From: Kitasatospora sp. NBC_00458
GTDB taxonomy: Bacteria; Actinomycetota; Actinomycetes; Streptomycetales; Streptomycetaceae
DNA length: 64,000 nucleotides
NCBI RefSeq assembly: GCF_036013975.1
Contig: NZ_CP107904.1
Coordinates: 1,426,001 to 1,490,000 of the forward strand
Reading direction: 5' to 3'
Numbering within the stretch: the first letter of the stretch is position 1; every line of letters begins with the position of its first letter. Below the pieces are notes generated by a model. The model did not search any database, was not told where the DNA came from, and was given only the letters and a program-made list of their open reading frames with translations. Positions 1-64,000 of this stretch are shown one piece after another. The translations under genes and the position numbers were made by a program.

Positions 1-462
1 GGGTTCGGCGTCCTGCTGTTCGCCGGCGGGTTCATCCCGGTGATCGGGCAGACGGTGGTCCCCGTCCTGGGCTTCCTGGTCTCCGGCTTCTTCCTCACGG
101 TCGAGCTGACCTCGGTCGGCCTGCAGCGGCGCGGGGTGCCGCAGCGCGAGCGGATCCGGCTGCTGCGCTCCCGGCTCGGCCTGGCGTTCGGCTTCGGGGT
201 GCCGCTGGTGCTGGCCTTCCTGGTCCCGCTGGTCACGGTGGTCGCCATGCCGGGCGCGGTGGCCGGGGCCACGCTGCTGGCCCGCGACCTGGTGCCGGTC
301 GAGGAGGAGCCGGAGGACGAGGACGGCGAGGAGGACACCCCGTCCGGCGCCGACGCCGTCCCGGACCTGCCCGGGTACGACGCGCAGGGTCCCGTGCCGG
401 GCAACCCGTACGCGGGCACCCCGCCGCGGCCGGCCGAGCAGAACCCGTACCGGAGCGCCTGA
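1..462 (+). CDS. EI24 domain-containing membrane protein (5' end missing)
   Basis: The reading frame is open from base 1 and ends at a TGA at 460-462, so the N-terminal part lies outside the window. The visible 153 residues contain two hydrophobic segments (about residues 1-35 and 65-95) separated by a basic loop, with the pattern VVPVLGFLVSGFFLTVELTS typical of the C-terminal half of EI24/CysZ-like actinobacterial membrane proteins. The tail is acidic and then proline-rich (NPYAGTPPRPAEQNPYRSA), presumably cytoplasmic. CysZ proteins import sulfate, but no substrate can be given for this branch. A GTG at 40 is an internal valine rather than a start, because the homologous stretch runs upstream of it. 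A hairpin terminator follows directly. Confidence 0.8.
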   Translation, partial: GFGVLLFAGGFIPVIGQTVVPVLGFLVSGFFLTVELTSVGLQRRGVPQRERIRLLRSRLGLAFGFGVPLVLAFLVPLVTVVAMPGAVAGATLLARDLVPVEEEPEDEDGEEDTPSGADAVPDLPGYDAQGPVPGNPYAGTPPRPAEQNPYRSA

Positions 463-471
463 CCCGGCCGC

Positions 472-515
472 CCGAGGGGCGCCCGGTCCGGGGACACCGC
501 CCGGACGCCCCTCGG
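472..515 (+). terminator. Hairpin terminator after EI24 gene
   Basis: The outer arms 472-481 and 506-515 are perfect 10-base complements (CCGAGGGGCG/CGCCCCTCGG). An inner pair 487-492/500-505 (TCCGGG/CCCGGA) extends the stem after a bulge. It begins 9 bases after the stop codon. There is no U-tract, which is usual for actinomycete terminators. Confidence 0.6.
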
Positions 516-534
516 CTCACGGCTCACGGCTCAC
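514..534 (+). repeat. Three tandem copies of GGCTCAC
   Basis: A 7-base unit, GGCTCAC, is repeated three times exactly, immediately after the terminator hairpin. It is probably slippage-generated; no function is apparent. Confidence 0.7.
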
Positions 535-1165
535 GGCCATGGTGGCGCGACCGGCGCGCACCCCGGTGAGCGGCCCGTCACGCTGCGTCCGGCATCGCCC
601 GGTCCGGGTGTGAGGCCGCCCACAGGGGTTCGCCGATCTACTGCCGCCGATAGTGGTCGGCACCCGCACCGCCCGGCCCACCGGTGGCCCGACGCCCCGC
701 GCGGACCGGATCGGAGGGCGCGGGACACCCGTACCCGGCCGGAAGGACGCAGGCGGCGAGCCGGTTCGGAGCACTGGTTCGTCGACGATCCGGTCGAGGG
801 GCCCGGCAATTCACCAAAACGGACAAATCATCACGAAGCGCCCGCCATCGGTCGGGCGCTTCGCCGTTCCCCGCCCCGCGCCCACTACCGCCCGTAGTAC
901 CCCGTGCTTTTGCCGCCCGTGCCGGGCTCTGCCAAGAATGGCCCGTCGCCAGGCAGCGCGGACCGGTCCCCCGCCGCGCCCCGCCGACCCGCCCCGCACC
1001 TCCGCCGGGGCGGCAGGCCGTCCAGTACGCCGCCGCGGACCGCTCCCCCGAGCCGGCCCGCGCGGCATCCGGCGCCCACGCCACCGCCGAACGCGGTGCA
1101 CCGGCCCGCCCCGACGGCCACCGACGGCCCTGACGGCTCCCCGACGGAAAAGGATCGCCCGCTCC
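535..1165 (+). other. Gene-free leader region before the transglycosylase-like gene
   Basis: No coding frame here has convincing start, ribosome-binding site and protein features. The only clear structure is a perfect 11-base-pair hairpin, arms 834-844 (CGAAGCGCCCG) and 853-863 (CGGGCGCTTCG) with an 8-base loop. It could be a terminator or part of a regulatory 5' leader. Cell-wall hydrolase genes in Streptomyces often carry a cyclic di-AMP riboswitch, but I could not match its conserved core here, so I do not call one. Confidence 0.4.
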
Positions 1166-1831
1166 ATGCAGCTCAGCCATGCCCGCCGCAACTCGCTGAT
1201 CACCGGCATCGCCACCCTCGTGGTGGCGAGCGCGGCCACCGCCGCCCTCGCCATCCCGGAGAGCGGCACCGCCGTCGCCGAGGCCGTCGCCCCCGTGGCC
1301 GCCGTCTCGGCGGACGGTCAGCCGGTCGCCGGGCAGGCCGAGGCCGACGCGGCCGCCGCCCAGGCCGCGGCGGACGCCCAGGCCCAGGCCCAGGCCCAGG
1401 CGCAGGCCGACGCCGACGCCGCTGCTGCTGCCGCCGCACAGGCCCAGGCGCAGGCGCAGGCGCAGGCCGACGCCAAGGCCAAGGCCGACGCCGCCGCCTC
1501 CCGCTCCCAGGAGCGCTCGGCGCTGAACAGCAAGCCGGTGTACTCCGGCAGCCCGCGCGAGATCGCCGCCCAGATCGTCCCGGCCGGCCAGCTCCAGTGC
1601 TTCAGCAACATCGTGTCCCGCGAGAGCAGCTGGAACCCGACCGCCACCAACGCATCCTCCGGCGCCTACGGCCTGGTCCAGGCGCTGCCCGCCTCCAAGA
1701 TGGCCTCGGCCGGCTCGGACTGGCGCACCAACCCGGCCACCCAGATCAAGTGGGGCCTGAACTACATGAACTCCCGCTACGGCAGCCCGTGCGGCGCCTG
1801 GGCCTTCTGGCAGTCGCACCACTGGTACTGA
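1166..1831 (+). CDS. Secreted transglycosylase-like (SLT fold) cell-wall protein
   Basis: The 221-residue protein starts with a signal peptide (MQLSHARRNSLITGIATLV, hydrophobic core to about residue 30). An Ala/Gln/Asp low-complexity linker of repeated AQ and AD pairs follows (about residues 50-112), and then a compact C-terminal catalytic-type domain. That domain has SRESSWNPTATN with the likely catalytic Glu, GAYGLVQALP, and NPATQIKWGLNYMNSRYGSPCGAW, the standard motifs of soluble lytic transglycosylase-like domains. It ends two residues after HHW, as in actinobacterial aggregation-promoting-factor-like proteins. It probably acts on peptidoglycan outside the cell. The linker is encoded by repetitive CAGGCC/GCGCAG units, a likely site of length variation. 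A strong hairpin terminator follows, so it is probably monocistronic. Confidence 0.88.
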   Translation: MQLSHARRNSLITGIATLVVASAATAALAIPESGTAVAEAVAPVAAVSADGQPVAGQAEADAAAAQAAADAQAQAQAQAQADADAAAAAAAQAQAQAQAQADAKAKADAAASRSQERSALNSKPVYSGSPREIAAQIVPAGQLQCFSNIVSRESSWNPTATNASSGAYGLVQALPASKMASAGSDWRTNPATQIKWGLNYMNSRYGSPCGAWAFWQSHHWY

Positions 1832-1864
1832 GTCGGCCCCGGGCACACCCCGGCCCCCGGCACC

Positions 1865-1896
1865 CCGGGCCCGCAGGCACCCGCCTGCGGGCCCGG
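1865..1896 (+). terminator. Hairpin terminator after transglycosylase-like gene
   Basis: Perfect 14-base-pair stem (arms 1865-1878 and 1883-1896, CCGGGCCCGCAGGC and its complement) with a 4-base loop, 33 bases after the stop codon. Confidence 0.7.
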
Positions 1897-2020
1897 CCGC
1901 GTTCCGCCCCCGGCCCCCTGCGGGCTCCGGGGGCGACGGAGCGGCGCCCCCGCCGTTGCGGCCGCGGCGTGTCCGGCCACGGCGCCCGCCCGGGGTCTGT
2001 CCCGCAGCCGCGGCCGGGCC

Positions 2021-2026
2021 TACGCT
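2021..2026 (+). promoter_or_regulatory. Putative -10 box for a leaderless GntR mRNA
   Basis: TACGCT lies 7 bases before the ATG at 2034, the spacing expected if transcription starts at the start codon. No ribosome-binding site precedes the ATG, which supports a leaderless transcript. No convincing -35 was picked. Confidence 0.4.
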
Positions 2027-2033
2027 GGTCGCC

Positions 2034-2276
2034 ATGCCCTCCCACGGTGAGCGACTCGCGGAGCAGGTGGCGGCCGAACTGCGCGAGCGGATCCACTCCG
2101 GCGCGTACCCTCCCGGAATGCGGCTGCCGGGCCGCGGCCTCCTGGCCCGCCACTTCAACGTCGCCGACGAGGTCGTGGAGGACGGGCTCCGGATCCTGCG
2201 GGAGGAAGGGCTCGTCATCGACCGCGCGACCAGCCGGTTCGTGACCGGTCGCGGGGCGCCGCCGCCCGCGGGGTGA
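2034..2276 (+). CDS. Small GntR-family winged-helix protein
   Basis: At only 80 residues this is essentially a GntR-type winged helix-turn-helix with no effector domain. The fold signature runs LAEQVAAELRERIHSGAYPPG, then LPGRGLLARHFNVADEVVEDGLRILREEGLV. The usual GntR recognition-helix residues (S.R.LA..) are altered to GRGLLARHFNVADEVVEDG. Stand-alone GntR DNA-binding domains of this size are common in Streptomyces and usually belong to the YtrA-like or truncated groups; the target is unknown. No metabolic partner is adjacent, since the next gene is the convergent TetR regulator. Translation probably starts without a leader. Confidence 0.75.
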   Translation: MPSHGERLAEQVAAELRERIHSGAYPPGMRLPGRGLLARHFNVADEVVEDGLRILREEGLVIDRATSRFVTGRGAPPPAG

Positions 2277-2415
2277 CCCGCCGCCCGCCGCGGCGCCGTC
2301 CCCGACCCCGGTAGGCGCCGCGCCCCCGTGCCCACGGCGGCCCCGTGCCCAGCCGCCGTGTCCAGCCACCGCCGCGGCCGGTGGCCGCCCCGGGGCCGCC
2401 GCCCGCCCCGCCGGC

Positions 2416-3051
2416 TCAGCCCCGGCCGGCGCCCCGGCCCGCCACCGGCCGGCCCCACAGGGCGTGCCGCAGCAGCGGCAGGTGGGTGCGCGCGATTTCA
2501 TCGGCGGACAGGGAGGCGAGCGGCTGGAGGCTCAGGACGTACCGGGCCATGATCAGCCCCGCCAGCTGGGTGCCGAAGGTGCAGGCGCGCCGCCGGGCGT
2601 CCGCGCCGCCGATCCGGGCCGCGATCCGGTCCACCATCTCGCGCTGGAGCACCTCGGTGACCAGCAGCGCGACCTGCGGGTCCTGCGCGGCGCCACCGAT
2701 CATGGCCCGCAGCGGGCCTGCGCTCTCGGGCGCGTCCCAGACCCCGAGCAGCAGCCGCAGCGCCCGCTCGGGGAAAGTCTCCAGCTCCCCCTCCAGTGCC
2801 TCCGCGAGCAGCACCGCCGGGTTGCCGGCCAGCGCGAGCGCGTCCCCGAACAGGCCCTTCTTGGAGCCGAAGTAGTAGCTGACCAGGGCGAGGTCCACAC
2901 CCGCCTCGGCGGCCACCGACCGGAGGGTGACGGCGTGGTACCCCTCCGCCAGGAACCGCCGCCGGGCGACGGCCAGGATCTGCGCGCGGGTGTCGGGCCC
3001 GCCGGCCCGCCGGCCTCGGCGCACGGGCCCGCCTCCGGGGTTATTCATCAT
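2416..3051 (-). CDS. TetR/AcrR-family transcriptional regulator
   Basis: The N-terminal helix-turn-helix reads TRAQILAVARRRFLAEGYHAVTLRSVAAEAGV followed by LVSYYFGSKKGLF, the classic TetR DNA-binding domain (about residues 20-70). The C-terminal half is a helical ligand-binding domain with no recognisable ligand signature. The 211-residue length is normal. The gene is transcribed divergently from the MFS exporter at 3132 with an 80-base spacer, the standard arrangement for a local repressor relieved by an exported compound. Two consecutive ATG codons (3051 and 3048) are possible starts. Confidence 0.9.
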   Translation of the reverse strand: MMNNPGGGPVRRGRRAGGPDTRAQILAVARRRFLAEGYHAVTLRSVAAEAGVDLALVSYYFGSKKGLFGDALALAGNPAVLLAEALEGELETFPERALRLLLGVWDAPESAGPLRAMIGGAAQDPQVALLVTEVLQREMVDRIAARIGGADARRRACTFGTQLAGLIMARYVLSLQPLASLSADEIARTHLPLLRHALWGRPVAGRGAGRG

Positions 3052-3131
3052 GGTTGAAATGCTAGCCGCGGCGCGCCCACGCTGGCCCCGGTACGCACCC
3101 GCGCACCAGGGCCACAGGAAGAAGAAGCACC
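3052..3131. promoter_or_regulatory. Divergent promoter/operator spacer, TetR and MFS genes
   Basis: This 80-base spacer must hold both promoters and probably the TetR operator. It contains a locally AT-richer stretch around 3040-3065 with TTCA and TGAA half-sites 7 bases apart. No clean long palindrome is visible, so the operator position is inferred from layout. AGGAAGAAG before the MFS ATG can act as ribosome-binding site. Confidence 0.4.
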
Positions 3132-4640
3132 ATGACCACCGCCGCGCCCCCGGACCTGGCCGCCGCCCCCGGACCGGCCGTCCGCCACCGCACCGTCCTG
3201 CTCGTCACCTGCCTCGCGCTGGCCACCGTGGTCGCCGCCATGGCCTCGCTCAACGTGGCACTGCCGGACATCGCGCGGGCCACCCACAGCAGCCAGACCC
3301 AGCTGTCCTGGATCATCGACGCCTACAGCCTGGTGTTCGCCGCCCTGCTGCTCCCGGCCGGCGCGTTCGGGGACCGCTTCGGCCGTCGGCGGGCGCTGCT
3401 GGTCGGCCTGACGCTGTTCGGCGGCGCCTCCGGACTCGCCGCGCTGACCACCGACCCGAACGTGCTGATCGTGCTGCGCGGCGTGCTCGGCGTCGGGGCC
3501 GCACTGGTCATGCCGGCCACCCTGTCGACCATCACCGGCACCTTCCCGCCCGCCGAGCGGGCCCGGGGCGTCGCCGCCTGGGCCGCCGTGGCCGGTGCGG
3601 CGGCGGTGCTCGGGCTGTTCACCTCCGGACTGCTGCTGGAGCTCTGGCCCTGGCCGTCGGTGTTCGTGCTGAACGTGGTGCTGGCGCTGGTCGCCCTGGC
3701 GGGCACCCTGCTGTTCGTCCCGGAGTCCGCCGCCCCGGACGCGCCCCGGCTGGACACGGGCGGGGCGCTGCTGGCCGTGGCCGGGCTGGGCACCCTGGTC
3801 TACGCGGTGATCGAGGCGCCGACCCGGGGCTGGGGGGACCCGCTGACCCTCGGCGGGGTGGCCGCCGGGCTGGCGGTGCTGGGCGGGTTCGTCGGCTGGG
3901 AGCTGCGCCGGCGTCACCCGCTGCTGGACCCGAGGCTGTTCCGCGAGCGCCGGTTCGCGGCCGGCACGCTGTCGGTCACCTGCCAGTTCTTCGCCTTCTT
4001 CGGCTTCCTCTTCGTGATCATGCAGTACTTCCAGCTGGTCCGGGGCCGGAGCGCCCTGATGGCGGCGGTCGGCCTGCTGCCGATGGCGCTGGGGATGATG
4101 CCGGCGGCCCGGCTCAGCCCGCGGCTGACCGTCCGGTTCGGCGCCCGCGGCCCGTGGGTGGCCGGTCTGCTGCTGATCTCCGGCTCGCTGGCGGCGCTCG
4201 GCCTGCTGGGCACCGCCGGCCAGGCCTGGCAGCTCGCGGCGGTGCTGTTCCCGCTCGGTCTCGGGGCCGGGCTCGCCATGACCCCCGCGACCACCGCCAT
4301 CACCGAGGCCCTCCCGCCGAACCTGCAGAACGTCGGCTCGGCGATGAACGACCTGTCCCGCGAACTCGGCGGCGCACTCGGCATCGCCGTCCTCGGCAGT
4401 GTGCTCGCCGCCGTGTACCGGAGCCGGGTGGACGCCACCGGACTGCCCCCGCAGCTCGCCGACGCGGCCCGCTCCTCGCTGGCCGCCGCCTCCCGGCTCG
4501 GCGGCCCGGTCGCCGACCAGGCGCGCACGGCGTTCGTCGAGGCCATGCGCCTCACCCTGCTGACCGGGGCGGGTGTGGTGGCGCTGGCCGCCGTCGCGGT
4601 GGCGCTGCTGCTGCGCCCACGGCCGGCCGCCGCCTCCTGA
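3132..4640 (+). CDS. MFS drug exporter, DHA2 (EmrB/QacA) family
   Basis: The 502-residue polytopic protein has the length and hydrophobicity pattern of 14-helix DHA2 drug:proton antiporters. The conserved cytoplasmic loop motif A is present as GDRFGRRRALL after helix 2, and the first periplasmic segment carries NVALPDIARATHSSQTQLSWIIDAYSL, diagnostic of the family. It probably exports a toxic or signalling small molecule with proton exchange; the substrate is not predictable. The divergent TetR gene at 3051 is the likely regulator. A 13-base-pair terminator follows the stop. Confidence 0.93.
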   Translation: MTTAAPPDLAAAPGPAVRHRTVLLVTCLALATVVAAMASLNVALPDIARATHSSQTQLSWIIDAYSLVFAALLLPAGAFGDRFGRRRALLVGLTLFGGASGLAALTTDPNVLIVLRGVLGVGAALVMPATLSTITGTFPPAERARGVAAWAAVAGAAAVLGLFTSGLLLELWPWPSVFVLNVVLALVALAGTLLFVPESAAPDAPRLDTGGALLAVAGLGTLVYAVIEAPTRGWGDPLTLGGVAAGLAVLGGFVGWELRRRHPLLDPRLFRERRFAAGTLSVTCQFFAFFGFLFVIMQYFQLVRGRSALMAAVGLLPMALGMMPAARLSPRLTVRFGARGPWVAGLLLISGSLAALGLLGTAGQAWQLAAVLFPLGLGAGLAMTPATTAITEALPPNLQNVGSAMNDLSRELGGALGIAVLGSVLAAVYRSRVDATGLPPQLADAARSSLAAASRLGGPVADQARTAFVEAMRLTLLTGAGVVALAAVAVALLLRPRPAAAS

Positions 4641-4678
4641 CCCGGCCCGGCCCCGGGTCCGGCCCCGCCCCCGCCCCC

Positions 4679-4711
4679 GAGCGCGCCCCGAACCCCCGTC
4701 GGGGCGCGCTC
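4679..4711 (+). terminator. Terminator after MFS gene
   Basis: Perfect 13-base-pair hairpin with arms 4679-4691 and 4699-4711 (GAGCGCGCCCCGA and its complement) and a 7-base loop, 38 bases past the MFS stop. Confidence 0.75.
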
Positions 4712-4801
4712 CGCCGCTGCCGGCCGGTACCCGCCGCCACCCGTCCCGCTCTGTCCGAAATTCGCTGGCCGCGCGCGCCCGGCGCCCGGAAGAGTGATCG
4801 C

Positions 4802-5335
4802 ATGGACGATCTGACGCTCTCGGACGGCGTCGTCACCCTCTCGCCCTTCCGGGCCGACGACATCGACGCGCACCTCGCCGGGGAGGACGAGCAGCTGGTG
4901 CGCTGGCTCAACGGCGCACCGAGCACCCGGGCCGGCACCGAGGCGTACGTGCAGCGCTGCACCCTGCACTGGGCCACCGGCGGCCCGGCCCGTGCGTTCG
5001 GGATCCGCACCGGCAGCGGGACGGTCCTCGTCGGCACGATCGACCTGCGGTTCGCGCTCCCCGGCCTCGGCCCCGGACAGGTCAACATCGCCTACGGCCT
5101 CTACCCCGACTGGCGCGGCCGCGGACTGGCGACCCGCGCCGTCCACCTCGTCTGCGGGTACGCGGCGGACGAGGGGGCGGCGCAGGGCGTGATCCGGGTG
5201 GCCCCGGAGAACCACGCCTCCGCCGCCGTCGCCCGGCGGGCGGGGTTCCGGTACGCGGAGGCGGTGACCGAACCCGACGGCAGCCTCCTGGACCGGTACC
5301 TCCGCGACCTGGCGCCCGCCGCCGCCGGGCACTGA
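4802..5335 (+). CDS. GNAT-family N-acetyltransferase
   Basis: The 177-residue protein is of the RimJ/RimL-like GNAT type. Acetyl-CoA binding motif A is visible as YPDWRGRGLATRAVHLVCGYA, and the typical acceptor-side strand-helix is APENHASAAVARRAGFRYAEA. It should transfer an acetyl group from acetyl-CoA to an amine; the acceptor (ribosomal protein, small molecule or antibiotic) cannot be told. The ATG at 4802 is chosen because the family homology starts right after it (LTLSDGVVTLSPFRADD). It stands alone between the MFS terminator and a leaderless GT2 gene. Confidence 0.88.
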   Translation: MDDLTLSDGVVTLSPFRADDIDAHLAGEDEQLVRWLNGAPSTRAGTEAYVQRCTLHWATGGPARAFGIRTGSGTVLVGTIDLRFALPGLGPGQVNIAYGLYPDWRGRGLATRAVHLVCGYAADEGAAQGVIRVAPENHASAAVARRAGFRYAEAVTEPDGSLLDRYLRDLAPAAAGH

Positions 5336-5356
5336 CCCCGGCGGCTCCGGTACCGG

Positions 5357-5390
5357 CACCCCGCACCGGCACCCCGCACCCCGCACCCCG
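5357..5390 (+). repeat. Short CACCCCG repeats
   Basis: Four copies of CACCCCG, three of them in direct tandem at 5370-5390, follow the GNAT gene. Low-complexity intergenic sequence of no evident function. Confidence 0.6.
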
Positions 5391-5530
5391 CACCACCGGA
5401 CCGGCGCTCCCGGGCCCGCGCCGGCCGACGGCCCGTCCTGACGTGGACGCGTCCGGGGCAGCCGGTGAAGATATGGCGCACGCCCGTACGATTTGACGGG
5501 TATTGATCAGAATTACGGGCCGTCAGGGCT

Positions 5531-5559
5531 TTGCCACCGTTCGCAGACGCTCCTACGCT
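5531..5559 (+). promoter_or_regulatory. Promoter of GT2 gene (leaderless)
   Basis: TTGCCA at 5531-5536 and TACGCT at 5554-5559 are separated by 17 bases, the ideal spacing for the housekeeping sigma factor. The ATG at 5568 lies 8 bases after the -10, at the expected transcription start, and lacks a ribosome-binding site, so the mRNA is probably leaderless. Confidence 0.6.
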
Positions 5560-5567
5560 CCGGCCTC

Positions 5568-6584
5568 ATGCCCTCACCCCTGATCAGCGTCGTGCTCCCC
5601 GCCCACGACCAGCGGAAACAGTTGGCGGACTGCCTGGACTCGCTGCTCGCCCAGTCCTTCCGCGACTTCGAGGTCGTGGTGGTCGCGGACCGCTCCCCCG
5701 GCACCCCCGCCGGGCTCGCCGACGGCTACGCGGCCCGCCACCCGCAGGTCTCCGTGCTCCACCTCGACGCGGCGGTCGGCGTCGGGGTCGCCCGCAACGC
5801 CGGCGCGGCCCGCGCCCGCGGCGAGTACCTGCTCTTCCTGGACGCCGACCACCTGCTCCCGCCGGACGCGCTGGGGTCGCTGGCCGACCGCCTCGGCCGG
5901 ACCGGACCGGTGGACGTGCTGCTGTTCGGCCACACCCGGCGGCACGCGGGCCGGGACTGGCCGGGCGGCGCCGAGGAACTGCTGGCCGGGGCCGGGCCCG
6001 AGGTGCTCGGCCCGCTGGACCGCCCGGAGCTGCTGGGCGCACCGGCCCTGGCCTGGGACCGGCTGCTGCGCGGCGGGCACTGGCGGGAGCAGGGGCTGGC
6101 CTTCCCCGACGGCATGTACGAGGAGATCCCGCCGGTCCACCGCGCGATGCTGACGGCGACGCGGGTCGCGGTGCTGCCGCAGGTCTGCGTGCAGCTGCGC
6201 CGCCGGGAGACCGTCCACCCGGCCGGCTCGCCGGGCAGCAGCCGGTTCGACCTCTTCGACCAGTACGAGCGCTCCTTCGCCGCGCTGGACGAGCTGCCCG
6301 TCGGCCTCCCGGGCCTGGACGCCGCCCGGGACGCCGTGTTCACCCGGATGGTCCGGCACTACCTGTTCGTCTTCGACCTGGCCGGCTGCGTCTCCCGGGC
6401 CGAGCGGCCGCAGTTCTTCCACCGGGCGGCCGAGCACCACCGCCGGTTCCAGCCACCCGGCCACCGGCGCCCCGCCGGCCGCGAGGGCGTCAAGTTCTCC
6501 CTGCTGGCCGGCGGCGCCTACCCGGCCTTCGAGGTGGCCAAGCTGTCCCACATCGCCCGCGGCACCCTCACCGGCCGGCGGTAG
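5568..6584 (+). CDS. Family 2 glycosyltransferase
   Basis: The N-terminal GT-A domain starts at once with ISVVLPAHDQRKQLADCLDSL and has the metal-binding FLDADHLLPPDAL motif near residue 95. This is a cytoplasmic, nucleotide-sugar-dependent transferase. The second half (EEIPPVHRAMLTATRVAVLP, then RFDLFDQYERSFAALDELP) resembles the GT2 module that in Streptomyces is often fused to a CDP-glycerol glycerophosphotransferase in teichoic-acid-type polymer synthesis. Here the protein stops at 338 residues and the phosphotransferase module is absent. The sugar and acceptor are unknown. No polymer genes adjoin it, although a Stealth phosphotransferase lies 8 kb away. Confidence 0.88.
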   Translation: MPSPLISVVLPAHDQRKQLADCLDSLLAQSFRDFEVVVVADRSPGTPAGLADGYAARHPQVSVLHLDAAVGVGVARNAGAARARGEYLLFLDADHLLPPDALGSLADRLGRTGPVDVLLFGHTRRHAGRDWPGGAEELLAGAGPEVLGPLDRPELLGAPALAWDRLLRGGHWREQGLAFPDGMYEEIPPVHRAMLTATRVAVLPQVCVQLRRRETVHPAGSPGSSRFDLFDQYERSFAALDELPVGLPGLDAARDAVFTRMVRHYLFVFDLAGCVSRAERPQFFHRAAEHHRRFQPPGHRRPAGREGVKFSLLAGGAYPAFEVAKLSHIARGTLTGRR

Positions 6585-6781
6585 CCGGGAGGTCCGGAGC
6601 GCCCTGCGGGCGGCCCGCCCCCGGCGCGGGGCGGGTCAGACGTGCGCCGTGCCGCCGTCGGCGGCGAGGGCGGCGGCGATCCGGCGGTCGGGCACCGGCA
6701 TGGGTTGTACCGTGCGGCCGGGAACGGCTGCGATGATCGGCGGGAAGCCGCCGTCACCCCCGTCCCCGCCCGGGAGGACCC

Positions 6782-9709
6782 GTGAGCCGCCCCTCCACCG
6801 CCCCCGGTACCGACCTCGCCCGCGAACTGGCCGCCGTGCTGCGCGGCGAGGTCCGGTTCGGCGCCGCCGAGCGGACCGTCTACAGCCACGACGCCTCCAA
6901 CTACCGCCACCTGCCGCTCGGCGTGGTCAAGCCCGCCGACCTCGACGACGTGCGGACGGCGCTCGCGCTCTGCCGCGCGTACGGGGTGCCGGTCGTGCCC
7001 CGGGGCGCCGGGACGAGCATCGGCGGGCAGGCGATCGGCCCGGGCGCCGTGGTGTTCGACTTCCGCCGCCACCTCGGCGCCGTCCTGGCCGTGGACCCGG
7101 AGCGCCGCACCGCCCGGGTGGAACCGGGCACGGTGCTGGACGACCTCCAGCGCGCCGCCCGTCCGCACGGCCTGCGGTTCGGGCCCGACCCGTCGACGCA
7201 CTCCCGGTGCACCCTCGGCGGCATGATCGGCAACAACGCCTGCGGGGCGCACTCGGTGGTCTGGGGCCGCACCGCCGACAACGTCGAGTCGCTGGACCTG
7301 CTGCTCGCCGACGGCACCGAACTCACCGTCGGCGGCAGCACCGACGCGGCCGGGCGCGCCGCCCTCCGCGCCCTGCCCGGCCCGGTCGGCCTGCTCCACT
7401 CCCGGCTCCAGGACTTCACCGACCGCAACCTGGCCGCCATCCGGCAGGGCATGCCCGACCTGCCGCGCCGCACCTCCGGCTACCCGCTGGACGCCCTGCT
7501 GCCCGAACGCGGCCACCGGCTCGCCCGCGCCCTGACCGGCACCGAGGGCACCTGCGCCCTGCTGCTCGGCGCCACCGTCAAGCTGGTCGAGGAGCCGCCG
7601 GCCCGCGCCCTGGTGGTGGCCGGCTACCCCGACGAGACCGCCGCCGCCGACGCCGTCCCCGCCCTGCTGCCGCTCGGCCCGCTCACCGTCGAGGGCATGG
7701 CCGCCGACCTGATCACCGCACTGCTCGCGGCCGGCCCGCGCCCGCCGGCCCTCGACCGGCTGCCGGACGGCGACTGCTGGCTCTTCCTGGAGACCGGCGG
7801 CGCGACGCCCGCCGAGGCGCTGGACGCCGCCCGCCGGCTCGCCGACGCGGTGCGGCGCGAACGCACCGCCACCGTCTCCGTCGTCACCGACCCGGCCGAG
7901 CAGCGGCAGCTGTGGGGCGTGCGCGAGGCGGGCGCCGGCATCGTCACCAGGCTGCCGCGCGACACGGCCGGTGGCGGCTCCGGCCCCGGGGCCGCGGGCG
8001 GGGTCGAGGCCTGGCCCGGCTGGGAGGACTCGGCCGTCCCGCCCGAGCGGCTCGGCGACTACCTGCGCGACCTGCGCGCACTCCTGCGCCGGCACAGCCT
8101 GCGCGGCGTCCCGTACGGGCACTTCGGCGAGGGCTGCGTCCACCTGCGGATCGACTTCCCGCTCACCGAGCCCCAAGGGGTGCTGGTCTTCCGGGAGTTC
8201 ATGGAGCAGGCGGCCGACCTGGCGGTCTCGTACGGCGGTTCGCTCTCCGGCGAGCACGGCGACGGACAGGCCCGCGCCGAGCTGCTGCCCCGGATGTACC
8301 CGCCCGGGATCATCGCCCTGTTCGGGGAGTTCAAGCGGATCTGGGACCCGGAGAACCTGCTCAACCCGGGCGCCCTGGTCGACCCGCGCCCGCTCGACGC
8401 CGACCTCCGGTTCGGCGGCCCGCTGCGCGAACTGCCGCTCGCCCTCCCGTTCGAGCGGGACGACGGCAGCCTGGCCAAGGCGGTGCACCGGTGCGTCGGC
8501 GTCGCCAAGTGCGTGGACCCGACCACCGGGGTGATGTGCCCGAGCTACATGGCCACCGGGGAGGAGCGGCACTCCACCCGCGGCCGGGCCCGGCTGCTCG
8601 CCGAGATGCTGCGCGGCGAGGCCGTCCCGGACGGCTGGCGGTCGGCGGAGGTCCGCGAGGCGCTGGACCTCTGCCTGGGCTGCAAGGGCTGCGCGAGCGA
8701 CTGCCCGGTGCACGTCGACATGGCCACCTACCGGACGGAGTTCCTCTACCAGCACTACCGCCACCGGCTGCGGCCCGCCTCGCACTACGCGATGGGCCGG
8801 CTGCCGCTCTGGCTGCGGGCCGCCTCCTCGGCCCCCGGCCTGGCCAACCTGGTCGCCCGCTCGCCCGCCGCCGGCCTGCTGAAGCGGCTCGGCGGCGTGG
8901 ACCGGCGACGGGTGCTCCCCGTCCTCCCGCCGGAGACCTTCACCCGCTGGTACCGCCGGCACCGGGCCGGGCACCCCGCACCGGCCGGCGCGCGGCCCGT
9001 CCTGCTCTGGCCGGACACCTTCTCCGACCACCTCCAGCCGAACGTGCTGCGCGCCGCCGTCGAGGTCCTGGAGCACCTGGGCTTCGACGTCCGACTCCCG
9101 GCCGGTCCGGTCTGCTGCGGCCTGACCTGGTACTCCACCGGCCAACTCCCCGGCGCCCGGCGGGTGCTGCGGCGCAGCCTGGCCGCGCTGGACGCCACGG
9201 GGCTGCCGGCCGGCACCCCCGTCGTCGGGATGGACCCGAGCTGCACCGCGACGCTGCGCGAGGACCTGCCCCGCCTGCTCGGCGCGGAGGGCCGGCCACT
9301 GGCCGAACGGACCCGCACCTTCGCCGAGTTCGTCGACGAGTACGCGCCGGACGCGCCGCTGCCGCAGCTGCCGGTGGCCGCCGTCACGCAGACCCACTGC
9401 CACCAGCACGCGGTGCTCGGCAGCGCGGCGGACCGCCGGGTCGAGGCCCGGATGGGCGTCGACAACCGCGTGCTGGACTCGGGCTGCTGCGGGCTCGCGG
9501 GCAACTTCGGCTTCGAGCGCGGCCACTTCGAGGTCTCGGTGGCGATCGCCGAACGCGTGCTGCTGCCGGAGGTACGGGCGGCCTCGCCGGACACGGTGGT
9601 GCTGGCCGACGGCTTCAGCTGCCGCACCCAGATCTCCCAACTCGCCCAGGGGCGCCAGGCCCTGCACCTGGCGGAGCTGATGCAGCGGGCGCTGCGCGAG
9701 CAGGGCTGA
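6782..9709 (+). CDS. FAD- and FeS-containing D-lactate dehydrogenase-like oxidoreductase
   Basis: The 975-residue protein fuses a GlcD-type FAD domain to a GlpC-type iron-sulfur domain. FAD (PCMH) motifs are VVPRGAGTSIGGQAIGPGAVV and GGMIGNNACGAHSVVWGRTADNV (residues 70-170), followed by a substrate cap. Cysteines for two 4Fe-4S clusters occur near residue 570 (CVGVAKCVDPTTGVMCPS) and 631 (CLGCKGCASDCP). Two CCG domains end the protein (CCGLTW about 778, CCGLAG about 902). Proteins with this order oxidise D-lactate or related 2-hydroxy acids and pass electrons to quinone or cytochrome, but substrate identity is inferred. The GTG start at 6782 is preceded by GGAGG with good spacing. It appears monocistronic, with a palindromic element downstream. 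Confidence 0.93.
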   Translation: MSRPSTAPGTDLARELAAVLRGEVRFGAAERTVYSHDASNYRHLPLGVVKPADLDDVRTALALCRAYGVPVVPRGAGTSIGGQAIGPGAVVFDFRRHLGAVLAVDPERRTARVEPGTVLDDLQRAARPHGLRFGPDPSTHSRCTLGGMIGNNACGAHSVVWGRTADNVESLDLLLADGTELTVGGSTDAAGRAALRALPGPVGLLHSRLQDFTDRNLAAIRQGMPDLPRRTSGYPLDALLPERGHRLARALTGTEGTCALLLGATVKLVEEPPARALVVAGYPDETAAADAVPALLPLGPLTVEGMAADLITALLAAGPRPPALDRLPDGDCWLFLETGGATPAEALDAARRLADAVRRERTATVSVVTDPAEQRQLWGVREAGAGIVTRLPRDTAGGGSGPGAAGGVEAWPGWEDSAVPPERLGDYLRDLRALLRRHSLRGVPYGHFGEGCVHLRIDFPLTEPQGVLVFREFMEQAADLAVSYGGSLSGEHGDGQARAELLPRMYPPGIIALFGEFKRIWDPENLLNPGALVDPRPLDADLRFGGPLRELPLALPFERDDGSLAKAVHRCVGVAKCVDPTTGVMCPSYMATGEERHSTRGRARLLAEMLRGEAVPDGWRSAEVREALDLCLGCKGCASDCPVHVDMATYRTEFLYQHYRHRLRPASHYAMGRLPLWLRAASSAPGLANLVARSPAAGLLKRLGGVDRRRVLPVLPPETFTRWYRRHRAGHPAPAGARPVLLWPDTFSDHLQPNVLRAAVEVLEHLGFDVRLPAGPVCCGLTWYSTGQLPGARRVLRRSLAALDATGLPAGTPVVGMDPSCTATLREDLPRLLGAEGRPLAERTRTFAEFVDEYAPDAPLPQLPVAAVTQTHCHQHAVLGSAADRRVEARMGVDNRVLDSGCCGLAGNFGFERGHFEVSVAIAERVLLPEVRAASPDTVVLADGFSCRTQISQLAQGRQALHLAELMQRALREQG

Positions 9710-9832
9710 CCCCGGTCGCGGCCACCCGGGCCGAGCGGGACCACCCGGACCGGGGCAGCCCCGGCCCCGTCCGGGGGCACGCCGAGTGACGCGTGCGCCC
9801 CACCGCCGTCCACGCACTGGGCCGAGCTCGTC

Positions 9833-9886
9833 AGGGCGTGTTCGCGAAATCCCGCCAGACCGGGCGGGACCTCGCGAGCACGCCCT
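9833..9886. repeat. Long palindromic intergenic element, copy 1
   Basis: Arms 9833-9856 and 9863-9886 are 24 bases each and complementary at 21 of 24 positions, with a 6-base loop. The arm begins AGGGCGTGTTCGCGA and ends TCCCGCC. It lies between two convergent genes and could act as a bidirectional terminator. Its arms resemble those of the element at 12541-12591 (19 of 24 identical in the left arm), which suggests a dispersed MITE- or REP-like repeat. Confidence 0.7.
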
Positions 9887-9917
9887 ACCGGAGCGCCGCC
9901 CCGGACGTCCTGCGGCC

Positions 9918-10385
9918 TCAGGCGCCCTGCGGCGTCTCCAGCACCTCCTTGGAGCGCGCCGGCTCCTCGGCGCAGACCGCCGTCACGAACTCCGCCACCC
10001 TCGCCTGCGGCATCCCGCGCGCGATGTCCGCCTCGCTGATCATCCCGACCAGCTCGTGCTCCGGGTGGTTGATCACCGGCAGCCGGCGCACCCGGTACTG
10101 CTCCATCACCCGCAGCACCTGCTCGACGTCCTCGTCCGCCTCCACGGTCATCGGCCGCCCCTGGGCGAGTTCGCCCGCCGTCACCGCCTCCGGGTCGAGG
10201 CCCTCGGCGACGCACTTGAGCACGATGTCCCGGTCGGTCACGATGCCCAGCAGCTTCTGCCGCTCCCCGCAGATGGGCAGCGCCCCGACGCCGCGTTCCT
10301 TCATGATCCGGGCCGCGGCCGCGAGGGTCTCGCCCTCGCGCACACACTCGGCCCCCTGGTGCATGATGTCGCCCGCGCTGGTCAT
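9918..10385 (-). CDS. CBS-domain pair protein
   Basis: The 155-residue protein consists of two CBS motifs: AGDIMHQGAECVREGETLA through ICGERQKLLGIVTDRDIVLK, then ARGRPMTVEADEDVEQVLR-like sequence through PVINHPEHELVGMISEADIAR. Stand-alone CBS pairs (Bateman modules) bind adenosyl nucleotides such as AMP, ATP or NADH. In Streptomyces they are often stress- or dormancy-associated. The ATG at 10385 is preceded by AGGAGG. The next gene downstream is convergent. An SPFH gene lies 145 bases upstream on the same strand, so co-transcription is possible. Confidence 0.88.
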   Translation of the reverse strand: MTSAGDIMHQGAECVREGETLAAAARIMKERGVGALPICGERQKLLGIVTDRDIVLKCVAEGLDPEAVTAGELAQGRPMTVEADEDVEQVLRVMEQYRVRRLPVINHPEHELVGMISEADIARGMPQARVAEFVTAVCAEEPARSKEVLETPQGA

Positions 10386-10529
10386 GATCGGCCTCCTGAC
10401 GTGCCTGGCACTCCCACCACTCCATCGTGGTCCGGCCCCGGTGCCCCCGCCACCGGGCCCGCCGCACGACGCTCCGCGGGGCAGGCCGGACGCCCGCCGC
10501 ACCCGTGACCCGTGACCGGACCGGAACGG

Positions 10530-11459
10530 CTACGGCGTCCCGCCCGCGCCGTTCGGGCGCTCCGGCGGATCCAGCGGCGAGTGCTCCAGCAGCTCCTCCA
10601 GCGGCGGCAGTTCGAGCTGCTCCACACCGCTCACCTGTTCCGGCGCCGCCGCGCCGTCCGTGACGGGCTCCGCCCCCGGCGCCTCGGACCGGGCCGCGCG
10701 GTGGGTCTCGGTCGCACTGTCCAGGAACCGCAGCAGCTCCACCGGGAACGGCAGCACCAGCGTCGAGTTCTTCTCCGCCGCGACCTCCACCACCGTCTGC
10801 AGCAGGCGGAGTTGCAGGGCGGCCGGGGTCGCGCTCATCACCGCCGCGGCCTCCGACAGCCGCGCCGACGCCTGGAACTCGCCGTCCGCCGTGATGATCC
10901 GCGCCCGCCGCTCCCGTTCGGCCTCCGCCTGCCGGGACATCGAGCGCTTCATCGACTCGGGCAGGGCGACGTCCTTGATCTCCACCCGGTCGATCTCGAT
11001 GCCCCAGCCGAGCGCCGGGCTGTCGATCATCAACTCCAGGCCCTGGTTGATCGGTTCGCGGTTGGCCAGCAGGTCGTCCAGCTCGCTCTTGCCGATGATC
11101 GAGCGCAGTGAGGTCTGCGCCACCTGGGAGATCGCGAAGTTGTAGTCCTGCACGTTCACGGTCGCCTTCACCGGGTCCTCCACCCGGAAGTAGACGACCG
11201 CGTCCACCCGCACGGTCACGTTGTCGCGGGTGATGCCCTCCTGCGCCGGGATCGGCAGCGTGACGATCTGCACGTTCACCTTCCGCAGCCGGTCCGCCAC
11301 CGGCAGCAGCGACACCAGGCCGGGCTGCCGGACCTCCTCGCGCACCCGGCCGAAGCGGAACACCACGCCCCGCTGGAACTGCTGCACGACCCGGAGGCTC
11401 AGGGCCGCCCAGAGCCCCAGCAGCACGACGACCGCCACCACTGCTTCGACTACCAGCAT
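10530..11459 (-). CDS. SPFH/stomatin-like (slipin) membrane protein
   Basis: A single N-terminal membrane anchor (MLVVEAVVAVVVLLGLWAA) is followed by an SPFH/Band 7 domain: VQQFQRGVVFRFGRVREEVRQ, then GITRDNVTVRVDAVVYFRVEDPVKA. A helical stretch (SMSRQAEAERERRARIITADGE) leads to an acidic tail. Such slipins oligomerise as membrane scaffolds; a partner NfeD-type protease gene is not adjacent. The ATG at 11459 has GAGGAGG upstream and begins exactly at the membrane anchor, so longer in-frame extensions are not used. At 309 residues it is of normal size. Confidence 0.9.
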   Translation of the reverse strand: MLVVEAVVAVVVLLGLWAALSLRVVQQFQRGVVFRFGRVREEVRQPGLVSLLPVADRLRKVNVQIVTLPIPAQEGITRDNVTVRVDAVVYFRVEDPVKATVNVQDYNFAISQVAQTSLRSIIGKSELDDLLANREPINQGLELMIDSPALGWGIEIDRVEIKDVALPESMKRSMSRQAEAERERRARIITADGEFQASARLSEAAAVMSATPAALQLRLLQTVVEVAAEKNSTLVLPFPVELLRFLDSATETHRAARSEAPGAEPVTDGAAAPEQVSGVEQLELPPLEELLEHSPLDPPERPNGAGGTP

Positions 11460-11589
11460 CGCGGCCTCCTCGCGCGCACCAGCGCGTCCCGGCGGTCGCC
11501 GGCCCCGGCCGGGCCGGGGCACCGCCGGAGCGGCTCCTTCCCACGCTACGCCTGCCGGACGGCCGCCGGAACGCCCCCGTCCGGCGCCC

Positions 11590-11595
11590 TACGAT
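11590..11595 (+). promoter_or_regulatory. Putative -10 box, leaderless UDG gene
   Basis: TACGAT lies 7 bases before the ATG at 11603 and there is no ribosome-binding site, consistent with a leaderless transcript. Confidence 0.4.
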
Positions 11596-11602
11596 CGTCC
11601 TC

Positions 11603-12457
11603 ATGCCCCAGTCCCCCGGCGCCGACCCGGCCGCCACCGGCCCGGCCCCCGCACCGCACCGCGCACCGGCCGCCGACCGGGACACCGACCCGGCCGCCGA
11701 CCCCGCCCACCCCCGCCACCCCGCCGAGGCCGCCGCCCGCGCCGACGGGCTGACCGCCCTCGACCAGGTCGTCACCCACTGCCGGGCCTGCCCCCGCCTG
11801 GTCGCGTGGCGCGAGGAGACCGCCCGCACCAAACGCCGCGCCTACCAGGACTGGGACTACTGGGCACGCCCGATCCCCGGTTTCGGGCCGCCCGACGCCC
11901 CGCTCCTGCTGGTCGGCCTCGCCCCCGCCGCGCACGGCGCCAACCGCACCGGCCGCATCTTCACCGGCGACCCCTCCGGCGACATCCTCTACGCCGCCCT
12001 CCACCGCCTCGGCCTCGCCGACCGCGCCGAGTCCGTCCGCCAGGGCGACGGCCTGCGCCTGCACGGCGTCCGGATCACCGACCCGGTCCGCTGCGCACCG
12101 CCGGAGAACAAGCCCACCACCGCCGAGCGCGACACCTGCCGTCCCTGGATCACCCGCGAGCTGGAGCTGCTCCGGCCCACCGTGCGCACCGTCGTCGCGC
12201 TCGGCGGCTTCGCCTGGCAGGCCCTGCTGCCCGTGGCCGCCGCCGCCGGCTGGAGCGTCCCGCGCCCCCGGCCGGTCTTCGGCCACGGCGCCCACGTCAC
12301 CCTCCCGGCCCGGGACGGCGGCCCGCCGCTGGAGCTGTACGGGTGCTACCACGTCAGCCCGCGCAACACGAACACCGGCCGGCTCACCGTCCCCATGCTC
12401 CGCGAGCTGCTCCGCACCGCCGCCCGCACGGCCGGACTGGCCCCGAACGAGGAATGA
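11603..12457 (+). CDS. udgB: Family 5 uracil-DNA glycosylase (UdgB-like)
   Basis: After a 45-residue Pro/Ala-rich extension comes a uracil-DNA glycosylase domain with 4Fe-4S ligands. These are visible as HCRACPRL near residue 60, RCAPPENKPT near 168 and RDTCRPW near 178. The family 5 signature is GLAPAAHGANRTGRIFTGDPSGD, in which the usual water-activating polar residue of other UDG families is replaced, and the second motif is CYHVSPRNTNTGRLT. The enzyme removes uracil and possibly hypoxanthine or other deaminated bases from DNA, a relevant repair activity in a GC-rich genome. It is probably transcribed alone and converges on the CHAD gene. Confidence 0.9.
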   Translation: MPQSPGADPAATGPAPAPHRAPAADRDTDPAADPAHPRHPAEAAARADGLTALDQVVTHCRACPRLVAWREETARTKRRAYQDWDYWARPIPGFGPPDAPLLLVGLAPAAHGANRTGRIFTGDPSGDILYAALHRLGLADRAESVRQGDGLRLHGVRITDPVRCAPPENKPTTAERDTCRPWITRELELLRPTVRTVVALGGFAWQALLPVAAAAGWSVPRPRPVFGHGAHVTLPARDGGPPLELYGCYHVSPRNTNTGRLTVPMLRELLRTAARTAGLAPNEE

Positions 12458-12540
12458 ACCCGACCGCAGCGGGCGGCGGCGTCCGCCGGGAGCAGCCGGC
12501 CGCCCGGCCGCAGCGCCCCGACCGTCCGACGCAGGGCCCC

Positions 12541-12591
12541 GGGCGGGTCGGCGAAGTCCCGCCGGGGCCGCGACCTTGCCGACACACCCCC
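12541..12591. repeat. Palindromic intergenic element, copy 2
   Basis: Arms starting at 12541 (GGGCGGGTCGGCGAAGTCCC) and ending at 12591 pair at 17 of 23 positions. The element sits between the convergent UDG and CHAD genes. Its left arm matches copy 1 at 9833 in 19 of 24 positions, so the two look like diverged members of one repeat family. Confidence 0.55.
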
Positions 12592-12622
12592 GGCGCGGTC
12601 GGCGACCCGCACCAGGGCCCCG

Positions 12623-13519
12623 TCAGACGAACCGGGCGAGCTTCGGCCGCGCCGCCCGTGCCCAGACCTCCGGCAGCTCGCGCCGCGCCCCGGCCGCCGC
12701 CGCCAGCTGCAGCCCGTACAGCACGCCGTAGCCGAACGGCTCGCCCGACCCGCCGGCCCGGCCGAGCAGCGCGCCCGCCGCCACCACCGCGTCCTGGTGC
12801 TCGCCCAGCACCTCCTGGACGGCCTTCATCCGCCCGACGTACCGCTCCGCCGGCTTGCCGACCACCGGGACCGCCGTCTCACCCGCGTACCGGGCCCGTT
12901 TGGCCGCCTTCCGCGCCTCGTGCAGCGCCCTGCCCCGCTCCTCCACCGCGTCCGGCCCGTCGGCGCCGCCGGCCAGCGCCGACCGCACCCGCTCCGCCGT
13001 CCGGCGCTGCTCCCGCGCGGCGACCCGGGCCAGCTCCGGACCGGCCGCCCGGCCGGCCCGCCCGCGCAGCGGAGGATCGGCGAGAAGCGCCGCGAGTCCG
13101 TCCGCCAGCGCCCTCCGACGGGGGCTGTCCAGCGCGGCGAGCACCTCGGGCCGGACCCGCCGGTACTCCGTCAGCCCCCAGTCCTCCAGCTCCGCCGCGA
13201 CCCGCTCCGGCCCGCACTCGGGCGGCAGCCCGCGCGCCTGCGCGGCCAGCCGCTCGGTCAGCACCTCCCGGTCCCGGGCCCGGCCCAGCGCCGCGGCCAG
13301 CCACCGGAGCTCGGCCACCAGCTCGTCGGTGGCACCCGGTGCGAGCAGTCGGCGGTAGGTCCGGAACGCGCTGCGCAGTCTCCGGCACGCGACCCGCATC
13401 CGGTGCACCGCGTCCGGTTCGTCGGCGCGGACGGCCTCGTCCAGCCGGGCCAGGACGGCGGCCTGCGCCGCGATCCGCCCGAGCAGTACCTCTCCCACGG
13501 TGGCCTCGGCATCGGCCAT
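12623..13519 (-). CDS. CHAD-domain protein
   Basis: The 298-residue, helix-rich, Arg/Glu-rich protein has two CHAD halves. The first has conserved histidine motifs HRMRVACRRLRSAFRTYRRLL and ALGRARDREVLTERL; the second has LHEARKAAKRARYAGE and LGEHQDAVVA. CHAD domains bind inorganic polyphosphate through these basic and histidine residues. Family members often accompany CYTH triphosphatases, but none is adjacent. The ATG at 13519 follows AGGAAGG by ten bases; a GTG nine bases upstream (13528) is an alternative. The gene ends against a palindromic element that separates it from the convergent UDG gene. Confidence 0.9.
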   Translation of the reverse strand: MADAEATVGEVLLGRIAAQAAVLARLDEAVRADEPDAVHRMRVACRRLRSAFRTYRRLLAPGATDELVAELRWLAAALGRARDREVLTERLAAQARGLPPECGPERVAAELEDWGLTEYRRVRPEVLAALDSPRRRALADGLAALLADPPLRGRAGRAAGPELARVAAREQRRTAERVRSALAGGADGPDAVEERGRALHEARKAAKRARYAGETAVPVVGKPAERYVGRMKAVQEVLGEHQDAVVAAGALLGRAGGSGEPFGYGVLYGLQLAAAAGARRELPEVWARAARPKLARFV

Positions 13520-14710
13520 CCGCCTCACCCCTTCCTGGGGCGTCCACTGACGGGCTCCCGCCGGGCGCGAACGCCTCGCAGCGCCCTCGGAGCCTCCGGA
13601 ACGCCTCCAGGCTAGCCCGCCCGCCCCACCCCCGGCAGGCGCGATCCCGCCACCGCCGGACCACGACCGGGGCCGGGCGGGAGCGGCGCCTCCCGCCCTC
13701 CCGCCGGTGCCGTCCGTCCTGTGGTTCCGGGGTTTTCCGGCGCCGGCCCCGGAAGGGGGGTCCGCCGGATTCCGCGAATGCCGCCCGGTCGCACGGCACG
13801 GCTTCCTGATCATCTTCGGAGGGTCGGGGCGGCTCGGGGCCACGCCACGTTTCCCGCACATTCACCGCAGGACTATCCCGCGAACCGGTAGACGCGGTCG
13901 GAACCCGTTCCGGTTGCAGCCCGGCGGGACTTTTCCCCCGCCCTTTCCGATCCCGGGGCGGGACGGTGCACGGCCCTCCCACGGCGGTGCCGGACCGCCG
14001 GGCGCCGGGACCTGCACGGACCCGGTCCACCGGGACGGAAGGGCCGGACCACCCCGCCGGGTCCGGCGGACTGACCGACCGACATCCCGGCGGGGCCGCC
14101 GGGCGGGGCGCCGTCGGCACGGCGCCGTCGACCGGCCGCGCGCTCCGGCCGGGGGAGGCCCCTCCGCGAACACCGTTCCGGATCCTCGCGGAATTCCCCG
14201 GCCGCCGCGCCGGGATGAATGCATTCCGATTCCCGTCGCATCCGGTGAGCCTCCCGCGGCGCTCGCGACCGGATTCCGGCGGGAATTACGCCCCGGATTC
14301 CTGCGGGAATTCCACTCCGATATCCGATCCGATCCCCGGGGCCGGTCGCCGCGCGGATTCCAGGGCTTCGAGGACGCTCCGCCGCCGGTGTGCGATTCCC
14401 GGCGCGACGCCCTCCCCCGCCCGCCGGGTCGGGCGCCCCGGGAGGGGGCGGTCCGCACGGGTCCGGGCCGCGGCGGGAACGGCCCGGCGGCGCGGGAGTC
14501 CGGACGGGACCACCGTCGGCGCGGGCGCCGCGGGCCGTGCCGGGTCGGCACGGGAGAGCGCGAGGGAGGCGCGGTCGGGCACTCCGACCTACGCTTGGTC
14601 CGGGAAGTCCCGCGGACGGGGCGCCCCCGCCGGCCGAGCTTTCCCTTTCAAATCGGGCGTACCCGTCGAAACGAAGTGCCGACCGACGCCGAACGGACAT
14701 CGGATCGTTA
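13520..14710. other. Long gap with no supported gene
   Basis: About 1.2 kb between the CHAD start and the Stealth promoter. Several frames are open because of GC content, but none has a convincing start, ribosome-binding site or protein signature. Around 14160-14345 the composition drops toward AT and shows recurring GGAATTC, GGATTCC and GGGAATT words, unlike the flanking genes. This may be decayed or horizontally acquired DNA, or regulatory sequence for the Stealth gene. Confidence 0.5.
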
Positions 14711-14745
14711 TGTCAATTGACACCGAATATCCGTGGACGTATACG
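14711..14745 (+). promoter_or_regulatory. Strong promoter with palindromic operator for Stealth gene
   Basis: TTGACA (14717-14722) and TATACG (14740-14745) are 17 bases apart, close to the housekeeping consensus. A perfect 12-base palindrome, TGTCAATTGACA (14711-14722), covers the -35 and is well placed for a repressor. The expected transcription start near 14752 leaves a leader of about 85 bases. Confidence 0.7.
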
Positions 14746-14836
14746 ATCCCGTCCCGTGCGGACGGTTCGGATCGAAAGTCCCTCCCCGCGACGTTTTGAC
14801 GCCGAACATGCAATTCTCAGCCCCTGGAGTGCCTCT

Positions 14837-16951
14837 GTGTCCGTCCGTCTGTCGAACCTCTCCGGTGCGATGCGCCCGCTGACCGCGCTGGCGCGGCGCC
14901 GCCGGCTGCCCGACGCCGGACCGACAGGATCGACAGGATCGACGGGATCGACGGGATCGACGGGATCGACGGGGCCGGCCGGGGAGCAGGCTCCGCACGC
15001 GCCGGAGGAGGAGTCCGCCCGGGAGGAGCACGGGTCGGAGGGTTCCGCGCCGGAGGAGCCGGTGCAGCACGAGCCGGTGCAGGACGAGCCGCCGTCCCCG
15101 GCCGAACGGCTGAACCTGGCACGGTCCGCCTACGAGGACGAACTGCTCGGCTCGCTCGACGGGATCGTCCGCTGCCGCGGGCACCTGGCCGAACCGCGCC
15201 GCACCCTGCTGCCCGGTGACCGCCGGGACGGCAACCTGGCCGAGGTGGCCGGGGCGCTGCGGGAGGCCGGCATCGCGCACGGCATCGTGCCCGACCGGCA
15301 GCCGCGGCACCGGCTGGCGATCGCCCCGGGCGACCGGGACGCGGTGCTGGGGGCGCTCGCCGCCGCGTTCGCCGGCCAGGCCGTCTACGCCGAGCTCCTG
15401 GAGCACGGACGCACCCTCGGCACCGTGCTGGCGGAGCAGCTGCCCGCCGCGGTGGCCCTGCTGGAGGCCCTCCCCACCACTCCGGACGACGCCCCGGAGG
15501 GCGACCTGGACGAAGCCCGGGACGAGGCCGGACAGGACGCCGGGAGACCGGACGCCGACGGGCCGGAGACCGAGGGACCGGACGGGGCGGAACACGGCGA
15601 CGAGGGCCGAGCGGACGGCGACGGCGACGGCGACGAGTGGATATCCCCGCCGGACCGGGTCAAGGGCGTCCGCGTCTACCGGCCGGCCTCGGTCGGGAAC
15701 CTGCTCTACGGCCCCGAAGCCGGTTGCGACGTGGAGTTCTGGGACTCCGCGGCCCCCTCGCCGGGCGCGATCGCCTCGATCGACGAGACCCCGTTCGGCT
15801 GGTGGGTGCCCTCCCTCGCCGCCGACGCCACCACCACCGTCGCCGGCGTGGAGTACCCGCTGCTCGACATCTTCGCCACGGCGCTGCCCGACCAGGTCGA
15901 CTTCCCGGTCGACGCCGTGATCACCTGGGTGGACGACTCCGACCCCGCCTGGCAGGAGCGCCGGGCCGCCGCCCGGGCCCGGCTGGCCCACACCGCCGCG
16001 CCCATCGCGGCCGAGGACGGTGTGGCCGCCAGCGGCATCGCGGGCGACGCCGACCAGCGCTTCCGCAACCGTGACGAGCTCAGGTACTGCCTGCGCGCGC
16101 TCGCCTCCCACGCGCCGTGGATCCGCCGCATCTACCTGGTGACCGACGACCAGGTGCCGCACTGGCTGGACACCGACCGGCCGGGCCTGACCGTCGTGTC
16201 GCACCGCGAGCTGTTCGCCGGCACCGGTGTCGACGGGGTGTTCAACTCCCACGCCATCGAGACCCGGCTGCACCTCCTGCCCGGGCTCGCCGAGCACTTC
16301 CTCTACGTCAACGACGACGTCTTCCTCGGCCGCGCCCTGGTGCCGGAGGACTTCTTCCTCGGCAACGGCATCCCCCGGTACTTCCCCGACAACCGGATCA
16401 TCCCGCCGGGAGAGGTCGCACCGGACGACTCCGTGTACGTCTCCGCCCAGAAGAACACCCGGGCGACCCTCGCCGCGGCCGTCGGCAAGACCTACCCGCG
16501 CACCCTCAAGCACGCTCCGCACCCGCTGCTCCGCAGCGTGCTGACCGAGAGCGCCGACCGGTTCGCGGCCGAGCTGAACGGCACCGTCGGCTCCGCGTTC
16601 CGCGCGGCCTCCGACCTCGCGCCGGTCACCCTGGCCGTCCACTACGCCCACGCCACCGCGCGCACCGTGGAGGGACACCTCTACGACGGCTACTTCGTGA
16701 CCGACAGCACCGAGGACCTCGACCGGCTCGCCCAGCTCCAGGAGGAGCGCTGGGCCGACTACTTCTGCCTCGCGGACGGCACCCGCGACCTCCTCCCGCC
16801 GGAACGGCTGGAGGAGGCCGTCACCGGCTTCCTCCAGGACTACTTCCCCGTCCCCTCGCCCTTCGAGCTCCCCGAACCGGCGGCCGCCGGCGGCGGGCCC
16901 GCGGAGGCTCCCGGAGAGCCCGCGGACGGGTCCGGACCGGCGCACTCCTGA
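14837..16951 (+). CDS. Stealth-family phosphotransferase (sugar-1-phosphate transferase)
   Basis: All four Stealth conserved regions are visible: CR1 DAVITWVDDSDPAW (about residue 357), CR2 RFRNRDELRYCLRAL through IYLVTDDQVPHWL (about 408), CR3 HFLYVNDDVFLG (about 486) and CR4 HAPHPLLRSVL (about 558). These enzymes transfer hexose-1-phosphate from a nucleotide sugar to build phosphodiester-linked surface glycans. The long N-terminal part (about 350 residues) is atypical, with a Gly-Ser-Thr repeat encoded by tandem 9-base units and an acidic stretch of Gly-Asp repeats near residue 255. The GTG at 14837 is chosen for GGAG seven bases upstream; an ATG at 14870 is an alternative. It is transcribed from its own strong promoter, with an 18-base-pair terminator after the stop. 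Confidence 0.9.
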   Translation: MSVRLSNLSGAMRPLTALARRRRLPDAGPTGSTGSTGSTGSTGSTGPAGEQAPHAPEEESAREEHGSEGSAPEEPVQHEPVQDEPPSPAERLNLARSAYEDELLGSLDGIVRCRGHLAEPRRTLLPGDRRDGNLAEVAGALREAGIAHGIVPDRQPRHRLAIAPGDRDAVLGALAAAFAGQAVYAELLEHGRTLGTVLAEQLPAAVALLEALPTTPDDAPEGDLDEARDEAGQDAGRPDADGPETEGPDGAEHGDEGRADGDGDGDEWISPPDRVKGVRVYRPASVGNLLYGPEAGCDVEFWDSAAPSPGAIASIDETPFGWWVPSLAADATTTVAGVEYPLLDIFATALPDQVDFPVDAVITWVDDSDPAWQERRAAARARLAHTAAPIAAEDGVAASGIAGDADQRFRNRDELRYCLRALASHAPWIRRIYLVTDDQVPHWLDTDRPGLTVVSHRELFAGTGVDGVFNSHAIETRLHLLPGLAEHFLYVNDDVFLGRALVPEDFFLGNGIPRYFPDNRIIPPGEVAPDDSVYVSAQKNTRATLAAAVGKTYPRTLKHAPHPLLRSVLTESADRFAAELNGTVGSAFRAASDLAPVTLAVHYAHATARTVEGHLYDGYFVTDSTEDLDRLAQLQEERWADYFCLADGTRDLLPPERLEEAVTGFLQDYFPVPSPFELPEPAAAGGGPAEAPGEPADGSGPAHS
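14923..14967 (+). repeat. Five 9-base tandem repeats inside Stealth gene
   Basis: Five in-frame units (two GACAGGATC, three GACGGGATC) plus a partial sixth encode repeated Gly-Ser-Thr. Each added or lost unit changes the protein by three residues without frameshift. Confidence 0.85.
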
Positions 16952-16954
16952 CCC

Positions 16955-17006
16955 GGCGGTGCCGGGACGGGAGGGCCCGGCCCGGCCGTCCCGTCCCGGC
17001 ACCGCC
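16955..17006 (+). terminator. Terminator after Stealth gene
   Basis: Perfect 18-base-pair stem, arms 16955-16972 and 16989-17006 (GGCGGTGCCGGGACGGGA and complement), with a 16-base loop, starting 4 bases after the stop codon. It separates the Stealth gene from the PIG-L gene. Confidence 0.8.
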
Positions 17007-17197
17007 CTCGCCGCCCCCCGCTTCGAACCCCGCTTCGAACCCGCCCGAGACCTGCAGTAGTCCCGCCGCGTTCCCGTTTCCCGGTGGCACCGGCCTCCGA
17101 CGACGGGGGCAGCCCCACTCCACCGCAGTGCGATAATCCCCCCTGACAACGCCCCGGTGGCGTGCGCACACGGCGTCGACAGGGAGCGGAGTACAGG

Positions 17198-19291
17198 GTG
17201 GGGCGGGTAACGGCCGCCGCGGTGGCCTTGGCCCTCACGGCGTCGCAGGCGTGGACGGCCCCGTCCGCCCCGCGACCGTCCCCGGAGGACCCGTCACCGC
17301 CGCCCGCGCAGTCCGACGGCCGGCGGCCGGCGGTCGTCCAGATCGTCGCGCACCAGGACGACGACCTGCTGTTCATGAACCCGGACCTGTCCAACGGCAT
17401 CCGGGCCGGCTTCGACGTGACCACCGTCTACATCACCGGCGGCGCGGCCGGTGCCGGAGCGGCCTACGCCGCCCACCGGCAGGACGGCGTCCGGCTCGCC
17501 TACGCCCGGATGGCGGGCGAGGCGGCCGGGACCGGGGCCGGCGGGTGCGCCGACGACCCGGGGCCGGCCTGCTGGGACCGCGAGACGTACCGCCCGGTGC
17601 CGGGCGGTCCGGCCGCCGAACTCTTCACCCTCCGGGCCAACCGGTCGCTGCGGCTCGTCTTCCTCGGCCTCCCCGAGTACGCGGACTCGGCCTACCTGGG
17701 CGGGAACGCGCTCCGCCGGCTGTGGGAGAGCCGGAACGACGCCGCGCCCGCCGGGACACCGACCCTCGACGTCGACGGGCCCGGCACCGTCTGGCCGCAG
17801 ACCTACGACGGCGCCCGGCTCCTGGCCGTGCTGGGCGGCGTACTGGCCGACCGGCGCCCCACGCTGGTCCGGGTGCAGGACCCGGCGCCGGATCCGACGC
17901 TGTGGGACCACCACGCGGAGCACGACCACCCGGACCACATCTCCGCCGCGTGGTTCGCGGACGCCGCCGTCGACGCCTACGCGGCGGCCGGGCACCGGGT
18001 GGTGCTCGACCACTACCGCGACTACAACATCCACTCCTCCCCGGCCGTCCTCTCCTTCGCCGAGACCGCCGACAAGTACGCCACCTTCCGCACCTACGCC
18101 GAGCGGGACGCCAACATCGCCACCGGCGCCGCCTTCGCCGCCAGCCCCTACGCGAGCTGGCAGTCCCGGCAGTACCTGCGCTTCCCCCGGTCGACCCAGG
18201 CGGTGGCCGCCGACCGGACCGGCGCGCTGCACGCCTTCGTGGTGGAGAGCGGCCGGCTCCTGGAGTGGGCCGAGGACGCGGACAAGGTGTGGCGGGGGCC
18301 GGTCACGCACGAGGCGCCCGGGGGTCCGCTGGCGGCCGGCGTGACGGTGGCGCGCCACCGGGACGGCCGGCTGGAGGTGTTCGGCCAGCGCGCGGACACC
18401 GGCGAGATCGTCTCCTCCCTGTCTGACCCGGCCGGCGGGCGGACCTGGCAGCGGCACGGGAGCCCCGCCGCCGCCGCGGCTCCGGGGGCCTCCAAGCTGG
18501 TCACCCCGGCGCTCCAGGTGAGCACGCCCGTCGTGGCCGCCGACGGCGGGGGACGGCTGTGGATGTTCGTCCGGGACCGGGGCGGCGGCATCAGCACGAG
18601 GTCGCAGACCGCACCGGACGGCGCGTGGGGCGACTGGGCCGTCCTCGGGGGGAGCGGGATCCAGGGCGCGCCCACGGCCGTCGCCACCCGGGACGGCCGG
18701 ATCGAGCTGTTCGCCGTCACCGCCGGAGCGGGCTCGCGCCCGGGCGTGCTGCACTGGTCCCAGCCCGGGCCCGGCGGCGCCCTGGTCCCCGACCACGGCT
18801 TCCCCCGCATCGCCCCGGCGGGCGCCATCGGCGTGGGCAGCGGGCCCGACGGCCGTCTGACGCTGTTCTACCGGCAGGTCTCGGGCACCGACCCGCTGCC
18901 CGGGCGGGACGCGCACTCCTTCACCATGGGCCTCGTCCAGACCTCCCCGGGCGGCCCGTGGGCCCCCGCGGCCGTACCGGTCGGCGGCGGGCCCGACCAC
19001 GGCGGCAGCGGCGAGCCCGCCGTGGCGTCCCCGGACGCCGCCGACCGGCCGCGGACCGTGGTGGCCGTGCGCAACCGGGCGGGCGGGCTCAGCGTCAGCC
19101 GCCAGGACGCCGACGGCCGGTTCGGCGGCTGGACCGACCTGGGCGGCTTCGTCGTCGGGGCGCCGGCCGCGGGCGTGGACCGCGACGGCCTCACGGACCT
19201 CGTCGTGCTCGGCCCGGACGGCCGTCTCCACCACAGCCGGCAGCGGCCGGACGGCTCGTTCGGCGCGTGGCGCGCCGTCGGGGACCCCTGA
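17198..19291 (+). CDS. Secreted PIG-L deacetylase with C-terminal beta-propeller
   Basis: After a signal peptide (VTAAAVALALTASQAWTAPSA) comes a PIG-L/LmbE deacetylase domain. Its zinc-site motifs are VAHQDDDLLFMNP near residue 52 and HDHPDHISAAWF near 245. From about residue 330 the protein consists of repeated strand units such as GALHAFVVESGRLLEW, GRLWMFVRDRGGG, GRIELFAV, GRLTLFYRQ and GRLHHSRQRPDGSFG, a predicted multi-blade propeller or lectin-like fold. It would remove N-acetyl groups from an extracellular GlcNAc-type sugar, with the propeller binding glycan. The GTG at 17198 has GGAG six bases upstream; an in-frame GTG at 17162 would add 12 residues with an Arg-rich start. It follows the Stealth terminator and is probably a separate transcript. 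Confidence 0.88.
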   Translation: MGRVTAAAVALALTASQAWTAPSAPRPSPEDPSPPPAQSDGRRPAVVQIVAHQDDDLLFMNPDLSNGIRAGFDVTTVYITGGAAGAGAAYAAHRQDGVRLAYARMAGEAAGTGAGGCADDPGPACWDRETYRPVPGGPAAELFTLRANRSLRLVFLGLPEYADSAYLGGNALRRLWESRNDAAPAGTPTLDVDGPGTVWPQTYDGARLLAVLGGVLADRRPTLVRVQDPAPDPTLWDHHAEHDHPDHISAAWFADAAVDAYAAAGHRVVLDHYRDYNIHSSPAVLSFAETADKYATFRTYAERDANIATGAAFAASPYASWQSRQYLRFPRSTQAVAADRTGALHAFVVESGRLLEWAEDADKVWRGPVTHEAPGGPLAAGVTVARHRDGRLEVFGQRADTGEIVSSLSDPAGGRTWQRHGSPAAAAAPGASKLVTPALQVSTPVVAADGGGRLWMFVRDRGGGISTRSQTAPDGAWGDWAVLGGSGIQGAPTAVATRDGRIELFAVTAGAGSRPGVLHWSQPGPGGALVPDHGFPRIAPAGAIGVGSGPDGRLTLFYRQVSGTDPLPGRDAHSFTMGLVQTSPGGPWAPAAVPVGGGPDHGGSGEPAVASPDAADRPRTVVAVRNRAGGLSVSRQDADGRFGGWTDLGGFVVGAPAAGVDRDGLTDLVVLGPDGRLHHSRQRPDGSFGAWRAVGDP

Positions 19292-19435
19292 CGCCCGGCC
19301 CCGCCCCCGATCCCGATCCCGACGGCCACCCCGGCAGAACGGCCCGGCAGCCACACCCCGTGACCACACCCCCCGTACATCGGACCGGCCGGACCGGTCG
19401 GACCTCCGGGGTCCCCGGGGCCCCGCGGCGTCGCC

Positions 19436-19822
19436 TCAGGGCCTGAGCTGGATCGCCAGCGAGAGCGTGTAGCCGACCAGCGCCGCGAAGAAGCAGACCG
19501 CGGTGGTGTAGCGGACGGTGAAGGGGAGGCCGGCCAGGGCCGGGAAGAGCAGGACCGCGGTGCCCGCGGCCACGTCCGCGACATACAGGCCGCGGGGCGG
19601 CAGGACGCCCGTGCTGTGCGCCGCCCAGCCGGTGGCGACCAGGAAGCCGGTGATCAGCAGGAAGCCGGACAGCAGGCCGGATCCGATGCTGTAGAGGACG
19701 GGGTGGGGCTCGGGCGGGTCCTCGCCCGCGGGGACGGCCGGGCGCAGCCGGTGGGCGACCGCGAGGGCGGCGACGGCCACGGCCACCGCCGCGGCGGCGC
19801 TGAGCATCGGGACGGGGTTCAT
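19436..19822 (-). CDS. Hypothetical four-helix membrane protein
   Basis: The 128-residue protein is not assigned to a family. It has four hydrophobic segments: an N-terminal one (AAAAVAVAVAALAVAH), SIGSGLLSGFLLITGFLVA, VAAGTAVLLFPALAGL and TTAVCFFAALVGYTLSLA. Its start codon overlaps the stop of the upstream Pro/Ser-rich gene in an ATGA junction (19819-19822), so the two are translationally coupled and likely act together at the membrane. The next gene on the other side is the convergent PIG-L deacetylase. Confidence 0.75.
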   Translation of the reverse strand: MNPVPMLSAAAAVAVAVAALAVAHRLRPAVPAGEDPPEPHPVLYSIGSGLLSGFLLITGFLVATGWAAHSTGVLPPRGLYVADVAAGTAVLLFPALAGLPFTVRYTTAVCFFAALVGYTLSLAIQLRP

Positions 19823-20568
19823 CGGCGGCTCCGGGAGGTCGCGTGGTGGTGTCCGAGGGCCGTGGCGAGCGCGGCCGGGAGGAGCACGGTGAGCAACAGG
19901 ACGGCGGTCCAGGCGCCGGGGTCGAGGCCCGACGCCGGGGCCGCGCCCTCGGGCGGCGGGGGTGCGGCGACGACCGCGACGGTCGCGACCGGGCCGGGGG
20001 CGGGCGGCGGGGCCGAGGGCGGGGCGGGCGGCGGCGGTAGCACGGCCGGGCCGGGTGGCGGTGCCTCCGGCCGGGGTGCCGGTGGCGTCCGCACGGCCGA
20101 CGGCGAGGGGGCGGTGCTCCGGACGGGCGCGGGTGACGGCTGTGGTGCGGGCGAGGCCCGGACCGTCGCCGGAGCGGCCGGGGCCGTAGCGACCGGGGCC
20201 GCGGCCGCCGGCACCGGTGCGGGGACCGGCGCCGCCACCGGCGTCCAGGTGGGCGTCCAGGTCGGCACGGCCGTCGGCGAAGGCCCGGCGGTCGGCGACG
20301 CACCCGCCGTCGGGGACGGCGCGGACGGCGAGGGCGCAGGTGACGACGGCGAGGGCGCGGGCGGCGACGGCGACGGCGAGGGCGCGGGCGGCGACGGCGA
20401 CGGCGACGGCGACGGGCAGTGGGTCGCCGGGGCCGACGGGAACGACGGGTGCGGTGGCCAGGACGGGTGCGGCCACCACGGCCACCACGGCGGCACCGGC
20501 CCGGGAGGAGCCCCGGGAACCGGCGGCCCCACGGGCGTCGCGGCCCCCGGCCCACTGGCATAGTCCAT
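19819..20568 (-). CDS. Pro/Ser-rich C-terminally anchored protein, hypothetical
   Basis: The 249-residue protein is almost all low complexity: a Trp/Pro-rich N-terminus (PVPPWWPWWPHPSWPPHP), long Ser-Pro repeats (SPSPSPSPPAPSPSPSPPAP) and Ala/Pro stretches. It ends in one hydrophobic helix (WTAVLLLTVLLPAALATALG) followed by a basic tail (HHHATSRSRR). This looks like a tail-anchored or wall-spanning rod. Confidence is limited by composition: the opposite strand is also open, as Ser-Pro codons read backwards as Gly/Arg codons. The exact ATGA overlap with the downstream membrane gene and the terminal membrane anchor favour this strand. The start at 20568 lacks a strong ribosome-binding site. Confidence 0.6.
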   Translation of the reverse strand: MDYASGPGAATPVGPPVPGAPPGPVPPWWPWWPHPSWPPHPSFPSAPATHCPSPSPSPSPPAPSPSPSPPAPSPSSPAPSPSAPSPTAGASPTAGPSPTAVPTWTPTWTPVAAPVPAPVPAAAAPVATAPAAPATVRASPAPQPSPAPVRSTAPSPSAVRTPPAPRPEAPPPGPAVLPPPPAPPSAPPPAPGPVATVAVVAAPPPPEGAAPASGLDPGAWTAVLLLTVLLPAALATALGHHHATSRSRR

Positions 20569-20763
20569 CGCCCGATTGTCGGACCGCCCCACCGACCCCG
20601 TCAGCACCTGACGGCCGCTCACCCGCCCGGACGGCCGCCAAACCCATCCCTCCGGTGAACTCCCCGCCCCCGCACCGCGAACGAACGACCGACGCGGGAC
20701 AATCCGTGCGCCGGTTCCCACCGCTGCCCCCGACGCACCCTCGTGCCCGGTGTAAGCGCCGTG

Positions 20764-20769
20764 GCATAC
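20764..20769 (+). promoter_or_regulatory. Putative -10 box, leaderless membrane-protein gene
   Basis: CATACT, part of TGGCATACT, lies 8 bases before the GTG at 20778. No ribosome-binding site is present, consistent with a leaderless transcript. Confidence 0.4.
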
Positions 20770-20777
20770 TCCGGGGC

Positions 20778-21455
20778 GTGACGACTTCCACCCACGCGAC
20801 GAGGGCCCTGCGGGCCGCGGTGTTCACCGCGCTCGCCGTGCCGCTGTCCGCGCTGGGCCAGGTGGTCATCACCGGCCGGCCGCTGCCGGTCGTCCTGGTG
20901 GTGGCCGCGACGGCCGTCGTCTTCCTGCTCGCGGCCGCACTGGCCGGCGGGGAACGGCGGTTGCCGCACATCGCGGCCGTGATGGTCCCGGTCGAGCTGC
21001 TCCTCAACACCACCTTCAACCTGGGCCAGGCCGGCTGCGGCCCGGCCCTCACCACCGACCACCTCCCCGCCCGCGGCATGAACCTCCTGGTCTGCGGCGG
21101 CGGTTCGGTGGACGGTTCGCTGTTCTCGGGGCAGTTGGGGCACTCCGGGCCGCTGGCGCCCGCCGCCACCCAGCTGCTGCTCCTGCTGGTCCACCTGCTG
21201 ATCGCGCTGGCCGCCTCCGTCTGGTTGCGGCTGGGCGACGCCGCCCTGTCGGGCCTCGCACTGGCCCTCCGTGCGCTGCGCCAGTCGCTCGCGGCCCCGC
21301 TGCGGGTGCTCGCCCTGCTGCTGGCCCCGGTGCCGGCCAGGCCGGTGCTGCGGGTTCCGCTGCCGGTCCCGGCCCGCCACCGCCCGCGCCGCGAGGACGT
21401 GGTGCTGAGCCCGGCGCCGCGCCGCGGCCCGCCGGTCCTCGCGCCTGCCTGCTGA
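20778..21455 (+). CDS. Hypothetical integral membrane protein
   Basis: The 225-residue protein is not recognised. It has about four transmembrane segments: AVFTALAVPLSALGQVVITG, VVLVVAATAVVFLLAAAL, AAVMVPVELLLNTTFNLG and TQLLLLLVHLLIALAASVWL. A Cys-containing extracellular-type loop lies between helices 3 and 4, with one Cys in QAGCGPAL and one in LLVCGGGS. A Pro/Arg-rich cytoplasmic tail ends APAC. It lies upstream of dsbA on the same strand but 292 bases away. The loop cysteines make it a plausible client or partner of the adjacent thiol oxidases, but this is speculation. Confidence 0.7.
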   Translation: MTTSTHATRALRAAVFTALAVPLSALGQVVITGRPLPVVLVVAATAVVFLLAAALAGGERRLPHIAAVMVPVELLLNTTFNLGQAGCGPALTTDHLPARGMNLLVCGGGSVDGSLFSGQLGHSGPLAPAATQLLLLLVHLLIALAASVWLRLGDAALSGLALALRALRQSLAAPLRVLALLLAPVPARPVLRVPLPVPARHRPRREDVVLSPAPRRGPPVLAPAC

Positions 21456-21747
21456 CGGCCCGTACCAGACGCCCCGGCACGGGGCCCCGGCCCCGACGTA
21501 CCGAGCCCCGACGTACCGAGCCCTGACCCGCCGAGCCCCGTCCCGGCGGCCCGGGAAGCGTCGGCCCGGCGACCGGCGGCCCCGGCGCCGCACGGCGCCG
21601 GCCCCCCGGGGGTTCCGTCCAGGCAGCGCGCCACTCCGCCGTTCCACCGACCCCGCCCCTCCCGGCCCGTCGGCGCCCCGCGCCGGCGCCGTGCCGGGGC
21701 GGCACCCCCGCGCCTCCCGGCGCACCCCACCACGGAGTTGACCCGTC

Positions 21748-22590
21748 ATGGCCCAGTCCGACCAGAAGCCCCAGACCAAGCAGCAGTCCCGCAAGCAGGC
21801 GCAGAAGACCAGCGCCCGCGAGCGGATCCAGGAGGCCCAGCGCCAGGAGAAGCAGGCCGCGAAGCGCCGGCAGCGGATCGTCGGCGGCGTCTCGGTCGTC
21901 GTCGTGCTCGCCCTGGCCGGCGGCACCGCGCTCGCGATCAGCGCGGCCGGCGGCGACAAGTCCTCGTCCGACTCGGCGGCCGCCGAGCCCACCGCACTCG
22001 TCGTCCCGGCCAACACCTCCGGCCCGGACGGGACGGTGATCACCTACGGCAAGGCGGACGCCGCGCACACCCTTCAGGTGTTCGAGGACTTCCGCTGCCC
22101 GGTCTGCAAGAACTTCGAGGCGTCCAACGGCGACACCGTCAAGAAGCTGGCGGACGACGGCACGGTCAAGGTCGAGTACCACCTGGCCGCGTTCCTGGAC
22201 AAGAACCTCGGCGGCAAGGGCTCGCGCACCGCGCTGGCCGCGATCGGCGCCGCGGTGAACGAGGGCGTCGACAAGTTCAAGGCGTACCACGACGTGCTGT
22301 ACGCCAACCAGCCCGACGAGCGCGAGGACGCCTTCGGCGACGTCAACCACCTCCTCGAACTGGCCGACAAGGTGCCGGGGCTGAAGACGGACGCGTTCGT
22401 CAAGGCGGTGAAGGACCGGACGTACGCGCCGTGGGCGAAGAAGGTCGCGGACGCCTTCAACGACAGCGGCGTGACCGGCACCCCGACCGCGAAGGTGGAC
22501 GGCAAGCCGCTGACCCTGTTCAGCGGCAACCGCGGAGTGACGCCCGAGCAGTTCACCACCCAGGTGAAGCAGGCCGCGGGCTTGCAGTGA
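21748..22590 (+). CDS. DsbA-family thiol oxidoreductase, membrane anchored
   Basis: A highly charged Lys/Gln/Arg-rich cytoplasmic N-terminus (residues 1-43) precedes one membrane helix (IVGGVSVVVVLALAGGTALA). The extracytoplasmic thioredoxin-fold domain has the active site FEDFRCPVCKNFE and a cis-Pro loop GVTGTPTAKVDG. This is the common actinobacterial DsbA-like layout. It should introduce or shuffle disulfides in exported proteins. The next gene, a VKOR homologue 65 bases downstream on the same strand, would reoxidise it using quinone, so the two form a functional operon. The ATG at 21748 lacks a clear GGAGG (GGAG lies at 21733-21736). Confidence 0.92.
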   Translation: MAQSDQKPQTKQQSRKQAQKTSARERIQEAQRQEKQAAKRRQRIVGGVSVVVVLALAGGTALAISAAGGDKSSSDSAAAEPTALVVPANTSGPDGTVITYGKADAAHTLQVFEDFRCPVCKNFEASNGDTVKKLADDGTVKVEYHLAAFLDKNLGGKGSRTALAAIGAAVNEGVDKFKAYHDVLYANQPDEREDAFGDVNHLLELADKVPGLKTDAFVKAVKDRTYAPWAKKVADAFNDSGVTGTPTAKVDGKPLTLFSGNRGVTPEQFTTQVKQAAGLQ

Positions 22591-22655
22591 GCACCACCGG
22601 CCCGGCCGATCTCCCGGCCGGGCCGGCCCCCTCCCAGCCACCGGAGTGCTCTGCC

Positions 22656-23327
22656 ATGACCGCCCCGACCGCCGTGCCCCGCTCCTCCCGCTCCGCCTCC
22701 GCCCAAGCCGCCGACCCCGCCCCGCCGGGCCGGGCGACGATCGGCGCGGGCCGGGCGTTCTCGCTGCTCGTCCTCCTCGGCGGACTGGTCGGGCTGGCCG
22801 CCTCGGCCGTCCTGACCTTCGACAAGCTCCGCATCCTTGAGGACCCGTCCTACATCCCCAGCTGCAACATCAACCCGGTGATCAGCTGCGGGTCGGTGAT
22901 GCGAACCGAGCAGGCCGAGGTGTTCGGCTTCCCGAACCCCCTGCTCGGGCTGGCCGCGTTCGGCGCACTGGCGGCGATCGGCGCCGGGCTGCTGGCCGGG
23001 GCCGCGTACCGGCGCTGGTTCTGGCTGGGCCTGCAGGCCGGCACGGTACTCGGACTCGGCTTCGTGCACTGGCTGATCGACCAGGCGCTGTACGACATCG
23101 GCGCGCTCTGCCCGTACTGCATGGTGGTCTGGGCGACGGTGGTGCCGCTGTTCTGGTACACGACGCTGCACAACCTGCGCTCCGGGGTGATACCCGTCGG
23201 ACCCCGGTTCCAGGTGGTCGTCCGGGAGGCCGCCCGCTACCACTGGGCGGTTCCGGTGCTCTGGGCCGCGGTGATCGGCCTGCTGATCCTCAACCGGTTC
23301 TGGTACTACTGGTCCACCCTGATCTGA
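22656..23327 (+). CDS. Vitamin K epoxide reductase (VKOR) family protein
   Basis: The four-to-five-helix membrane protein has both VKOR cysteine pairs: the loop pair in PSCNINPVISCGSVM and the quinone-proximal CPYC in IGALCPYCMVVWATV. VKOR family members transfer electrons from DsbA-type partners to menaquinone, the actinobacterial replacement for DsbB. The ATG at 22656 has GGAG nine bases upstream. An in-frame GTG at 22587 overlaps the dsbA stop (GTGA), so translational coupling from an N-terminally extended form is possible. Length 223 residues fits the family. A 13-base-pair terminator at 23357 closes the dsbA-VKOR unit. Confidence 0.92.
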   Translation: MTAPTAVPRSSRSASAQAADPAPPGRATIGAGRAFSLLVLLGGLVGLAASAVLTFDKLRILEDPSYIPSCNINPVISCGSVMRTEQAEVFGFPNPLLGLAAFGALAAIGAGLLAGAAYRRWFWLGLQAGTVLGLGFVHWLIDQALYDIGALCPYCMVVWATVVPLFWYTTLHNLRSGVIPVGPRFQVVVREAARYHWAVPVLWAAVIGLLILNRFWYYWSTLI

Positions 23328-23356
23328 CGGTCCGTCACCTCCTGACTCCACGTCAA

Positions 23357-23397
23357 CCACCCTTCCGGGAGCGCCGTCCCCGACCCCGGAAGGGTGG
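23357..23397 (+). terminator. Terminator after the dsbA-VKOR unit
   Basis: Perfect 13-base-pair hairpin, arms 23357-23369 (CCACCCTTCCGGG) and 23385-23397, with a 15-base loop, 29 bases after the VKOR stop. It separates that unit from the RiPP locus. The remaining 246 bases up to 23643 should carry the RiPP promoter; no clear -35/-10 pair could be picked. Confidence 0.75.
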
Positions 23398-23643
23398 GTC
23401 CGACACCGCTCCGGCCCCGCTGCTCCGCCCGGACTGCGTCCGCCCCGGCCGTCACCTGCACGGGCGAACATCCCGCGCGGCCCGCCGGTCCGGCCCGGAG
23501 GATGGGGAGCGGCCCCTCGCCCGTGGCGGTGCCCTTCCCGGGGCACCGGCCTCCCGGGGCGGGGCCGTTCGGCCGACGGCCGGGCCCGGGTCCCGACCAC
23601 CCGGCGACCCCGGCCGTCCCCAGCCTCCCCAGGAGAGAACACC

Positions 23644-23847
23644 ATGGCCAGTCAGGGACCCACCTTCGCCATCAGCACCTCGGACCTCACCCTCGACGAG
23701 GAGGGGCGGGTGCACATCCAGAACCCCCAGCTCGCCGAGTCGGTCGCGGCCGCGATGGCCTCGGCGCCGAACGTCGCGTCCCGCCCGAGCACCAACAACT
23801 GCCACGGCGGCAACTGTGCCAAGGGCTGCGGCTCGGTGCAGATGTGA
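23644..23847 (+). CDS. Putative RiPP precursor peptide with Cys-rich core
   Basis: The 67-residue peptide looks like a leader plus core. The leader is polar to acidic, with TLDEEGRVHIQNPQLAESVA at residues 16-35, a pattern (acidic turn, GRV.I..P.L) seen in other radical SAM RiPP leaders. The core, after about residue 47, is NNCHGGNCAKGCGSVQM: three cysteines at 53, 58 and 62 (CX4CX3C), with Gly, Asn and one His between. AGGAGA gives a strong ribosome-binding site. Its last Met codon and stop overlap the GTG start of the radical SAM gene, so precursor and enzyme are coupled. The product class (sactipeptide, ranthipeptide or other) is not decidable from sequence, and I do not recognise the precursor family. 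No leader peptidase or exporter is next to it. Confidence 0.82.
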   Translation: MASQGPTFAISTSDLTLDEEGRVHIQNPQLAESVAAAMASAPNVASRPSTNNCHGGNCAKGCGSVQM

Positions 23848-24899
23848 CCGGCTCCACCGGCGAACCGTCGCCGTTCGACCGGGAGTTCACCGAGTCCGTG
23901 CGCAGCGACCGGCTCCAGCTGATCCTGCTGCCGACCGAGCAGTGCAACTTCCGCTGCACGTACTGCTACGAGGACTTCGAGATCGGCCGGATGGCGCCGG
24001 ACGTGGTCGCCGGGGTGAAGAACCTCATCGACCGGCGCGCCGCCGGACTGCGGCACCTCCAGGTGTCGTGGTTCGGCGGGGAGCCGATGCTGGCCAGGCC
24101 GGTCATCGAGGAGATCACCGCACACGCCCGCGCGGCGCAGCGGCGGCACCCGGGCCTCGGCTACGAGAGCGACATGACGACCAACGGCTACCTGGTGGAC
24201 GGCCGGACCGCCGACCACCTGGCGGGCCTCGGCGTCCGGGCCTACCAGGTGTCGCTGGACGGTCCCGCCGCGTTCCACGACCTCACCCGGGTCCGGGCCG
24301 ACGGCCGGGGGACGTTCGAGCAGATCTGGCGCAACCTGGAGGAGGTCCGGGCCGGCTCCGCCGACGTGCGGATGCTGCTGCGGGTCCACCTCACCCCGGA
24401 GAACCTTCCGGCGATGCCGGAGTTCCTCACGCTGATCCGGGACACCTTCCTCGACGACCCGCGGTTCTCGGTCTTCCTGAAGCGCGTGGTGCGCCTGGGC
24501 GGCCCCAACGACGACACGATGGACGTGCTCGACTCCGACGACGGGAAGATCGCCGGACTGCGCGCGCTACTCACCCAGGGCGGCGGCGAGGAGCGCCTGT
24601 TCGCGCCGGAGGAGGTCTGCTACGCCGCCCGCGCCAACTCGCTGCTGGTGCGCGCCGACGGCCGCCTCGGCAAGTGCACGGTCGCACTGTCCGATCCGGC
24701 CAACGACATCGGCCGGCTGCTGCCGGACGGCTCGGTGGAGATCGACAACCCGCGGCTGCGCCCGTGGCTGCAGGGCTGGGCCGCGCGCGACCCGGAGCTG
24801 AACGCCTGTCCGTACTCGGCCTTCACCCGCGAGCCGGAGCCGGCGGCGCTGCCGCTGCTCCAGATCGCGAAGCGGCCTCCGGCGGCAGTCCCCGTCTGA
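23844..24899 (+). CDS. Radical SAM RiPP maturase with reduced SPASM/twitch-like domain
   Basis: The 351-residue enzyme has the radical SAM cluster motif CNFRCTYC (Cys34, 38, 41), the SAM-binding WFGGEPML segment (residues 76-83) and SLDGPAAFHDLTR. The C-terminal auxiliary region shows only three cysteines, at 259, 278 and 322 (CX18CX43C), fewer than the seven of a full SPASM domain, so at most one fully or partly ligated auxiliary cluster is expected. The GTG start overlaps the precursor stop by four bases (GTGA). It should generate a 5'-deoxyadenosyl radical and form a crosslink in the Cys-rich core, most simply Cys-to-carbon thioethers. It lacks an obvious N-terminal RiPP recognition element, so leader binding may rely on the catalytic domain or an unlinked protein. 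Confidence 0.88.
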   Translation: MTGSTGEPSPFDREFTESVRSDRLQLILLPTEQCNFRCTYCYEDFEIGRMAPDVVAGVKNLIDRRAAGLRHLQVSWFGGEPMLARPVIEEITAHARAAQRRHPGLGYESDMTTNGYLVDGRTADHLAGLGVRAYQVSLDGPAAFHDLTRVRADGRGTFEQIWRNLEEVRAGSADVRMLLRVHLTPENLPAMPEFLTLIRDTFLDDPRFSVFLKRVVRLGGPNDDTMDVLDSDDGKIAGLRALLTQGGGEERLFAPEEVCYAARANSLLVRADGRLGKCTVALSDPANDIGRLLPDGSVEIDNPRLRPWLQGWAARDPELNACPYSAFTREPEPAALPLLQIAKRPPAAVPV

Positions 24900-24936
24900 G
24901 CGCCCCGTCCGCCCCGGCCACCCCGCCCGGCCCGTT

Positions 24937-24962
24937 CGCCGCCCGGCCCGCGCCGGGCGGCG
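24937..24962. terminator. Bidirectional terminator between rSAM and serine hydrolase genes
   Basis: Perfect 10-base-pair hairpin (CGCCGCCCGG, 24937-24946, and complement 24953-24962) with a 6-base loop, filling the gap between two convergent stop codons. Confidence 0.6.
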
Positions 24963-26033
24963 TCAGCCGAAGACGGCCCGCCGGTAGGCGTTGCGCAGGT
25001 CGGTGAGCGGCTGGAAGTCCCGGTCGTAGTGGACCTTGTTGGTGAGAAGCAGCGCCCAGCGGCCGAGCCGCCGGGAGACCCAGATGCCGGTGCCGGTGAA
25101 GCCGTAGTGGACGAAGGTGCCCTCGGCCGGGTCGGTGCCCGCGGCGCAGAGCCAGGACAGGCCCCGGGCCGGCTCCAGGCCGCCGGTCTGCTCGCGCAGC
25201 GACTCGGCGAGCCACGGCCCGCCCCAGGGCAGGCCGGCCGGCGGGTCGAGCAGCGCGGTGAGGAAGCGTTCCAGGTCACGGGCGGTGGAGAAGGCGCCGG
25301 CGTTGCCGGAGACGCCGCCGAGCAGCCGGGCCGACGGGTCGTGCACCACTCCGCACAGCACGCCGCCGGCCGACCGCTCGTACTCGGTGGGCGCGGTGCG
25401 GGCGGCGAGGTCCGGGCCGAGCGGGCCGTACCGGGTGTCGGCCATGCCGAGCGGCTGCCAGACCTGGCGGGCGGCGAGTTCGTCGAGCGGCTCACCGGCC
25501 AGCGATCCGACCAGGTGGCCGAGCAGGACGGCGGCCCGGTCGGTGTACTCGACCGCGGTGCCGGGCGGGCGGTACAGCGGGGTGTCGAGCACGCCGGCCA
25601 GGATCGCCGCCCGGTCCCGCCCGTACAGTTCGGCGAACCGGGTGCGCAGCGGCATCCCGGCGGTGTGGGTGAGGAGTTGACGGGCGGTCACCTCGCCGGC
25701 GGGCCGGCCGGCGGCCTCCGGCCAGTACCGGCCGATGGGCCGGTCCAGGGGCAGCCGGCCGTCCCGCCAGAGCGCCCCGGCGCACGGCCAGAGCGCGACG
25801 ATCTTGGTGATGCTGGCGAGGTCGAAGACCGTGTCGTGGTCCGCCTCCCGCGCACCGTGCGGTCCGCGGCCCAGCACCCCGTACCGGCCCCGGCCGCGGA
25901 CGCCGCCGGCGTCGCCGACCGACCAGACGCCGCCGACCCCGACGGCGGCCAGTCCGGCCGTCACCAGTCCGTCCAATCCGCCTTCGGGTGCCACGAGTTC
26001 GGCCAGGGGCGCGGGACGCGCCGGTCCGCTCAT
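24963..26033 (-). CDS. Beta-lactamase-fold serine hydrolase (class C-like)
   Basis: The 356-residue protein has the catalytic SxxK tetrad as SITK in DTVFDLASITKIVALW, near residue 74. The second motif is YTD (in TAVEYTDRAAVLLGHL) instead of the usual YxN. It has the typical ARQLLTHTAGMP and WQPLGMADTRYGP segments. There is no signal peptide, so it is cytoplasmic or lipid-associated. Such proteins act as esterases, D-amino-acid peptidases or DD-peptidase-like enzymes; true beta-lactamase activity should not be assumed. It is convergent with the RiPP maturase, so any link to peptide processing is speculative. A GNAT gene starts 61 bases upstream on the same strand. Confidence 0.87.
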   Translation of the reverse strand: MSGPARPAPLAELVAPEGGLDGLVTAGLAAVGVGGVWSVGDAGGVRGRGRYGVLGRGPHGAREADHDTVFDLASITKIVALWPCAGALWRDGRLPLDRPIGRYWPEAAGRPAGEVTARQLLTHTAGMPLRTRFAELYGRDRAAILAGVLDTPLYRPPGTAVEYTDRAAVLLGHLVGSLAGEPLDELAARQVWQPLGMADTRYGPLGPDLAARTAPTEYERSAGGVLCGVVHDPSARLLGGVSGNAGAFSTARDLERFLTALLDPPAGLPWGGPWLAESLREQTGGLEPARGLSWLCAAGTDPAEGTFVHYGFTGTGIWVSRRLGRWALLLTNKVHYDRDFQPLTDLRNAYRRAVFG

Positions 26034-26094
26034 CCGCTCTGCCCCCGTCCGCCGGCCGTCGGCTCCCGGGGGAGCCTACCCGCGCGGGCGGCCG

Positions 26095-26631
26095 TCAGAC
26101 CGCCGCCGCACCGAACTCCTTGCCCATGCAGACCGACTGCGGGTGCTCGCGGTAGATGCCGAACTTCCGGATGTCGGCGTACCCCTCGGAGGCGTACAGC
26201 GCGATGGCCTCGGGCTGCTCGGTGCCGGTCTCCAGGACGAACCTGGTCCGGCCGGCCTCGGCGGCGGTCAGCTCCAGCCGGCGCAGCACCGCGCGGGCCA
26301 GGCCGCGGCCGCGCGCCACGGGTCGGACGAACATCCGCTTCAGTTCGGCGTCGCCCGCCCGGATCCCGTGCGGTCCGGCCTCCTTGGCCCGCCAGCCGCC
26401 GCAGGCGACCGGCTCGCCGTCGAGGTAGGCGATCAGGAAGAGGCCGGCCGGCGGCTCGAAGTGGTCCGGGTGCAGCTCGGTGAGGTCGCCCTCGCCGTAG
26501 CGGCGGACGTACTCCTCCTGCACCTCCGCCGAGAGGAGCTGGGCGTCGGGGTGGCCGTAGCCGGTGACGCGGATCTCGATGCTGTCGCCCTTGGCGTCCC
26601 GCAGGACGCCGTTGCCGGTGGTGCTCTCCAT
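26095..26631 (-). CDS. GNAT-family N-acetyltransferase
   Basis: The 178-residue protein has GNAT motif A as LKRMFVRPVARGRGLARAVLRRLE and motif B as LETGTEQPEAIALYASEGYADI, with CGGWRAKEAG in the preceding strand. It acetylates an unknown amine using acetyl-CoA. It lies head-to-tail with the beta-lactamase-fold gene downstream and the ankyrin gene upstream (24-base gap), so the three minus-strand genes may form one transcript without an obvious shared pathway. Confidence 0.87.
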   Translation of the reverse strand: MESTTGNGVLRDAKGDSIEIRVTGYGHPDAQLLSAEVQEEYVRRYGEGDLTELHPDHFEPPAGLFLIAYLDGEPVACGGWRAKEAGPHGIRAGDAELKRMFVRPVARGRGLARAVLRRLELTAAEAGRTRFVLETGTEQPEAIALYASEGYADIRKFGIYREHPQSVCMGKEFGAAAV

Positions 26632-26655
26632 GGTCGGTAAGCCTACGGCCCTTCC

Positions 26656-27048
26656 TCAGCGGCCCTCGAACCGGGCGACGAGCTCCTCCTTGCCGAACAT
26701 CCGGGCCGTGTCGACCGCGGACGGGGTCCCGGCGGAGGGGTCGGCGCCGCCGCCGAGGAGGACGGCGAGGACGTCGTCGGCCCCCTTGAAGACCGCGCCG
26801 GCCAGCGGGGTCTGCCCCCGGTCGTTGGCCCGGTTCGGGTCGGCGCCGCGCTCCAGCAGGGCGGTGACCGAGGCGGCGTGGCCGTGGTAGGCGGCGAGCA
26901 TCAGCAGCGTGTCGCCGCGGTCGTTGGTGAGGTCGGCCGGGGCTCCGGCGTCGACGTAGGCGGCGAGGGTGGCGGTGTCGCCGGCCCGGGCCGCGTCGAA
27001 CAGCTTGCCGGCCAGGGCGATCACGTCGGCGTCGGGGGTCTCGGTCAT
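26656..27048 (-). CDS. Ankyrin-repeat protein
   Basis: The 130-residue protein is built from about three ankyrin repeats: LFDAARAGDTATLAAYVDAG, then NDRGDTLLMLAAYHGHAASV with LLERGADPNRANDRGQTPLA, then LLGGGADPSAGTP. It has no signal or membrane segment, so it is probably a cytoplasmic protein-binding module. In streptomycetes similar small ankyrin proteins sit beside catalase or stress genes, but none is here. The ATG at 27048 is preceded by AGAGAGG. The 24-base gap to the GNAT gene suggests co-transcription. Confidence 0.88.
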   Translation of the reverse strand: MTETPDADVIALAGKLFDAARAGDTATLAAYVDAGAPADLTNDRGDTLLMLAAYHGHAASVTALLERGADPNRANDRGQTPLAGAVFKGADDVLAVLLGGGADPSAGTPSAVDTARMFGKEELVARFEGR

Positions 27049-27395
27049 GTCTCGGGCCTCTCTCGGGGTCTCGTCCGGTCCTGCGGTCCTGCGGTCCTGT
27101 GGTCGCGCCCGTCGCACCGTAGCGGCCGGACCGTACGCGATCCAGCACGCGTCCGGATCCCGGATGCCGCCGCCGTTCCGGCCACGACGCCCGGGCGGGA
27201 AGGTTGCGCGCCCATTCGAGCGAACTTCCCGGCACCCCCGGAAACTTCCCGGTCCGCGGACGGGAATGTGTCGGCGCCCCGGAACGGCGCGGCGCTCGGG
27301 CCACCGGCGGTCGGTTCGCATACCGCCGCCCGGGTCACGAATCGGCACCACCCGGGAGAACCACCCATTTGCACCGTTCCATCATCTATTACTTT

Positions 27396-27425
27396 TTGTC
27401 ACGATTAAGGCACATTCCGTAACAC
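27396..27425 (+). promoter_or_regulatory. Possible promoter of small membrane protein gene
   Basis: TTGTCA (27396-27401) and TAACAC (27420-27425) are 18 bases apart in a short AT-rich island (27365-27425) that contrasts with the GC-rich surroundings. This is the only promoter-like pair before the GTG at 27458. Confidence 0.4.
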
Positions 27426-27457
27426 TGCCCCTGTCCCCCCTCCCCGAGGAGCAGAAC

Positions 27458-27652
27458 GTGATCCTCTCGATTTCCGGCATCGTCCTGTTCGGCACCATCG
27501 CCTTTCTCTTCTTCCGCAGGGACGGACTGAAGGTCTCCCACGCCATCGTCTGCGCCCTCCTCGGCTTCTACATCGCCGGCTCCTCGATCGCACCGAGCAT
27601 CACCGCGGGCGGCGCCAGCCTCGCCAGCCTGCTCGGCGGCCTCAAGTTCTAG
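27458..27652 (+). CDS. Small two-helix membrane protein
   Basis: The 64-residue protein has two hydrophobic helices, VILSISGIVLFGTIAFLFF and AIVCALLGFYIAGSSIAPS, joined by a short basic loop (RRDGLK). Small proteins of this type are found upstream of an FtsK/SpoIIIE-like gene on streptomycete chromosomes and resemble Spd-type proteins of conjugative plasmids in size and topology; that likeness is a comparison, not proof of function. The GTG at 27458 follows GAGGAG. A 15-base-pair hairpin separates it from the FtsK-like gene, so the genes are either separate or linked by read-through. Confidence 0.78.
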   Translation: MILSISGIVLFGTIAFLFFRRDGLKVSHAIVCALLGFYIAGSSIAPSITAGGASLASLLGGLKF

Positions 27653-27662
27653 GGACCGCCTC

Positions 27663-27717
27663 GGGCCTGTCTCCCGGACCCCTGCCGGGGCCCGGCCGAA
27701 TCCCGGGAGGCAGGCCC
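27663..27717 (+). terminator. Terminator after small membrane protein gene
   Basis: Arms starting at 27663 (GGGCCTGTCTCCCGG) and ending at 27717 pair over 15 positions with a single G-T wobble, 11 bases past the stop. Confidence 0.6.
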
Positions 27718-27827
27718 TCACCGTCACTCCCCCGTACGGGCCCGGGCGCGGATCCCACCGCCCCGGGCCCCGTCGTTGAAGCAAGCCCAGTCCCGCCCGA
27801 CCGTCCCATCCGCCCGGGGAGCCAGGA

Positions 27828-29453
27828 ATGCCGCTCAACCGCCTACCACTCAGCAAGGGCCGCGACCTCGTCCGCACGGCCGGCGACCACGCCTCCGACA
27901 TGTTCGCGCCGCTCACCGTCATCGGGCGCGGCATGCGCCACCACGTGGCCTGGTCGAAGGAGCGCTGGCAGGCCACCCCGAAGGAGCGCCGCGGACCGAC
28001 GCTCTTCCTGGTCGCCGCCATGCTGCTGGGGATCTACCTGCTGCCGCACGGGCTGCTGTTCGCCCTGGTGGCCCTGATGGCCAGCGCGGCCTGGGCGGGC
28101 CGGTCGCCCAAGTCGCCGCCCGCCCCGCCCGAGCCGGACGTCGCCGACGTCAAGCTCGGCGCCCTCTACGCCGCCCTCACCCCGTACCTGGCCGGACCCG
28201 ACGACCTCAACCCGCTCTACCGCCACGAGGGCGGCTACCAGGGCGTCTTCAGCGGCTGGGAGTTCGACGGCGAGGGCCGGCTCTCCCGGCTGGAACTGGC
28301 CTACCCGGCCTACTTCACCGACACCGAGCCCGCCGCCCGGGCCCGGATCGAGCAGGTGGTCCAGGGCAAGGCCGGCCGCGCCCGGGAGTACCGCTTCGAC
28401 TGGGACGAGGAGTCCAACAAGCTGCGGATCGCCGCACTGGCCCCGCTGCCCACCGACATCGCCGCCCAGCGGTTCGTGACCGCGCCCGGCGAGATCGTGC
28501 TCGGCTTCACCGACGAGGACGGCACCGCCCGGACCATCCCGGTGCACCAGGGCGGCACCGTCGCCCAGCAGCCGCCGGTGGTCTGGCGCACCGGCCCGCG
28601 GTCGGCCGAGCCGCACCTGCTGGCCCTCGGCGTGACCGGCTACGGCACCTCCAGCCTGATCCGCTCGGTCGCGCTCCAGGCGCTGCCCTTCGCCGACCTG
28701 GTCGTGATCGACGGCGCGGGCACCGGCGAGCACGCCTGCCTGGTCAACCGGCCCGGCGTGCACACCGTGGAGACCAGCCTGCACGGCGCCCTCGCCGCAC
28801 TGCAGTGGGCGGCCCAGGAGACCGAGCGGCGCCTCGGCGCCCTGAACGCGGCCCGGCACGCCGGCGTCGCCCCGCCCGAGGACGTCACCCGGCCGCTCTG
28901 GCTGCTGCTCGACCACCCGACCGAGCTGAGCGAGCTCGCCCACGCCGAGGGCCGACCCGACCCGCAGGACCTGCTGGAGCTGCCGCTGCGGCACGGCCGG
29001 GCCGCGAGGGTCACCGTGGTCGTCGCCGACGACATCGAGGCCCGGGACCGGATCACCCCGAGCATCCGGTCCACCACCCGGGCCCGCGTGGTGCTCGGCC
29101 CGACCGGCCCCGCCGAGGGGTACGCCGCGCTCGGCACCCCGCTGGACATCGTGCCCGCCGCGCACGCCCCCGCCGGGCGCGGCTACGCCCGGATCGGCAC
29201 CGGCGCCCCGGTCCGCCTCCAGGTGCCGGCCACCGTCGACCCGCTGGACGAGGAGGCGCCGGCCCAGCTGCGGGAGGCGGTGATCGCCCTGCTGCCGCAC
29301 CGCGACACCCGGACCGAGGCCGCCGCCCCGGCCGGGGTGCCGCCCCGGCCGGAGGGCCCGCCGACCGTGCCGGTGGAGCTCGACCCGGACCCGCGCGCGG
29401 GGGTGGACCTCGCCAAGGGCCCGTCCGCGCTACGCTTCCGCCCGCTCGCCTGA
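27828..29453 (+). CDS. FtsK/TraB-like membrane protein with degenerate P-loop
   Basis: Two membrane helices (LFLVAAMLLGIYLLP, then LLFALVALMASAAWAG, residues 60-96) precede a cytoplasmic region ending in a RecA-like fold of the FtsK/SpoIIIE type. The nucleotide-binding loop, from residue 268, reads GVTGYGTSSLIRS: the invariant Walker A lysine is replaced by threonine. The strand and Asp of Walker B are kept in LVVIDGAGTGEH, and WLLLDHPTELSEL follows. ATP hydrolysis is therefore doubtful, and the protein may be a structural or regulatory paralogue of DNA translocases. The gene lies just upstream of rbpA, an order I recall from streptomycete chromosomes. Length 541 residues. Confidence 0.8.
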   Translation: MPLNRLPLSKGRDLVRTAGDHASDMFAPLTVIGRGMRHHVAWSKERWQATPKERRGPTLFLVAAMLLGIYLLPHGLLFALVALMASAAWAGRSPKSPPAPPEPDVADVKLGALYAALTPYLAGPDDLNPLYRHEGGYQGVFSGWEFDGEGRLSRLELAYPAYFTDTEPAARARIEQVVQGKAGRAREYRFDWDEESNKLRIAALAPLPTDIAAQRFVTAPGEIVLGFTDEDGTARTIPVHQGGTVAQQPPVVWRTGPRSAEPHLLALGVTGYGTSSLIRSVALQALPFADLVVIDGAGTGEHACLVNRPGVHTVETSLHGALAALQWAAQETERRLGALNAARHAGVAPPEDVTRPLWLLLDHPTELSELAHAEGRPDPQDLLELPLRHGRAARVTVVVADDIEARDRITPSIRSTTRARVVLGPTGPAEGYAALGTPLDIVPAAHAPAGRGYARIGTGAPVRLQVPATVDPLDEEAPAQLREAVIALLPHRDTRTEAAAPAGVPPRPEGPPTVPVELDPDPRAGVDLAKGPSALRFRPLA

Positions 29454-29570
29454 CCCGGGCGGGCCCGTTCCGCTCGGCCGGGCGGGCGGAACTCGGCGGG
29501 TCCGGGAGGGGCGGCGGTGGCCGTCGATTCCCGTCCCGGTACGCTCGTGCGGGAAAGGCCGACCGATCAC

Positions 29571-29619
29571 CAGATGTGAAATAGGTGACACCTGGGGTGA
29601 TATCACCGGCCAGATGTGA
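29571..29619 (+). promoter_or_regulatory. Palindrome and direct-repeat cluster upstream of rbpA
   Basis: Two direct copies of CAGATGTGA (29571-29579 and 29611-29619) flank an odd palindrome AGGTGACACCT (29583-29593) and a perfect 12-base palindrome GGTGATATCACC (29596-29607). The cluster lies 63 bases upstream of the sigma-R -35 of rbpA and about 120 bases after the FtsK-like stop. It is a likely multi-site operator for an unidentified regulator. Confidence 0.55.
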
Positions 29620-29681
29620 CAAATCGGGCGCTGGTGGGTACAAACAGGGGCGGCACGACAGACGACGCATGTCCCGGGACG

Positions 29682-29707
29682 GGAATCTTCGTCGGAAGCC
29701 GAGCGTT
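29682..29707 (+). promoter_or_regulatory. Sigma-R promoter of rbpA
   Basis: GGAAT (29682-29686) and GTT (29705-29707) are separated by exactly 18 bases, the established sigma-R consensus for thiol-oxidative stress. Control of rbpA by sigma-R is known in S. coelicolor, and the match here is exact. Confidence 0.9.
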
Positions 29708-29770
29708 GACCGAACGACGAAGAACAGCGACCACTAGTCCTGTGGGCCATAAGCCCGGGAGGCACGATTC

Positions 29771-30145
29771 ATGAGCGAGCGAGCTCTCCGCGGCACGCGA
29801 CTCGGGGCCACTAGCTACGAGACCGACCGCGGTATCGATCTGGCTCCCCGCCAGACCGTCGAGTATGCATGTCAGAACGGACACCGATTCGAGGTTCCTT
29901 TCTCGGTCGAGGCGGAGATCCCCTCGGCGTGGGAATGCCGCTTCTGCGGCCAGGAAGCGGTACTCCTCGACGGTGACGAGCCTGAGGAGAAGAAGACCAA
30001 GCCGACGCGTACCCATTGGGACATGCTGATGGAGCGCCGCACGCGTGAGGAGCTGGAGGAGGTGCTGGCCGAGCGGCTGGCCGTGCTCCGCTCCGGTGGG
30101 ATGAACCTCGCGGTACACCCGCGGGACACCCGCAAGAGCGCCTGA
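29771..30145 (+). CDS. rbpA: RNA polymerase-binding protein RbpA
   Basis: The 124-residue protein is a clear RbpA. The N-terminal tail is RALRGTRLGATSYETDRGID. The zinc-type core domain has Cys34, His38, Cys56 and Cys59 in YACQNGHRFEVPF and WECRFCG. A basic linker (EEKKTKPTRTHWDMLMERR) precedes the sigma-interacting domain, TREELEEVLAERLAVLRSG. RbpA binds RNA polymerase and group 1 or 2 sigma factors, stabilises the open complex and supports transcription during stress and rifampicin exposure. GGAGG precedes the ATG. It is driven by a perfect sigma-R promoter and closed by a strong terminator, so it is monocistronic. Confidence 0.97.
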   Translation: MSERALRGTRLGATSYETDRGIDLAPRQTVEYACQNGHRFEVPFSVEAEIPSAWECRFCGQEAVLLDGDEPEEKKTKPTRTHWDMLMERRTREELEEVLAERLAVLRSGGMNLAVHPRDTRKSA

Positions 30146-30173
30146 CCCCGCTCCCGCCGACCGGCGGGGGCAA

Positions 30174-30209
30174 GCGAAAAGGGACCCTGGTCACCAGGGT
30201 CCCTTTCGC
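30174..30209 (+). terminator. Terminator after rbpA
   Basis: A 16-base-pair stem with one bulged A: 30174-30190 pairs with 30194-30209 around GGTCACC. The stem core is AGGGACCCTGG/CCAGGGTCCCT. It is AT-tailed (AAAA/TTT) and therefore the most typical intrinsic terminator in the window. Confidence 0.9.
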
Positions 30210-30328
30210 GTTGCCCGGACCCGCCGTACCCGGGACGGGGAGCCGTCGTCGGCAAGGGCGGGGCCCCGCACGGCGCACGGCGGCCGCCGGACGGGCCCGG
30301 GCCCGTCCGGCGGCCGCACGCGCCGCGG

Positions 30329-30907
30329 TCAGCCGTTGATCGGCGGCCGGTAGGCGGTGTCCGGGCCCTGCGGGTCGCCCGGGCCGCTGCCCGGCTCGAC
30401 CACCTCGCCCTGGATCACCTTGCCGTCGGGCCGGTGGATGCGCAGCTGCTCCTGCAGCCGCACCGCGTCCGCGAACGGGTCGGCGCCGACCGCGGAGGCG
30501 GAGCGCAGCGCCTTGTCCGTGAGCCGGCGGCCCGCCGCCCGCCAGAGCACCCGGGTCGGCGGGAACAGCAGGGTGAGCGCCAGGGCGTCGGAGAGGAAGC
30601 CCGGCACGATGAGCAGCAGGCCCGCCAGCACCGTGAGGCTGGTGCCGGTCTGGGTCTGCTGCGGCTTCGGGTCGCGGCTCTGCTCGATCGCCGCCGACAG
30701 GGCCTTGAGGCCGGCCCGCTTGACCAGCGAGCCGCCGATCACCGCCCCGGCGATCAGCAGGAGCACGACGGTCAGGCCGCCCAGCCAGGAGCCCACCTGG
30801 ACCAGCAGCCAGATCTCCAGAACCAGCCAGGCGGTGATCAGCAGCGGCAGCACCCGCCGGAGCTTCGAGCGCGGCGCCGGACGGGTGGGGGTAGCTTGCC
30901 GGGTCAC
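30329..30907 (-). CDS. fxsA: FxsA-family membrane protein
   Basis: The 192-residue protein has FxsA features: a first helix LITAWLVLEIWLLVQVGSWL, a second GGLTVVLLLIAGAVIGGSLV, and the signature GLLLIVPGFLSDALALTLLFPPTR. FxsA in E. coli counters phage T7 exclusion by F plasmid, but the actinobacterial role is unknown. The GTG at 30907 follows a GGAG 12 bases upstream; a GTG at 30946 would add 13 residues. It is 79 bases downstream of lnt on the same strand. The rbpA, fxsA, lnt neighbourhood is conserved in streptomycetes. Confidence 0.88.
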   Translation of the reverse strand: MTRQATPTRPAPRSKLRRVLPLLITAWLVLEIWLLVQVGSWLGGLTVVLLLIAGAVIGGSLVKRAGLKALSAAIEQSRDPKPQQTQTGTSLTVLAGLLLIVPGFLSDALALTLLFPPTRVLWRAAGRRLTDKALRSASAVGADPFADAVRLQEQLRIHRPDGKVIQGEVVEPGSGPGDPQGPDTAYRPPING

Positions 30908-30986
30908 GGTACGAATCCACTCCAAGCGGTGCTCTGCGCGCCGCACGGAAGGTCCGGGCCGGCTACGGCACCACCTGGTCCAACGA

Positions 30987-32636
30987 TCAGCCCGCGGCCG
31001 GTGTTCCGTCGGCCCGGGCGGCGTCCTGCCGGTCGCCGGACGGGCGCCGCCGGCGGCCGAGCAGCACCGCGCCGCCGCAGGCCAGCAGGCCGGCCACGGC
31101 CAGCGTCCACTCGGGCACGGCGCCCAGGTGGTCGGCGACGGTGGTGCCGTCGCGCAGCGGGACGGTGGCGGACAGCTCGGCGGCGGTCAGCTCCTCGGTC
31201 CGCTGGACGACCGTGCCGTCGGGGGCGATGACCGCGCTGATGCCGCTGGTGGCGGCGATCAGGACCGCCCGGCCGTGCTCGACGGCGCGCAGCCGGCTCA
31301 TCGCCAGCTGCTGCTCGGGCTGGCCGGTCTTGGCGTAGGTGGCGTTGTTGGTCTGTACGACGAGGACCCGGGCGCCCTGCTCGACGGTGTCGCGGACGAT
31401 CTCGTCGTAGGCGACCTCGAAGCAGATGACGTCGCCGATCCGGGCCGGGCCGAGCTGCATCACGCCGTTGTGGTCGCCGGGGTAGAAGTCGCGGGCGACC
31501 CGCTGGAGCCGGGTGATCACCTTGGACAGCTGGTCGCGGAACGGCACGTACTCGCCGAACGGCACCGGGTGCTGCTTGGTGTAGGAGGCGCCCGGTCCCG
31601 TCTTCGGGTCCCAGACGATGCCCTCGTTCTGGACGTGCTGCTCGTCGGGGCCGTCGACGAGGGTGCCGACCAGGGTGGGGACGCCGATCGCCTTCACCGC
31701 CTCGTCGATCCGCCGGTAGGCGAGCGGATCGCTGAACGGGTCGAGGTCGGAGGAGTTCTCCGGCCAGATCACGATGTCGGGCTTCTCGGCGCGGCCGGCC
31801 CTGATGTCGTCGGCGAGCTTCTCGGTGGCGGCGGCGTGGTTGTTGAGGACCATCATCGGGCGGCCGAGGAAGTCCATGCCGGGGTTGGGCACGTTGCCCT
31901 GGATGACGGCGACCTTGACGGTGTCGGCGGGTGCCGTCGGCACCGGCACGAGGAACCCGGCCAGCATCACGGCGACGGCGCCGAGACCGCCGGCGGCGGC
32001 CGCGGCCGGGCGTACGGCGCGGCCCCGTCCGGGCAGCCGCAGCACGGCCCAGGCGAGCAGGGTGCCGGAGAGCGCGACCGCGAAGGTGACCAGCGGGGCG
32101 CCGCCGAGCGCCGCCAGCGGGGTGAAGGGGGTGGCGGTGTTGGCGAAGGCGAGCCGGCCCCACGGGAAGCCGCCGAGCGGCAGCCGGTCGCGGGCCCACT
32201 CCTGGGTGATCCAGAGGCAGGCGCCCCAGAGCGCCCAGCCGGGCAGCCGGGAGGTGACCGCGAGCCCGGCGCCGAGGGCCGCCAGGAAGAGCGCCTCGAC
32301 GACCGAGAGGCCGATGGTGGCGTCCCAGCCGACCACCCGCAGCCAGCTGAGCAGCATCAGGAAGAACGGCAGCCCGAAGGCGAAGCCGGTCCAGGCGCCC
32401 TGCCGGGCGGTGCGGCCCCGGGTGAGCAGGGAGAGTGCGGCGACGCCGAGCAGCGAGAGCGGCCAGAGGTCGTACGGCGGGAAGGCCAGGGCGAGCAGCA
32501 GCCCGGCGAGCGCGGCCAGTCCGGTGCGCGGCAGACCGGCCCGGACCTTGGCGAGCGCGCGGGCGGCCCGGCCCTGGCGGGGGGTCCCGCCTGGGGTCTC
32601 GGATGCGGCCCCGGACCGCTCCTGGGTGACGGGCAT
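30987..32636 (-). CDS. lnt: Apolipoprotein N-acyltransferase
   Basis: The polytopic N-terminal region (about seven helices, residues 35-235) is followed by a nitrilase-fold domain. The catalytic triad is visible as Glu in DIVIWPENSSD, Lys in YTKQHPVPFGEYVPF and Cys in DVICFEVAYDE. Lnt adds the third acyl chain to the lipoprotein N-terminal cysteine at the membrane. In some actinobacteria the same region is fused to a Ppm polyprenol-phosphate mannose synthase; here the protein ends at 549 residues without that module. ATG 32636 and an in-frame GTG 32642 are alternative starts. Confidence 0.95.
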   Translation of the reverse strand: MPVTQERSGAASETPGGTPRQGRAARALAKVRAGLPRTGLAALAGLLLALAFPPYDLWPLSLLGVAALSLLTRGRTARQGAWTGFAFGLPFFLMLLSWLRVVGWDATIGLSVVEALFLAALGAGLAVTSRLPGWALWGACLWITQEWARDRLPLGGFPWGRLAFANTATPFTPLAALGGAPLVTFAVALSGTLLAWAVLRLPGRGRAVRPAAAAAGGLGAVAVMLAGFLVPVPTAPADTVKVAVIQGNVPNPGMDFLGRPMMVLNNHAAATEKLADDIRAGRAEKPDIVIWPENSSDLDPFSDPLAYRRIDEAVKAIGVPTLVGTLVDGPDEQHVQNEGIVWDPKTGPGASYTKQHPVPFGEYVPFRDQLSKVITRLQRVARDFYPGDHNGVMQLGPARIGDVICFEVAYDEIVRDTVEQGARVLVVQTNNATYAKTGQPEQQLAMSRLRAVEHGRAVLIAATSGISAVIAPDGTVVQRTEELTAAELSATVPLRDGTTVADHLGAVPEWTLAVAGLLACGGAVLLGRRRRPSGDRQDAARADGTPAAG

Positions 32637-32762
32637 GACCACCGTCGCACCATCTCTCTCGGCGCCGCCCCGCGGAGTACGCGGACGGCTGTTCGGACGC
32701 TGTCCGAAGAAGGTACCCCGTCAGGACACCCGACCGTGAGGTGAGGGTCGCTTCGGTCCGCC

Positions 32763-33233
32763 TCAGCGCGGGGCGTAGCGGACCTCGCGGAGCGGCCAGT
32801 CGGCGGCGAGCCAGGCGGAGACGGCGCGGTGCAGCGGGGCGTCCAGCCCGGCGCGGTCGGCGCTGACCCAGGAGCTGACCTTGGCCGCGGTGGGCTCCTC
32901 GCGGTCCGGGTAGATGTAGACGCAGCCGATCACGGCGTCGCCGGGGACCTCCCGGACGCTGTAGGTGAAGCCCTTGCGGGCGGTGAAGTCGGCGGCGTGG
33001 CGGCGCAGGTCGGCGAGGTTGCGGTCGAGCGGCATGCCCTCGACCGGGGGCCAGTGGCCGTGCTCGAAGCCGGGGGTGGCGCGGATGTGGTCGATGCTGC
33101 CGCTCCAGGCGGCGTGGTCGGCCTCGTTGTGCCGCTCGCCGAGCGGCTCCAGGCGGAACCCCTCGGCGAGCAGTTCGAGCGGCACGGTGAAGTCGGCGGG
33201 GACGAGGGCGGGCGCGGCGGTGTGGTCGGTCAT
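32763..33233 (-). CDS. GNAT-like N-acetyltransferase
   Basis: The 156-residue protein belongs to a GNAT-like group with FTVPLELLAEGFRLEPLGERHNEADHAAW at the start (here shown by its conserved FRLEPLGERHNEADH), then FTYSVREVPGDAVIGCVYIYP and a short C-terminal helix pair (LHRAVSAWLAADWPLREVRY). The acetyl-CoA loop is weak, so activity is less certain than for the other GNAT proteins in this window. It sits 43 bases downstream of the amidohydrolase on the same strand and is probably co-transcribed with it. Confidence 0.72.
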   Translation of the reverse strand: MTDHTAAPALVPADFTVPLELLAEGFRLEPLGERHNEADHAAWSGSIDHIRATPGFEHGHWPPVEGMPLDRNLADLRRHAADFTARKGFTYSVREVPGDAVIGCVYIYPDREEPTAAKVSSWVSADRAGLDAPLHRAVSAWLAADWPLREVRYAPR

Positions 33234-33276
33234 GCCGGTCACGGTACGGGCCGCACCCGCCGTGATCATCCGGTTT

Positions 33277-34929
33277 TCACTCGGCGGCCAGGTGGACCGT
33301 GCGGCCGCGGACCACGGTGCGCAGGCAGACCGGCAGCGGGCGGCCGGGGGTGAGGTCGGGCAGACCGGGGGTGCCGGAGCGCGGGTCGGTCGACCAGCCG
33401 GCCACCCGGGAGTCGGGGGCCTGGACGACCAGGTCGTCGGCGGCCCAGACCGCGTAGCTGGCGACCGCGCCGGGGACGAGCACGCCGTCGTGGTCGCGGC
33501 CGAGCGCCCGCCAGCCGCCCCGGGTGTGGGCGGTGAAGGCCGCGCGGGCCGAGATCCGGTGCTCCGGGGTCAGGTGGAACGCGGCGGCCCGGACGGTCCC
33601 CCAGGGGTCGAGCGGGGTGACCGGCGCGTCCGAGCCGAAGGCGAGCGGCACACCGGCCCGCAGCAGGGCCGCGAAGGGGTTGAGCGCGGCGGCGCGCCCG
33701 GCGCCCAGCCGCTGGACGTACATGCCGTCCGGGCCGCCCCAGGCGGCGTCGAAGGCGGGCTGGACGGAGGCGGTGAGGCCGAGGTCGGCGAAGGCGGCGA
33801 TGCTCGCGTCGTCCAGCGCCTCGGCGTGCTCGACCCGGTGGCGCAGCGCCCGGACCCGGCCGGCGCCGACCCGCTCGCCGGCCGCCCGGACGCCCTCGAT
33901 CACCGCGGCCACCGCGGCGTCGCCGATGGCGTGGAAGCCGGCCTGCAGTCCGGCCTCGGTGCAGGCGGCGACGTGGTCGGCGACCTGCCCGGCGGTCAGG
34001 TAGGAGGTGCCGGTGTGGTCCGCGTCCGCGTAGTCGGTGTGCAGGCAGGCGGTGCGCGAGCCGATCGCGCCGTCGACGAAGAGGTCGCCGCCGGCGCCGA
34101 CCGCGCCGAGTCGGCGCGCGGTCTCCACGCCGCGCTCGCCCAGCTCGCCCCAGTAGCCGAAGACCTCGGGGCCCTCGCCCTCGGCGGCGAGCGCGAGCAG
34201 TGCCGCGAGGTCCTCCTCGGAGGAGATCTCCGGACCGGCGCACTCGTGCAGCGCGCCGATGCCGAGTTCGGCGGCGCGGGCCAGGGCGGCGCGCTGGGCG
34301 CGGGTGCGCTGCTCGGCGGTGAGGCGGGCCAGCGCGGTCTGCCGGACGGCGTGGTGGGCGTCGCGGGTCAGCGGGCCCTCGGGGTGGTGGCCGGGGCGGT
34401 CGGCGAGGCCCTCGGTGAGCTCGCGCAGCGCGGTGGTCGCCAGGGCGGAGTGCACGTCGGTGCGGGAGAGGTAGACGGCGGCGCCGCGGGCGGCCGCGTC
34501 CAGCTCGGCGAGCGTGGGCGGGCGGCCCTCGGGCCAGCGGGTCTCGTCCCAGCCGTGGCCGATGAGCACGCCGCCGGGCGCGTCCTGGGCGGTGACGAAG
34601 GCGGTGAGGGCGTCGAGCGCGGCGGCCAGCGAGGGGCTGCCGGTGAGGTCGAGGCCGGTGAGCGCCAGCCCGGTGGAGGTGGCGTGCACGTGGGCGTCGA
34701 CGAAGGCGGGGGTGACCAGGGCGCCGTCCAGCTCGACGATCTCGTCCGCGGTCTGCGCGTAGGCCTCGGCTGCGCCGTCGCTGCCGACCCAGGCGACGTG
34801 CCCGCCCTCGACGAGCATGGCGGTGGCGAAGGGGTCGGCGGGGCTGTAGACGGCGCCGCCGCGCAGCAGGACGGTTCGGGGGCCCCTCCTGCCCGAGGAC
34901 GGGCGGGGAGGGAGGGTGCTATCGGTCAT
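33277..34929 (-). CDS. Amidohydrolase, YtcJ-like
   Basis: The 550-residue protein begins with the urease-type metal motif VTPAFVDAHVHATSTG after a small beta-sandwich. Later motifs include LIGHGWDETRWPEGRPPT, GFHAIGDAAVAAVIEG, RVEHAEALDD and FGSDAPVTPLDPWGTV, all typical of YtcJ-like metal-dependent hydrolases of the amidohydrolase superfamily. The substrate is unknown; related proteins act on amides or N-acylated compounds. A downstream GNAT-like gene 43 bases away may form an operon. The upstream Lrp/AsnC gene is on the same strand, 31 bases away, making it a candidate first gene or regulator of the set. Confidence 0.9.
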   Translation of the reverse strand: MTDSTLPPRPSSGRRGPRTVLLRGGAVYSPADPFATAMLVEGGHVAWVGSDGAAEAYAQTADEIVELDGALVTPAFVDAHVHATSTGLALTGLDLTGSPSLAAALDALTAFVTAQDAPGGVLIGHGWDETRWPEGRPPTLAELDAAARGAAVYLSRTDVHSALATTALRELTEGLADRPGHHPEGPLTRDAHHAVRQTALARLTAEQRTRAQRAALARAAELGIGALHECAGPEISSEEDLAALLALAAEGEGPEVFGYWGELGERGVETARRLGAVGAGGDLFVDGAIGSRTACLHTDYADADHTGTSYLTAGQVADHVAACTEAGLQAGFHAIGDAAVAAVIEGVRAAGERVGAGRVRALRHRVEHAEALDDASIAAFADLGLTASVQPAFDAAWGGPDGMYVQRLGAGRAAALNPFAALLRAGVPLAFGSDAPVTPLDPWGTVRAAAFHLTPEHRISARAAFTAHTRGGWRALGRDHDGVLVPGAVASYAVWAADDLVVQAPDSRVAGWSTDPRSGTPGLPDLTPGRPLPVCLRTVVRGRTVHLAAE

Positions 34930-34960
34930 GCGGCCTAGTCTGCACCTCCCCGGTGCCCGC

Positions 34961-35401
34961 TCAGAGCTTCGGGGGGCGCGCCTCGTAGGGAGTGGAGAGC
35001 ACGACGGTGGTGCGGGTGGAGACGCCGGCGGCGCTGCGGATGCGGGCCAGCAGGTCCTCCAGGTCGCCGGGGGCTCCGACGCGGACCTTGAGGATGTAGT
35101 TCTCGTCTCCGGCCACGCTGTGGCAGGCCTCGATCTCGGGCAGGCCGGACAGCCGTTCCGGCGTGTCGTCCGGGGCGCTGGGGTCGAACGGCTTGACCGA
35201 GATGAACGCGGTGAGCGCCAGCTCGACGGCGTCCGGGTCGACGATGGCGGTGTACCCGCGGATCACGCCGCGCTGCTCCAGCCGGCGCACCCGCTGGTGC
35301 ACCGCCGAGGTGGACAGGCCGGTGGCCTTGCCCAGGTCCGTGTAGCTCATCCGGCCGTCCTGGAGGAGCAGCTGGACGATGCGTTGGTCGAGATCCTCCA
35401 C
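34961..35401 (-). CDS. Lrp/AsnC-family transcriptional regulator
   Basis: The protein has an N-terminal helix-turn-helix, LDQRIVQLLLQDGRMSYTDL through STSAVHQRVRRLEQRG, and a C-terminal RAM (ligand-sensing) domain with VELALTAFISVK and CHSVAGDENYILKVRV, where the conserved G(D/E)xDY is GDENY. It would regulate amino-acid metabolism genes as an octamer. The GTG at 35401 begins VEDLDQRI; a TTG at 35410 with GAGG upstream is an alternative giving MRLVEDL. Gene order suggests it is expressed with the amidohydrolase located 31 bases downstream. Confidence 0.9.
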   Translation of the reverse strand: MEDLDQRIVQLLLQDGRMSYTDLGKATGLSTSAVHQRVRRLEQRGVIRGYTAIVDPDAVELALTAFISVKPFDPSAPDDTPERLSGLPEIEACHSVAGDENYILKVRVGAPGDLEDLLARIRSAAGVSTRTTVVLSTPYEARPPKL

Positions 35402-35630
35402 AAGGCGCAAACCTACCCCCTCGGGGGCGTACGCCGTGCCGGTACGGGCGCACGGGGAGTCACCCGGGGTGCCGGGGGGTGCCATACGGGCACATGCCGG
35501 ACGAATGTGGCGGACGACACACCCGGTGCATCACAGTGCGCCGGGCCGCAGGGTTATGAGTCCGCGTCGAAGGGAAGTGCTGGTTGTGGCCCCGAGTGAC
35601 CACGCCGGGCCCGATCCGAGGGGGATCACC

Positions 35631-36083
35631 ATGCGCGTAGCCGACCAGCGCCCGATGGGCGCGGACGACTCCCACGATACGACCGACCGCGAGGACCTCG
35701 CGGTCCCCTACGACGCCGCGCCCGGGGTGGACCCGGGCGAGGCCGACACCTGGGAGATCTTCCGGGTGCACTGCCCGGCCTGCCGACGTCCGATCGCCCT
35801 GGTGGGCGACGAGGAGCGGCTGCCGCAGCACGCCGTCCTGCCGACCGCCTGGCACCCCTTCTCGCCCGCGCTCTGCCCGGGCTCCGGTGCACCGACGGAC
35901 GACCTGACCGACGTGGAGACCGCCGAGGACGCCGAGCCGACCGGCCTGGAGGCGCTGCTCGCGCTGCCGTCCGAACTCGACTGGCGCACCCAGCCGTTCT
36001 CGCACGCGATGGTGCACCGCCCGGTCCGGGTGGAACCCGCCCCGGCCATCCCGGAGCAGCGCAGCCGGCTGACCCGGCGCTGA
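35631..36083 (+). CDS. Conserved hypothetical protein with CxxC motif
   Basis: The 150-residue soluble protein is not recognised. It carries a CxxC pair in RVHCPACRRPIALVGDEERLP and a third Cys in PALCPGSG, suggesting a small zinc-ribbon-like segment. The acidic region DDLTDVETAEDAEPTGLEAL and a C-terminal SELDWRTQPFSHAM follow. Proteins of this make-up occur in Streptomyces genomes without assigned function. GAGGGGG precedes the ATG with normal spacing. It is divergent from the Lrp/AsnC gene and followed by a perfect 20-base-pair inverted repeat. Confidence 0.75.
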   Translation: MRVADQRPMGADDSHDTTDREDLAVPYDAAPGVDPGEADTWEIFRVHCPACRRPIALVGDEERLPQHAVLPTAWHPFSPALCPGSGAPTDDLTDVETAEDAEPTGLEALLALPSELDWRTQPFSHAMVHRPVRVEPAPAIPEQRSRLTRR

Positions 36084-36104
36084 ACGACCGCCCCTCGCAA
36101 GGGT

Positions 36105-36162
36105 GTCGACGGACCGTCAGGCCGATTACCCTCCGGGGCAAGCGGCCTGACGGTCCGTCGAC
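36105..36162. terminator. Bidirectional 20-base-pair inverted repeat
   Basis: Arms 36105-36124 (GTCGACGGACCGTCAGGCCG) and 36143-36162 are exactly complementary, with an 18-base loop. It lies between the convergent hypothetical and acyl-CoA dehydrogenase genes and probably terminates both. Confidence 0.75.
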
Positions 36163-36248
36163 GAGGTGCCGCCCCCGGACGTCACTCCGCACCCTGGAAT
36201 GACACCCGGCGGCCGTTCCGCGGCCGCCCGCGGGCGGGCGGCGGGGAC

Positions 36249-37412
36249 TCAGCCCTTGGTGAGGTGGCGGCCGATCACCAGGCGCTGGATCTGGTTGGTG
36301 CCCTCGACGATCTGCAGCACCTTGGCCTCGCGCATGTAGCGCTCGGCCGGGAAGTCCTGCGTGTAGCCGTACCCGCCGAGCACCTGGACGGCGTCGGTGG
36401 TCACCTTCATCGCCGCGTCGGTGCAGAACAGCTTGGCCATCGCCGCCTCCTTGGAGAACGGCAGGCCCGCGTCGCGCCTGCGGGCGGCGGCCAGGTAGAG
36501 CGCACGGCCGGCCTCGATCTGGGTCGCCATGTCGGCGAGCAGGAACGACAGGCCCTGGAAGTCCGCGATCGGACGGCCGAACTGGCGGCGGGTGCGCGCG
36601 TAGTCGACGGCCTGGTCGAGCGCGGCCTGGGCCACGCCGACGGCGCAGGCCGCGATCCCGAGGCGGCCGGAGTCCAGCGCGGCGAGCGCGATCTGGAACC
36701 CCTGCCCCTCGCCGCCGACCAGCCGCTCCCGGGCCACCCGGGCACCGTCGAAGTGCAGCTGGGCGGTCGGGGAGGACTTCATGCCCATCTTGTGCTCCGG
36801 CGGCGCGGCCGAGAGGCCCGCCTGGGCGCCGGGAACCAGCAGGCAGCTGATCCCGCGCGCACCCTCCTCGCCGGTGCGCACCAGGGCGCTGTAGAAGTCG
36901 GCGTGGCCGCCGTGGGTGATCCACGCCTTGGTGCCGCTGACCACGTACTCGTCGCCGTCCAGGTCCGCGCGGGTGCGCAGGGCAGCGGCGTCGGAGCCGG
37001 ACTGCGGCTCCGAGAGGCAGTACGCGCCGAGCTGCTCGCCGGAGAGCATGCCGGGCAGCCAGCGGTCGCGCTGCTCGTCGGTGCCGAAGGTGGCGAGCGC
37101 GTGGCAGGAGAGGGTGTGGACGCTGACGCCGAGGCCGACGGCCAGCCAGCCGGCGGCGAGCTCCTCCAGCACCTGGAGGTAGACCTCGTAGGGCTGCTCG
37201 CCGCCGCCGTACTTCTCGTCGTACGGCAGGGAGAGCAGGCCGGCGTCGCCGAGCGTGCGGAAGACCTCGCGCGGGAAGCGGCCGACGGCCTCGTCCTCCG
37301 CGGCGCGCGGCTGCAGCTCGCGCTGGACGAGGTCCCGGGTCAGGCTCAGGAGCTCGCGGGCCTCCTCGCTCGGCAGCTGGCGGTCCACGGCTTTCGCAGG
37401 GGAGGGGGTCAT
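36249..37412 (-). CDS. Acyl-CoA dehydrogenase
   Basis: The 387-residue flavoenzyme shows the full family pattern: YGGGEQPYEVYLQVLEELA, the FAD-contacting CLSEPQSGSDAAALRT and KAWITHGGHADFY, and the C-terminal QVLGGYGYTQDFPAERYMREA. The catalytic base Glu is in QIVEGTNQIQRLVIGRHL. It oxidises an acyl-CoA to the 2-enoyl-CoA and passes electrons to ETF; chain length is not predictable. Length and domain order match medium/short-chain types. The ATG at 37412 has GGGAGGCG-type sequence upstream. It stands alone, convergent with the hypothetical gene and divergent from the kinase-like gene. Confidence 0.95.
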   Translation of the reverse strand: MTPSPAKAVDRQLPSEEARELLSLTRDLVQRELQPRAAEDEAVGRFPREVFRTLGDAGLLSLPYDEKYGGGEQPYEVYLQVLEELAAGWLAVGLGVSVHTLSCHALATFGTDEQRDRWLPGMLSGEQLGAYCLSEPQSGSDAAALRTRADLDGDEYVVSGTKAWITHGGHADFYSALVRTGEEGARGISCLLVPGAQAGLSAAPPEHKMGMKSSPTAQLHFDGARVARERLVGGEGQGFQIALAALDSGRLGIAACAVGVAQAALDQAVDYARTRRQFGRPIADFQGLSFLLADMATQIEAGRALYLAAARRRDAGLPFSKEAAMAKLFCTDAAMKVTTDAVQVLGGYGYTQDFPAERYMREAKVLQIVEGTNQIQRLVIGRHLTKG

Positions 37413-37610
37413 AGCGGCTGGTCGCCTCCTCGGTCTGGCGCCGGGCCCGGGGAGTGGTGGGCCCCGCGCGGGGTGTGGCAGGTCGGCCCGACCGGCACCG
37501 GATTGCGGTGAACGGCCGTTCACATGCGTGGCGAAGTGAGTATGCCCGATCATGGCGCTGCCGTCACGACCTGCCCTTCGGCACTGTCCGGATCGGTGCA
37601 CAGGCCCGCG

Positions 37611-37616
37611 TAGGGT
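37611..37616 (+). promoter_or_regulatory. Putative -10 box, leaderless kinase-like gene
   Basis: TAGGGT lies 7 bases before the GTG at 37624, with no ribosome-binding site between, matching a leaderless start. Confidence 0.35.
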
Positions 37617-37623
37617 TGCCGTT

Positions 37624-38340
37624 GTGGCTTGTTCCGACACATCCGACTCCCCTGTAGAGGGCGTCCCCGCGCCCGCGTCCTCCGCCGCCCCGCACTCCGC
37701 CGCCCGGCCCTCCGCCGCCCGGCACTCTGCATCCGCCGGGGGCCCCGCCGCCGCCGTCGGCCTGACCGGCCTCGCCGCCGGACTGCGGGCGCTGCCGCCG
37801 TCCTGCGGGCCGGTGCGGCTGGTCGCGGTGGACGGGCACGCCGGTTCGGGCAAGACCACCTTCGCGGGCCGGCTGGCGGCGGCACTGGGCGGGGCGCCGG
37901 TGGTCCACCTCGACGACCTGGCCACCCACACCGAGCCGTTCGGCTGGACCGGGCGGCTGCGCTCCCAGGTGCTGGAGCCGCTGGCGGCCGGGCGGGACGC
38001 CGCGTACGAGGTGTACGACTGGACCTCCCGCCGGTTCGCCGGCACCGCGGCGGTACCGCTCGCGCCGGTGGTCCTGGTCGAGGGGGTCGGCGCGGGGCGG
38101 CGCGCGGTGCGGCCGTGGCTGAGCCGGCTGATCTGGATGGAGCTCGACGCCGCGGCCGCCCGGCGGCGGGGCGAGGAGCGGGACGGGCCGGGGCTGGCGG
38201 AGTTCTGGGCGGGCTGGGCCTCCGCCGAAACCGCACATTTCGCCGCCGACCCGAGTCGGCCGTTCGCCGGAACGCTGGTCGACGGAGTGACCGGGCGGAT
38301 CGCGCCGAGCACCGTCGGTGAACCTTCAACAGGCCCTTGA
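37624..38340 (+). CDS. Uridine kinase-like P-loop protein
   Basis: After a 50-residue Ala/Ser/Pro-rich stretch the protein has a P-loop AVDGHAGSGKTTFAGRLA (residues 72-89). A Walker B-type segment PVVHLDDLATHTEPFGW and AYEVYDWTSRRFAG with VVLVEGVGAGRRAV follow, the order seen in uridine/phosphoribulokinase-family proteins. The 238-residue length suits a small nucleoside or metabolite kinase; the phosphate acceptor is unknown. GTG 37624 is the preferred start because of the -10 spacing. It is divergent from acyl-CoA dehydrogenase. The -35 of a promoter for the AAA+ gene begins inside its last codons. Confidence 0.85.
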   Translation: MACSDTSDSPVEGVPAPASSAAPHSAARPSAARHSASAGGPAAAVGLTGLAAGLRALPPSCGPVRLVAVDGHAGSGKTTFAGRLAAALGGAPVVHLDDLATHTEPFGWTGRLRSQVLEPLAAGRDAAYEVYDWTSRRFAGTAAVPLAPVVLVEGVGAGRRAVRPWLSRLIWMELDAAAARRRGEERDGPGLAEFWAGWASAETAHFAADPSRPFAGTLVDGVTGRIAPSTVGEPSTGP

Positions 38341-38396
38341 CCTGCGGCGTCGCCAGGAATTAGGTTCTCCCACGTTGGCGGATTCGTTGAATCCGC
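38337..38396 (+). promoter_or_regulatory. Promoter and leader hairpin upstream of AAA+ gene
   Basis: TTGACC (38337-38342) and TAGGTT (38361-38366) are 18 bases apart. Just past the expected start is a perfect 8-base-pair hairpin with a 3-base loop (GCGGATTC, 38378-38385, and GAATCCGC, 38389-38396). If this promoter drives the AAA+ gene, the 5' leader is about 280 bases. The rest of the gap to 38650 holds a TACGAT box at 38546 but no gene I can support. Confidence 0.5.
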
Positions 38397-38650
38397 AACC
38401 TCGGACCCGGCATCCCCGGCTTGTTCCCCCGTGAGCCGGGGGTGCCGTCCGACACCCCTCCCCCGGTCCCGGCCACCGTCCAACGGCCGCACCCCCGATC
38501 GCATTTGACATCGCGCGGCACCCTTCCGGATCAGCGCCACCCCGGTACGATTCCTGCAGGCGCATATGCGCCCCGGGGGCAGACGACCACCGGCCGGCTC
38601 CGCACACCGCCCCGCCGGCCGAGCCCCGAGCCACACCGCGGGGGGCGTGA

Positions 38651-40918
38651 GTGACGACGGTGGAGAGTTCCGACAGCAACAACACGGGCGGCGCGGCGCC
38701 GAACCGGCTCGCCGACCGCGCCTGGCTCCGTGCCATGGACGCCTACACGGCCGGCGCCTACTCCCGGGCCGAGGAGGAGTTCCGTGCCGCCGTGCGGCTG
38801 GACCCCGGGATGGCCGACGCCTGGCTCGGCCTGCACGCGCTGCGCAGCGACACCTCCGGCGCGTTACTCGCCATGTACCGCCACCAGAAACGTTTCGGTG
38901 AGCAGCGGCGCCGCCACGGCCGGCCGCTCAGCTCCTGGTACTGGCTCGGCTGGTGGGTGCAGCCGGTCCTGGAGGACGCCCGCGACCTGGCCCTCGCACA
39001 CGCCTCGCACTGGCTCGACGGACGCCACCTCACCGAGCTGGACCAGGCGTTGGAGCAGTGCCCGGCCCCCGGCGAGGACCCCAGCGCGCGGTTCCTGCAC
39101 GCCTGCCGGTCGTACCTGCTGAAGGACTGGGAACAGCTGATCCGGGACACCGACCGGCTGCTGGACGACCCGCTGCTCGGCATCGAGGCGGGGCTCTTCG
39201 CCGGCATGGCGCGGGTCCGGCTGGACATGTGCGCGCAGGCCCAGGCGCCGCTCGCCGCCTCGCTCGCCCGCTGCCGCTCCGAGCAGCCGCAGCGCAAGGA
39301 GCTGCGCTACTGGCTGGCCCGCTCCTACGAGGGGGCCGGGCGCAGCGCGGCCGCGCTGCCGCTCTACCGGGCCGTCCACCGGGCCGACCCGGCGTTCATG
39401 GACACCGCGGCCCGGCTCACGGCGATCTCGGCGGAGGACGGCGTCGCCGACGCCCTGCTGGAGTCCGGCGGCGGGGTGGGTGCGGGCGGCCGCGAGACGG
39501 GCCGGGCGGGGGGCTTCGAGGACGCGCCGGACATGGAGGCGCTGGACCCGCTGGATGCCCTGGACGCGCTGGACACCATGGGCGCGATGGACACGGTGGA
39601 CGCGACCGGGGTCGACTCCGGGGGCTACGGGGCCTTCGGCCCGGACCCGGCCGGCCCGGACGGCAGGTCGGGGCTCGGGGCGGACCCCCTGGGGGCGGAG
39701 GCCTACGGGGCCGATGCCTACGGCGCGGAGGCCTACGGGGCGGACGTGCAGGGCCAGGAGGCGGCGGACCCGGACGGTCGGCTGCTGGACGCCCCCTCCC
39801 CCGGCGCCTCCGGCGGTTCGGGTGCGGACGCTCCCGGCCCGGACGCCGAGCCCCGACCGGCCGCCCCGGCCACCGCGGGGACCGGCACCGACAACAGACC
39901 CTCGGGCGGCGAGGCGGGCGCCCCGCCGCCGGCCGCCGGCGAGCGCTCCGGTTCGACCGCGCCGCTGCCGGCCCCCGTCACACCGGCCTCCCCCGCACCC
40001 GCCCGCGGCGAGGCGCTCCCGCGCACCGCGAACACCTACGCCACCATCGAACGCGAGGGCGACCAGGCGGAGTTGGACGCCGCACTCGCCGAACTCTCGC
40101 GGATGGTCGGCCTGGAACCGGTCAAGCGACAGGTCCGGGCGCTCTCCGCACAGCTGCGGATGGCCGGCCTCCGCGCCGAGCAGGGCCTGCCGGTCCAGCC
40201 CCCCAAGCGCCACTTCGTCTTCTCCGGCCCGTCCGGCACCGGCAAGACCACCGTCGCCCGGATCCTCGGCCGGGTCTTCCACGCCCTCGGCCTGCTCTCC
40301 GGCGACCACCTGGTCGAGGCCCAGCGGGCCGACCTGGTGGGCGAGTTCCTCGGCCAGACGGCGGTCAAGGCGAACGAGCTGATCGACTCCGCCCTGGACG
40401 GCGTGCTCTTCATCGACGAGGCGTACAGCCTCTCCAACTCCGGCTACAGCAAGGGAGACGCCTACGGGGACGAGGCGCTCCAGGTGCTGCTCAAGCGCGC
40501 CGAGGACAACCGCGACCGGCTGGTGGTGATCCTGGCCGGCTACCCCGAGGGCATGAACCGGCTGCTCGCCACCAACCCCGGGCTCAACTCCCGCTTCACC
40601 ACCCGGGTCGACTTCCCCAGCTACCGCCCGGGCGAGCTGACCGCGATCGGGGCGGCCCTCGCCGGTCAGGACGGCGACGGCTGGGACGAGGACGCCGCCG
40701 AGGAGCTCGCCTCGATCTGCACCCACGTGGTCCGCGAGGGCTGGATCGACGACCTGGGCAACGGCCGGTTCGTCCGCACCCTGTACGAGAAGTCCTGCGC
40801 CTACCGTGACCTGCGGCTCACCATGCTGCGCGAACCGCCCGGCCGCGAGGACCTGGCCACCCTCCGGCTGCCGGACCTGGTCCAGGCGTACGGCGAGCTG
40901 ATCGACGGCCGAGGCTGA
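38651..40918 (+). CDS. EccA/CbxX-like AAA+ ATPase with N-terminal TPR region
   Basis: Residues 20-275 form a TPR-like helical region (WLRAMDAYTAGAYSRAEEEF, RYWLARSYEGAGRSAAALPL). A 180-residue low-complexity linker with Asp-Ala-Leu and Ala-Tyr-Gly-Ala repeats follows. From about residue 465 comes a CbxX/CfxQ AAA+ module: Walker A GPSGTGKTTVARILG (about 526), Walker B DGVLFIDEAYSLSNSGYSKGDAYG (about 583, conserved core FIDEAYSL), sensor VVILAGYPEGMNRLL and an arginine-finger-type NSRFTTRVDFP. The same TPR plus AAA+ order occurs in EccA of ESX type VII secretion systems. No ESX genes (ecc, esx, WXG100) adjoin it, so it is a stand-alone paralogue or serves a distant locus. Confidence 0.88.
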   Translation: MTTVESSDSNNTGGAAPNRLADRAWLRAMDAYTAGAYSRAEEEFRAAVRLDPGMADAWLGLHALRSDTSGALLAMYRHQKRFGEQRRRHGRPLSSWYWLGWWVQPVLEDARDLALAHASHWLDGRHLTELDQALEQCPAPGEDPSARFLHACRSYLLKDWEQLIRDTDRLLDDPLLGIEAGLFAGMARVRLDMCAQAQAPLAASLARCRSEQPQRKELRYWLARSYEGAGRSAAALPLYRAVHRADPAFMDTAARLTAISAEDGVADALLESGGGVGAGGRETGRAGGFEDAPDMEALDPLDALDALDTMGAMDTVDATGVDSGGYGAFGPDPAGPDGRSGLGADPLGAEAYGADAYGAEAYGADVQGQEAADPDGRLLDAPSPGASGGSGADAPGPDAEPRPAAPATAGTGTDNRPSGGEAGAPPPAAGERSGSTAPLPAPVTPASPAPARGEALPRTANTYATIEREGDQAELDAALAELSRMVGLEPVKRQVRALSAQLRMAGLRAEQGLPVQPPKRHFVFSGPSGTGKTTVARILGRVFHALGLLSGDHLVEAQRADLVGEFLGQTAVKANELIDSALDGVLFIDEAYSLSNSGYSKGDAYGDEALQVLLKRAEDNRDRLVVILAGYPEGMNRLLATNPGLNSRFTTRVDFPSYRPGELTAIGAALAGQDGDGWDEDAAEELASICTHVVREGWIDDLGNGRFVRTLYEKSCAYRDLRLTMLREPPGREDLATLRLPDLVQAYGELIDGRG

Positions 40919-40924
40919 GCCGGG

Positions 40925-40956
40925 GCCGGGTTCGGGGGCGGGCCCCCGAACCCGGC
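40925..40956. terminator. Bidirectional terminator after AAA+ gene
   Basis: Perfect 14-base-pair hairpin (GCCGGGTTCGGGGG, 40925-40938, and complement 40943-40956) with a 4-base loop, between convergent genes. Confidence 0.75.
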
Positions 40957-40975
40957 CCGGCCGTCGGCGGGCCGC

Positions 40976-41965
40976 TCAGCCCGCCAGGACCTTGGCCTCC
41001 AGCTCCGGGTCCAGGCCGACCTGCGGCCGGTCCGGACGCTGCGGGGCGGTACCGCCGATCGCGGTCAGCCAGGCCCAGGTGTCCGCGACCGTCTCCGCGA
41101 CCGGACGGCAGCGCAGCCCGGCGGCCACCGCCTTGGCGACGTCGGAGCCGTGCATGGTGTCGTACAGCTCGCCCGGCGGGATCCAGACCGGCAGGTGGCT
41201 CCACGGCTCGACACCGGCCGCCAGGATCGGCCCGGGCTCCGTCCAGCGCAGCTCGGCGTCGGAGCCGGTGGCCGCCACGCAGGCCTCCAGCAGCCCGCCC
41301 ATGGTGGCGTGCCCGGCCGGGCTGACCAGGTCGTACGCGCCGCCGAGCCCGCCCGCCAGGGCGTCCAGCGTCCAGGCCGCGAGGTCCCGGCCGTCGATGA
41401 ACTGCACGGAGAGCCCGCGCGGCCCGGGGGCCAGCACCGGGCCGCCGCGGGCGATCCGGCCCAGCCACCAGGGCAGCCGGCCGATGTTCTCGTACGGGCC
41501 GAGGATCAGCCCCGCCCGGACCAGCAGCCCCCGGTCCCCGAAGGCGTCCAGGACGGCCAGCTCGCCGCCCCGCTTGGCCTGCGGGTACGCCACCTCGCCG
41601 CCGTCGTCGGGTGAGCCGTCCACCACCGGCGCCGTCTCGTCCGCGCCCGCCGGGGCCGGGTAGGCGTACACCGAGCGGCTCGACACGTACGCGTAGCGGC
41701 CGACCCGGCCCGCCAGCAGGCGGGCGCTGTCGCGCACCGCCGACGGGGCGCCGGACCAGGTGTCCACCACGGCGTCCCACTCCCCCGCAGCGAGCGCCGC
41801 GAGCCCGCCCTCAGCCGTCCGGTCCCCGTGCAGGACCTCGGCCACCCCCGCCGGCGGAGCGTGCGTCCCCCGGTGGAAGACCGTCACCTCCCAACCCCTC
41901 GCCACCGCGTCCTCGGCGACCGCGCGCCCGACGAACTCCGTCCCACCCAGCAGTAGAAGCCTCAT
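40976..41965 (-). CDS. NAD-dependent epimerase/dehydratase-like SDR protein
   Basis: The extended SDR protein has the Rossmann motif MRLLLLGGTEFVGRAVAEDA (GGTxFxG) at the very N-terminus. The active-site serines and tyrosine region is AYVSSRSVYAYPAPAG, with YPQAKRGGELAV providing the YxxxK-like K. VRAGLILGPYENIGRLPWWL follows. Proteins of this type act on nucleotide sugars or as reductases or isoflavone-reductase-like enzymes; substrate unknown. The ATG at 41965 is used because the Rossmann glycines start right after it, although three residues more are possible from 41974. It converges on the AAA+ gene. Confidence 0.88.
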   Translation of the reverse strand: MRLLLLGGTEFVGRAVAEDAVARGWEVTVFHRGTHAPPAGVAEVLHGDRTAEGGLAALAAGEWDAVVDTWSGAPSAVRDSARLLAGRVGRYAYVSSRSVYAYPAPAGADETAPVVDGSPDDGGEVAYPQAKRGGELAVLDAFGDRGLLVRAGLILGPYENIGRLPWWLGRIARGGPVLAPGPRGLSVQFIDGRDLAAWTLDALAGGLGGAYDLVSPAGHATMGGLLEACVAATGSDAELRWTEPGPILAAGVEPWSHLPVWIPPGELYDTMHGSDVAKAVAAGLRCRPVAETVADTWAWLTAIGGTAPQRPDRPQVGLDPELEAKVLAG

Positions 41966-42089
41966 GCCGACCACCCTGCACGGAAGACGGCCGGCAGGGG
42001 AACGACCGCACGCTCAGAGCGGAATCGCCCACAGCGAAAGCGCGGGGCCGGGCCCGGCCCCGGGGCGGGGGCCGGGCCGCGGACGCGCC

Positions 42090-43136
42090 CTACGCCGCGG
42101 AGCGGTGGTCCGGGTCGTGGACCTCGCCGACCAGCTCCTCCAGCACGTCCTCCAGCATCACGACGCCGAGCGTCCGGCCGTCCTGGTCGAGGACGGCCGC
42201 CAGGTGGCAGGCGGCCCTGCGCATGGCGCCGAGCGCGTCGTCCAGCGGGAGGGTGCCGCGCAGCACCGTGATCGGCCGCCAGAGGCGGGCCGGCACCGGG
42301 ACCGTGGGGTCGTCGACGTCCAGGATGTCCTTGAGGTGCAGGTACCCCAGGTAGCCGTGGCCGGCCGGGTCGCCGTCGGTGACCGGGAACCGGGAGAAGC
42401 CGGTGCGCAGCGCCAGTTCCTCGATCTGCGCGGCGGTCACCTTGGTGTCCACGGTGACCAGCTGCTCGGGGGTGAGCAGCACCTCGGTGACCGGGCGGCG
42501 GCCCATCTCCAGGGCGTCCTCCAGGCGCTCCTGGCGGCCCTCGTCGAGCAGTCCGGCGTCCCGGGAGTCGGCGAGCAGGTACATCAGCTGCTCGGTGGTG
42601 AAGACCGACTCCACCTCGTCCTTGCCCTCGACCTTGAACAGCCTCAGCACGGCGTTGGCGAAGGCGTTCAGGAACGCGATCACCGGGGCGAGCCAGCGGG
42701 CCAGCCGGTCGAGCGGCGGGCCGAGCCACAGCGCGGCCTTCTCCGGACCGGCCAGCGCCATGTTCTTGGGCACCATCTCGCCCATCACCATGTGCAGGTA
42801 GACCACGACCGCCAGCGCGATGCCGTAGGAGAGCGGGTGCATCAGGCCGGACGGCACGCCGAGCGCGTGGAACGGCCCCTCCAGCAGGTGGGCGATGGTC
42901 GGCTCGGCGAGCGCACCGAGGCCCAACGAGCAGACGGTGATGCCGAGCTGGGCGGCGGCCAGCATCGCGGACACGTTGGAGAGCGCGTGCAGGACGGTGC
43001 GGGCGCGCTTGTCGCCCGCCTCGGCGAGCGGCTCGATCTGGCTGCGCCGGACCGAGACGACGGCGAACTCGGCGCCGACGAAGAAGGCGTTGCCGAGCAG
43101 CAGCAGGACGGCGGCGGCCAGTTGGAGCGCGGTCAT
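42090..43136 (-). CDS. CNNM/CBS transporter-associated protein (HlyC/CorC family)
   Basis: The 348-residue protein has an N-terminal CNNM (DUF21) membrane domain (AAAVLLLLGNAFFVGAEFAVV, PLSYGIALAVVVYLHMVMGEMVPKN). A CBS pair follows: EVLLTPEQLVTVDTKVTAAQ, GYLGYLHLKDILDV and DGRTLGVVMLEDVLEELVGEV. It lacks the C-terminal CorC/HlyC domain found in the gene upstream. Family members are linked to Mg2+/Co2+ efflux or Na+/Mg2+ exchange. Its ATG overlaps the stop of the upstream paralogue (ATGA, 43133-43136), so the two products likely form a hetero-oligomer. The name hemolysin often used for this family is not functional evidence. Confidence 0.92.
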   Translation of the reverse strand: MTALQLAAAVLLLLGNAFFVGAEFAVVSVRRSQIEPLAEAGDKRARTVLHALSNVSAMLAAAQLGITVCSLGLGALAEPTIAHLLEGPFHALGVPSGLMHPLSYGIALAVVVYLHMVMGEMVPKNMALAGPEKAALWLGPPLDRLARWLAPVIAFLNAFANAVLRLFKVEGKDEVESVFTTEQLMYLLADSRDAGLLDEGRQERLEDALEMGRRPVTEVLLTPEQLVTVDTKVTAAQIEELALRTGFSRFPVTDGDPAGHGYLGYLHLKDILDVDDPTVPVPARLWRPITVLRGTLPLDDALGAMRRAACHLAAVLDQDGRTLGVVMLEDVLEELVGEVHDPDHRSAA

Positions 43137-44476
43137 CGGGTCCCGTCCTCGTCGTCGCCGAAGGAGTGGTACCCGTCGGTGCGTTCCACCCGGACCCGGC
43201 TGGTCCGGTGGCGGTCCACGGCCTCGACGGTGAACCGCCAGCCGGGCAGCTCGGCCTGCTCGCCCGGGACGGGCAGCTTGCCGAGCAGGTCGGTGACGAG
43301 TCCGGCCAGCGTCTCGTACGGGCCGTCCGGGGCGTGCAGGCCGATGGTCTCCAGCTGGTCGAGCCGGGCGCGGCCGTCGGCGGCCCACAGGGGCCGCCCG
43401 TCGACCGGTGGCAGCGGCAGCAGTTCGGGGGTGTCGGCCGGGTCGTGCTCGTCCTGCACCTCGCCGACGATCTCCTCGACGATGTCCTCGACGGTCACCA
43501 CGCCGGCCGTGCCGCCGTACTCGTCGACCACGATGGCCATCGGCTGGAGCCGGCGGAGCTGGTCGAGCAGCCGTTCGGCCGGGAGCGTCGCGGGAACCAG
43601 CAGCGGCTGGACGACCAGGTCGGAGACCCGGACGTGGGCGCGCCGGCCGGCGGGGACGGCGAGCGCGTCCTTGAGGGTGACGGTGCCGGTGACCTCGTCC
43701 AGGCTGTCGCTGTACACCGGGAAGCGGGAGAGGCCGGTGGCGCGGGTGAGGTTGAGGACGTCGGCGGCGCTGGCGTCGTGCTGGAGCGCGGCCACGTCGA
43801 CCCGCGGGGTCATCACGGACTCGGCGGTGAGGTCGCCCAGGCCCAGGGTCCGCACGAACAGGGTGGCGGACTCCTCGTCTATGGCGCCCGCCCTGGCCGA
43901 GTGGCGGGCGAGCGAGACGAGTTCGGCCGGGGTCCGGGCGTGGTCCAGCTCCTCCTGCGGCTCGACCCCGAAGGCCCGCACCATCCGGTCGGCCGAACCG
44001 TTCAGGACGCTGATCAGCGGGCGGCAGGCGCGCGAGAACGCCATGTGCGGCGCGGCGACCGCGCGGGCCACCTGGAGCGGCCGGGAGATCGCCCAGTTCT
44101 TCGGGACCAGTTCGCCGATCACCATCTGGACCACGGTGGCGAGCACCATGCCGATGATCAGGCCGGCGCCGCGGGCGGCGCTCTCGGGCAGGCCGACCCC
44201 GGTGAGCACGGGCTTCAGGAGGACGGAGAGCGCCGGTTCGGCGAGCATGCCGACCACCAGCGAGGTGACGGTGATGCCGAGCTGCGCGCCGGAGAGCTCG
44301 AAGGAGAGGTGCCGGAGGGCCCTGGAGACCCGGCGGGACTTGGCGTCACCCGCTTCGGCGGAGCGCTCGACGGCGCCGCGCTCGACGGTCACGAAGGCGA
44401 ACTCGGCGGCCACGAAGAGGCCGTTGGCGAGGATGAGCAGAACGGCTGCGAGCAGCAGCAACCAGGCGGTGATCAC
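43133..44476 (-). CDS. CNNM/CBS/CorC-type protein
   Basis: At 447 residues this is the full-length member of the pair. It has a DUF21 membrane domain with four hydrophobic segments (LLLLAAVLLILANGLFVAAEF through VVQMVIGELVPKNWAI, shown here by GLFVAAEFAFVTVERGAVER), a CBS pair (ESVMTPRVDVAALQHD, PMAIVVDEYGGTAGVVTVED) and a C-terminal CorC/HlyC domain (GRARLDQLETIGLHAPDG, GWRFTVEAVDRHRTSRVRVE). CBS domains here probably bind Mg-ATP to gate ion transport. It is first of a coupled two-gene unit. The 314 bases upstream hold a TACGCT -10-like box near 44608 on the minus strand, G-rich repeats and a leader of over 100 bases. Confidence 0.93.
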   Translation of the reverse strand: MITAWLLLLAAVLLILANGLFVAAEFAFVTVERGAVERSAEAGDAKSRRVSRALRHLSFELSGAQLGITVTSLVVGMLAEPALSVLLKPVLTGVGLPESAARGAGLIIGMVLATVVQMVIGELVPKNWAISRPLQVARAVAAPHMAFSRACRPLISVLNGSADRMVRAFGVEPQEELDHARTPAELVSLARHSARAGAIDEESATLFVRTLGLGDLTAESVMTPRVDVAALQHDASAADVLNLTRATGLSRFPVYSDSLDEVTGTVTLKDALAVPAGRRAHVRVSDLVVQPLLVPATLPAERLLDQLRRLQPMAIVVDEYGGTAGVVTVEDIVEEIVGEVQDEHDPADTPELLPLPPVDGRPLWAADGRARLDQLETIGLHAPDGPYETLAGLVTDLLGKLPVPGEQAELPGWRFTVEAVDRHRTSRVRVERTDGYHSFGDDEDGTR

Positions 44477-44741
44477 AGTGCCGCCTGCCTTCCGGTGGTC
44501 GGAAGTCGGGCGGCGCAGGTACTACCGGACGGATCGTCCATGGACGGGGGTTGTCACTCCTCTGGTCGTTTTCGGGCAGGACAATGCCTTTGCCCCGCTT
44601 TAATCAGCGTAGACGATACCCGTGCGGCCGTCGGATCAGTGTTCGGACCCGCCAACGGCGGTACGGGGCACGGTGGAGGGGCGGCGGTGGAGGCAGGCCG
44701 GGACGGGTGCGGGACGCCGGGACGGGTGCAGGGCTCGGCAG

Positions 44742-44799
44742 CCGGGGCTCAGTGGCCGCAGCTCGGCGGCCGGGGCTCAGTGGCCGGGGCTCAGTGGCC
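44742..44799 (+). repeat. Three copies of a 16-base repeat around a stop codon
   Basis: CCGGGGCTCAGTGGCC occurs at 44742-44757, 44770-44785 and 44784-44799. The last copy covers the stop codon of the minus-strand PH-like gene, so repeat gain or loss could alter its C-terminus. Confidence 0.65.
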
Positions 44800-45225
44800 G
44801 CGGCGCTCGACCAGGTCGCGCAGCGCTCGGGCGTCCGCGATGGCCTGGGCCTTGCCCACGCCGGACTGGATGCCGACGGCGGCCAGCGAGGTGCCGTCCG
44901 CGAGGTCGAGGGTGGCCCACGGGTCGCCCTGGCGGAAGTTGACCCGGACGATCTCGGCCCAGCCCAGGCGGCGGCTGCGGACGAAGTTGACCACGGTGAC
45001 GCCCTCGGCGTCGGCCCGGACCCGGGGACGGGCGAGCATCAGGCCCACCGAGGCGAAGAGCACGCCGCTGAGCGCCATCATCATCCGGTCGTTGAACTGC
45101 CAGTTCGCCGGCAGCGCGACCGCCATCACGGCGAACATCACCACCAGCAGCGCGCAGACCGGCAGCAGGACGGCACGGGTGCGGCGCGGCGCCCAGGTGA
45201 CGGGGAACTCGGCAGGCGTGGACAC
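44791..45225 (-). CDS. PH-domain-like membrane protein
   Basis: The 144-residue protein has two helices (AVLLPVCALLVVMFAVMAVA, MMALSGVLFASVGLML). A bacterial PH-like domain follows (RPRVRADAEGVTVVNFVRSR, RLGWAEIVRVNFRQGDPW), as in many Streptomyces PH domain-containing proteins. It ends with an unusual helix (VGKAQAIADARALRDLVERRGH). The role is unknown, but the gene regularly lies beside hisG in streptomycetes as I recall. The GTG at 45225 is preceded by GGAG. Repeats cover its stop codon. It may be co-transcribed with hisG, 113 bases upstream. Confidence 0.85.
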   Translation of the reverse strand: MSTPAEFPVTWAPRRTRAVLLPVCALLVVMFAVMAVALPANWQFNDRMMMALSGVLFASVGLMLARPRVRADAEGVTVVNFVRSRRLGWAEIVRVNFRQGDPWATLDLADGTSLAAVGIQSGVGKAQAIADARALRDLVERRGH

Positions 45226-45338
45226 GAGGGGCTCCGGGTGGTTCGACGGCTGGTGCAGGGGAAAGGGTGGGGACACCGTACGGCGTCCCCACCCCATTCA
45301 ACCGGTGCTTACCCGCGCGACCGCAGGCGGCGTGCGGA

Positions 45339-46187
45339 TCAGAGACGGCAGGCGTGGATGTTCGTCACCAGGATCGCCCGGGCCCCGATGCCCCACAAGT
45401 CGTCCATGATCCGCTGGGCCTCCTTGCGGAGCACCATCGCGCGGACGGCCACCCAGCCCTCGGTGTGCAGCGGGGAGACGGTCGGCGACTCCAGGCCCGG
45501 GGTCAGCCCGACGGCGGCGGTGACGTTCTCGGCGCGGATGTCGTAGTCCATCAGCACGTAGCGGCGGGCCACCAGCACGCCCTGCAGGCGGCGCAGGAAC
45601 TGGTCGACGGCCGCGTCCTCGCCGGCGCCCTTGGGGCGGATCACCACGGCGTCGGAGATCAGGATCGGCTCGCCGAACACCTCCAGGCCCGCGTTGCGCA
45701 GGCTGGTGCCGGTCTCCACCACGTCGGCGATCACGTCGGCGACGCCCAGCTGCACGGCGGTCTCCACCGCACCGTCCAGCTTGGTGACGGTGGCCTTGAC
45801 CCCGTGGTCGGCGAGGTGCTGCTCGACCAGGCCGGTGTAGGAGGTGGCGATCCGCAGCCCCTCCAGGCCCTGCACGTCCTGGACGTCCACGCCCTCGGGG
45901 CGGGCGAAGCGGAAGGTGGAGCCGCCGAAGCCGAGGGCGAGCACCTCCTCCGCGTTGGAGTGCGAGTCCAGCAGCAGGTCGCGGCCGGTGATGCCGACGT
46001 CGAGCCGGCCGGAGCCGACGTAGACGGCGATGTCGCGCGGGCGCAGGAAGAAGAACTCGACCTGGTTGCCCGGGTCGACCAGGACCAGTTCCTTGGCGTC
46101 CTTGCGCTGGCGGTAGCCGGCCTCATGGAGCATCTCCGCCGCGGGACCCGAGAGCGAACCCTTGTTGGGTACGGCGATGCGCAGCAT
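45339..46187 (-). CDS. hisG: ATP phosphoribosyltransferase, long form
   Basis: The 282-residue enzyme catalyses the first histidine step, joining ATP and PRPP. It begins MLRIAVPNKGSLSGPAAEML, with DVGITGRDLLLDS and ATSYTGLVEQHLADHGVKA. The PRPP-binding loop region GVADVIADVVETGTSLRNAG is conserved. The C-terminal extension (residues 205-282) is the ACT-like regulatory domain of the long HisG form, which is inhibited by histidine and needs no HisZ. It follows hisE by 57 bases on the same strand. The hisE-hisG pairing away from the main his operon is typical of actinomycetes. Confidence 0.96.
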   Translation of the reverse strand: MLRIAVPNKGSLSGPAAEMLHEAGYRQRKDAKELVLVDPGNQVEFFFLRPRDIAVYVGSGRLDVGITGRDLLLDSHSNAEEVLALGFGGSTFRFARPEGVDVQDVQGLEGLRIATSYTGLVEQHLADHGVKATVTKLDGAVETAVQLGVADVIADVVETGTSLRNAGLEVFGEPILISDAVVIRPKGAGEDAAVDQFLRRLQGVLVARRYVLMDYDIRAENVTAAVGLTPGLESPTVSPLHTEGWVAVRAMVLRKEAQRIMDDLWGIGARAILVTNIHACRL

Positions 46188-46244
46188 GGAGGTCGGTTCC
46201 TTACCTGTTGGGTGTGGCGGGGGGGATGTTCTTGCGGGCCGGTT

Positions 46245-46517
46245 CTAGAGGTACTTGTAGACGTCGTCGAGCGTCAGCCCACGGGCGACCATCATCACCT
46301 GAAGGTGGTAGAGGAGCTGGGAGATCTCCTCGGCGGTCTGCTCGTCGGACTGGAACTCGGCGGCCATCCAGACCTCGGCGGCCTCCTCGACGACCTTCTT
46401 GCCGATCGCATGGACGCCCTGCTGGACGAGCTGCGCGGTGCGGGAGGACGAGGGGTCGCCGGTGGCGGCCTTCTGCTGGAGCTCGGTGAAGAGCTCCTCG
46501 AATGTCTTCGAAGCCAT
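46245..46517 (-). CDS. hisE: Phosphoribosyl-ATP pyrophosphatase
   Basis: The 90-residue protein starts [20 protein letters not shown] and has the Mg-binding helices [19 protein letters not shown] and [20 protein letters not shown], with the EExxE-type acidic residues of the all-alpha NTP-pyrophosphatase fold. It hydrolyses phosphoribosyl-ATP to phosphoribosyl-AMP, the second histidine step. It is directly upstream of hisG in the same orientation, so both commit flux into histidine. A terminator hairpin at 46563-46602 isolates it from the riboflavin operon. Confidence 0.96.
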
Positions 46518-46562
46518 GATGCACTCACCTTACGGCGTGCGGGCTTACGGGCGGTAAACGGT

Positions 46563-46602
46563 CCCGGACCGTGGACAGTCCGGTGGACGTCCACGGTCCG
46601 GG
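46563..46602 (-). terminator. Terminator of the riboflavin operon
   Basis: Perfect 14-base-pair hairpin (CCCGGACCGTGGAC, 46563-46576, and complement 46589-46602) with a 12-base loop, just downstream of ribH on its strand and before hisE. Confidence 0.75.
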
Positions 46603-46657
46603 TCCGCGGAGGGGCGGCTTCGCGCCGACGGCGTGCCGTCGGGGTCCGCCCGGCGGC

Positions 46658-47128
46658 TCAGAGCGCGCGCAGCGTGACGGCGGTGGCGACGGCGGCGGTG
46701 ACGGCCTCGTGGCCCTTGTCCTCGGCGGAGCCCGGCAGGCCCGCCCGGTCCAGCGCCTGCTGCTCGTTGTCGCAGGTCAGCACGCCGAACCCGACCGGCA
46801 CGCCGGTGTCCACGCTGACCTGGGTGAGGCCGGCGGTGGCGGCCTGGCAGACGTAGTCGAAGTGCGGGGTGCCGCCGCGGATGACGACGCCGAGGGCGAT
46901 CACCGCGTCGTAGCCGCGGTCGGCGAGCCGCTTGGCGGCCACCGGCAGCTCGAAGGTGCCGGGGACGCGCAGGACGGTCGGCTCCGCGACGCCCAGCTCC
47001 TTCAGGGCGCGGTGGGCGCCGTCGAGGAGGCCGTTCATCACCTGCTCGTGCCACTGGGCGGCGATCACGGCGACCTTGAGGCCGGCGGCGTTGTCGATGG
47101 TCAGCTCGGGGGCTCCGTGGCCGCTCAT
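46658..47128 (-). CDS. ribH: 6,7-dimethyl-8-ribityllumazine synthase
   Basis: The 156-residue protein has the lumazine synthase motifs [54 protein letters not shown] with the catalytic His, and [17 protein letters not shown]. It condenses 3,4-dihydroxybutanone phosphate with the ribityl-aminouracil, the penultimate riboflavin step, and forms icosahedral or pentameric particles. It is the last gene of ribE-ribM-ribBA-ribH and lies 107 bases after ribBA, the only sizeable gap in the operon. The ATG at 47128 has AAAGGCACCAGC-type spacing with a weak ribosome-binding site. Confidence 0.97.
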
Positions 47129-47235
47129 GTGCTGGTGCCTTTCGGTGGTTCGGCGATGCGGTGGGGTGGTTCGGAGGTGCGGTGCCGCGGGGTGCGGCGG
47201 GCGGGAGGGGTGCGCGGGTCGGGGACCAGGGCCGG

Positions 47236-48579
47236 TCAGGAGTCGAGGCCGGGCAGGTCGTGGCCCATCCGGTCGCGCTTGGTCCGCAGGTAGCGGGCGT
47301 TGTGCTCGCCGGCCGGGATCTCCACCGCCTCGCGGCCCTTGACCTTGAGGCCGTGCTCGGTGAGCGCGGTCAGCTTCTCCGGGTTGTTGGTCAGCAGGGT
47401 GAGCGAGCGGACCCCGAGGTCGCAGAGCATCTGCGCGCCGATGCTGTAGTCCCGGGCGTCCGCGGGCAGGCCCAGGTCCAGGTTGGCGTCGACGGTGTCC
47501 CGGCCCTGCTCCTGCAGCTCGTAGGCGCGCAGCTTGTGCGCCAGGCCGATGCCCCGGCCCTCGTGGCCGCGCAGGTAGAGCACCACGCCGCGGCCGGCCT
47601 CGGCGACCCGCCGCAGCGAGGCCTGCAGCTGCGGACCGCAGTCGCAGCGCAGCGAGCCGAAGACGTCCCCGGTCAGGCACTCCGAGTGGACCCGCACCAG
47701 GACGTCCTCGCCGTCCGGGAGCCGGCCGTCCGCGTCCAGCCCGCCCGCGACCAGGGCGATGTGCTCGACCCCGTCGATGGTGCCCTGGTAGCCGACGGCG
47801 GTGAACTCGCCGAACTCGGTGGGCAGCGAGGTGACGGCGGCCCGGCCGACGTGCAGCTCGGTGCGGCGGCGGTAGGCGATGAGGTCCTCGATCGAGATGA
47901 TCGCCAGGCCGTGCTCGCGGGCGAAGGCGACCAGCTCGGGCAGCCGGGCCATGGAGCCGTCGTCGTTGACGACCTCGGCGATCGCGCCGGCCGGCGCCAG
48001 ACCGGCGAGCCGGGCCAGGTCGACGGCGGCCTCGGTGTGGCCGGGCCGGACCAGCACGCCGCCGTCGACGGCGCGCAGCGGGAACACGTGCCCGGGGCGG
48101 GCCAGGTCGCCGGGCCCGGTGCCGGACGAGGAGAGCAGCCGGACGGTGCGGGCCCGGTCGGCCGCCGAGATACCGGTGGAGACCCCCTCGCGGGCGTCGA
48201 CCGAGACGGCGTACGCGGTGCCCTTGCGGTCCTCGTTGACCTGGGTCATCGGCGGGAGCTTGAGCCGGTCCAGCTCGTCACCGGTCATCGGGACGCAGAT
48301 CACGCCCGAGCTGTAGCGGATGGTGAACGCCATCAGCTCGGGGGTGGCGGCGGAGGCGGCGAAGACGATGTCGCCCTCGTTCTCGCGGTCCTCGTCGTCG
48401 ACCACGATCACGGGACGGCCGAGCGCGATGTCGGAGACGGCCCGCTCGACCGGGTCGAGGACGAGGTCGGGAGCGCCCGCGCGGTCTCCCGCCGGTCCCC
48501 CGGCGTACTCGCCGAGGTGCTCACCGGTGTGGTGCGCGGACTGCTTCCCGGACTGCTTCTCGGGCTGGTTCTCGGTCAT
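47236..48579 (-). CDS. ribBA: Bifunctional DHBP synthase / GTP cyclohydrolase II
   Basis: The 447-residue fusion has an unusual polar N-terminal extension of 35 residues. The RibB domain follows ([39 protein letters not shown]), then the RibA domain with zinc ligands in [20 protein letters not shown] and the catalytic [19 protein letters not shown]. It supplies both branches of riboflavin synthesis: dihydroxybutanone phosphate from ribulose 5-phosphate, and the pyrimidine precursor from GTP. Its ATG overlaps the ribM stop (ATGA, 48576-48579). Expression should follow the FMN riboswitch upstream of ribE. Confidence 0.97.
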
Positions 48580-49220
48580 GCGGAGGCTCCCTGGAGAACG
48601 CGGTCGGTCGACGGACGGGCGGTGCGGCCGCGCAGCCACCAGGCGCGCAGGCCGAGCAGGACCAGGACGAAGTAGATGGAGTAGGTGAAGCCGGAGAAGA
48701 CCAGCCCGTTGTTGAAGGCGAGCGGGACGCCGACCAGGTCGACGGCGACCCAGGCGAACCAGAACTCGACCCAGCCGCGGGCCTGGGCCACCATCGCGGC
48801 CAGCGTGCCGACGAAGATGTAGGCGTCCGGCCAGGCGTCCCAGGACAGTTGCGGGTAGACGGTGAACAGCGTGCCGACCGCCAGGGTGCCGAGCGCGGTG
48901 CCGGCGACCAGGACGGCGCGTTCCCGCCCGGTGGCGAAGCGGACCGCGACGTCGCCGTCGCCGTGCTTGCCGCGCTGCCACCTCGTCCAGCCCCAGACGG
49001 CGGCGAGGACGACCACGACCTGCTTGCCGACGCCGCCGCTGAGGTGGGCGGACCAGTACGCGCCGACCAGGATCACGCCGGAGAGCAGCTGCACCGGCCA
49101 GGTCAGCCGGGACCGGCGCCAGCCGAGGGCGAGCGCGGTGAGACCGAGCAGGTTGCCGATGATGTCCGACCGGTAGACGTCCTGGCCGAACAGGTGGACG
49201 GTGCCGTTGAGCCAGTTCAC
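48576..49220 (-). CDS. ribM: Riboflavin transporter RibM (PnuX), PnuC family
   Basis: The 214-residue protein has six to seven hydrophobic segments and PnuC-family features: [59 protein letters not shown]. Genes in this exact position between ribE and ribBA are RibM (PnuX) riboflavin facilitators in Streptomyces davaonensis and relatives, so riboflavin uptake is preferred over nicotinamide riboside uptake. It starts with GTG overlapping the ribE stop (GTGA, 49217-49220) and ends in ATGA overlap with ribBA, so translation of the three genes is coupled. Confidence 0.92.
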
Positions 49221-49924
49221 TTGTTCTCTCCGGGGTTCGTCTCGGGGAGGGCGGAGGGGTCGGGCAGCCCGGGCAGAGCGGGCAGTGCGGGGAGGGTGCG
49301 GGACTCCAGCAGCCGCTCCACGTACTTGGCGAGGACGTCGACCTCCAGGTTGACGCTCTCGCCGACGGCCTTGGTGCCGAGGGTGGTCAGCGCGAGGGTG
49401 GCCGGGATGAGGCTGACGGTGAAGCTGTCCCGGGCCGCCTCGACCACGGTGAGGCTGACGCCGTCGACCGTGATCGAGCCCTTCTCCACCAGGTAGCGGG
49501 AGACCGACTCGGGCAGCGAGAAGCGCAGGACCTCCCAGCGCAGCTCCCCGGCCGCGTCGCGCTCGCCCGGCTCACGGCTCAACAGCCGCCCGGTGGCGTC
49601 GACATGGCCCTGCACCAGGTGTCCGCCGAGCCGGGCGCCGAGGGCCATGGCGCGCTCCAGGTTGATCCGCGAACCGGGCTTCAACTCGCCCAGGCTGGAC
49701 CGGTGGAGCGTCTCGGCCATCACATCGGCGCTGAACTCGCCGCTACCGGCAGCCAGTTGGTCGGCACTGTCGACGACGGTCAGGCAGACGCCGTTCACCG
49801 CGATGGAGTCGCCGTGGCGCGCGTCCTGACAGACCACCGGACCACGCAGGCGGATTCGCGAGGAGTCGCCGATCTCCTCGATCGACACGACCTCGCCGAG
49901 CTCTTCGATGATGCCGGTGAACAC
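49217..49924 (-). CDS. ribE: Riboflavin synthase alpha chain
   Basis: The 235-residue enzyme has two lumazine-binding repeats beginning [15 protein letters not shown]. Each repeat has the motif [14 protein letters not shown] or [16 protein letters not shown], and [15 protein letters not shown] contains the conserved H(V)D. It dismutates two ribityllumazines to riboflavin. The Pro/Leu-rich C-terminal tail ([19 protein letters not shown]) is beyond the catalytic core. The GTG at 49924 is fixed by AGGAGA seven bases upstream and by the family start VFTGI. It is the first gene after the FMN riboswitch, with an untranslated stretch of about 209 bases between aptamer and start. Confidence 0.96.
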
Positions 49925-50133
49925 CCGGGTTCTCCTCGCGCTTGGGGCGCGGACTCCGGGGCTGTGGCATGGGAGGGGACTACGGACGGGGGCACGGGCG
50001 CACGGGTCGCGGACCGACGGCACCACCCGTCGCCGGGTCGCCGCCAACCAGCGGACGGCAGAGGAGACCTCTCCCATCGCACGCACCTCCCGAGGCCCAC
50101 CGGGGGACCACGGGTACCGCTCTCTCGTCCGTC

Positions 50134-50259
50134 GCGCACGCCTCCCATCCGGACTTTAACCGTCGGTCCAGGAATTTCACCTGGTCAACCGGCCGCTGGC
50201 TGCGGACGGGTCGCGGACTGTAACCGCCGGTTCGGATTTTCACCGACCCCGGAGTGCGC
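50134..50259 (-). ncRNA. FMN riboswitch (RFN element) upstream of ribE
   Basis: On the minus strand the conserved RFN blocks run in order: GGGGTCGGTGAAAATCCG, AACCGGCGGTTACAGTCCGC, GACCCGTCCGC, GGTTGACCAGGTGAAATTCC, GACCGACGGTTAAAGTCCGG and ATGGGAGG. The closing P1 helix pairs GCGCAC (plus 50254-50259) with GTGCGC (plus 50134-50139). It binds flavin mononucleotide and should lower ribE-ribM-ribBA-ribH expression when FMN is high. The following 209 bases would hold the expression platform, and the strong ribosome-binding site of ribE suggests translational or mixed control. Confidence 0.95.
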
Positions 50260-50486
50260 TGAACGTCACTGCTACTACGCCGTCATTGTGCCATGATCCG
50301 CGCGGCGCCAGGGAGAGGGAGCGGCTGTGGCCTGTTTCACGCGACGGGCGGGAATGCCGGCGGCCGAAGCACACGGCGGATGCGGCACGCGCCGGGCTCC
50401 CGGTGGCGGTCCGGGGTGCGCCGGGCGCACGCTGGTGGTAGGCGGACGGCGGCGGCCGCCCGCGGAGTCCAGGAGGTGCGAGCGCG

Positions 50487-50735
50487 ATGGCCAAGTTCAT
50501 GGACGTCCACCACGGGATGGCCGGCATCACGCAGGAGGAGCTGCGGATGGCGCACCAGGCCGATCTGGCGATCCAGGCTGAGGAGGGCGTGCGGTTCCAA
50601 CAGGCGTGGGCCGACCCGGAGTCCGGCATCGTCTACTGCCTCTCCGAGGGGCCGTCGAAGGAGGCCGTGCAGCGGGTCCACGAGCGTTCCGGACACCCTG
50701 CGGACGAGGTGCACCCGGTGCCGCTGGTCGTCTGA
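50487..50735 (+). CDS. SCO4226-like small protein (DUF4242)
   Basis: The 82-residue protein matches the small ferredoxin-like-fold family that includes SCO4226, reported as a nickel-binding protein in S. coelicolor. Conserved stretches are KFMDVHHGMAGITQEEL, AEEGVRFQQAWADPESGIVY and VHERSGHPADEVHPVPLVV. Candidate metal ligands are His8-His9, His23 and the C-terminal histidines. It has no signal peptide. AGGAGGTG gives a near-perfect ribosome-binding site. The 227 bases between the riboswitch and this ATG hold the divergent promoters of both. Confidence 0.85.
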   Translation: MAKFMDVHHGMAGITQEELRMAHQADLAIQAEEGVRFQQAWADPESGIVYCLSEGPSKEAVQRVHERSGHPADEVHPVPLVV

Positions 50736-50882
50736 GCCGGCAGCCGGTGCCCTGAGGCCGCCCGGCCGGTACTCAAAGCGCGGGGCCCGTGCTCAGAGCG
50801 CGGGGACCTGGACGAAGTGGGTGACCTCGGGCGGGCGGGTCCTCTGCGGGCTCCTCCGAGCGGTCGCCGGAGGGCCCTCGGC

Positions 50883-50888
50883 TAGATT
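50883..50888 (+). promoter_or_regulatory. Putative -10 box, leaderless flavoprotein gene
   Basis: TAGATT lies 6 bases before the ATG at 50895 with no ribosome-binding site, consistent with a leaderless transcript. Confidence 0.4.
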
Positions 50889-50894
50889 TCCGGT

Positions 50895-51590
50895 ATGACC
50901 ACCACACCGGAGACTGTCGAACCGTCAACCACCGGGCCGAACCGCGCGGCCGGCCTGTTCGAGGCGCTCAGCGCGGACGCCGTACGCGACGCGGCGGGTC
51001 TGCGGGAGGTCTACGAGCAGCCCGGCGACCACGCCCGGCGCAAGCAGGTGGACCACATCCACGAGGTGGCCCGCCGGCTGATCGCCTGCTCGTCACTGGT
51101 CTTCGTGGCCAGCGCGGACGCCGCGGGACGGTGCGACGTCTCCCCGCGCGGCGGGCCGGCCGGGCTGGTGTCGGTACTGGACGAGCACACCCTGGCCATC
51201 CCGGACGCGACGGGCAACAAGCGGCTCGACACCCTCCACAACGTCATCGAGACCGGACAGGTCGGTCTGATCTTCGTGGTGCCGGGGCGGGACACCACGC
51301 TCCGGGTCAACGGCCGGGCCTGCGTCTCCACCGACCCCCGGCTGCTGGAGCAGCTGACGGCGGTCGGGAAGCCGCCGCGCAGCGCGATCGTGGTGGCGGT
51401 CGAGGAGGTCTACGCGCACTGCCCGAAGGCGCTGCTGCGCTCCTCGGCCTGGAAGCCGGAGAACTGGCTCGCCGCGGACGCCCAGCCGACCTCGGCCGAG
51501 GTCACCCTCTCCCACCTGGGGGACCCGGCGCTCACCATCGAGGCCATCGAGCAGACCGAGCGGGAGGCACTGCTCTACCGCTACGAGTAG
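50895..51590 (+). CDS. Pyridoxamine 5'-phosphate oxidase-family FMN protein
   Basis: The 231-residue protein has the split-barrel flavin-binding fold with DHARRKQVDHIHEVARRLIA, LVFVASADAAGRCDVSPRGG, ATGNKRLDTLHNVIETGQVG and GLIFVVPGRDTTLRVNGRAC. This pattern fits the MSMEG_1061-like PPOX-type flavoproteins rather than true PdxH. These may reduce or oxidise small molecules with FMN or F420; substrate unknown. It lies 900 bases from the riboflavin operon, but on the other strand and without shared control. It is leaderless by promoter spacing and closed by a perfect 22-base-pair terminator. Confidence 0.87.
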   Translation: MTTTPETVEPSTTGPNRAAGLFEALSADAVRDAAGLREVYEQPGDHARRKQVDHIHEVARRLIACSSLVFVASADAAGRCDVSPRGGPAGLVSVLDEHTLAIPDATGNKRLDTLHNVIETGQVGLIFVVPGRDTTLRVNGRACVSTDPRLLEQLTAVGKPPRSAIVVAVEEVYAHCPKALLRSSAWKPENWLAADAQPTSAEVTLSHLGDPALTIEAIEQTEREALLYRYE

Positions 51591-51604
51591 CGGGCGGAAC
51601 GGCA

Positions 51605-51670
51605 CGCGGGCGGGGCGGGGTCGGCGCGCGGGCGGGGCGGGGTCGGCGCGCGGGCGGGGCGGGGTCGGCG
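51605..51670 (+). repeat. Three tandem 22-base G-rich repeats
   Basis: Three exact tandem copies of a 22-base unit with core GGGCGGGGCGGGGTCGG follow the flavoprotein stop. The G-runs could form G-quadruplex structure on the plus strand. Confidence 0.75.
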
Positions 51671-51693
51671 CGCGGTCGGCGGGACCGGCCGCA

Positions 51694-51746
51694 ACGCGGG
51701 AGGCCGGACCGGACGTGCTTTCCCCGTCCGGTCCGGCCTCCCGCGT
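51694..51746. terminator. Perfect 22-base-pair bidirectional terminator
   Basis: Arms 51694-51715 (starting ACGCGGGAGGCCGG) and 51725-51746 are exactly complementary, with a 9-base loop TGCTTTCCC. It lies between convergent genes. Confidence 0.85.
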
Positions 51747-51764
51747 GTGCGCCTCGGGCCGGCG

Positions 51765-51956
51765 TCAGGCCGCGGCCTTGGCCACGTCCACCACGGGCGC
51801 GCCCGCGGCCGCCCGCTGGACCGCCTCGACGCCCTTGTGGGCCGCGTCCTTGCTCGCGTAGCCCTGGCCGGTGGCGACTATCTCGCCGTTGCCCGCCTTG
51901 AGCCGGAACCGGAACTTGCCTCCGGCGTCCTCGTACACCTCGAACTTGCCCGCCAT
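51765..51956 (-). CDS. YegP-family (DUF1508) small protein
   Basis: The 63-residue protein MAGKFEVYEDAGGKFRFRLK, then GNGEIVATGQGYASKDAAHK and GVEAVQRAA, is a single DUF1508/YegP repeat. This small beta-beta-beta-alpha unit is usually found once or twice per protein. The function is unknown; family members occur in stress settings. The ATG at 51956 has a near-perfect AGGAGGT ribosome-binding site. It is divergent from the HIT gene 150 bases away. Confidence 0.9.
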   Translation of the reverse strand: MAGKFEVYEDAGGKFRFRLKAGNGEIVATGQGYASKDAAHKGVEAVQRAAAGAPVVDVAKAAA

Positions 51957-52105
51957 CCGGGCCACCTCCTCGTCGACGGGGCGCGCCGCGCGCCCCTCCT
52001 GCACGGTGCGCCCGGAGCCGGGCGGGCCGCACCCGGTCGGGGTCCGGACGGGTGACGCCGCCGCACCGGCGCGCCGGGAAGGCGGGGGGCCGTTTGAATG
52101 GACGG

Positions 52106-52618
52106 ATGGACTGCGTCTTCTGTGCGGTGGTGGCGGGCACCGAGCCCGCGCACCGGGTGCTGGACGACGGGGCGGCCGTCGCCTTCCTCGACCGCCGGCC
52201 GCTCTTCCCCGGCCACGTGCTGGTCGTGCCGCGGGCCCACCACCGCACCCTCGCGGACCTGCCGGAGGCGGAGGTGGGTCCGTTCTTCCTGCGGGTGCAG
52301 CGGGTGGCGGCGGCGGTCGAGCACGGGATGGGGGCGGCGGGCAGCTTCGTCGCGGCCAACAACCGGATCAGCCAGTCGGTGCCGCACCTCCACGTCCACG
52401 TGGTGCCGCGCAACCCGAAGGACGGGCTGCGCGGCTTCTTCTGGCCGCGGGGGAAGTACCCCGACGAGGCGGGAGCGGCGGAGGTCGCCGCACGGCTGCG
52501 GGCCGCGCTCACCCCGCCGGGGGACGCCGGCCACCGGGCGGAGGGCCAGGCGGAGGGCCAGGCGGACAGCCGGGCCGGTATCCGGTCGGGTGACCGGTCG
52601 CGTGACCGGCCCTACTAG
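52106..52618 (+). CDS. HIT-family nucleotide hydrolase
   Basis: The protein has the HIT fold: N-terminal zinc-type MDCVFCAVVAGTEPAH, PLFPGHVLVVPRAHHRTLAD, and the catalytic histidine triad in QSVPHLHVHVVPRN. It hydrolyses AMP-lysine or dinucleoside-type substrates, as Hint/Fhit-like proteins do. The last 30 residues are Ala/Gly/Arg-rich with short GQAEGQA and RSGDRSRDR repeats and are not part of the fold. Its stop overlaps by four bases the stop region of the convergent phosphodiesterase gene (52615-52618), so there is no room for a terminator between them. Confidence 0.93.
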   Translation: MDCVFCAVVAGTEPAHRVLDDGAAVAFLDRRPLFPGHVLVVPRAHHRTLADLPEAEVGPFFLRVQRVAAAVEHGMGAAGSFVAANNRISQSVPHLHVHVVPRNPKDGLRGFFWPRGKYPDEAGAAEVAARLRAALTPPGDAGHRAEGQAEGQADSRAGIRSGDRSRDRPY

Positions 52619-54177
52619 CCGACCCGGACGTTGTCGAGCACCCAGTACCAGTTGTTGCCGCCGGTGTAGCGGAACCGCAGCCGCAGCCGGCTCGCGCCCG
52701 CCGGGACGGCCAGGCCGAAGGTCTGCACGCCGTTGGTGTCGGCGGTGTAGCTCTTCACCTGCACCGGCGTGCCGCCGTCCCAGACGGCGAGCACCTGCGC
52801 GGTCTGGGCGCCCTCCGGCCGGTAGTAGGTGGTGAAGGAGACCGGCACGGTGGCCAGCCCGGCGACCGGGTACTCGGGGGTGACCAGGGTGGAGTCGTAG
52901 CCGCCCTTGAAGGTCTTGTCGGCCCACTCGTCGGAGTCCGCGACGGCGAACACGTTGCGGGAGCGGACGTTCAGCTCACGGGACTGGTCGCGCTGGGCCT
53001 TGGTCCAGAACTCGTCGGTGGTGAACGACCAGCCGCGCCACTCGGTGACGCCGCCGGTGCCCATCGCGGAGTTGTCGACCGACCAGCCGCTCGGCGGGGT
53101 GTGGGTGAAGCCGAGGACCCCGGCCGCGATGCCGGTCTCGTCGACCCGGCCGGTCAGCTGCGGGCGCAGCGCGTCGAAGGCGTCCGGGACGAGGCTCGGG
53201 ATCGGGCTGCCGTCGAGGCCCCAGGCCGGGTCGAGGGCGATGCCGAGGTGGGCGAGGGCGGTGGGCGCGATGTCCACCATGCGCACGTCGTACCGGACCG
53301 AACCGGCCGGGAACGCCGAGCCGTTGGCGATGACGAAGGTCTGCCGCTCCTCCCAGGTCGAGCCGCCGTGGCCGCCGGTGGGGGTGTGCCCGTGGTCGGC
53401 GGTGACCATGATCAGCCAGTCCTCCTGGGCGTAGGAGGCGCGGCCGCGGACGGCGGCGAGGATCTGGCCGACCTGGGCGTCCACGCCGCGGATCGCGTCC
53501 AGGTAGGCCGCGCTGGCGGAGCCGCTGCTGTGGCCGGCGTGGTCGACGTTGTCGAGCTGGACGAAGACCGCGTCCGGGTCGGTGTCGCGGAGCCGGGCGA
53601 CGGCGCGCGAGGTGGTGCCGGCGTCGTACTCGGCGGACGGGGTGGCCACCCGGGTGTCGACCCGGCCCGAGTAGATGGTGGCGGCGATCGGCGCCCAGGA
53701 GGCGACGACGTAGGTGTTCAGCGCGGGCCTGGCGGTCTCGGCGCGGGTGAGGAAGTCGGGGTAGGCGGCGAAGGCGGGGGCGGTGAAGTCGTTGTCGCGG
53801 ACGTTGTGCTTGTCCGGCCAGACGCCGGTGGCGACGGTGGACCAGCCCGGGCCGGAGGAGGTGCCCGCCATGGGGCTGGTGTAGAGGCTGCCGGCGGCGG
53901 TGAGGCCGCCGGCCATCAGGGCGGCGAGGCTGGTGGTGCCGGCGTCCTTGATCCGGTTGAGCATGGTGCCGTCGAGGCCGATGACCAGCACCTTGGGGGT
54001 GCGGGCGGCCGCAGCGGCCGGTGCCGCCGCGGCGCCCGTGGTCGCGGCGCGGGCGGCGGTGGCGGTCAGCGGGCCGGCGGCGAGCACGGCGGCGGCCGCG
54101 CCGAGGAGCAGACCGCGGCGGGAGGGGCCGGGGGTGGGCTCGGGGGTGGTGGCGGGGGTCTGGGACTGCGGGGTCAC
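52615..54177 (-). CDS. Secreted alkaline phosphatase/nucleotide pyrophosphatase-like protein
   Basis: A Tat-type signal (PSRRGLLLGAAAAVLAAGPL) starts the 520-residue protein. The alkaline-phosphatase fold has metal and catalytic motifs KVLVIGLDGTMLNRI, SSGPGWSTVATGVWPDKHN (nucleophile Thr/Ser region), VQLDNVDHAGHSSG and MVTADHGHTPTGGHGG, the pattern of type I phosphodiesterase/nucleotide pyrophosphatases. A C-terminal beta domain (residues 400-520) ends FRYTGGNNWYWVLDNVRVG, a jelly-roll-type module. It likely releases phosphate from extracellular phosphodiesters. The GTG at 54177 has AGGAGG; an in-frame ATG at 54201 is possible. Confidence 0.9.
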   Translation of the reverse strand: MTPQSQTPATTPEPTPGPSRRGLLLGAAAAVLAAGPLTATAARAATTGAAAAPAAAAARTPKVLVIGLDGTMLNRIKDAGTTSLAALMAGGLTAAGSLYTSPMAGTSSGPGWSTVATGVWPDKHNVRDNDFTAPAFAAYPDFLTRAETARPALNTYVVASWAPIAATIYSGRVDTRVATPSAEYDAGTTSRAVARLRDTDPDAVFVQLDNVDHAGHSSGSASAAYLDAIRGVDAQVGQILAAVRGRASYAQEDWLIMVTADHGHTPTGGHGGSTWEERQTFVIANGSAFPAGSVRYDVRMVDIAPTALAHLGIALDPAWGLDGSPIPSLVPDAFDALRPQLTGRVDETGIAAGVLGFTHTPPSGWSVDNSAMGTGGVTEWRGWSFTTDEFWTKAQRDQSRELNVRSRNVFAVADSDEWADKTFKGGYDSTLVTPEYPVAGLATVPVSFTTYYRPEGAQTAQVLAVWDGGTPVQVKSYTADTNGVQTFGLAVPAGASRLRLRFRYTGGNNWYWVLDNVRVG

Positions 54178-54417
54178 GTCGTCCTCCTGAGGCTGCGTCA
54201 TGGCGAGGAAGGGAGCGGTGACCACGGTCGGACCGACGGGTGGACGGCGGTGGCCCGGCTCCCGACCCGGGCGTGAACAGCGCTCGAATTCGGTCCAGAC
54301 CCGTTATGATCCCGTGATCATGGGGAGAGTGCGGGTGGCGGTCGAGCGGGACCACGGGACGGCAGGGCAGGCGGCGGGAACGGCGGGACGGCGGGCAGAC
54401 GGTGGGGACGGCGGGCG

Positions 54418-55191
54418 TCAGCCGGATTCGAGGCGGGTGGTGAAGCTGAACCGGTCGCCCCGGTAGAGCGAGCGCACCCGCTCCACGGGGACGCCCGACG
54501 GATCCCGGGTCAGCCGGTGCAGCAGCAGCATCGGCAGGGCCGGCGGGGTGCCGATCAGCAGCGCCTCGCGCGGGGTGGCCAGCACCGTCTCGATCCGCTC
54601 GTCGGCGGCGCCGAAGGTGATGCCCGCCTTCTCCGCCAGGAACGCGTACAGCGAGGAGCCGGGGTCGAAGTCCCGGTCCAGCGCCGGGACCCGCCCGACC
54701 GCCAGGTAGGTGCTCTCCAGCCCGACCCGCTCGCCGTCCGCGAGCAGCACCCGCTCCAGGTGCCAGACCGGCTCACCCGGCCCGATCCGCAGCTGCCCCG
54801 CCAACTGCGGGTCGGCGCCGAGCCGCTCCAGCCCGATCAGGGTGCGGCCGGGGACGCGGCCCTGACGGCGCACCCCCTCGGTGTAGCTGGCGAGCGAGAG
54901 CGGCTGCTCCAGCTTGGGGCCGGCCACCACGGTGCTGCGCCCGCGCCGGCGGACCCGGCCCTGGATCAGCAGGTCGCGCAGGGCCTGGCGGAGCGTCTCG
55001 CGGGCCACCTCGAAGCGGGCCGCCAGCTCGCGCTCGGTCGGCAGCACGCCGCCTTCGCCGAGCTCGTCGAGCAGTTCCTCCAGCCGGCCCTTGACGGCGT
55101 AGTACTTGGGCACCCGGCCGTGCTCCGGGATGCCCGACCTGATCGGTGCGCCGGGGCCGGACCGGGCGGCGGGGTCAGGGGTCTCGTCCAC
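54418..55191 (-). CDS. DasR-like GntR/HutC-family regulator
   Basis: The 257-residue protein has a GntR winged helix (VPKYYAVKGRLEELLDELGE, LPTERELAARFEVARETLRQ) and a UTRA effector domain. Its UTRA sequence (LSLASYTEGVRRQGRVPG, ERIETVLATPREALLIGT, LPMLLLHRLTRDPSGVPVER, VRSLYRGDRFSFTTRL) closely follows DasR, the regulator sensing GlcNAc-6-phosphate. It may be DasR itself or a paralogue. It is divergent from a chitinase gene whose promoter holds a dre-like site at 55420-55435, so control of that chitinase is likely. The GTG at 55191 has GGAGG upstream. Confidence 0.9.
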   Translation of the reverse strand: MDETPDPAARSGPGAPIRSGIPEHGRVPKYYAVKGRLEELLDELGEGGVLPTERELAARFEVARETLRQALRDLLIQGRVRRRGRSTVVAGPKLEQPLSLASYTEGVRRQGRVPGRTLIGLERLGADPQLAGQLRIGPGEPVWHLERVLLADGERVGLESTYLAVGRVPALDRDFDPGSSLYAFLAEKAGITFGAADERIETVLATPREALLIGTPPALPMLLLHRLTRDPSGVPVERVRSLYRGDRFSFTTRLESG

Positions 55192-55416
55192 CCGCCCATC
55201 CTCCCAGACCGCGGGGCGCGGACCGTGCACGGACCGTGGACCGCCGGGGCGCGGACCGTGCACGGACGGGGCCGGGGCGCGGCGGGCGGCGCACCCGCCG
55301 CACCCCGGAGCGGGGCGCCGCGCGGGCCGCCCGCGCCGGCCCGGCCGACCGCCCGTGACGGGTGCGGCGGACGGGGCCGGAGCTGCCGGAATCAACACGC
55401 AATCCCCCTGAGGCAC

Positions 55417-55445
55417 TTGACAGGTTTAGACCAATCCGCTTGAGT
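55417..55445 (+). promoter_or_regulatory. Chitinase promoter with DasR-like (dre) operator
   Basis: TTGACA (55417-55422) and TTGAGT (55440-55445) are 17 bases apart. Between them ACAGGTTTAGACCAAT (55420-55435) matches the DasR binding consensus ACTGGTCTAGACCACT at 13 of 16 positions. A regulator bound here would block RNA polymerase. The rest of the 392-base intergenic region is GC-rich with GGACCGTGCACGGA-type repeats near 55220-55270 and no gene. Confidence 0.72.
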
Positions 55446-55583
55446 CTGGGCCAGCCCCGCACCCGGCTCACACCCCGGTCGGCCCGTCCCCCACGACGAG
55501 CCCCCACACCGCGGGGCCCACTCCCTGCCCCGACCTTCCCGCCTCCACGACCGTGCGGCCCCCACCGCACAAGGGGTGATCAA

Positions 55584-56696
55584 GTGTCAACGAAACGCCT
55601 GCTCGCACTGCTGTCCGCCGTCGTCACGGCGCTGGCGGTCGTCCTGCTGCTGCCCGCCGCCAACGCCAGCGCCGCCGTCTGCGCCGCGCCCTGGAGCTCG
55701 TCGGCCGTCTACACCGGCGGAACCAGCGCCTCGTACAACGGCCACAACTGGTCCGCGAAGTGGTGGACCCAGGGTGAGGCCCCGAGCACCGCCGGCTCCG
55801 GCGTCTGGGCCGACCAGGGCACCTGCGGCACCGGCCCGACCCAGACCCCCACGCCGACGCCGACGCCCACCTCCGGGAACTGCACCTACCCGGACTGGGT
55901 CGCCGGCCGCACCTACACCACCGGCACGATCGTCCGGTACGTCAACGGCAGCCACTACCGGGCCACCCACGACAACCCGGGCTACGACCCGGTGATCAGC
56001 ACCTGGTACTGGGAGCCGTACAGCTGCGGCCCCGACCCGACCCCGACGCCCACCACCACCGTGACCCCCAACCCGGGCGGATTCCCGGTCAGCCAGGCGC
56101 AGTTCAACCAGATGTTCCCGAACCGGAACACCTTCTACACCTACCAGGGCCTGCTCGACGCCCTGAGCGCCTACCCCGCCTTCGCGGGCACCGGCACGGA
56201 CACCGTGCGCAAGCAGGAGGCCGCGGCCTTCCTCGCCAACGTCAACCACGAGACCGGCGGCCTGGTCTACGTGGTCGAGCAGAACACCGCCAACTACCCG
56301 CACTACTGCGACGCTTCGCAGTCGTACGGCTGCCCGGCCGGCCAGGCCGCGTACTACGGCCGCGGCCCGATCCAGCTGAGCTGGAACTTCAACTACAAGG
56401 CGGCCGGCGACGCCCTCGGCATCGACCTGCTGCGCAACCCCAACCTGGTGCAGACCGACCCGGCCGTCGCCTGGAAGACCGCGCTCTGGTACTGGAACAC
56501 CCAGACCGGCCCCGGCACCATGACCCCGCACAACGCCATCGTCAACGGGTACGGCTTCGGCGAGACCATCCGCAGCATCAACGGCAGCCTGGAGTGCAAC
56601 GGCGGGAACCCCGCGCAGGTGCAGAGCCGGATCAACGCCTACCAGAGCTTCACCCAGCTGCTCGGCACCGTGCCGGGCTCCAACCTGAGCTGCTGA
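55584..56696 (+). CDS. Secreted family 19 chitinase with two chitin-binding modules
   Basis: A signal peptide (LLALLSAVVTALAVVLLLP) precedes two small carbohydrate-binding modules of CBM5/12 type: APWSSSAVYTGGTSASYNGH with WTQGEAP, and YPDWVAGRTYTTGTIVRYVN with YWEPYSC. They are joined by Thr-Pro linkers (PTPTPTPTS). The catalytic GH19 domain has the general acid in NVNHETGGLVYVVEQN, then CDASQSYGC, AAYYGRGPIQLSWNFNY and INGSLECNGG. It hydrolyses chitin by inversion and is also antifungal in streptomycetes. The two binding modules are more than the single one in ChiC-type enzymes. A dre-like operator precedes it, and an 18-base-pair terminator follows. Confidence 0.95.
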   Translation: MSTKRLLALLSAVVTALAVVLLLPAANASAAVCAAPWSSSAVYTGGTSASYNGHNWSAKWWTQGEAPSTAGSGVWADQGTCGTGPTQTPTPTPTPTSGNCTYPDWVAGRTYTTGTIVRYVNGSHYRATHDNPGYDPVISTWYWEPYSCGPDPTPTPTTTVTPNPGGFPVSQAQFNQMFPNRNTFYTYQGLLDALSAYPAFAGTGTDTVRKQEAAAFLANVNHETGGLVYVVEQNTANYPHYCDASQSYGCPAGQAAYYGRGPIQLSWNFNYKAAGDALGIDLLRNPNLVQTDPAVAWKTALWYWNTQTGPGTMTPHNAIVNGYGFGETIRSINGSLECNGGNPAQVQSRINAYQSFTQLLGTVPGSNLSC

Positions 56697-56752
56697 CGCC
56701 TGCCGCCCGGCGGCCTCCCGGCCCCTGACGGCCCCGGTCCGCGCCTGCCCTC

Positions 56753-56796
56753 CGCCCCCACCGCCGCCCGCACGCACGCGGGCGGCGGTGGGGGCG
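56753..56796 (+). terminator. Terminator after chitinase
   Basis: Perfect 19-base-pair hairpin (arms 56753-56771 and 56778-56796) with loop ACGCAC, 57 bases past the stop. Confidence 0.8.
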
Positions 56797-56881
56797 TACC
56801 TCCGGCGGACGAACGTCGCGGGCCCGAAATCGTCGCCACGGTGGACGTCATGACGGACCGGGGCCTCCTAGGCTCGGCACC

Positions 56882-57961
56882 ATGAACGACCTTGGCAGCC
56901 TCGTCCAGCAGACCGCCGACCGCCTCGCCGGCCAGCACGTCGGCGCGGTGGTCGCCGGCCTGGCCGGCGGCACGGTGGAGATCCGCGGCGCAGGCCGCAC
57001 CGGCCCCGGCGGCACCGGCGGCACACCCGGCCCGGACACCCTGTTCGAAATCGGCTCGGTGACCAAGGTGTTCACCTCGCTCGCGCTCGCCCGGCTGGCG
57101 CTCGCCGGCACCGTCGCACTCGACGAGCCGCTCGCCGACGTCCTCGCCGACGCGCTCCCCGCGGGCGTCTCCGTCCCCTCCAGGGGCGGCACCCCGCTCA
57201 CCCTCCAGCACCTCGCCACCCACTCCGCGGGCCTCCCCCGGCTCCCCGCCGGAATGCTGCTGCCGGCCCTGATATCCCCCAACAAGCCCGACCCGTACGC
57301 CCACTGCAGTGCCGGGTTCCTGCTCGCCGGGCTGGCCCGGACCAGGCTGCGCGCCACCCCCGGACGCAGCTTCCGCTACTCCAACCTCGGCGCCGGACTG
57401 CTCGGCCTCGCCCTCGCCCACCGGTCCGGCCTCGGCTACCAGGAGCTGGTGGCGCGGGAGGTCTGCGCCCCGCTCGGCCTGACCGACACACTGGTCGCGC
57501 CGGACGCCGAACGGTCCGCCCGGCTCGCCCCCGGGCACACCGGCGGCGGCCGTCCCGTCCCCGGCTGGAACCTCGCCGACCTCGTCGGCGCGGGCGGCCT
57601 CCACTCGACCGCCGCCGACCTCGCGGTGTTCGTGCGGGCCCAGCTGGCGTCCGGGGCGGACGACGACGGCTCGCCGCTGGCGCCCGCGATCGCGCTCACC
57701 CGGGAGGTCCGGCACCGGGTCAACCCGGTCGCCTGGATGCACCTCGGCTGGCTCGGCCACCGGCTGCACCCCCGCCAGGGCGGCCACCTCCAGATCTGGC
57801 ACAACGGCGGGACGGGCGGCTACCGGTCGTTCGTCGCGTTCGACCCGGAGAAGCAGGTGGGCGTGATCGCCCTGGTCAACACCCGCCGCTCCGTCGACCC
57901 GGCGGGCGTCGCCCTGCTGCGCACGCTGCAGAAGTCCCACGCGTCGGGCGGGGCGGCGTAG
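56882..57961 (+). CDS. Beta-lactamase-fold serine hydrolase
   Basis: The 359-residue protein has all three class C motifs: SVTK in TLFEIGSVTKVFTSLALAR (near residue 59), YSN in SFRYSNLGAGLLGLAL and HNG in IWHNGGTGGYRSFVAFDPE. It lacks a signal peptide, so it is probably cytoplasmic and an esterase or DD-peptidase-like enzyme rather than a secreted beta-lactamase. A TAGGCT box ends 7 bases before the ATG (leaderless pattern). It is not related in sequence detail to the serine hydrolase at 24963, which has YTD instead of YSN. Confidence 0.9.
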   Translation: MNDLGSLVQQTADRLAGQHVGAVVAGLAGGTVEIRGAGRTGPGGTGGTPGPDTLFEIGSVTKVFTSLALARLALAGTVALDEPLADVLADALPAGVSVPSRGGTPLTLQHLATHSAGLPRLPAGMLLPALISPNKPDPYAHCSAGFLLAGLARTRLRATPGRSFRYSNLGAGLLGLALAHRSGLGYQELVAREVCAPLGLTDTLVAPDAERSARLAPGHTGGGRPVPGWNLADLVGAGGLHSTAADLAVFVRAQLASGADDDGSPLAPAIALTREVRHRVNPVAWMHLGWLGHRLHPRQGGHLQIWHNGGTGGYRSFVAFDPEKQVGVIALVNTRRSVDPAGVALLRTLQKSHASGGAA

Positions 57962-57975
57962 CGCCGGCGCGGGGC

Positions 57976-58017
57976 GGCATAGCGCGGACGCGGCGAGGCA
58001 TAGCGCGGACGCGGCGA
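57976..58017 (+). repeat. Two tandem 21-base repeats
   Basis: Two exact copies of a 21-base unit (core GGCATAGCGCGGACGCGG) follow the hydrolase stop. Intergenic; no function evident. Confidence 0.7.
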
Positions 58018-58080
58018 GGCGAAAGGCGCAGCGGACCGGGCGCCCGGTGGGGGCGCAGCGGGCCGGACGCCGGTGGGTAG

Positions 58081-58123
58081 GGATTCCAAACGTGCCGACT
58101 CTTCGGTAGGTTTGGATTTCCAA
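58081..58123 (+). promoter_or_regulatory. Inverted-repeat operator upstream of thiolase
   Basis: TCCAAAC (58085-58091) and GTTTGGA (58110-58116) form a 7-base inverted repeat, and TTGGATTTCCAA (58112-58123) is a palindrome overlapping its right half. The AT-rich cluster 58-100 bases before the thiolase ATG is the probable promoter and operator. The regulator is unknown. Confidence 0.5.
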
Positions 58124-58180
58124 CCCAGCCACCGCGCCCGGGCGGCCGCCCACCCGTGCCCCCGGAGGAAGGCGGACACC

Positions 58181-59365
58181 ATGCGTGACGCCGTCATCGT
58201 CGAAGCCGTCCGCACCCCCGTCGGCAAGGGCAAGCCCGGCGGCGCCCTCTCCGGCGTCCACCCCGTGGACCTGCTCTCCCAGACCCTCCGGGCCCTGGTC
58301 GACCGCAGCGGCATCGACCCGGCCCTGGTCGACGACGTGATCGGCGGCTGCGTCGACCAGGTCGGCGAGCAGGCCATGAACACCACCCGCTACGCCTGGC
58401 TCTCCGCCGGACTGCCCGAGTCCGTGCCCGCGACCACCGTGGACCGCCAGTGCGGCTCCTCCCAGCAGGCCGTCCACTTCGCCGCCCAGGGTGTCATCGC
58501 CGGCGCGTACGACCTGGTGGTCGCGTGCGGGATCGAGTCGATGAGCCGGGTGCCGATGTGGTCCAACGTGCCGCCGGGCGCCGACCCGTTCGGCGCCGCG
58601 ATCGCCGCCCGCTACCCCGGCGGCCCGGTCCCCCAGGGCATCAGTGCCGAACTGATCGCCGCCCGCTGGTCCCTCTCCCGGGAGGAGATGGACGCCTTCG
58701 CCGCCGGCTCCCACGCCAAGGCCGCCCGGGCGCACGCCGACGGGCTGTTCGACGCCGAACTGGTCCCGGTGACCACCCCCGGGGGGACGGTCACCACCGA
58801 CGAGTCCGTCCGCCCCGGCACCACCCCCGAGGTCCTCGCCGGCCTCCGCCCCTCCTTCGCCGACCCGTCCTACGCCGAACGCTTCCCCCAGATCGACTGG
58901 TCGGTGACGGCCGGGAACAGCAGCCCGATCAACGACGGCGCCTCCGCCGTCCTGATCGCCGGCGCCGACACCGCCGCCCGCCTCGGCCTGCGCCCGCTCG
59001 CCCGCCTGCACTCCTTCGCGGTGACCGGCTCCGACCCCCTGCTGATGCTCACCGGCGTCCTGCCCGCGACCGGGAAGGTCCTGCGGCGGGCCGGCCTCAG
59101 CCTCGCGGACATCGACCTGTTCGAGGTCAACGAGGCCTTCGCCGCGGTCCCCCTGGCCTGGCTCCGCGAGACCGGCGCCGACCCCGCGCGGCTCAACGTC
59201 AACGGCGGCGCCATCGCCCTCGGCCACCCGCTCGGCGCCAGCGGCACCCGCCTGATGACCACCCTCGTCCACACCATGCGCCGACGCGGCAGCCGGTACG
59301 CCCTCCAGACCATGTGCGAGGCGGGCGGCCTCGCCAACGCCACCGTCCTGGAGTCGCTCGCCTGA
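58181..59365 (+). CDS. Thiolase (acetyl-CoA C-acyltransferase)
   Basis: The 394-residue enzyme begins MRDAVIVEAVRTPVGKGKPG and carries the thiolase residues: nucleophile Cys in TVDRQCGSSQQAVHFAA, the NEAFA loop in LFEVNEAFAAVPLAWL, catalytic His in NGGAIALGHPLGASGTR and the second Cys in QTMCEAGGLANATVLE. It cleaves 3-ketoacyl-CoA in fatty-acid breakdown or condenses acyl-CoAs. GGAGGAAGG precedes the ATG. No other beta-oxidation gene is adjacent; the acyl-CoA dehydrogenase is 21 kb away. An inverted repeat upstream is a likely operator. Confidence 0.95.
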   Translation: MRDAVIVEAVRTPVGKGKPGGALSGVHPVDLLSQTLRALVDRSGIDPALVDDVIGGCVDQVGEQAMNTTRYAWLSAGLPESVPATTVDRQCGSSQQAVHFAAQGVIAGAYDLVVACGIESMSRVPMWSNVPPGADPFGAAIAARYPGGPVPQGISAELIAARWSLSREEMDAFAAGSHAKAARAHADGLFDAELVPVTTPGGTVTTDESVRPGTTPEVLAGLRPSFADPSYAERFPQIDWSVTAGNSSPINDGASAVLIAGADTAARLGLRPLARLHSFAVTGSDPLLMLTGVLPATGKVLRRAGLSLADIDLFEVNEAFAAVPLAWLRETGADPARLNVNGGAIALGHPLGASGTRLMTTLVHTMRRRGSRYALQTMCEAGGLANATVLESLA

Positions 59366-59439
59366 ACCCGCCGACGCCGCCGACCCGCCGACGCCGCCGG
59401 GCCGCCGACCCCGCCGGGCCGTCGGCGGCGGGTGCGAGG

Positions 59440-60102
59440 ATGTCGGCCGTGACCGATCAGTCCGCCATCACCGACTACTGGAACGCCGCCGCACCGACCT
59501 TCGACGACGAGCCCGACCACGGACTCGGGGCCGAACGGACCCGCGCCGCATGGACCCGGGCGGTCGGGGGCTGGTTGCCGCCCGCCCCGGCCGACGTGCT
59601 GGACGTCGGATGCGGAACCGGCTCGCTCAGCCTGCTGCTGGCCGAAGCCGGGCACCGGGTCACCGGCGTGGACCTCGCACCGGCCATGGTCGCCCGGGCC
59701 CGGCGGAAGCTGGCCGCGGCCGGACTGCCCGCCCGCTTCCTGGTCGGCGACGCGGCCGCGCCGCCGACCGGCGACGGGAGCTTCGACGCCGTGCTGTCCC
59801 GGCACCTGCTCTGGACGCTGCCCGACCCCGGGGCCGCGCTCACGCAGTGGGCGGCACGGCTGCGGCCCGGCGGCCTGCTGGTGCTCGTCGAGGGCCGGTG
59901 GCGCGAGTCCGGCCCGCCCGGCGTGCCGTACGTCGCGGGGGCGGAGCTGCTGCCGTGGAACGGCGGGGTCGGCGCCGACGACCTGGCGGCCGCGGTGCGG
60001 CCGCTGGTGACGGAGCTGCGGATCGAACCGCTCGATACGGACGCGGACCTCTGGGGCCGTCCGGTGGACGACGAGCGGTACGCCCTGATCGCCCGGACGT
60101 GA
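59440..60102 (+). CDS. Class I SAM-dependent methyltransferase
   Basis: The 220-residue protein has SAM-binding motif I as DVLDVGCGTGSLSLLLAEAG (near residue 52), motif II as GVDLAPAMVARARRKLAAAG and post-motif LSRHLLWTLPDPGAALTQWA, as in the Methyltransf_11/UbiE-like group. The start of the fold, ITDYWNAAAPTFDDEPDHG, is typical of small-molecule methyltransferases. Substrate unknown. ATG 59440 or GTG 59449 are both possible starts. It lies 74 bases after the thiolase on the same strand and may be co-transcribed. Confidence 0.9.
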   Translation: MSAVTDQSAITDYWNAAAPTFDDEPDHGLGAERTRAAWTRAVGGWLPPAPADVLDVGCGTGSLSLLLAEAGHRVTGVDLAPAMVARARRKLAAAGLPARFLVGDAAAPPTGDGSFDAVLSRHLLWTLPDPGAALTQWAARLRPGGLLVLVEGRWRESGPPGVPYVAGAELLPWNGGVGADDLAAAVRPLVTELRIEPLDTDADLWGRPVDDERYALIART

Positions 60103-60269
60103 TCAGGGCGTACCGGGGCCGGGCCGGGCTGTTCCCGCGCCCGTTCCCTCGCCTGCTCCCGCGCCTGTTCCCGGCTGGTGCGGGCCGGTCCGGGTGCGGG
60201 CCGGTCCGGGTGCGGGCCGGTCCGGGTGCGGTGTCGGCCGGACCGGCGCCCGGTGGGCCCTCGCCCCGG

Positions 60270-61025
60270 TCAGCCGGCCGGCTTCTCCCAGACCGACACG
60301 TGCCGGGCACTGTCCTCGGTGAAGGGCTCGCGCGCCCAGCCGCCCCAGCGGTCCCGCAGGCGCAGCCCGGCGAGGCGGGCCATCAGGTCGAGCTCGGCCG
60401 GCCAGACGTAGCGGAAGGGCACCGTGCGGGCGGAGGCACGGCCGTCCTCCGCGATGTCGATGTAGTGGCAGGTCGCGTCCTGGGTGACGGTGTCGTAGAC
60501 GGTGTAGGCCCACCCGGTGGGCCCGGTGCGGAACGGGACGATGTTCTGCCCGGCCGGGATCCTGCGCAGCTCCGGCACCATCACCTCGATCACGAAGCAG
60601 CCGCCCGGCGCGAGGTGCTCGGCGACGTTGCGGAAACAGGCGACCTGGGCGTCCTGGTCGGCCAGGTTCATGATGGTGTTGAAGACCAGGTAGGCGAGCG
60701 AGAAGGGCCCGTCCGCCGTCGTGTCCGCCCTCGTGGTGGCGAAGTCCCCGATCGACACGCCGATCCGCTCGCCCCCGGGCTTGGCCCGCAGGCGCGCCAC
60801 CATCGCACGGGACAGCTCGATGCCGTGCACCGGAACGCCCCGCCGCGCGAGCGGCAGCGCGATGCGCCCGGTGCCGATCCCCAGCTCCAGCGCCCGCCCG
60901 CCGGCGGCGAGCCCGGCCAGGAGGTCCGCGGTCAGCTCGATGACGTCCGGCTGGAACTCGGCGCCCGAGTCCTGGTCGTAGTGCTCCGCCGCGTGCTCTC
61001 CGAAGTACCCGTCCTCATCGGTCAC
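60270..61025 (-). CDS. Class I SAM-dependent methyltransferase
   Basis: The 251-residue protein begins MTDEDGYFGEHAAEHYDQDS, a common start for Streptomyces methyltransferases, with motif I GRALELGIGTGRIALPLARR and acidic loop VHGIELSRAMVARLRAK. The C-terminal half has YTVYDTVTQDATCHYIDIAE and FRYVWPAELDLMARLAGLRL. Substrate unknown. A GTG at 61025 begins the protein and a TACGGT box lies just upstream, suggesting leaderless transcription. It converges on the methyltransferase at 59440, which it does not closely resemble. Confidence 0.9.
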   Translation of the reverse strand: MTDEDGYFGEHAAEHYDQDSGAEFQPDVIELTADLLAGLAAGGRALELGIGTGRIALPLARRGVPVHGIELSRAMVARLRAKPGGERIGVSIGDFATTRADTTADGPFSLAYLVFNTIMNLADQDAQVACFRNVAEHLAPGGCFVIEVMVPELRRIPAGQNIVPFRTGPTGWAYTVYDTVTQDATCHYIDIAEDGRASARTVPFRYVWPAELDLMARLAGLRLRDRWGGWAREPFTEDSARHVSVWEKPAG

Positions 61026-61158
61026 CGGCGCACCGTACCCCGGCTCCGGCCGCGCGCGCCGCCCTTTTCGCTCCGCCCGGCCGGCGGGGCGACGGCGACC
61101 GGATCCCCACCGCCCGAACGGGCGCGCGGGTACGGGGGGCGCGGGGACGCCGCCGCCC

Positions 61159-61437
61159 TCACGGCAGCGCGCTCCCCTCCCCGCCGCCCTCGGCGTCGTC
61201 AGCGCCGTCGGCGTTCTCGACACCCCCGGCGCCCTCGGTCTCCCAGCGCAGCAGGTCGCCCGGTTGGCATTCGAGCGCCTCGCAGAGCGCGGCGAGGGTC
61301 GCGAAGCGCACCGCCTTGGCGCGGCCGTTCTTGAGCACCGCCAGGTTGGCGGGGGTGATCCCCACGCGTTCCGCGAGCTCGCCCACGGACATCTTCCGCC
61401 TGGCCAGCATCACGTCGATGTCGACGGCGATCGGCAT
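61159..61437 (-). CDS. XRE-family (YozG-like) helix-turn-helix regulator
   Basis: The 92-residue protein MPIAVDIDVMLARRKMSVGE, then ERVGITPANLAVLKNGRAKA and ALCEALECQPGDLLRW, is a small Cro/C1-type helix-turn-helix. It carries a Gly/Asp/Glu-rich tail (ENADGADDAEGGGEG) not found in most relatives. It starts one base inside the stop of the DUF2975 gene (TGATG), so the pair is coupled. Such regulators commonly control their own operon, and the palindrome at 61954-61972 is the obvious candidate site. Confidence 0.92.
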   Translation of the reverse strand: MPIAVDIDVMLARRKMSVGELAERVGITPANLAVLKNGRAKAVRFATLAALCEALECQPGDLLRWETEGAGGVENADGADDAEGGGEGSALP

Positions 61438-61922
61438 CAGATCACCTCGTCCAGCTCCGCCTGCATCTGCGACGCCTCGACGTCGCGCGCGACGGCCTGG
61501 ACGAGCAGCATCCGCAGCACGAGCACGATGAGCGCGACCCCCAGGATGGCCAGGCCGATCCCTCCCATGATCACGGTGACGCCCGGGTCCTCCCGCTGGC
61601 CCGGCGCATTGACGGCCGTGACCGCGAACCACACGAGGGAGGCCGCCACGATCGCGCCGATCACGCCGTCCACGTAGCGGAAGGCGGCGGGGGAGAACAC
61701 GGTGCCGCGCCGCACCATCGCGACCAGCCGCCACACGCAGACCAGGGCCACCTGGGCCGCCGCCATCCCCAGGATCGTGATCAGGCGCAGCGGGGTGAGC
61801 GGGAGCGACCCGTCCTCCGGATCGGTGGCCAGGGCCCACACCATCGACAGCTGTACGAACACGGTGCCGGCGAGCACCACCGTGAGGACGGCGCGCAGCG
61901 CACGCACTGTCAGCTTTCCCAT
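61437..61922 (-). CDS. DUF2975 membrane protein
   Basis: The 161-residue protein has four transmembrane segments (LRAVLTVVLAGTVFVQLSMV, LITILGMAAAQVALVCVW, VDGVIGAIVAASLVWFAVTA, GLAILGVALIVLVLRMLLVQ) and the family VFSPAAFRYVDGV. DUF2975 proteins are regularly paired with a small XRE regulator, as here. The function is unknown; the pair may sense or modify membrane state, or act as a cytoplasmic regulator anchored by the membrane protein. The ATG at 61922 has GGAAGGA. Its upstream region has an AT-rich palindromic operator. Confidence 0.9.
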   Translation of the reverse strand: MGKLTVRALRAVLTVVLAGTVFVQLSMVWALATDPEDGSLPLTPLRLITILGMAAAQVALVCVWRLVAMVRRGTVFSPAAFRYVDGVIGAIVAASLVWFAVTAVNAPGQREDPGVTVIMGGIGLAILGVALIVLVLRMLLVQAVARDVEASQMQAELDEVI

Positions 61923-61953
61923 GACCGATCCTTCCATCGATTTGCGATCGAAA

Positions 61954-61972
61954 CCTATCGATTTTCGATAGG
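61954..61972 (-). promoter_or_regulatory. AT-rich palindromic operator for DUF2975-XRE operon
   Basis: CCTATCGA-TTT-TCGATAGG (61954-61972) is a perfect 8-base inverted repeat. A related half-palindrome, TCGATTTGCGATCGA, lies at 61938-61952, so two operator-like sites are adjacent within 50 bases of the start. AT content is far above that of the neighbourhood. Confidence 0.75.
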
Positions 61973-62080
61973 CGCGGCAAGAGTCGGGAGGGCGTGGCCA
62001 GCAGCGACCACAGACCGTGACGGGGCGCCGCCCCCTCGCGCCCCCTCGCGCCCGCCCTCCCGCCCGGCCGCCCCGCGACA

Positions 62081-62132
62081 CGGCGCAGGCCCACGGCACG
62101 GCGCAGGCCCACGGGCCGGCGCGGGCCCACGG
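62081..62132 (+). repeat. Three 18-base-period repeats
   Basis: CGGCGCAGGCCCACGG recurs at 62081 and 62099, and CGGCGCGGGCCCACGG at 62117, with an 18-base period. Intergenic. Apart from these repeats and the palindromic operator, the 317-base gap to the PAS gene shows no supported gene. Confidence 0.7.
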
Positions 62133-62226
62133 ACCGGCCGGCCGGAATGCGTGCCGCGCGGGTGGGCCGGGGCGCGTGGGAAGATGGCAGGGCTGGTGCA
62201 AACGATCTCCGGGCGGTTCTCTGGCC

Positions 62227-62252
62227 ATGGTGAACGAGCATGGTGAACGAGC
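62227..62252 (+). repeat. Tandem 13-base duplication at the start codon
   Basis: ATGGTGAACGAGC occurs twice in exact tandem. Because 13 is not a multiple of three, the first ATG (62227) reads a 10-codon frame ending at TGA 62257-62259, overlapping the real start at 62240 in another frame. Confidence 0.85.
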
Positions 62253-64000
62253 GGCATGACGCCGGCGGGCCGGAACGGGCGCGCGGCGGTGAACCGGGCG
62301 GCGAAGGCGAACCCGGCGGGGAGCCGCGCCAGGACGACGCCCTCCTGATGGTGCCGATCGCCACCGCCCTGATCGAGGCCGACGGCCGCATCCTGCACTG
62401 GAGCAACGACGCCGAGGCACTGCTCGGGTACTCCCCCGAGGAGGCCATCGGCGCCCGGGCCGCCCAGCTGCTGGCCACCGACGACCAGCGGCCGGACGTG
62501 CTGGAGCTGTTCCAGGAGATCCTGGACGGCCGCGGCTGGTCCGGCGTGTTCGCGGTCCGGCACCGGGACGGCCACCACGTCAACCTGGAGTTCCGCACCC
62601 ACCCGATCTCCGGGCCGGGCGGCAGCCCGCTGGTGCTGGCCGTGGCCTCGGACGTGACGACGCTGCGCCGGATCCAGGCGGACCTGGCGGTGCTGGACGG
62701 CTTCTTCACCCAGTCCCCGGTCGGCATGAGCGTCTACGACACCCGGCTGGCGTTCGTCCGGCTGAACGAGGCGCTGGCCCGGGTCAACGGGCTCTCGGTG
62801 GACCAGCACCTCGGCCACCGGCTGACCGAGCTGCTGCCCGGCATCAACGGCGCGGAGAGCGAGGCGGTGATGCGCCGGGTGCTGGAGACCGGCGAGCCGG
62901 TCGTGGACGCCCGTTCGCACGGCCGGACCCCCGGCGACCCGACGCACGAGCACGCCTGGTCGGCCTCCTACTTCCGGCTGGAGGACCCGGGCGGCCGGGT
63001 GCTCGGCGTCAGCTCGACGGTCATCGACATCACCGAGCGGTTCCGTGCCGACGCGCGCGCCGCCCGGGCTCAGGAGCGGCTGTCGCTGCTGGTCGACGCG
63101 ACCGCCTCGATCGGCACCACCCTGGACCTCCGGCAGACCGCCCGCGAACTGGCCGACGCCATGGTGCCCCGGGTGGCCGACATCAGCGGCGTCTTCGCCC
63201 TGGAGGCGCTGGCCGCCGGCCGGACCGTCGAACCGCCGGACCCGACCTCGCCGCAGCAGGTGCGCCGACTGGCCCTGGCCACCACCGACCCGCTCTACCC
63301 GGCGGAGGCGCTGCCGGTGGACGCGGTGTACGAGGTCACGCCGGACACCCCCTACGCCCGGGCGCTGGCCACCGGCCGGACGGTGGTGGTGCCCTCCTGG
63401 GAGCTGCCGCCGCTGAGCGACGGGATCAGCGAGAGCCGCCGCCAGGCCTACCTGGGCGACCGGCCGCGGTCGGTGCGGATCACCCCGCTGGTGGCGCGCG
63501 GCACCACCCTCGGCATGATCGTGTACTCGCGGCGCGGCGAGCGGGAGTCCTTCGCCGAGGCGGACATCACGCTCGGCGACGAGCTGGCCTCCCGGGCCGC
63601 CGTCGCGATCGACAACGCCAGGCTCTACCTGCGCCAGCACCAGACCGTACTGGCCCGGCAGCAGGCACTGCGCGAGGCGAAGGCCGCCCAGGAACGGCTG
63701 GCCCTGGTGAACGTCGCCTCCACCCGGATCGGCACCACGCTCGACCTCGCCCAGACCGCGATGGAGCTGGCCGAGGTGGCGACACCCCGGCTGGCCGACA
63801 CGGTGGTGGTGGAGGTGCTGGACGACCTGGTGCGCGGCGAGCGCGAGGCCAGGCCGTCGCCGGACGGCTCGGCGGTGCTGCGGCGGATGGCCTTCCACTC
63901 GGTGCACGGCTCGACGCTGGCGCCGATCGACCGGACCGGCGGGGTGCAGCGGTTCGTCCCCGGCTCCCCGTACGCGTGGGCGCTCACCCACCGCAGACCG
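62240..64000 (+). CDS. PAS-PAS-GAF-GAF sensor protein, truncated by window end
   Basis: The frame is open from ATG 62240 to the last base (587 codons) with no stop. After a Gly/Glu-rich start come two PAS domains. The first has IATALIEADGRILHWSNDAE and VFAVRHRDGHHVNLEFR; the second has FFTQSPVGMSVYDTRLAFVR and a DITERFRADA end. A GAF domain follows (LSLLVDATASIGTTLDLRQT through FAEADITLGDELASRAAVAI, here about residues 275-460), then the beginning of a second GAF (LVNVASTRIGTTLDLAQTAM). This order is typical of Streptomyces PAS/GAF SpoIIE-type protein phosphatases, often with a C-terminal ATPase domain, but the catalytic part lies outside the window. A 13-base duplication creates an overlapping upstream mini-frame. 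Confidence 0.9.
   Translation, partial: MVNERHDAGGPERARGGEPGGEGEPGGEPRQDDALLMVPIATALIEADGRILHWSNDAEALLGYSPEEAIGARAAQLLATDDQRPDVLELFQEILDGRGWSGVFAVRHRDGHHVNLEFRTHPISGPGGSPLVLAVASDVTTLRRIQADLAVLDGFFTQSPVGMSVYDTRLAFVRLNEALARVNGLSVDQHLGHRLTELLPGINGAESEAVMRRVLETGEPVVDARSHGRTPGDPTHEHAWSASYFRLEDPGGRVLGVSSTVIDITERFRADARAARAQERLSLLVDATASIGTTLDLRQTARELADAMVPRVADISGVFALEALAAGRTVEPPDPTSPQQVRRLALATTDPLYPAEALPVDAVYEVTPDTPYARALATGRTVVVPSWELPPLSDGISESRRQAYLGDRPRSVRITPLVARGTTLGMIVYSRRGERESFAEADITLGDELASRAAVAIDNARLYLRQHQTVLARQQALREAKAAQERLALVNVASTRIGTTLDLAQTAMELAEVATPRLADTVVVEVLDDLVRGEREARPSPDGSAVLRRMAFHSVHGSTLAPIDRTGGVQRFVPGSPYAWALTHRRP

Follow-up and report, generated by a model that had tools for sequence, protein, structure and literature searches.

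Gene organization of the locus

On the plus strand of the window, i.e., the entire analyzed stretch of 64,000 nucleotides of Kitasatospora sp. NBC_00458 (75% G+C overall), a small gene (23644–23847, ATG to TGA) encodes a 67-residue peptide and is preceded by a likely ribosome-binding site, AGGAGA (23631–23636, plus strand, read from the sequence). The leader of this peptide spans approximately residues 1–50, as aligned with relatives, and is followed by a 17-residue tail, NNCHGGNCAKGCGSVQM (23794–23844, plus strand), which carries N51, N52, N57 and three Cys (C53, C58 and C62) in CX4CX3C spacing; the spacing N57-x4-C62 is common to the sister peptides. The stop codon of the precursor gene shares four bases, GTGA, with the GTG start of a second plus-strand gene (23844–24899, ending in TGA at 24899), which encodes a short-form radical SAM maturase of 351 residues with the cluster motif CNFRCTYC (23943–23966, plus strand; C34, C38 and C41). 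The peptide with its tail, the overlap, the radical SAM motif and the Cys spacing had been described in an earlier sequence-only reading and were borne out when the sequence was read again, while the leader, there termed acidic, is only mildly so, with five Asp/Glu versus two Lys/Arg (counted by eye) in residues 1–50. Third-position G+C amounts to 0.94 for the precursor gene and 0.96 for the enzyme gene, and the precursor has a single match across the genome (one contig, 8.01 Mb).

A leader pattern, ..[DN]-x-x-G-x-[VI].., aligns the precursor with peptides whose genes adjoin that of the same enzyme in members of Actinomycetota and Pseudomonadota; with the window counted, such a leader is found next to this enzyme at 26 of the 34 loci. 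Because like leader and same enzyme recur together in this manner, the arrangement is not due to chance: precursor and maturase form a genuine pair, in line with the RiPP-type assignment made at the outset, and a crosslinked peptide is very likely to be its product. Although Pfam returned no domain and NCBIfam no model for the precursor, it is highly improbable that the small open reading frame is not a substrate and that the enzyme acts on something else, given the recurrent leader, the stop-start overlap and the same kind of tail in a plasmid set obtained later. At the level of sequence, the locus combines the general features of a ranthipeptide system, i.e., a radical SAM enzyme, an auxiliary cluster region (recognized by its three invariant Cys) and an adjacent Cys-bearing precursor.

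Genomic context and distribution

Upstream of the pair lie a DsbA-like gene (21748–22590) and then a VKOR gene (22656–23327), and a gene for a beta-lactamase-family serine hydrolase (24963–26033, minus strand) is located downstream. When a further 24 VKOR loci from the genus were compared (1.5 kb on each side), all 24 were found to contain the DsbA-like gene and none the pair within 1.5 kb. The same site is clear for the 14 closest VKOR loci only (L116–L129), the other ten (65–73% identity there) perhaps representing a second VKOR copy; the genome of the window itself carries a second VKOR copy. The pair is missing from this site in all 14 close relatives: homology ends at 23327–23353 and picks up again at 24895–24967 in 12 of them, and the hydrolase comes next in 12 of the 14 loci (in L118 just 22 bases on). 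As delimited by this break in homology, the inserted segment extends approximately from 23340 to 24940 and holds only the two genes; because the site is empty in close relatives, some 1.6 kb with two genes was either gained here or lost elsewhere. Within the genus, the gap between the VKOR and hydrolase genes is variable, being near-empty (L118), occupied by a NUDIX gene (L117, with L119 and L120 similar by eye) or, in the window, occupied by the precursor-enzyme pair.

The empty site also rules out the DsbA-like and VKOR genes as parts of the system. Their position directly upstream would suit another radical modification that targets Asn or the backbone and leaves the Cys free for metal binding or disulfides, with the DsbA-like and VKOR proteins assisting, yet the DsbA-like gene occurs without the pair in all 24 other VKOR loci, so that the two look like ordinary neighbours, and we regard this course as having little probability.

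The flanks differ among the actinobacterial loci examined (L002–L006, L140 and L141), with transposases in some, and together with the empty site in relatives these differences support the view that the pair constitutes a two-gene cassette. A minimal two-gene system, as proposed from the sequence, fits the actinobacterial loci, where no exporter of the C39/ABC type was seen beside the pairs examined (neighbours partly searched against Pfam), but not the proteobacterial ones, where 12 of 14 large neighbours, chosen by size, contain both C39 peptidase and ABC transporter domains. HlyD is found near the pairs of L010 and L016, and GG precedes the core in many proteobacterial leaders.

At E ≤ 1e-50, the enzyme was matched in two of 70 genomes of the genus, i.e., that of the window and one with a long-form relative (L047). 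Matches were found in five of 394 genomes of the family and six of 394 of the class (the window's counted in both), in 14 of 297 genomes of the family of Nonomuraea (short and long forms pooled) and, at E ≤ 1e-40, in ten of 246 genomes of the family of a Pseudoalteromonas locus. Among 72,556 plasmid records, ten contain relatives of the enzyme, and six were typed as conjugative.

Several of these loci have contents of their own. The long-form relative of L047 occurs with a different Cys-tailed peptide, ..NGNCKSCPVNGIC. In Neokomagataea (L008:8936–10636), the enzyme is followed by a single protein combining Fic and 2OG-Fe(II) oxygenase domains, with transposase-like open reading frames nearby (by eye). 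On a Deinococcus plasmid that encodes lantibiotic dehydratases (L146:53–2678), a long-form relative has two small peptides with Cys in its vicinity, one of them of the same leader type.

The maturase

For the enzyme, Pfam returned Radical_SAM alone above cut-off (2.7e-17) and no SPASM match. The best NCBIfam score was obtained for TIGR04463, a radical SAM/SPASM RiPP maturase family, yet at 128.5 bits versus a cut-off of 525 (219.6 bits for L023 and 218.5 bits for L055, both long relatives), and the PapB family (NF047865) gave 97.5 bits versus a cut-off of 340. An existing family label was rejected, as none of the 25 NCBIfam families listed, of 66 matched, comes near its cut-off.

The C-terminal auxiliary domain reported in the sequence-only reading is present in shortened form. 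A Twitch-like region (24618–24809, plus strand) has three invariant Cys (C259, C278 and C322), spaced C-x18-C with one later Cys in the clade of the window, while the other four SPASM Cys of long relatives are absent. In the alignment, these three Cys and C34, C38 and C41 are kept in 32 of 32 short-form rows, and the other four SPASM Cys are found as well in 19 of 19 long-form rows (of which nine belong to the Streptococcus-type genus); the short clade thus has three of the seven Cys that mark a SPASM domain with two auxiliary clusters. A wider alignment of 39 ‘short’ rows includes two long-form Deinococcus rows (L142 and L146), whose tails, as judged, explain single Cys at 319, 328 and 346 and the one absence of C322; a Cys at 336 occurs in another row.

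An enzyme that clusters among non-peptide radical SAM enzymes would be at odds with a role in RiPP maturation. The enzymes closest to that of the window are for the most part peptide maturases, and it is with these that it groups. In trees built as quick searches with SH-aLRT support only, it falls together with five Nonomuraea-type enzymes (SH-aLRT 99) and within a 32-member clade of short enzymes found in Actinomycetota and Pseudomonadota (SH-aLRT 100); enzymes from Streptococcus make up another clade, with 21 rows (SH-aLRT 99), so that the window enzyme does not share a clade with the likely NxxcB enzymes. Rows left out of the trees were fragments (L013, L043, L105, L110 and L111), L026 (motif absent) and L039, L044, L045, L112, L114 and duplicates; eight long-branched rows were dropped in addition from a later tree, in which L145 (proteobacterial, very long branch) lies outside the short clade. 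No description of the short-form clade was found in the open-access literature searched, and it may have been described earlier in subscription papers, which were outside that scope.

The predicted model of the enzyme (mean pLDDT 86.8) has as its top fold match CteB, the SCIFF maturase (PDB 5WHY/5WGG; Z 24.2 over 304 residues at 4.4 Å), tied with anSME (24.1) and with ChlB at 23.7. Sequence matches to solved enzymes are weak, the best again being CteB (1.3e-13). The CteB match of the window enzyme starts only at CteB residue 72, and for the model of long relative L023 (pLDDT 81.8) the match begins at CteB residue 1 (Z 26.9, 389 residues, 4.8 Å). As the N-terminal domain of CteB is a leader-binding RRE (PMC6231123) and the match omits CteB residues 1–71, the short-form enzymes seem, judging by these models, to be without the N-terminal RRE domain that CteB possesses. 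With three Cys ligands (C259, C278 and C322), one iron site could remain open, as has been reported for MoaA, CteB and SkfB (PMC6231123, PMC9012708). The enzyme is also predicted to resemble SkfB in having a shortened SPASM domain, one auxiliary cluster and an open site, although SkfB, as described in the same source, has an N-terminal RRE and CX33CXC ligands (PMC6231123).

Asn/Asp upstream of Cys in the precursor family

The leader pattern, which is blind to Asn in the core, retrieved 29 precursors from 26 of the 34 short-form loci. These contain 89 Cys, of which 46 have Asn or Asp at -3 (17.5 expected) and 24 at -4 (16.0 expected). In the 26 non-redundant precursors (80 Cys; near-copies L003, L005 and L059 omitted), the corresponding counts are 46 at -3, with 15.9 expected and 0 of 3000 shuffles as high, and 24 at -4, with 15.1 expected (0.7% of shuffles), and downstream offsets are not raised (+4: 10 seen, 12.4 expected). 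The most common spacing among the relatives of the window, [ND]x2C, is present in 21 of these 26 precursors, and in 17 proteobacterial cores it occurs at 39 of 56 Cys (11.6 expected). For example, L015 encodes a peptide with eight Cys and [ND] at -3 of every one, L051 encodes two peptides with three N-x3-C in each, and the peptide of L019 has one Cys only, with Asn at -3 and no Asn downstream.

The counts omit eight of the 34 loci, of which L008, L010, L014, L067 and L075 have a Cys-bearing small open reading frame that follows the rule in part only, and L022, L025 and L076 have no visible precursor; these eight loci weigh against the Asn–Cys reading. Four L015 peptides (at 9152, 9386, 9630 and 10051) are likewise outside the counts; extra pattern matches in L003, L022, L025 and L026 and fragments within enzymes were discarded as false open reading frames, and the precursor starts of L002, L003, L004 and L059 were shifted by hand to an alignable start.

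The range N-x2-4-C had been noted before the plasmid set was found. This set was drawn from seven of the ten plasmid records (three further Bradyrhizobium records were left out) and comprises nine Cys-bearing peptides, selected either from annotation as small genes or through a match to the leader pattern, three of them beside long-form Deinococcus enzymes (the Cys-less small gene L146:5094 was omitted). Asn or Asp occurs at -3 to -5 of all 19 Cys in these peptides (8.1 expected; maximum of 16 in 4000 shuffles), and Asn alone at -3 to -5 of 18 (6.3 expected). In an actinobacterial set of 12, three from the plasmid set, Asn is found at -3, -4 or -5 of 27 of 33 Cys (11.6 expected) and at -5 of 11 (4.3 expected), with 4 seen versus 3.2 expected at offset +4. 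In the 12 short-type actinobacterial precursors of the chromosomal search, [ND] at -3 shows no enrichment (7 of 33 Cys versus 5.7 expected), and in nine non-redundant actinobacterial precursors Asn is raised at -4 (8 of 24 versus 3.1 expected, 0.35% of shuffles) and not clearly raised at -5 (6 of 24 versus 3.2, 7.8% of shuffles). These data show that, in the relatives of the window peptide, Asn or Asp precedes Cys as a rule.

The sequence-only reading had proposed a search for a conserved GGNCxxGC tail. GGNCxxGC, with CX4CX3C, occurs in five of the 12 short-type actinobacterial precursors, namely the window and four close sisters; since it is absent from the other seven, and since Leu replaces the middle Cys in L004 and L006, the motif is only partly conserved, and Cys spacing was dropped as a family signature. 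L004 and L006 still have Asn at -5 of the last Cys. What recurs is Asn/Asp before Cys, which names a partner residue and points to known NxxC chemistry.

A sactipeptide-like outcome, in which the same pair would form Cys-to-alpha-carbon thioethers with acceptors beyond Asn, appears unlikely, if somewhat less so than the other alternatives considered. It is favoured by the fold match (Z 19.5) to SkfB, a Twitch-domain sactisynthase with three visible cluster ligands (PMC6231123), and by the presence of Asn among the listed sactionine acceptors (PMC8326336). Known sactipeptides, bar ruminococcin C and streptosactin, are however described as having N-terminal donor Cys and C-terminal acceptors (PMC8326336), whereas the enrichment in the relatives of the window lies on the opposite side of the Cys and strongly prefers Asn/Asp at fixed upstream offsets.

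Likely substrates range from one Cys (L019) to eleven (L013). Peptides with 5 to 11 Cys, mostly with [ND] at -3 or -4, are encoded at L015:7691–10757 and L013:9216–9623 and are predicted to be many-ring peptides. Long-form actinobacterial relatives (L052–L055 and L061–L064) have short acidic upstream peptides with a single terminal Cys, mostly ..IDFGC or similar ([ND]x2C).

Relatives of the enzyme in Bacillaceae/Paenibacillus adjoin a conserved small open reading frame in which Asn is present and Cys absent, which speaks against an Asn–Cys thioether, as Asn conservation in such Cys-less frames means that it need not indicate a thioether. These frames also favour the other radical modification considered above for the DsbA-like and VKOR neighbours; against that course, the spacing of Asn and Cys is held within limits, and a reaction independent of Cys would require no such constraint. 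The Cys-less frame, ..RPAxSxxQAxN[ST]GRxxKSVPGxL.. (pattern by eye), is located after long-form relatives, with a ribosome-binding-like site, at L023:9089–9184, L024:3473–3559, L031:9055–9153 and L018:5908–6003, and is perhaps another RiPP precursor.

The tail of the window peptide

In the window, Asn occupies positions -1 and -2 of C53, -1 of C58 and -5 of C62, and none stands at -3. Neither [ND]x2C nor [ND]x3C is present, a situation shared with one Nonomuraea sister only (two of the 26 non-redundant precursors), and the tail is thus an outlier within its own family, which counts against the Asn–Cys reading, as does the separate clade of the Streptococcus enzymes. Because the tail has no NxxC and its last Cys alone fits, as N-x4-C, the window was not filed as an NxxC member. 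Besides four sisters, L004, L006 and the S. canus plasmid peptide ININCVAGCG show the C62/N57 spacing.

The tail is also free of Asp and hence of the CX3D of the PapB family, C53-x3-N57 being the nearest equivalent. PapB joins CX3D and tolerates Cys-to-Asp separations of zero to six (PMC9413430), and C-x3-N occurs in L006 as well as in the window and its CxGGNC sisters; it is accordingly conceivable, at a low probability, that in the subclade of the window C53 is joined to downstream N57, with another role for C58 and C62. Against this direction stand offset +4, which is not enriched in the family or in the actinobacterial set, the single Cys of L019, and the PapB family score of the enzyme.

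Proposed mechanism and comparison with known systems

On balance, and with modest confidence, the sequences favour a ranthipeptide-like peptide, made by a two-gene RiPP cassette, in which Cys sulfur would be joined to an upstream Asn as a thioether. In this scheme, the leader would be recognized by an enzyme without an RRE domain of its own, a 5'-deoxyadenosyl radical would form at the C34/C38/C41 cluster, and hydrogen would be abstracted from the side chain of a tail Asn, most likely at C-beta. The Asn carbon would then be bonded to the sulfur of a Cys farther downstream, which is probably held at the sole auxiliary cluster (C259, C278 and C322), where three Cys would leave an iron site free, to give a short peptide with Cys-to-upstream-Asn thioether rings. 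For the window, C62–N57 (N-x4-C) is the likeliest ring, C53 would probably pair with N51 or N52, and C58 is uncertain. We infer here the crosslink, its carbon and its partners in the window peptide, as well as the cluster state and the leader removal, export and use of the product.

The enzyme is most likely a stripped-down relative of a type known from streptococci. NxxcB joins Cys23 to the C-beta of Asn20, three residues upstream (PMC8326336, PMC13361665, PMC11002830). As in NxxcA/NxxcB (Streptococcus orisratti, S. porci), a short Cys-bearing peptide with Asn before Cys is encoded beside a homologous radical SAM enzyme, and the likely NxxcB homologues L089, L091 and L092 show 27–29% identity to the window enzyme. 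In the streptococcal enzymes compared, the SPASM motif has its full seven Cys and the N terminus is extended, whereas neither holds for the clade of the window, and the peptide follows the enzyme in L089, L091 and L092 but precedes it in the window. L092 is presumably the S. orisratti enzyme, being followed by an N20/C23 peptide, with a CGG-type peptide (L113) in the same genome (cf. PMC13361665). Several streptococcal relatives have N-x1-C tails. Within the Streptococcus-type genus (L085–L114), 28 of 284 genomes contain enzyme relatives, several with a small peptide bearing N-x1-C or N-x2-C.

The proposed bond to the C-beta of an Asp/Asn-type side chain, the adjacent genes and the three-Cys AC1 are shared with PapA/PapB (freyrasin, Paenibacillus polymyxa). 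The substrate Cys of PapB is thought to be bound at AC1, a three-Cys cluster, and PapB without AC2 gives little product in a single turnover (PMC10470005). Unlike in the window, the PapA acceptor is downstream of the Cys and PapB retains AC2; the window clade resembles PapB without its second auxiliary cluster. Thioether chemistry, as proposed here, is shared with CteB. On sequence grounds, the best-supported view is that the system works like the NxxC and PapB systems, yet it departs from the former in two defining features and stays below the family cut-off of the latter.

Implications

A broader reading, tentative and slightly short of an even chance, is that the short enzymes may represent a scattered, unnamed branch of thioether-forming radical SAM maturases. 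This branch would have naturally lost its second auxiliary cluster along with the leader-binding domain, and would staple Cys to Asn/Asp over more than one encoded spacing, chiefly x2 in proteobacteria and x2, x3 or x4 in actinobacteria. If so, one auxiliary cluster would suffice for repeated turnover, and Asn–Cys stapling, known from streptococci, would reach two or more further phyla. What the second auxiliary cluster does in SPASM enzymes has been termed unclear (PMC9012708); this question becomes directly testable, because the clade is, by its Cys, without that cluster, seems to have no recognition domain in the enzyme and acts on likely substrates of 1–11 Cys. The Asn-before-Cys rule, finally, offers a simple predictor of rings in uncharacterized peptides.
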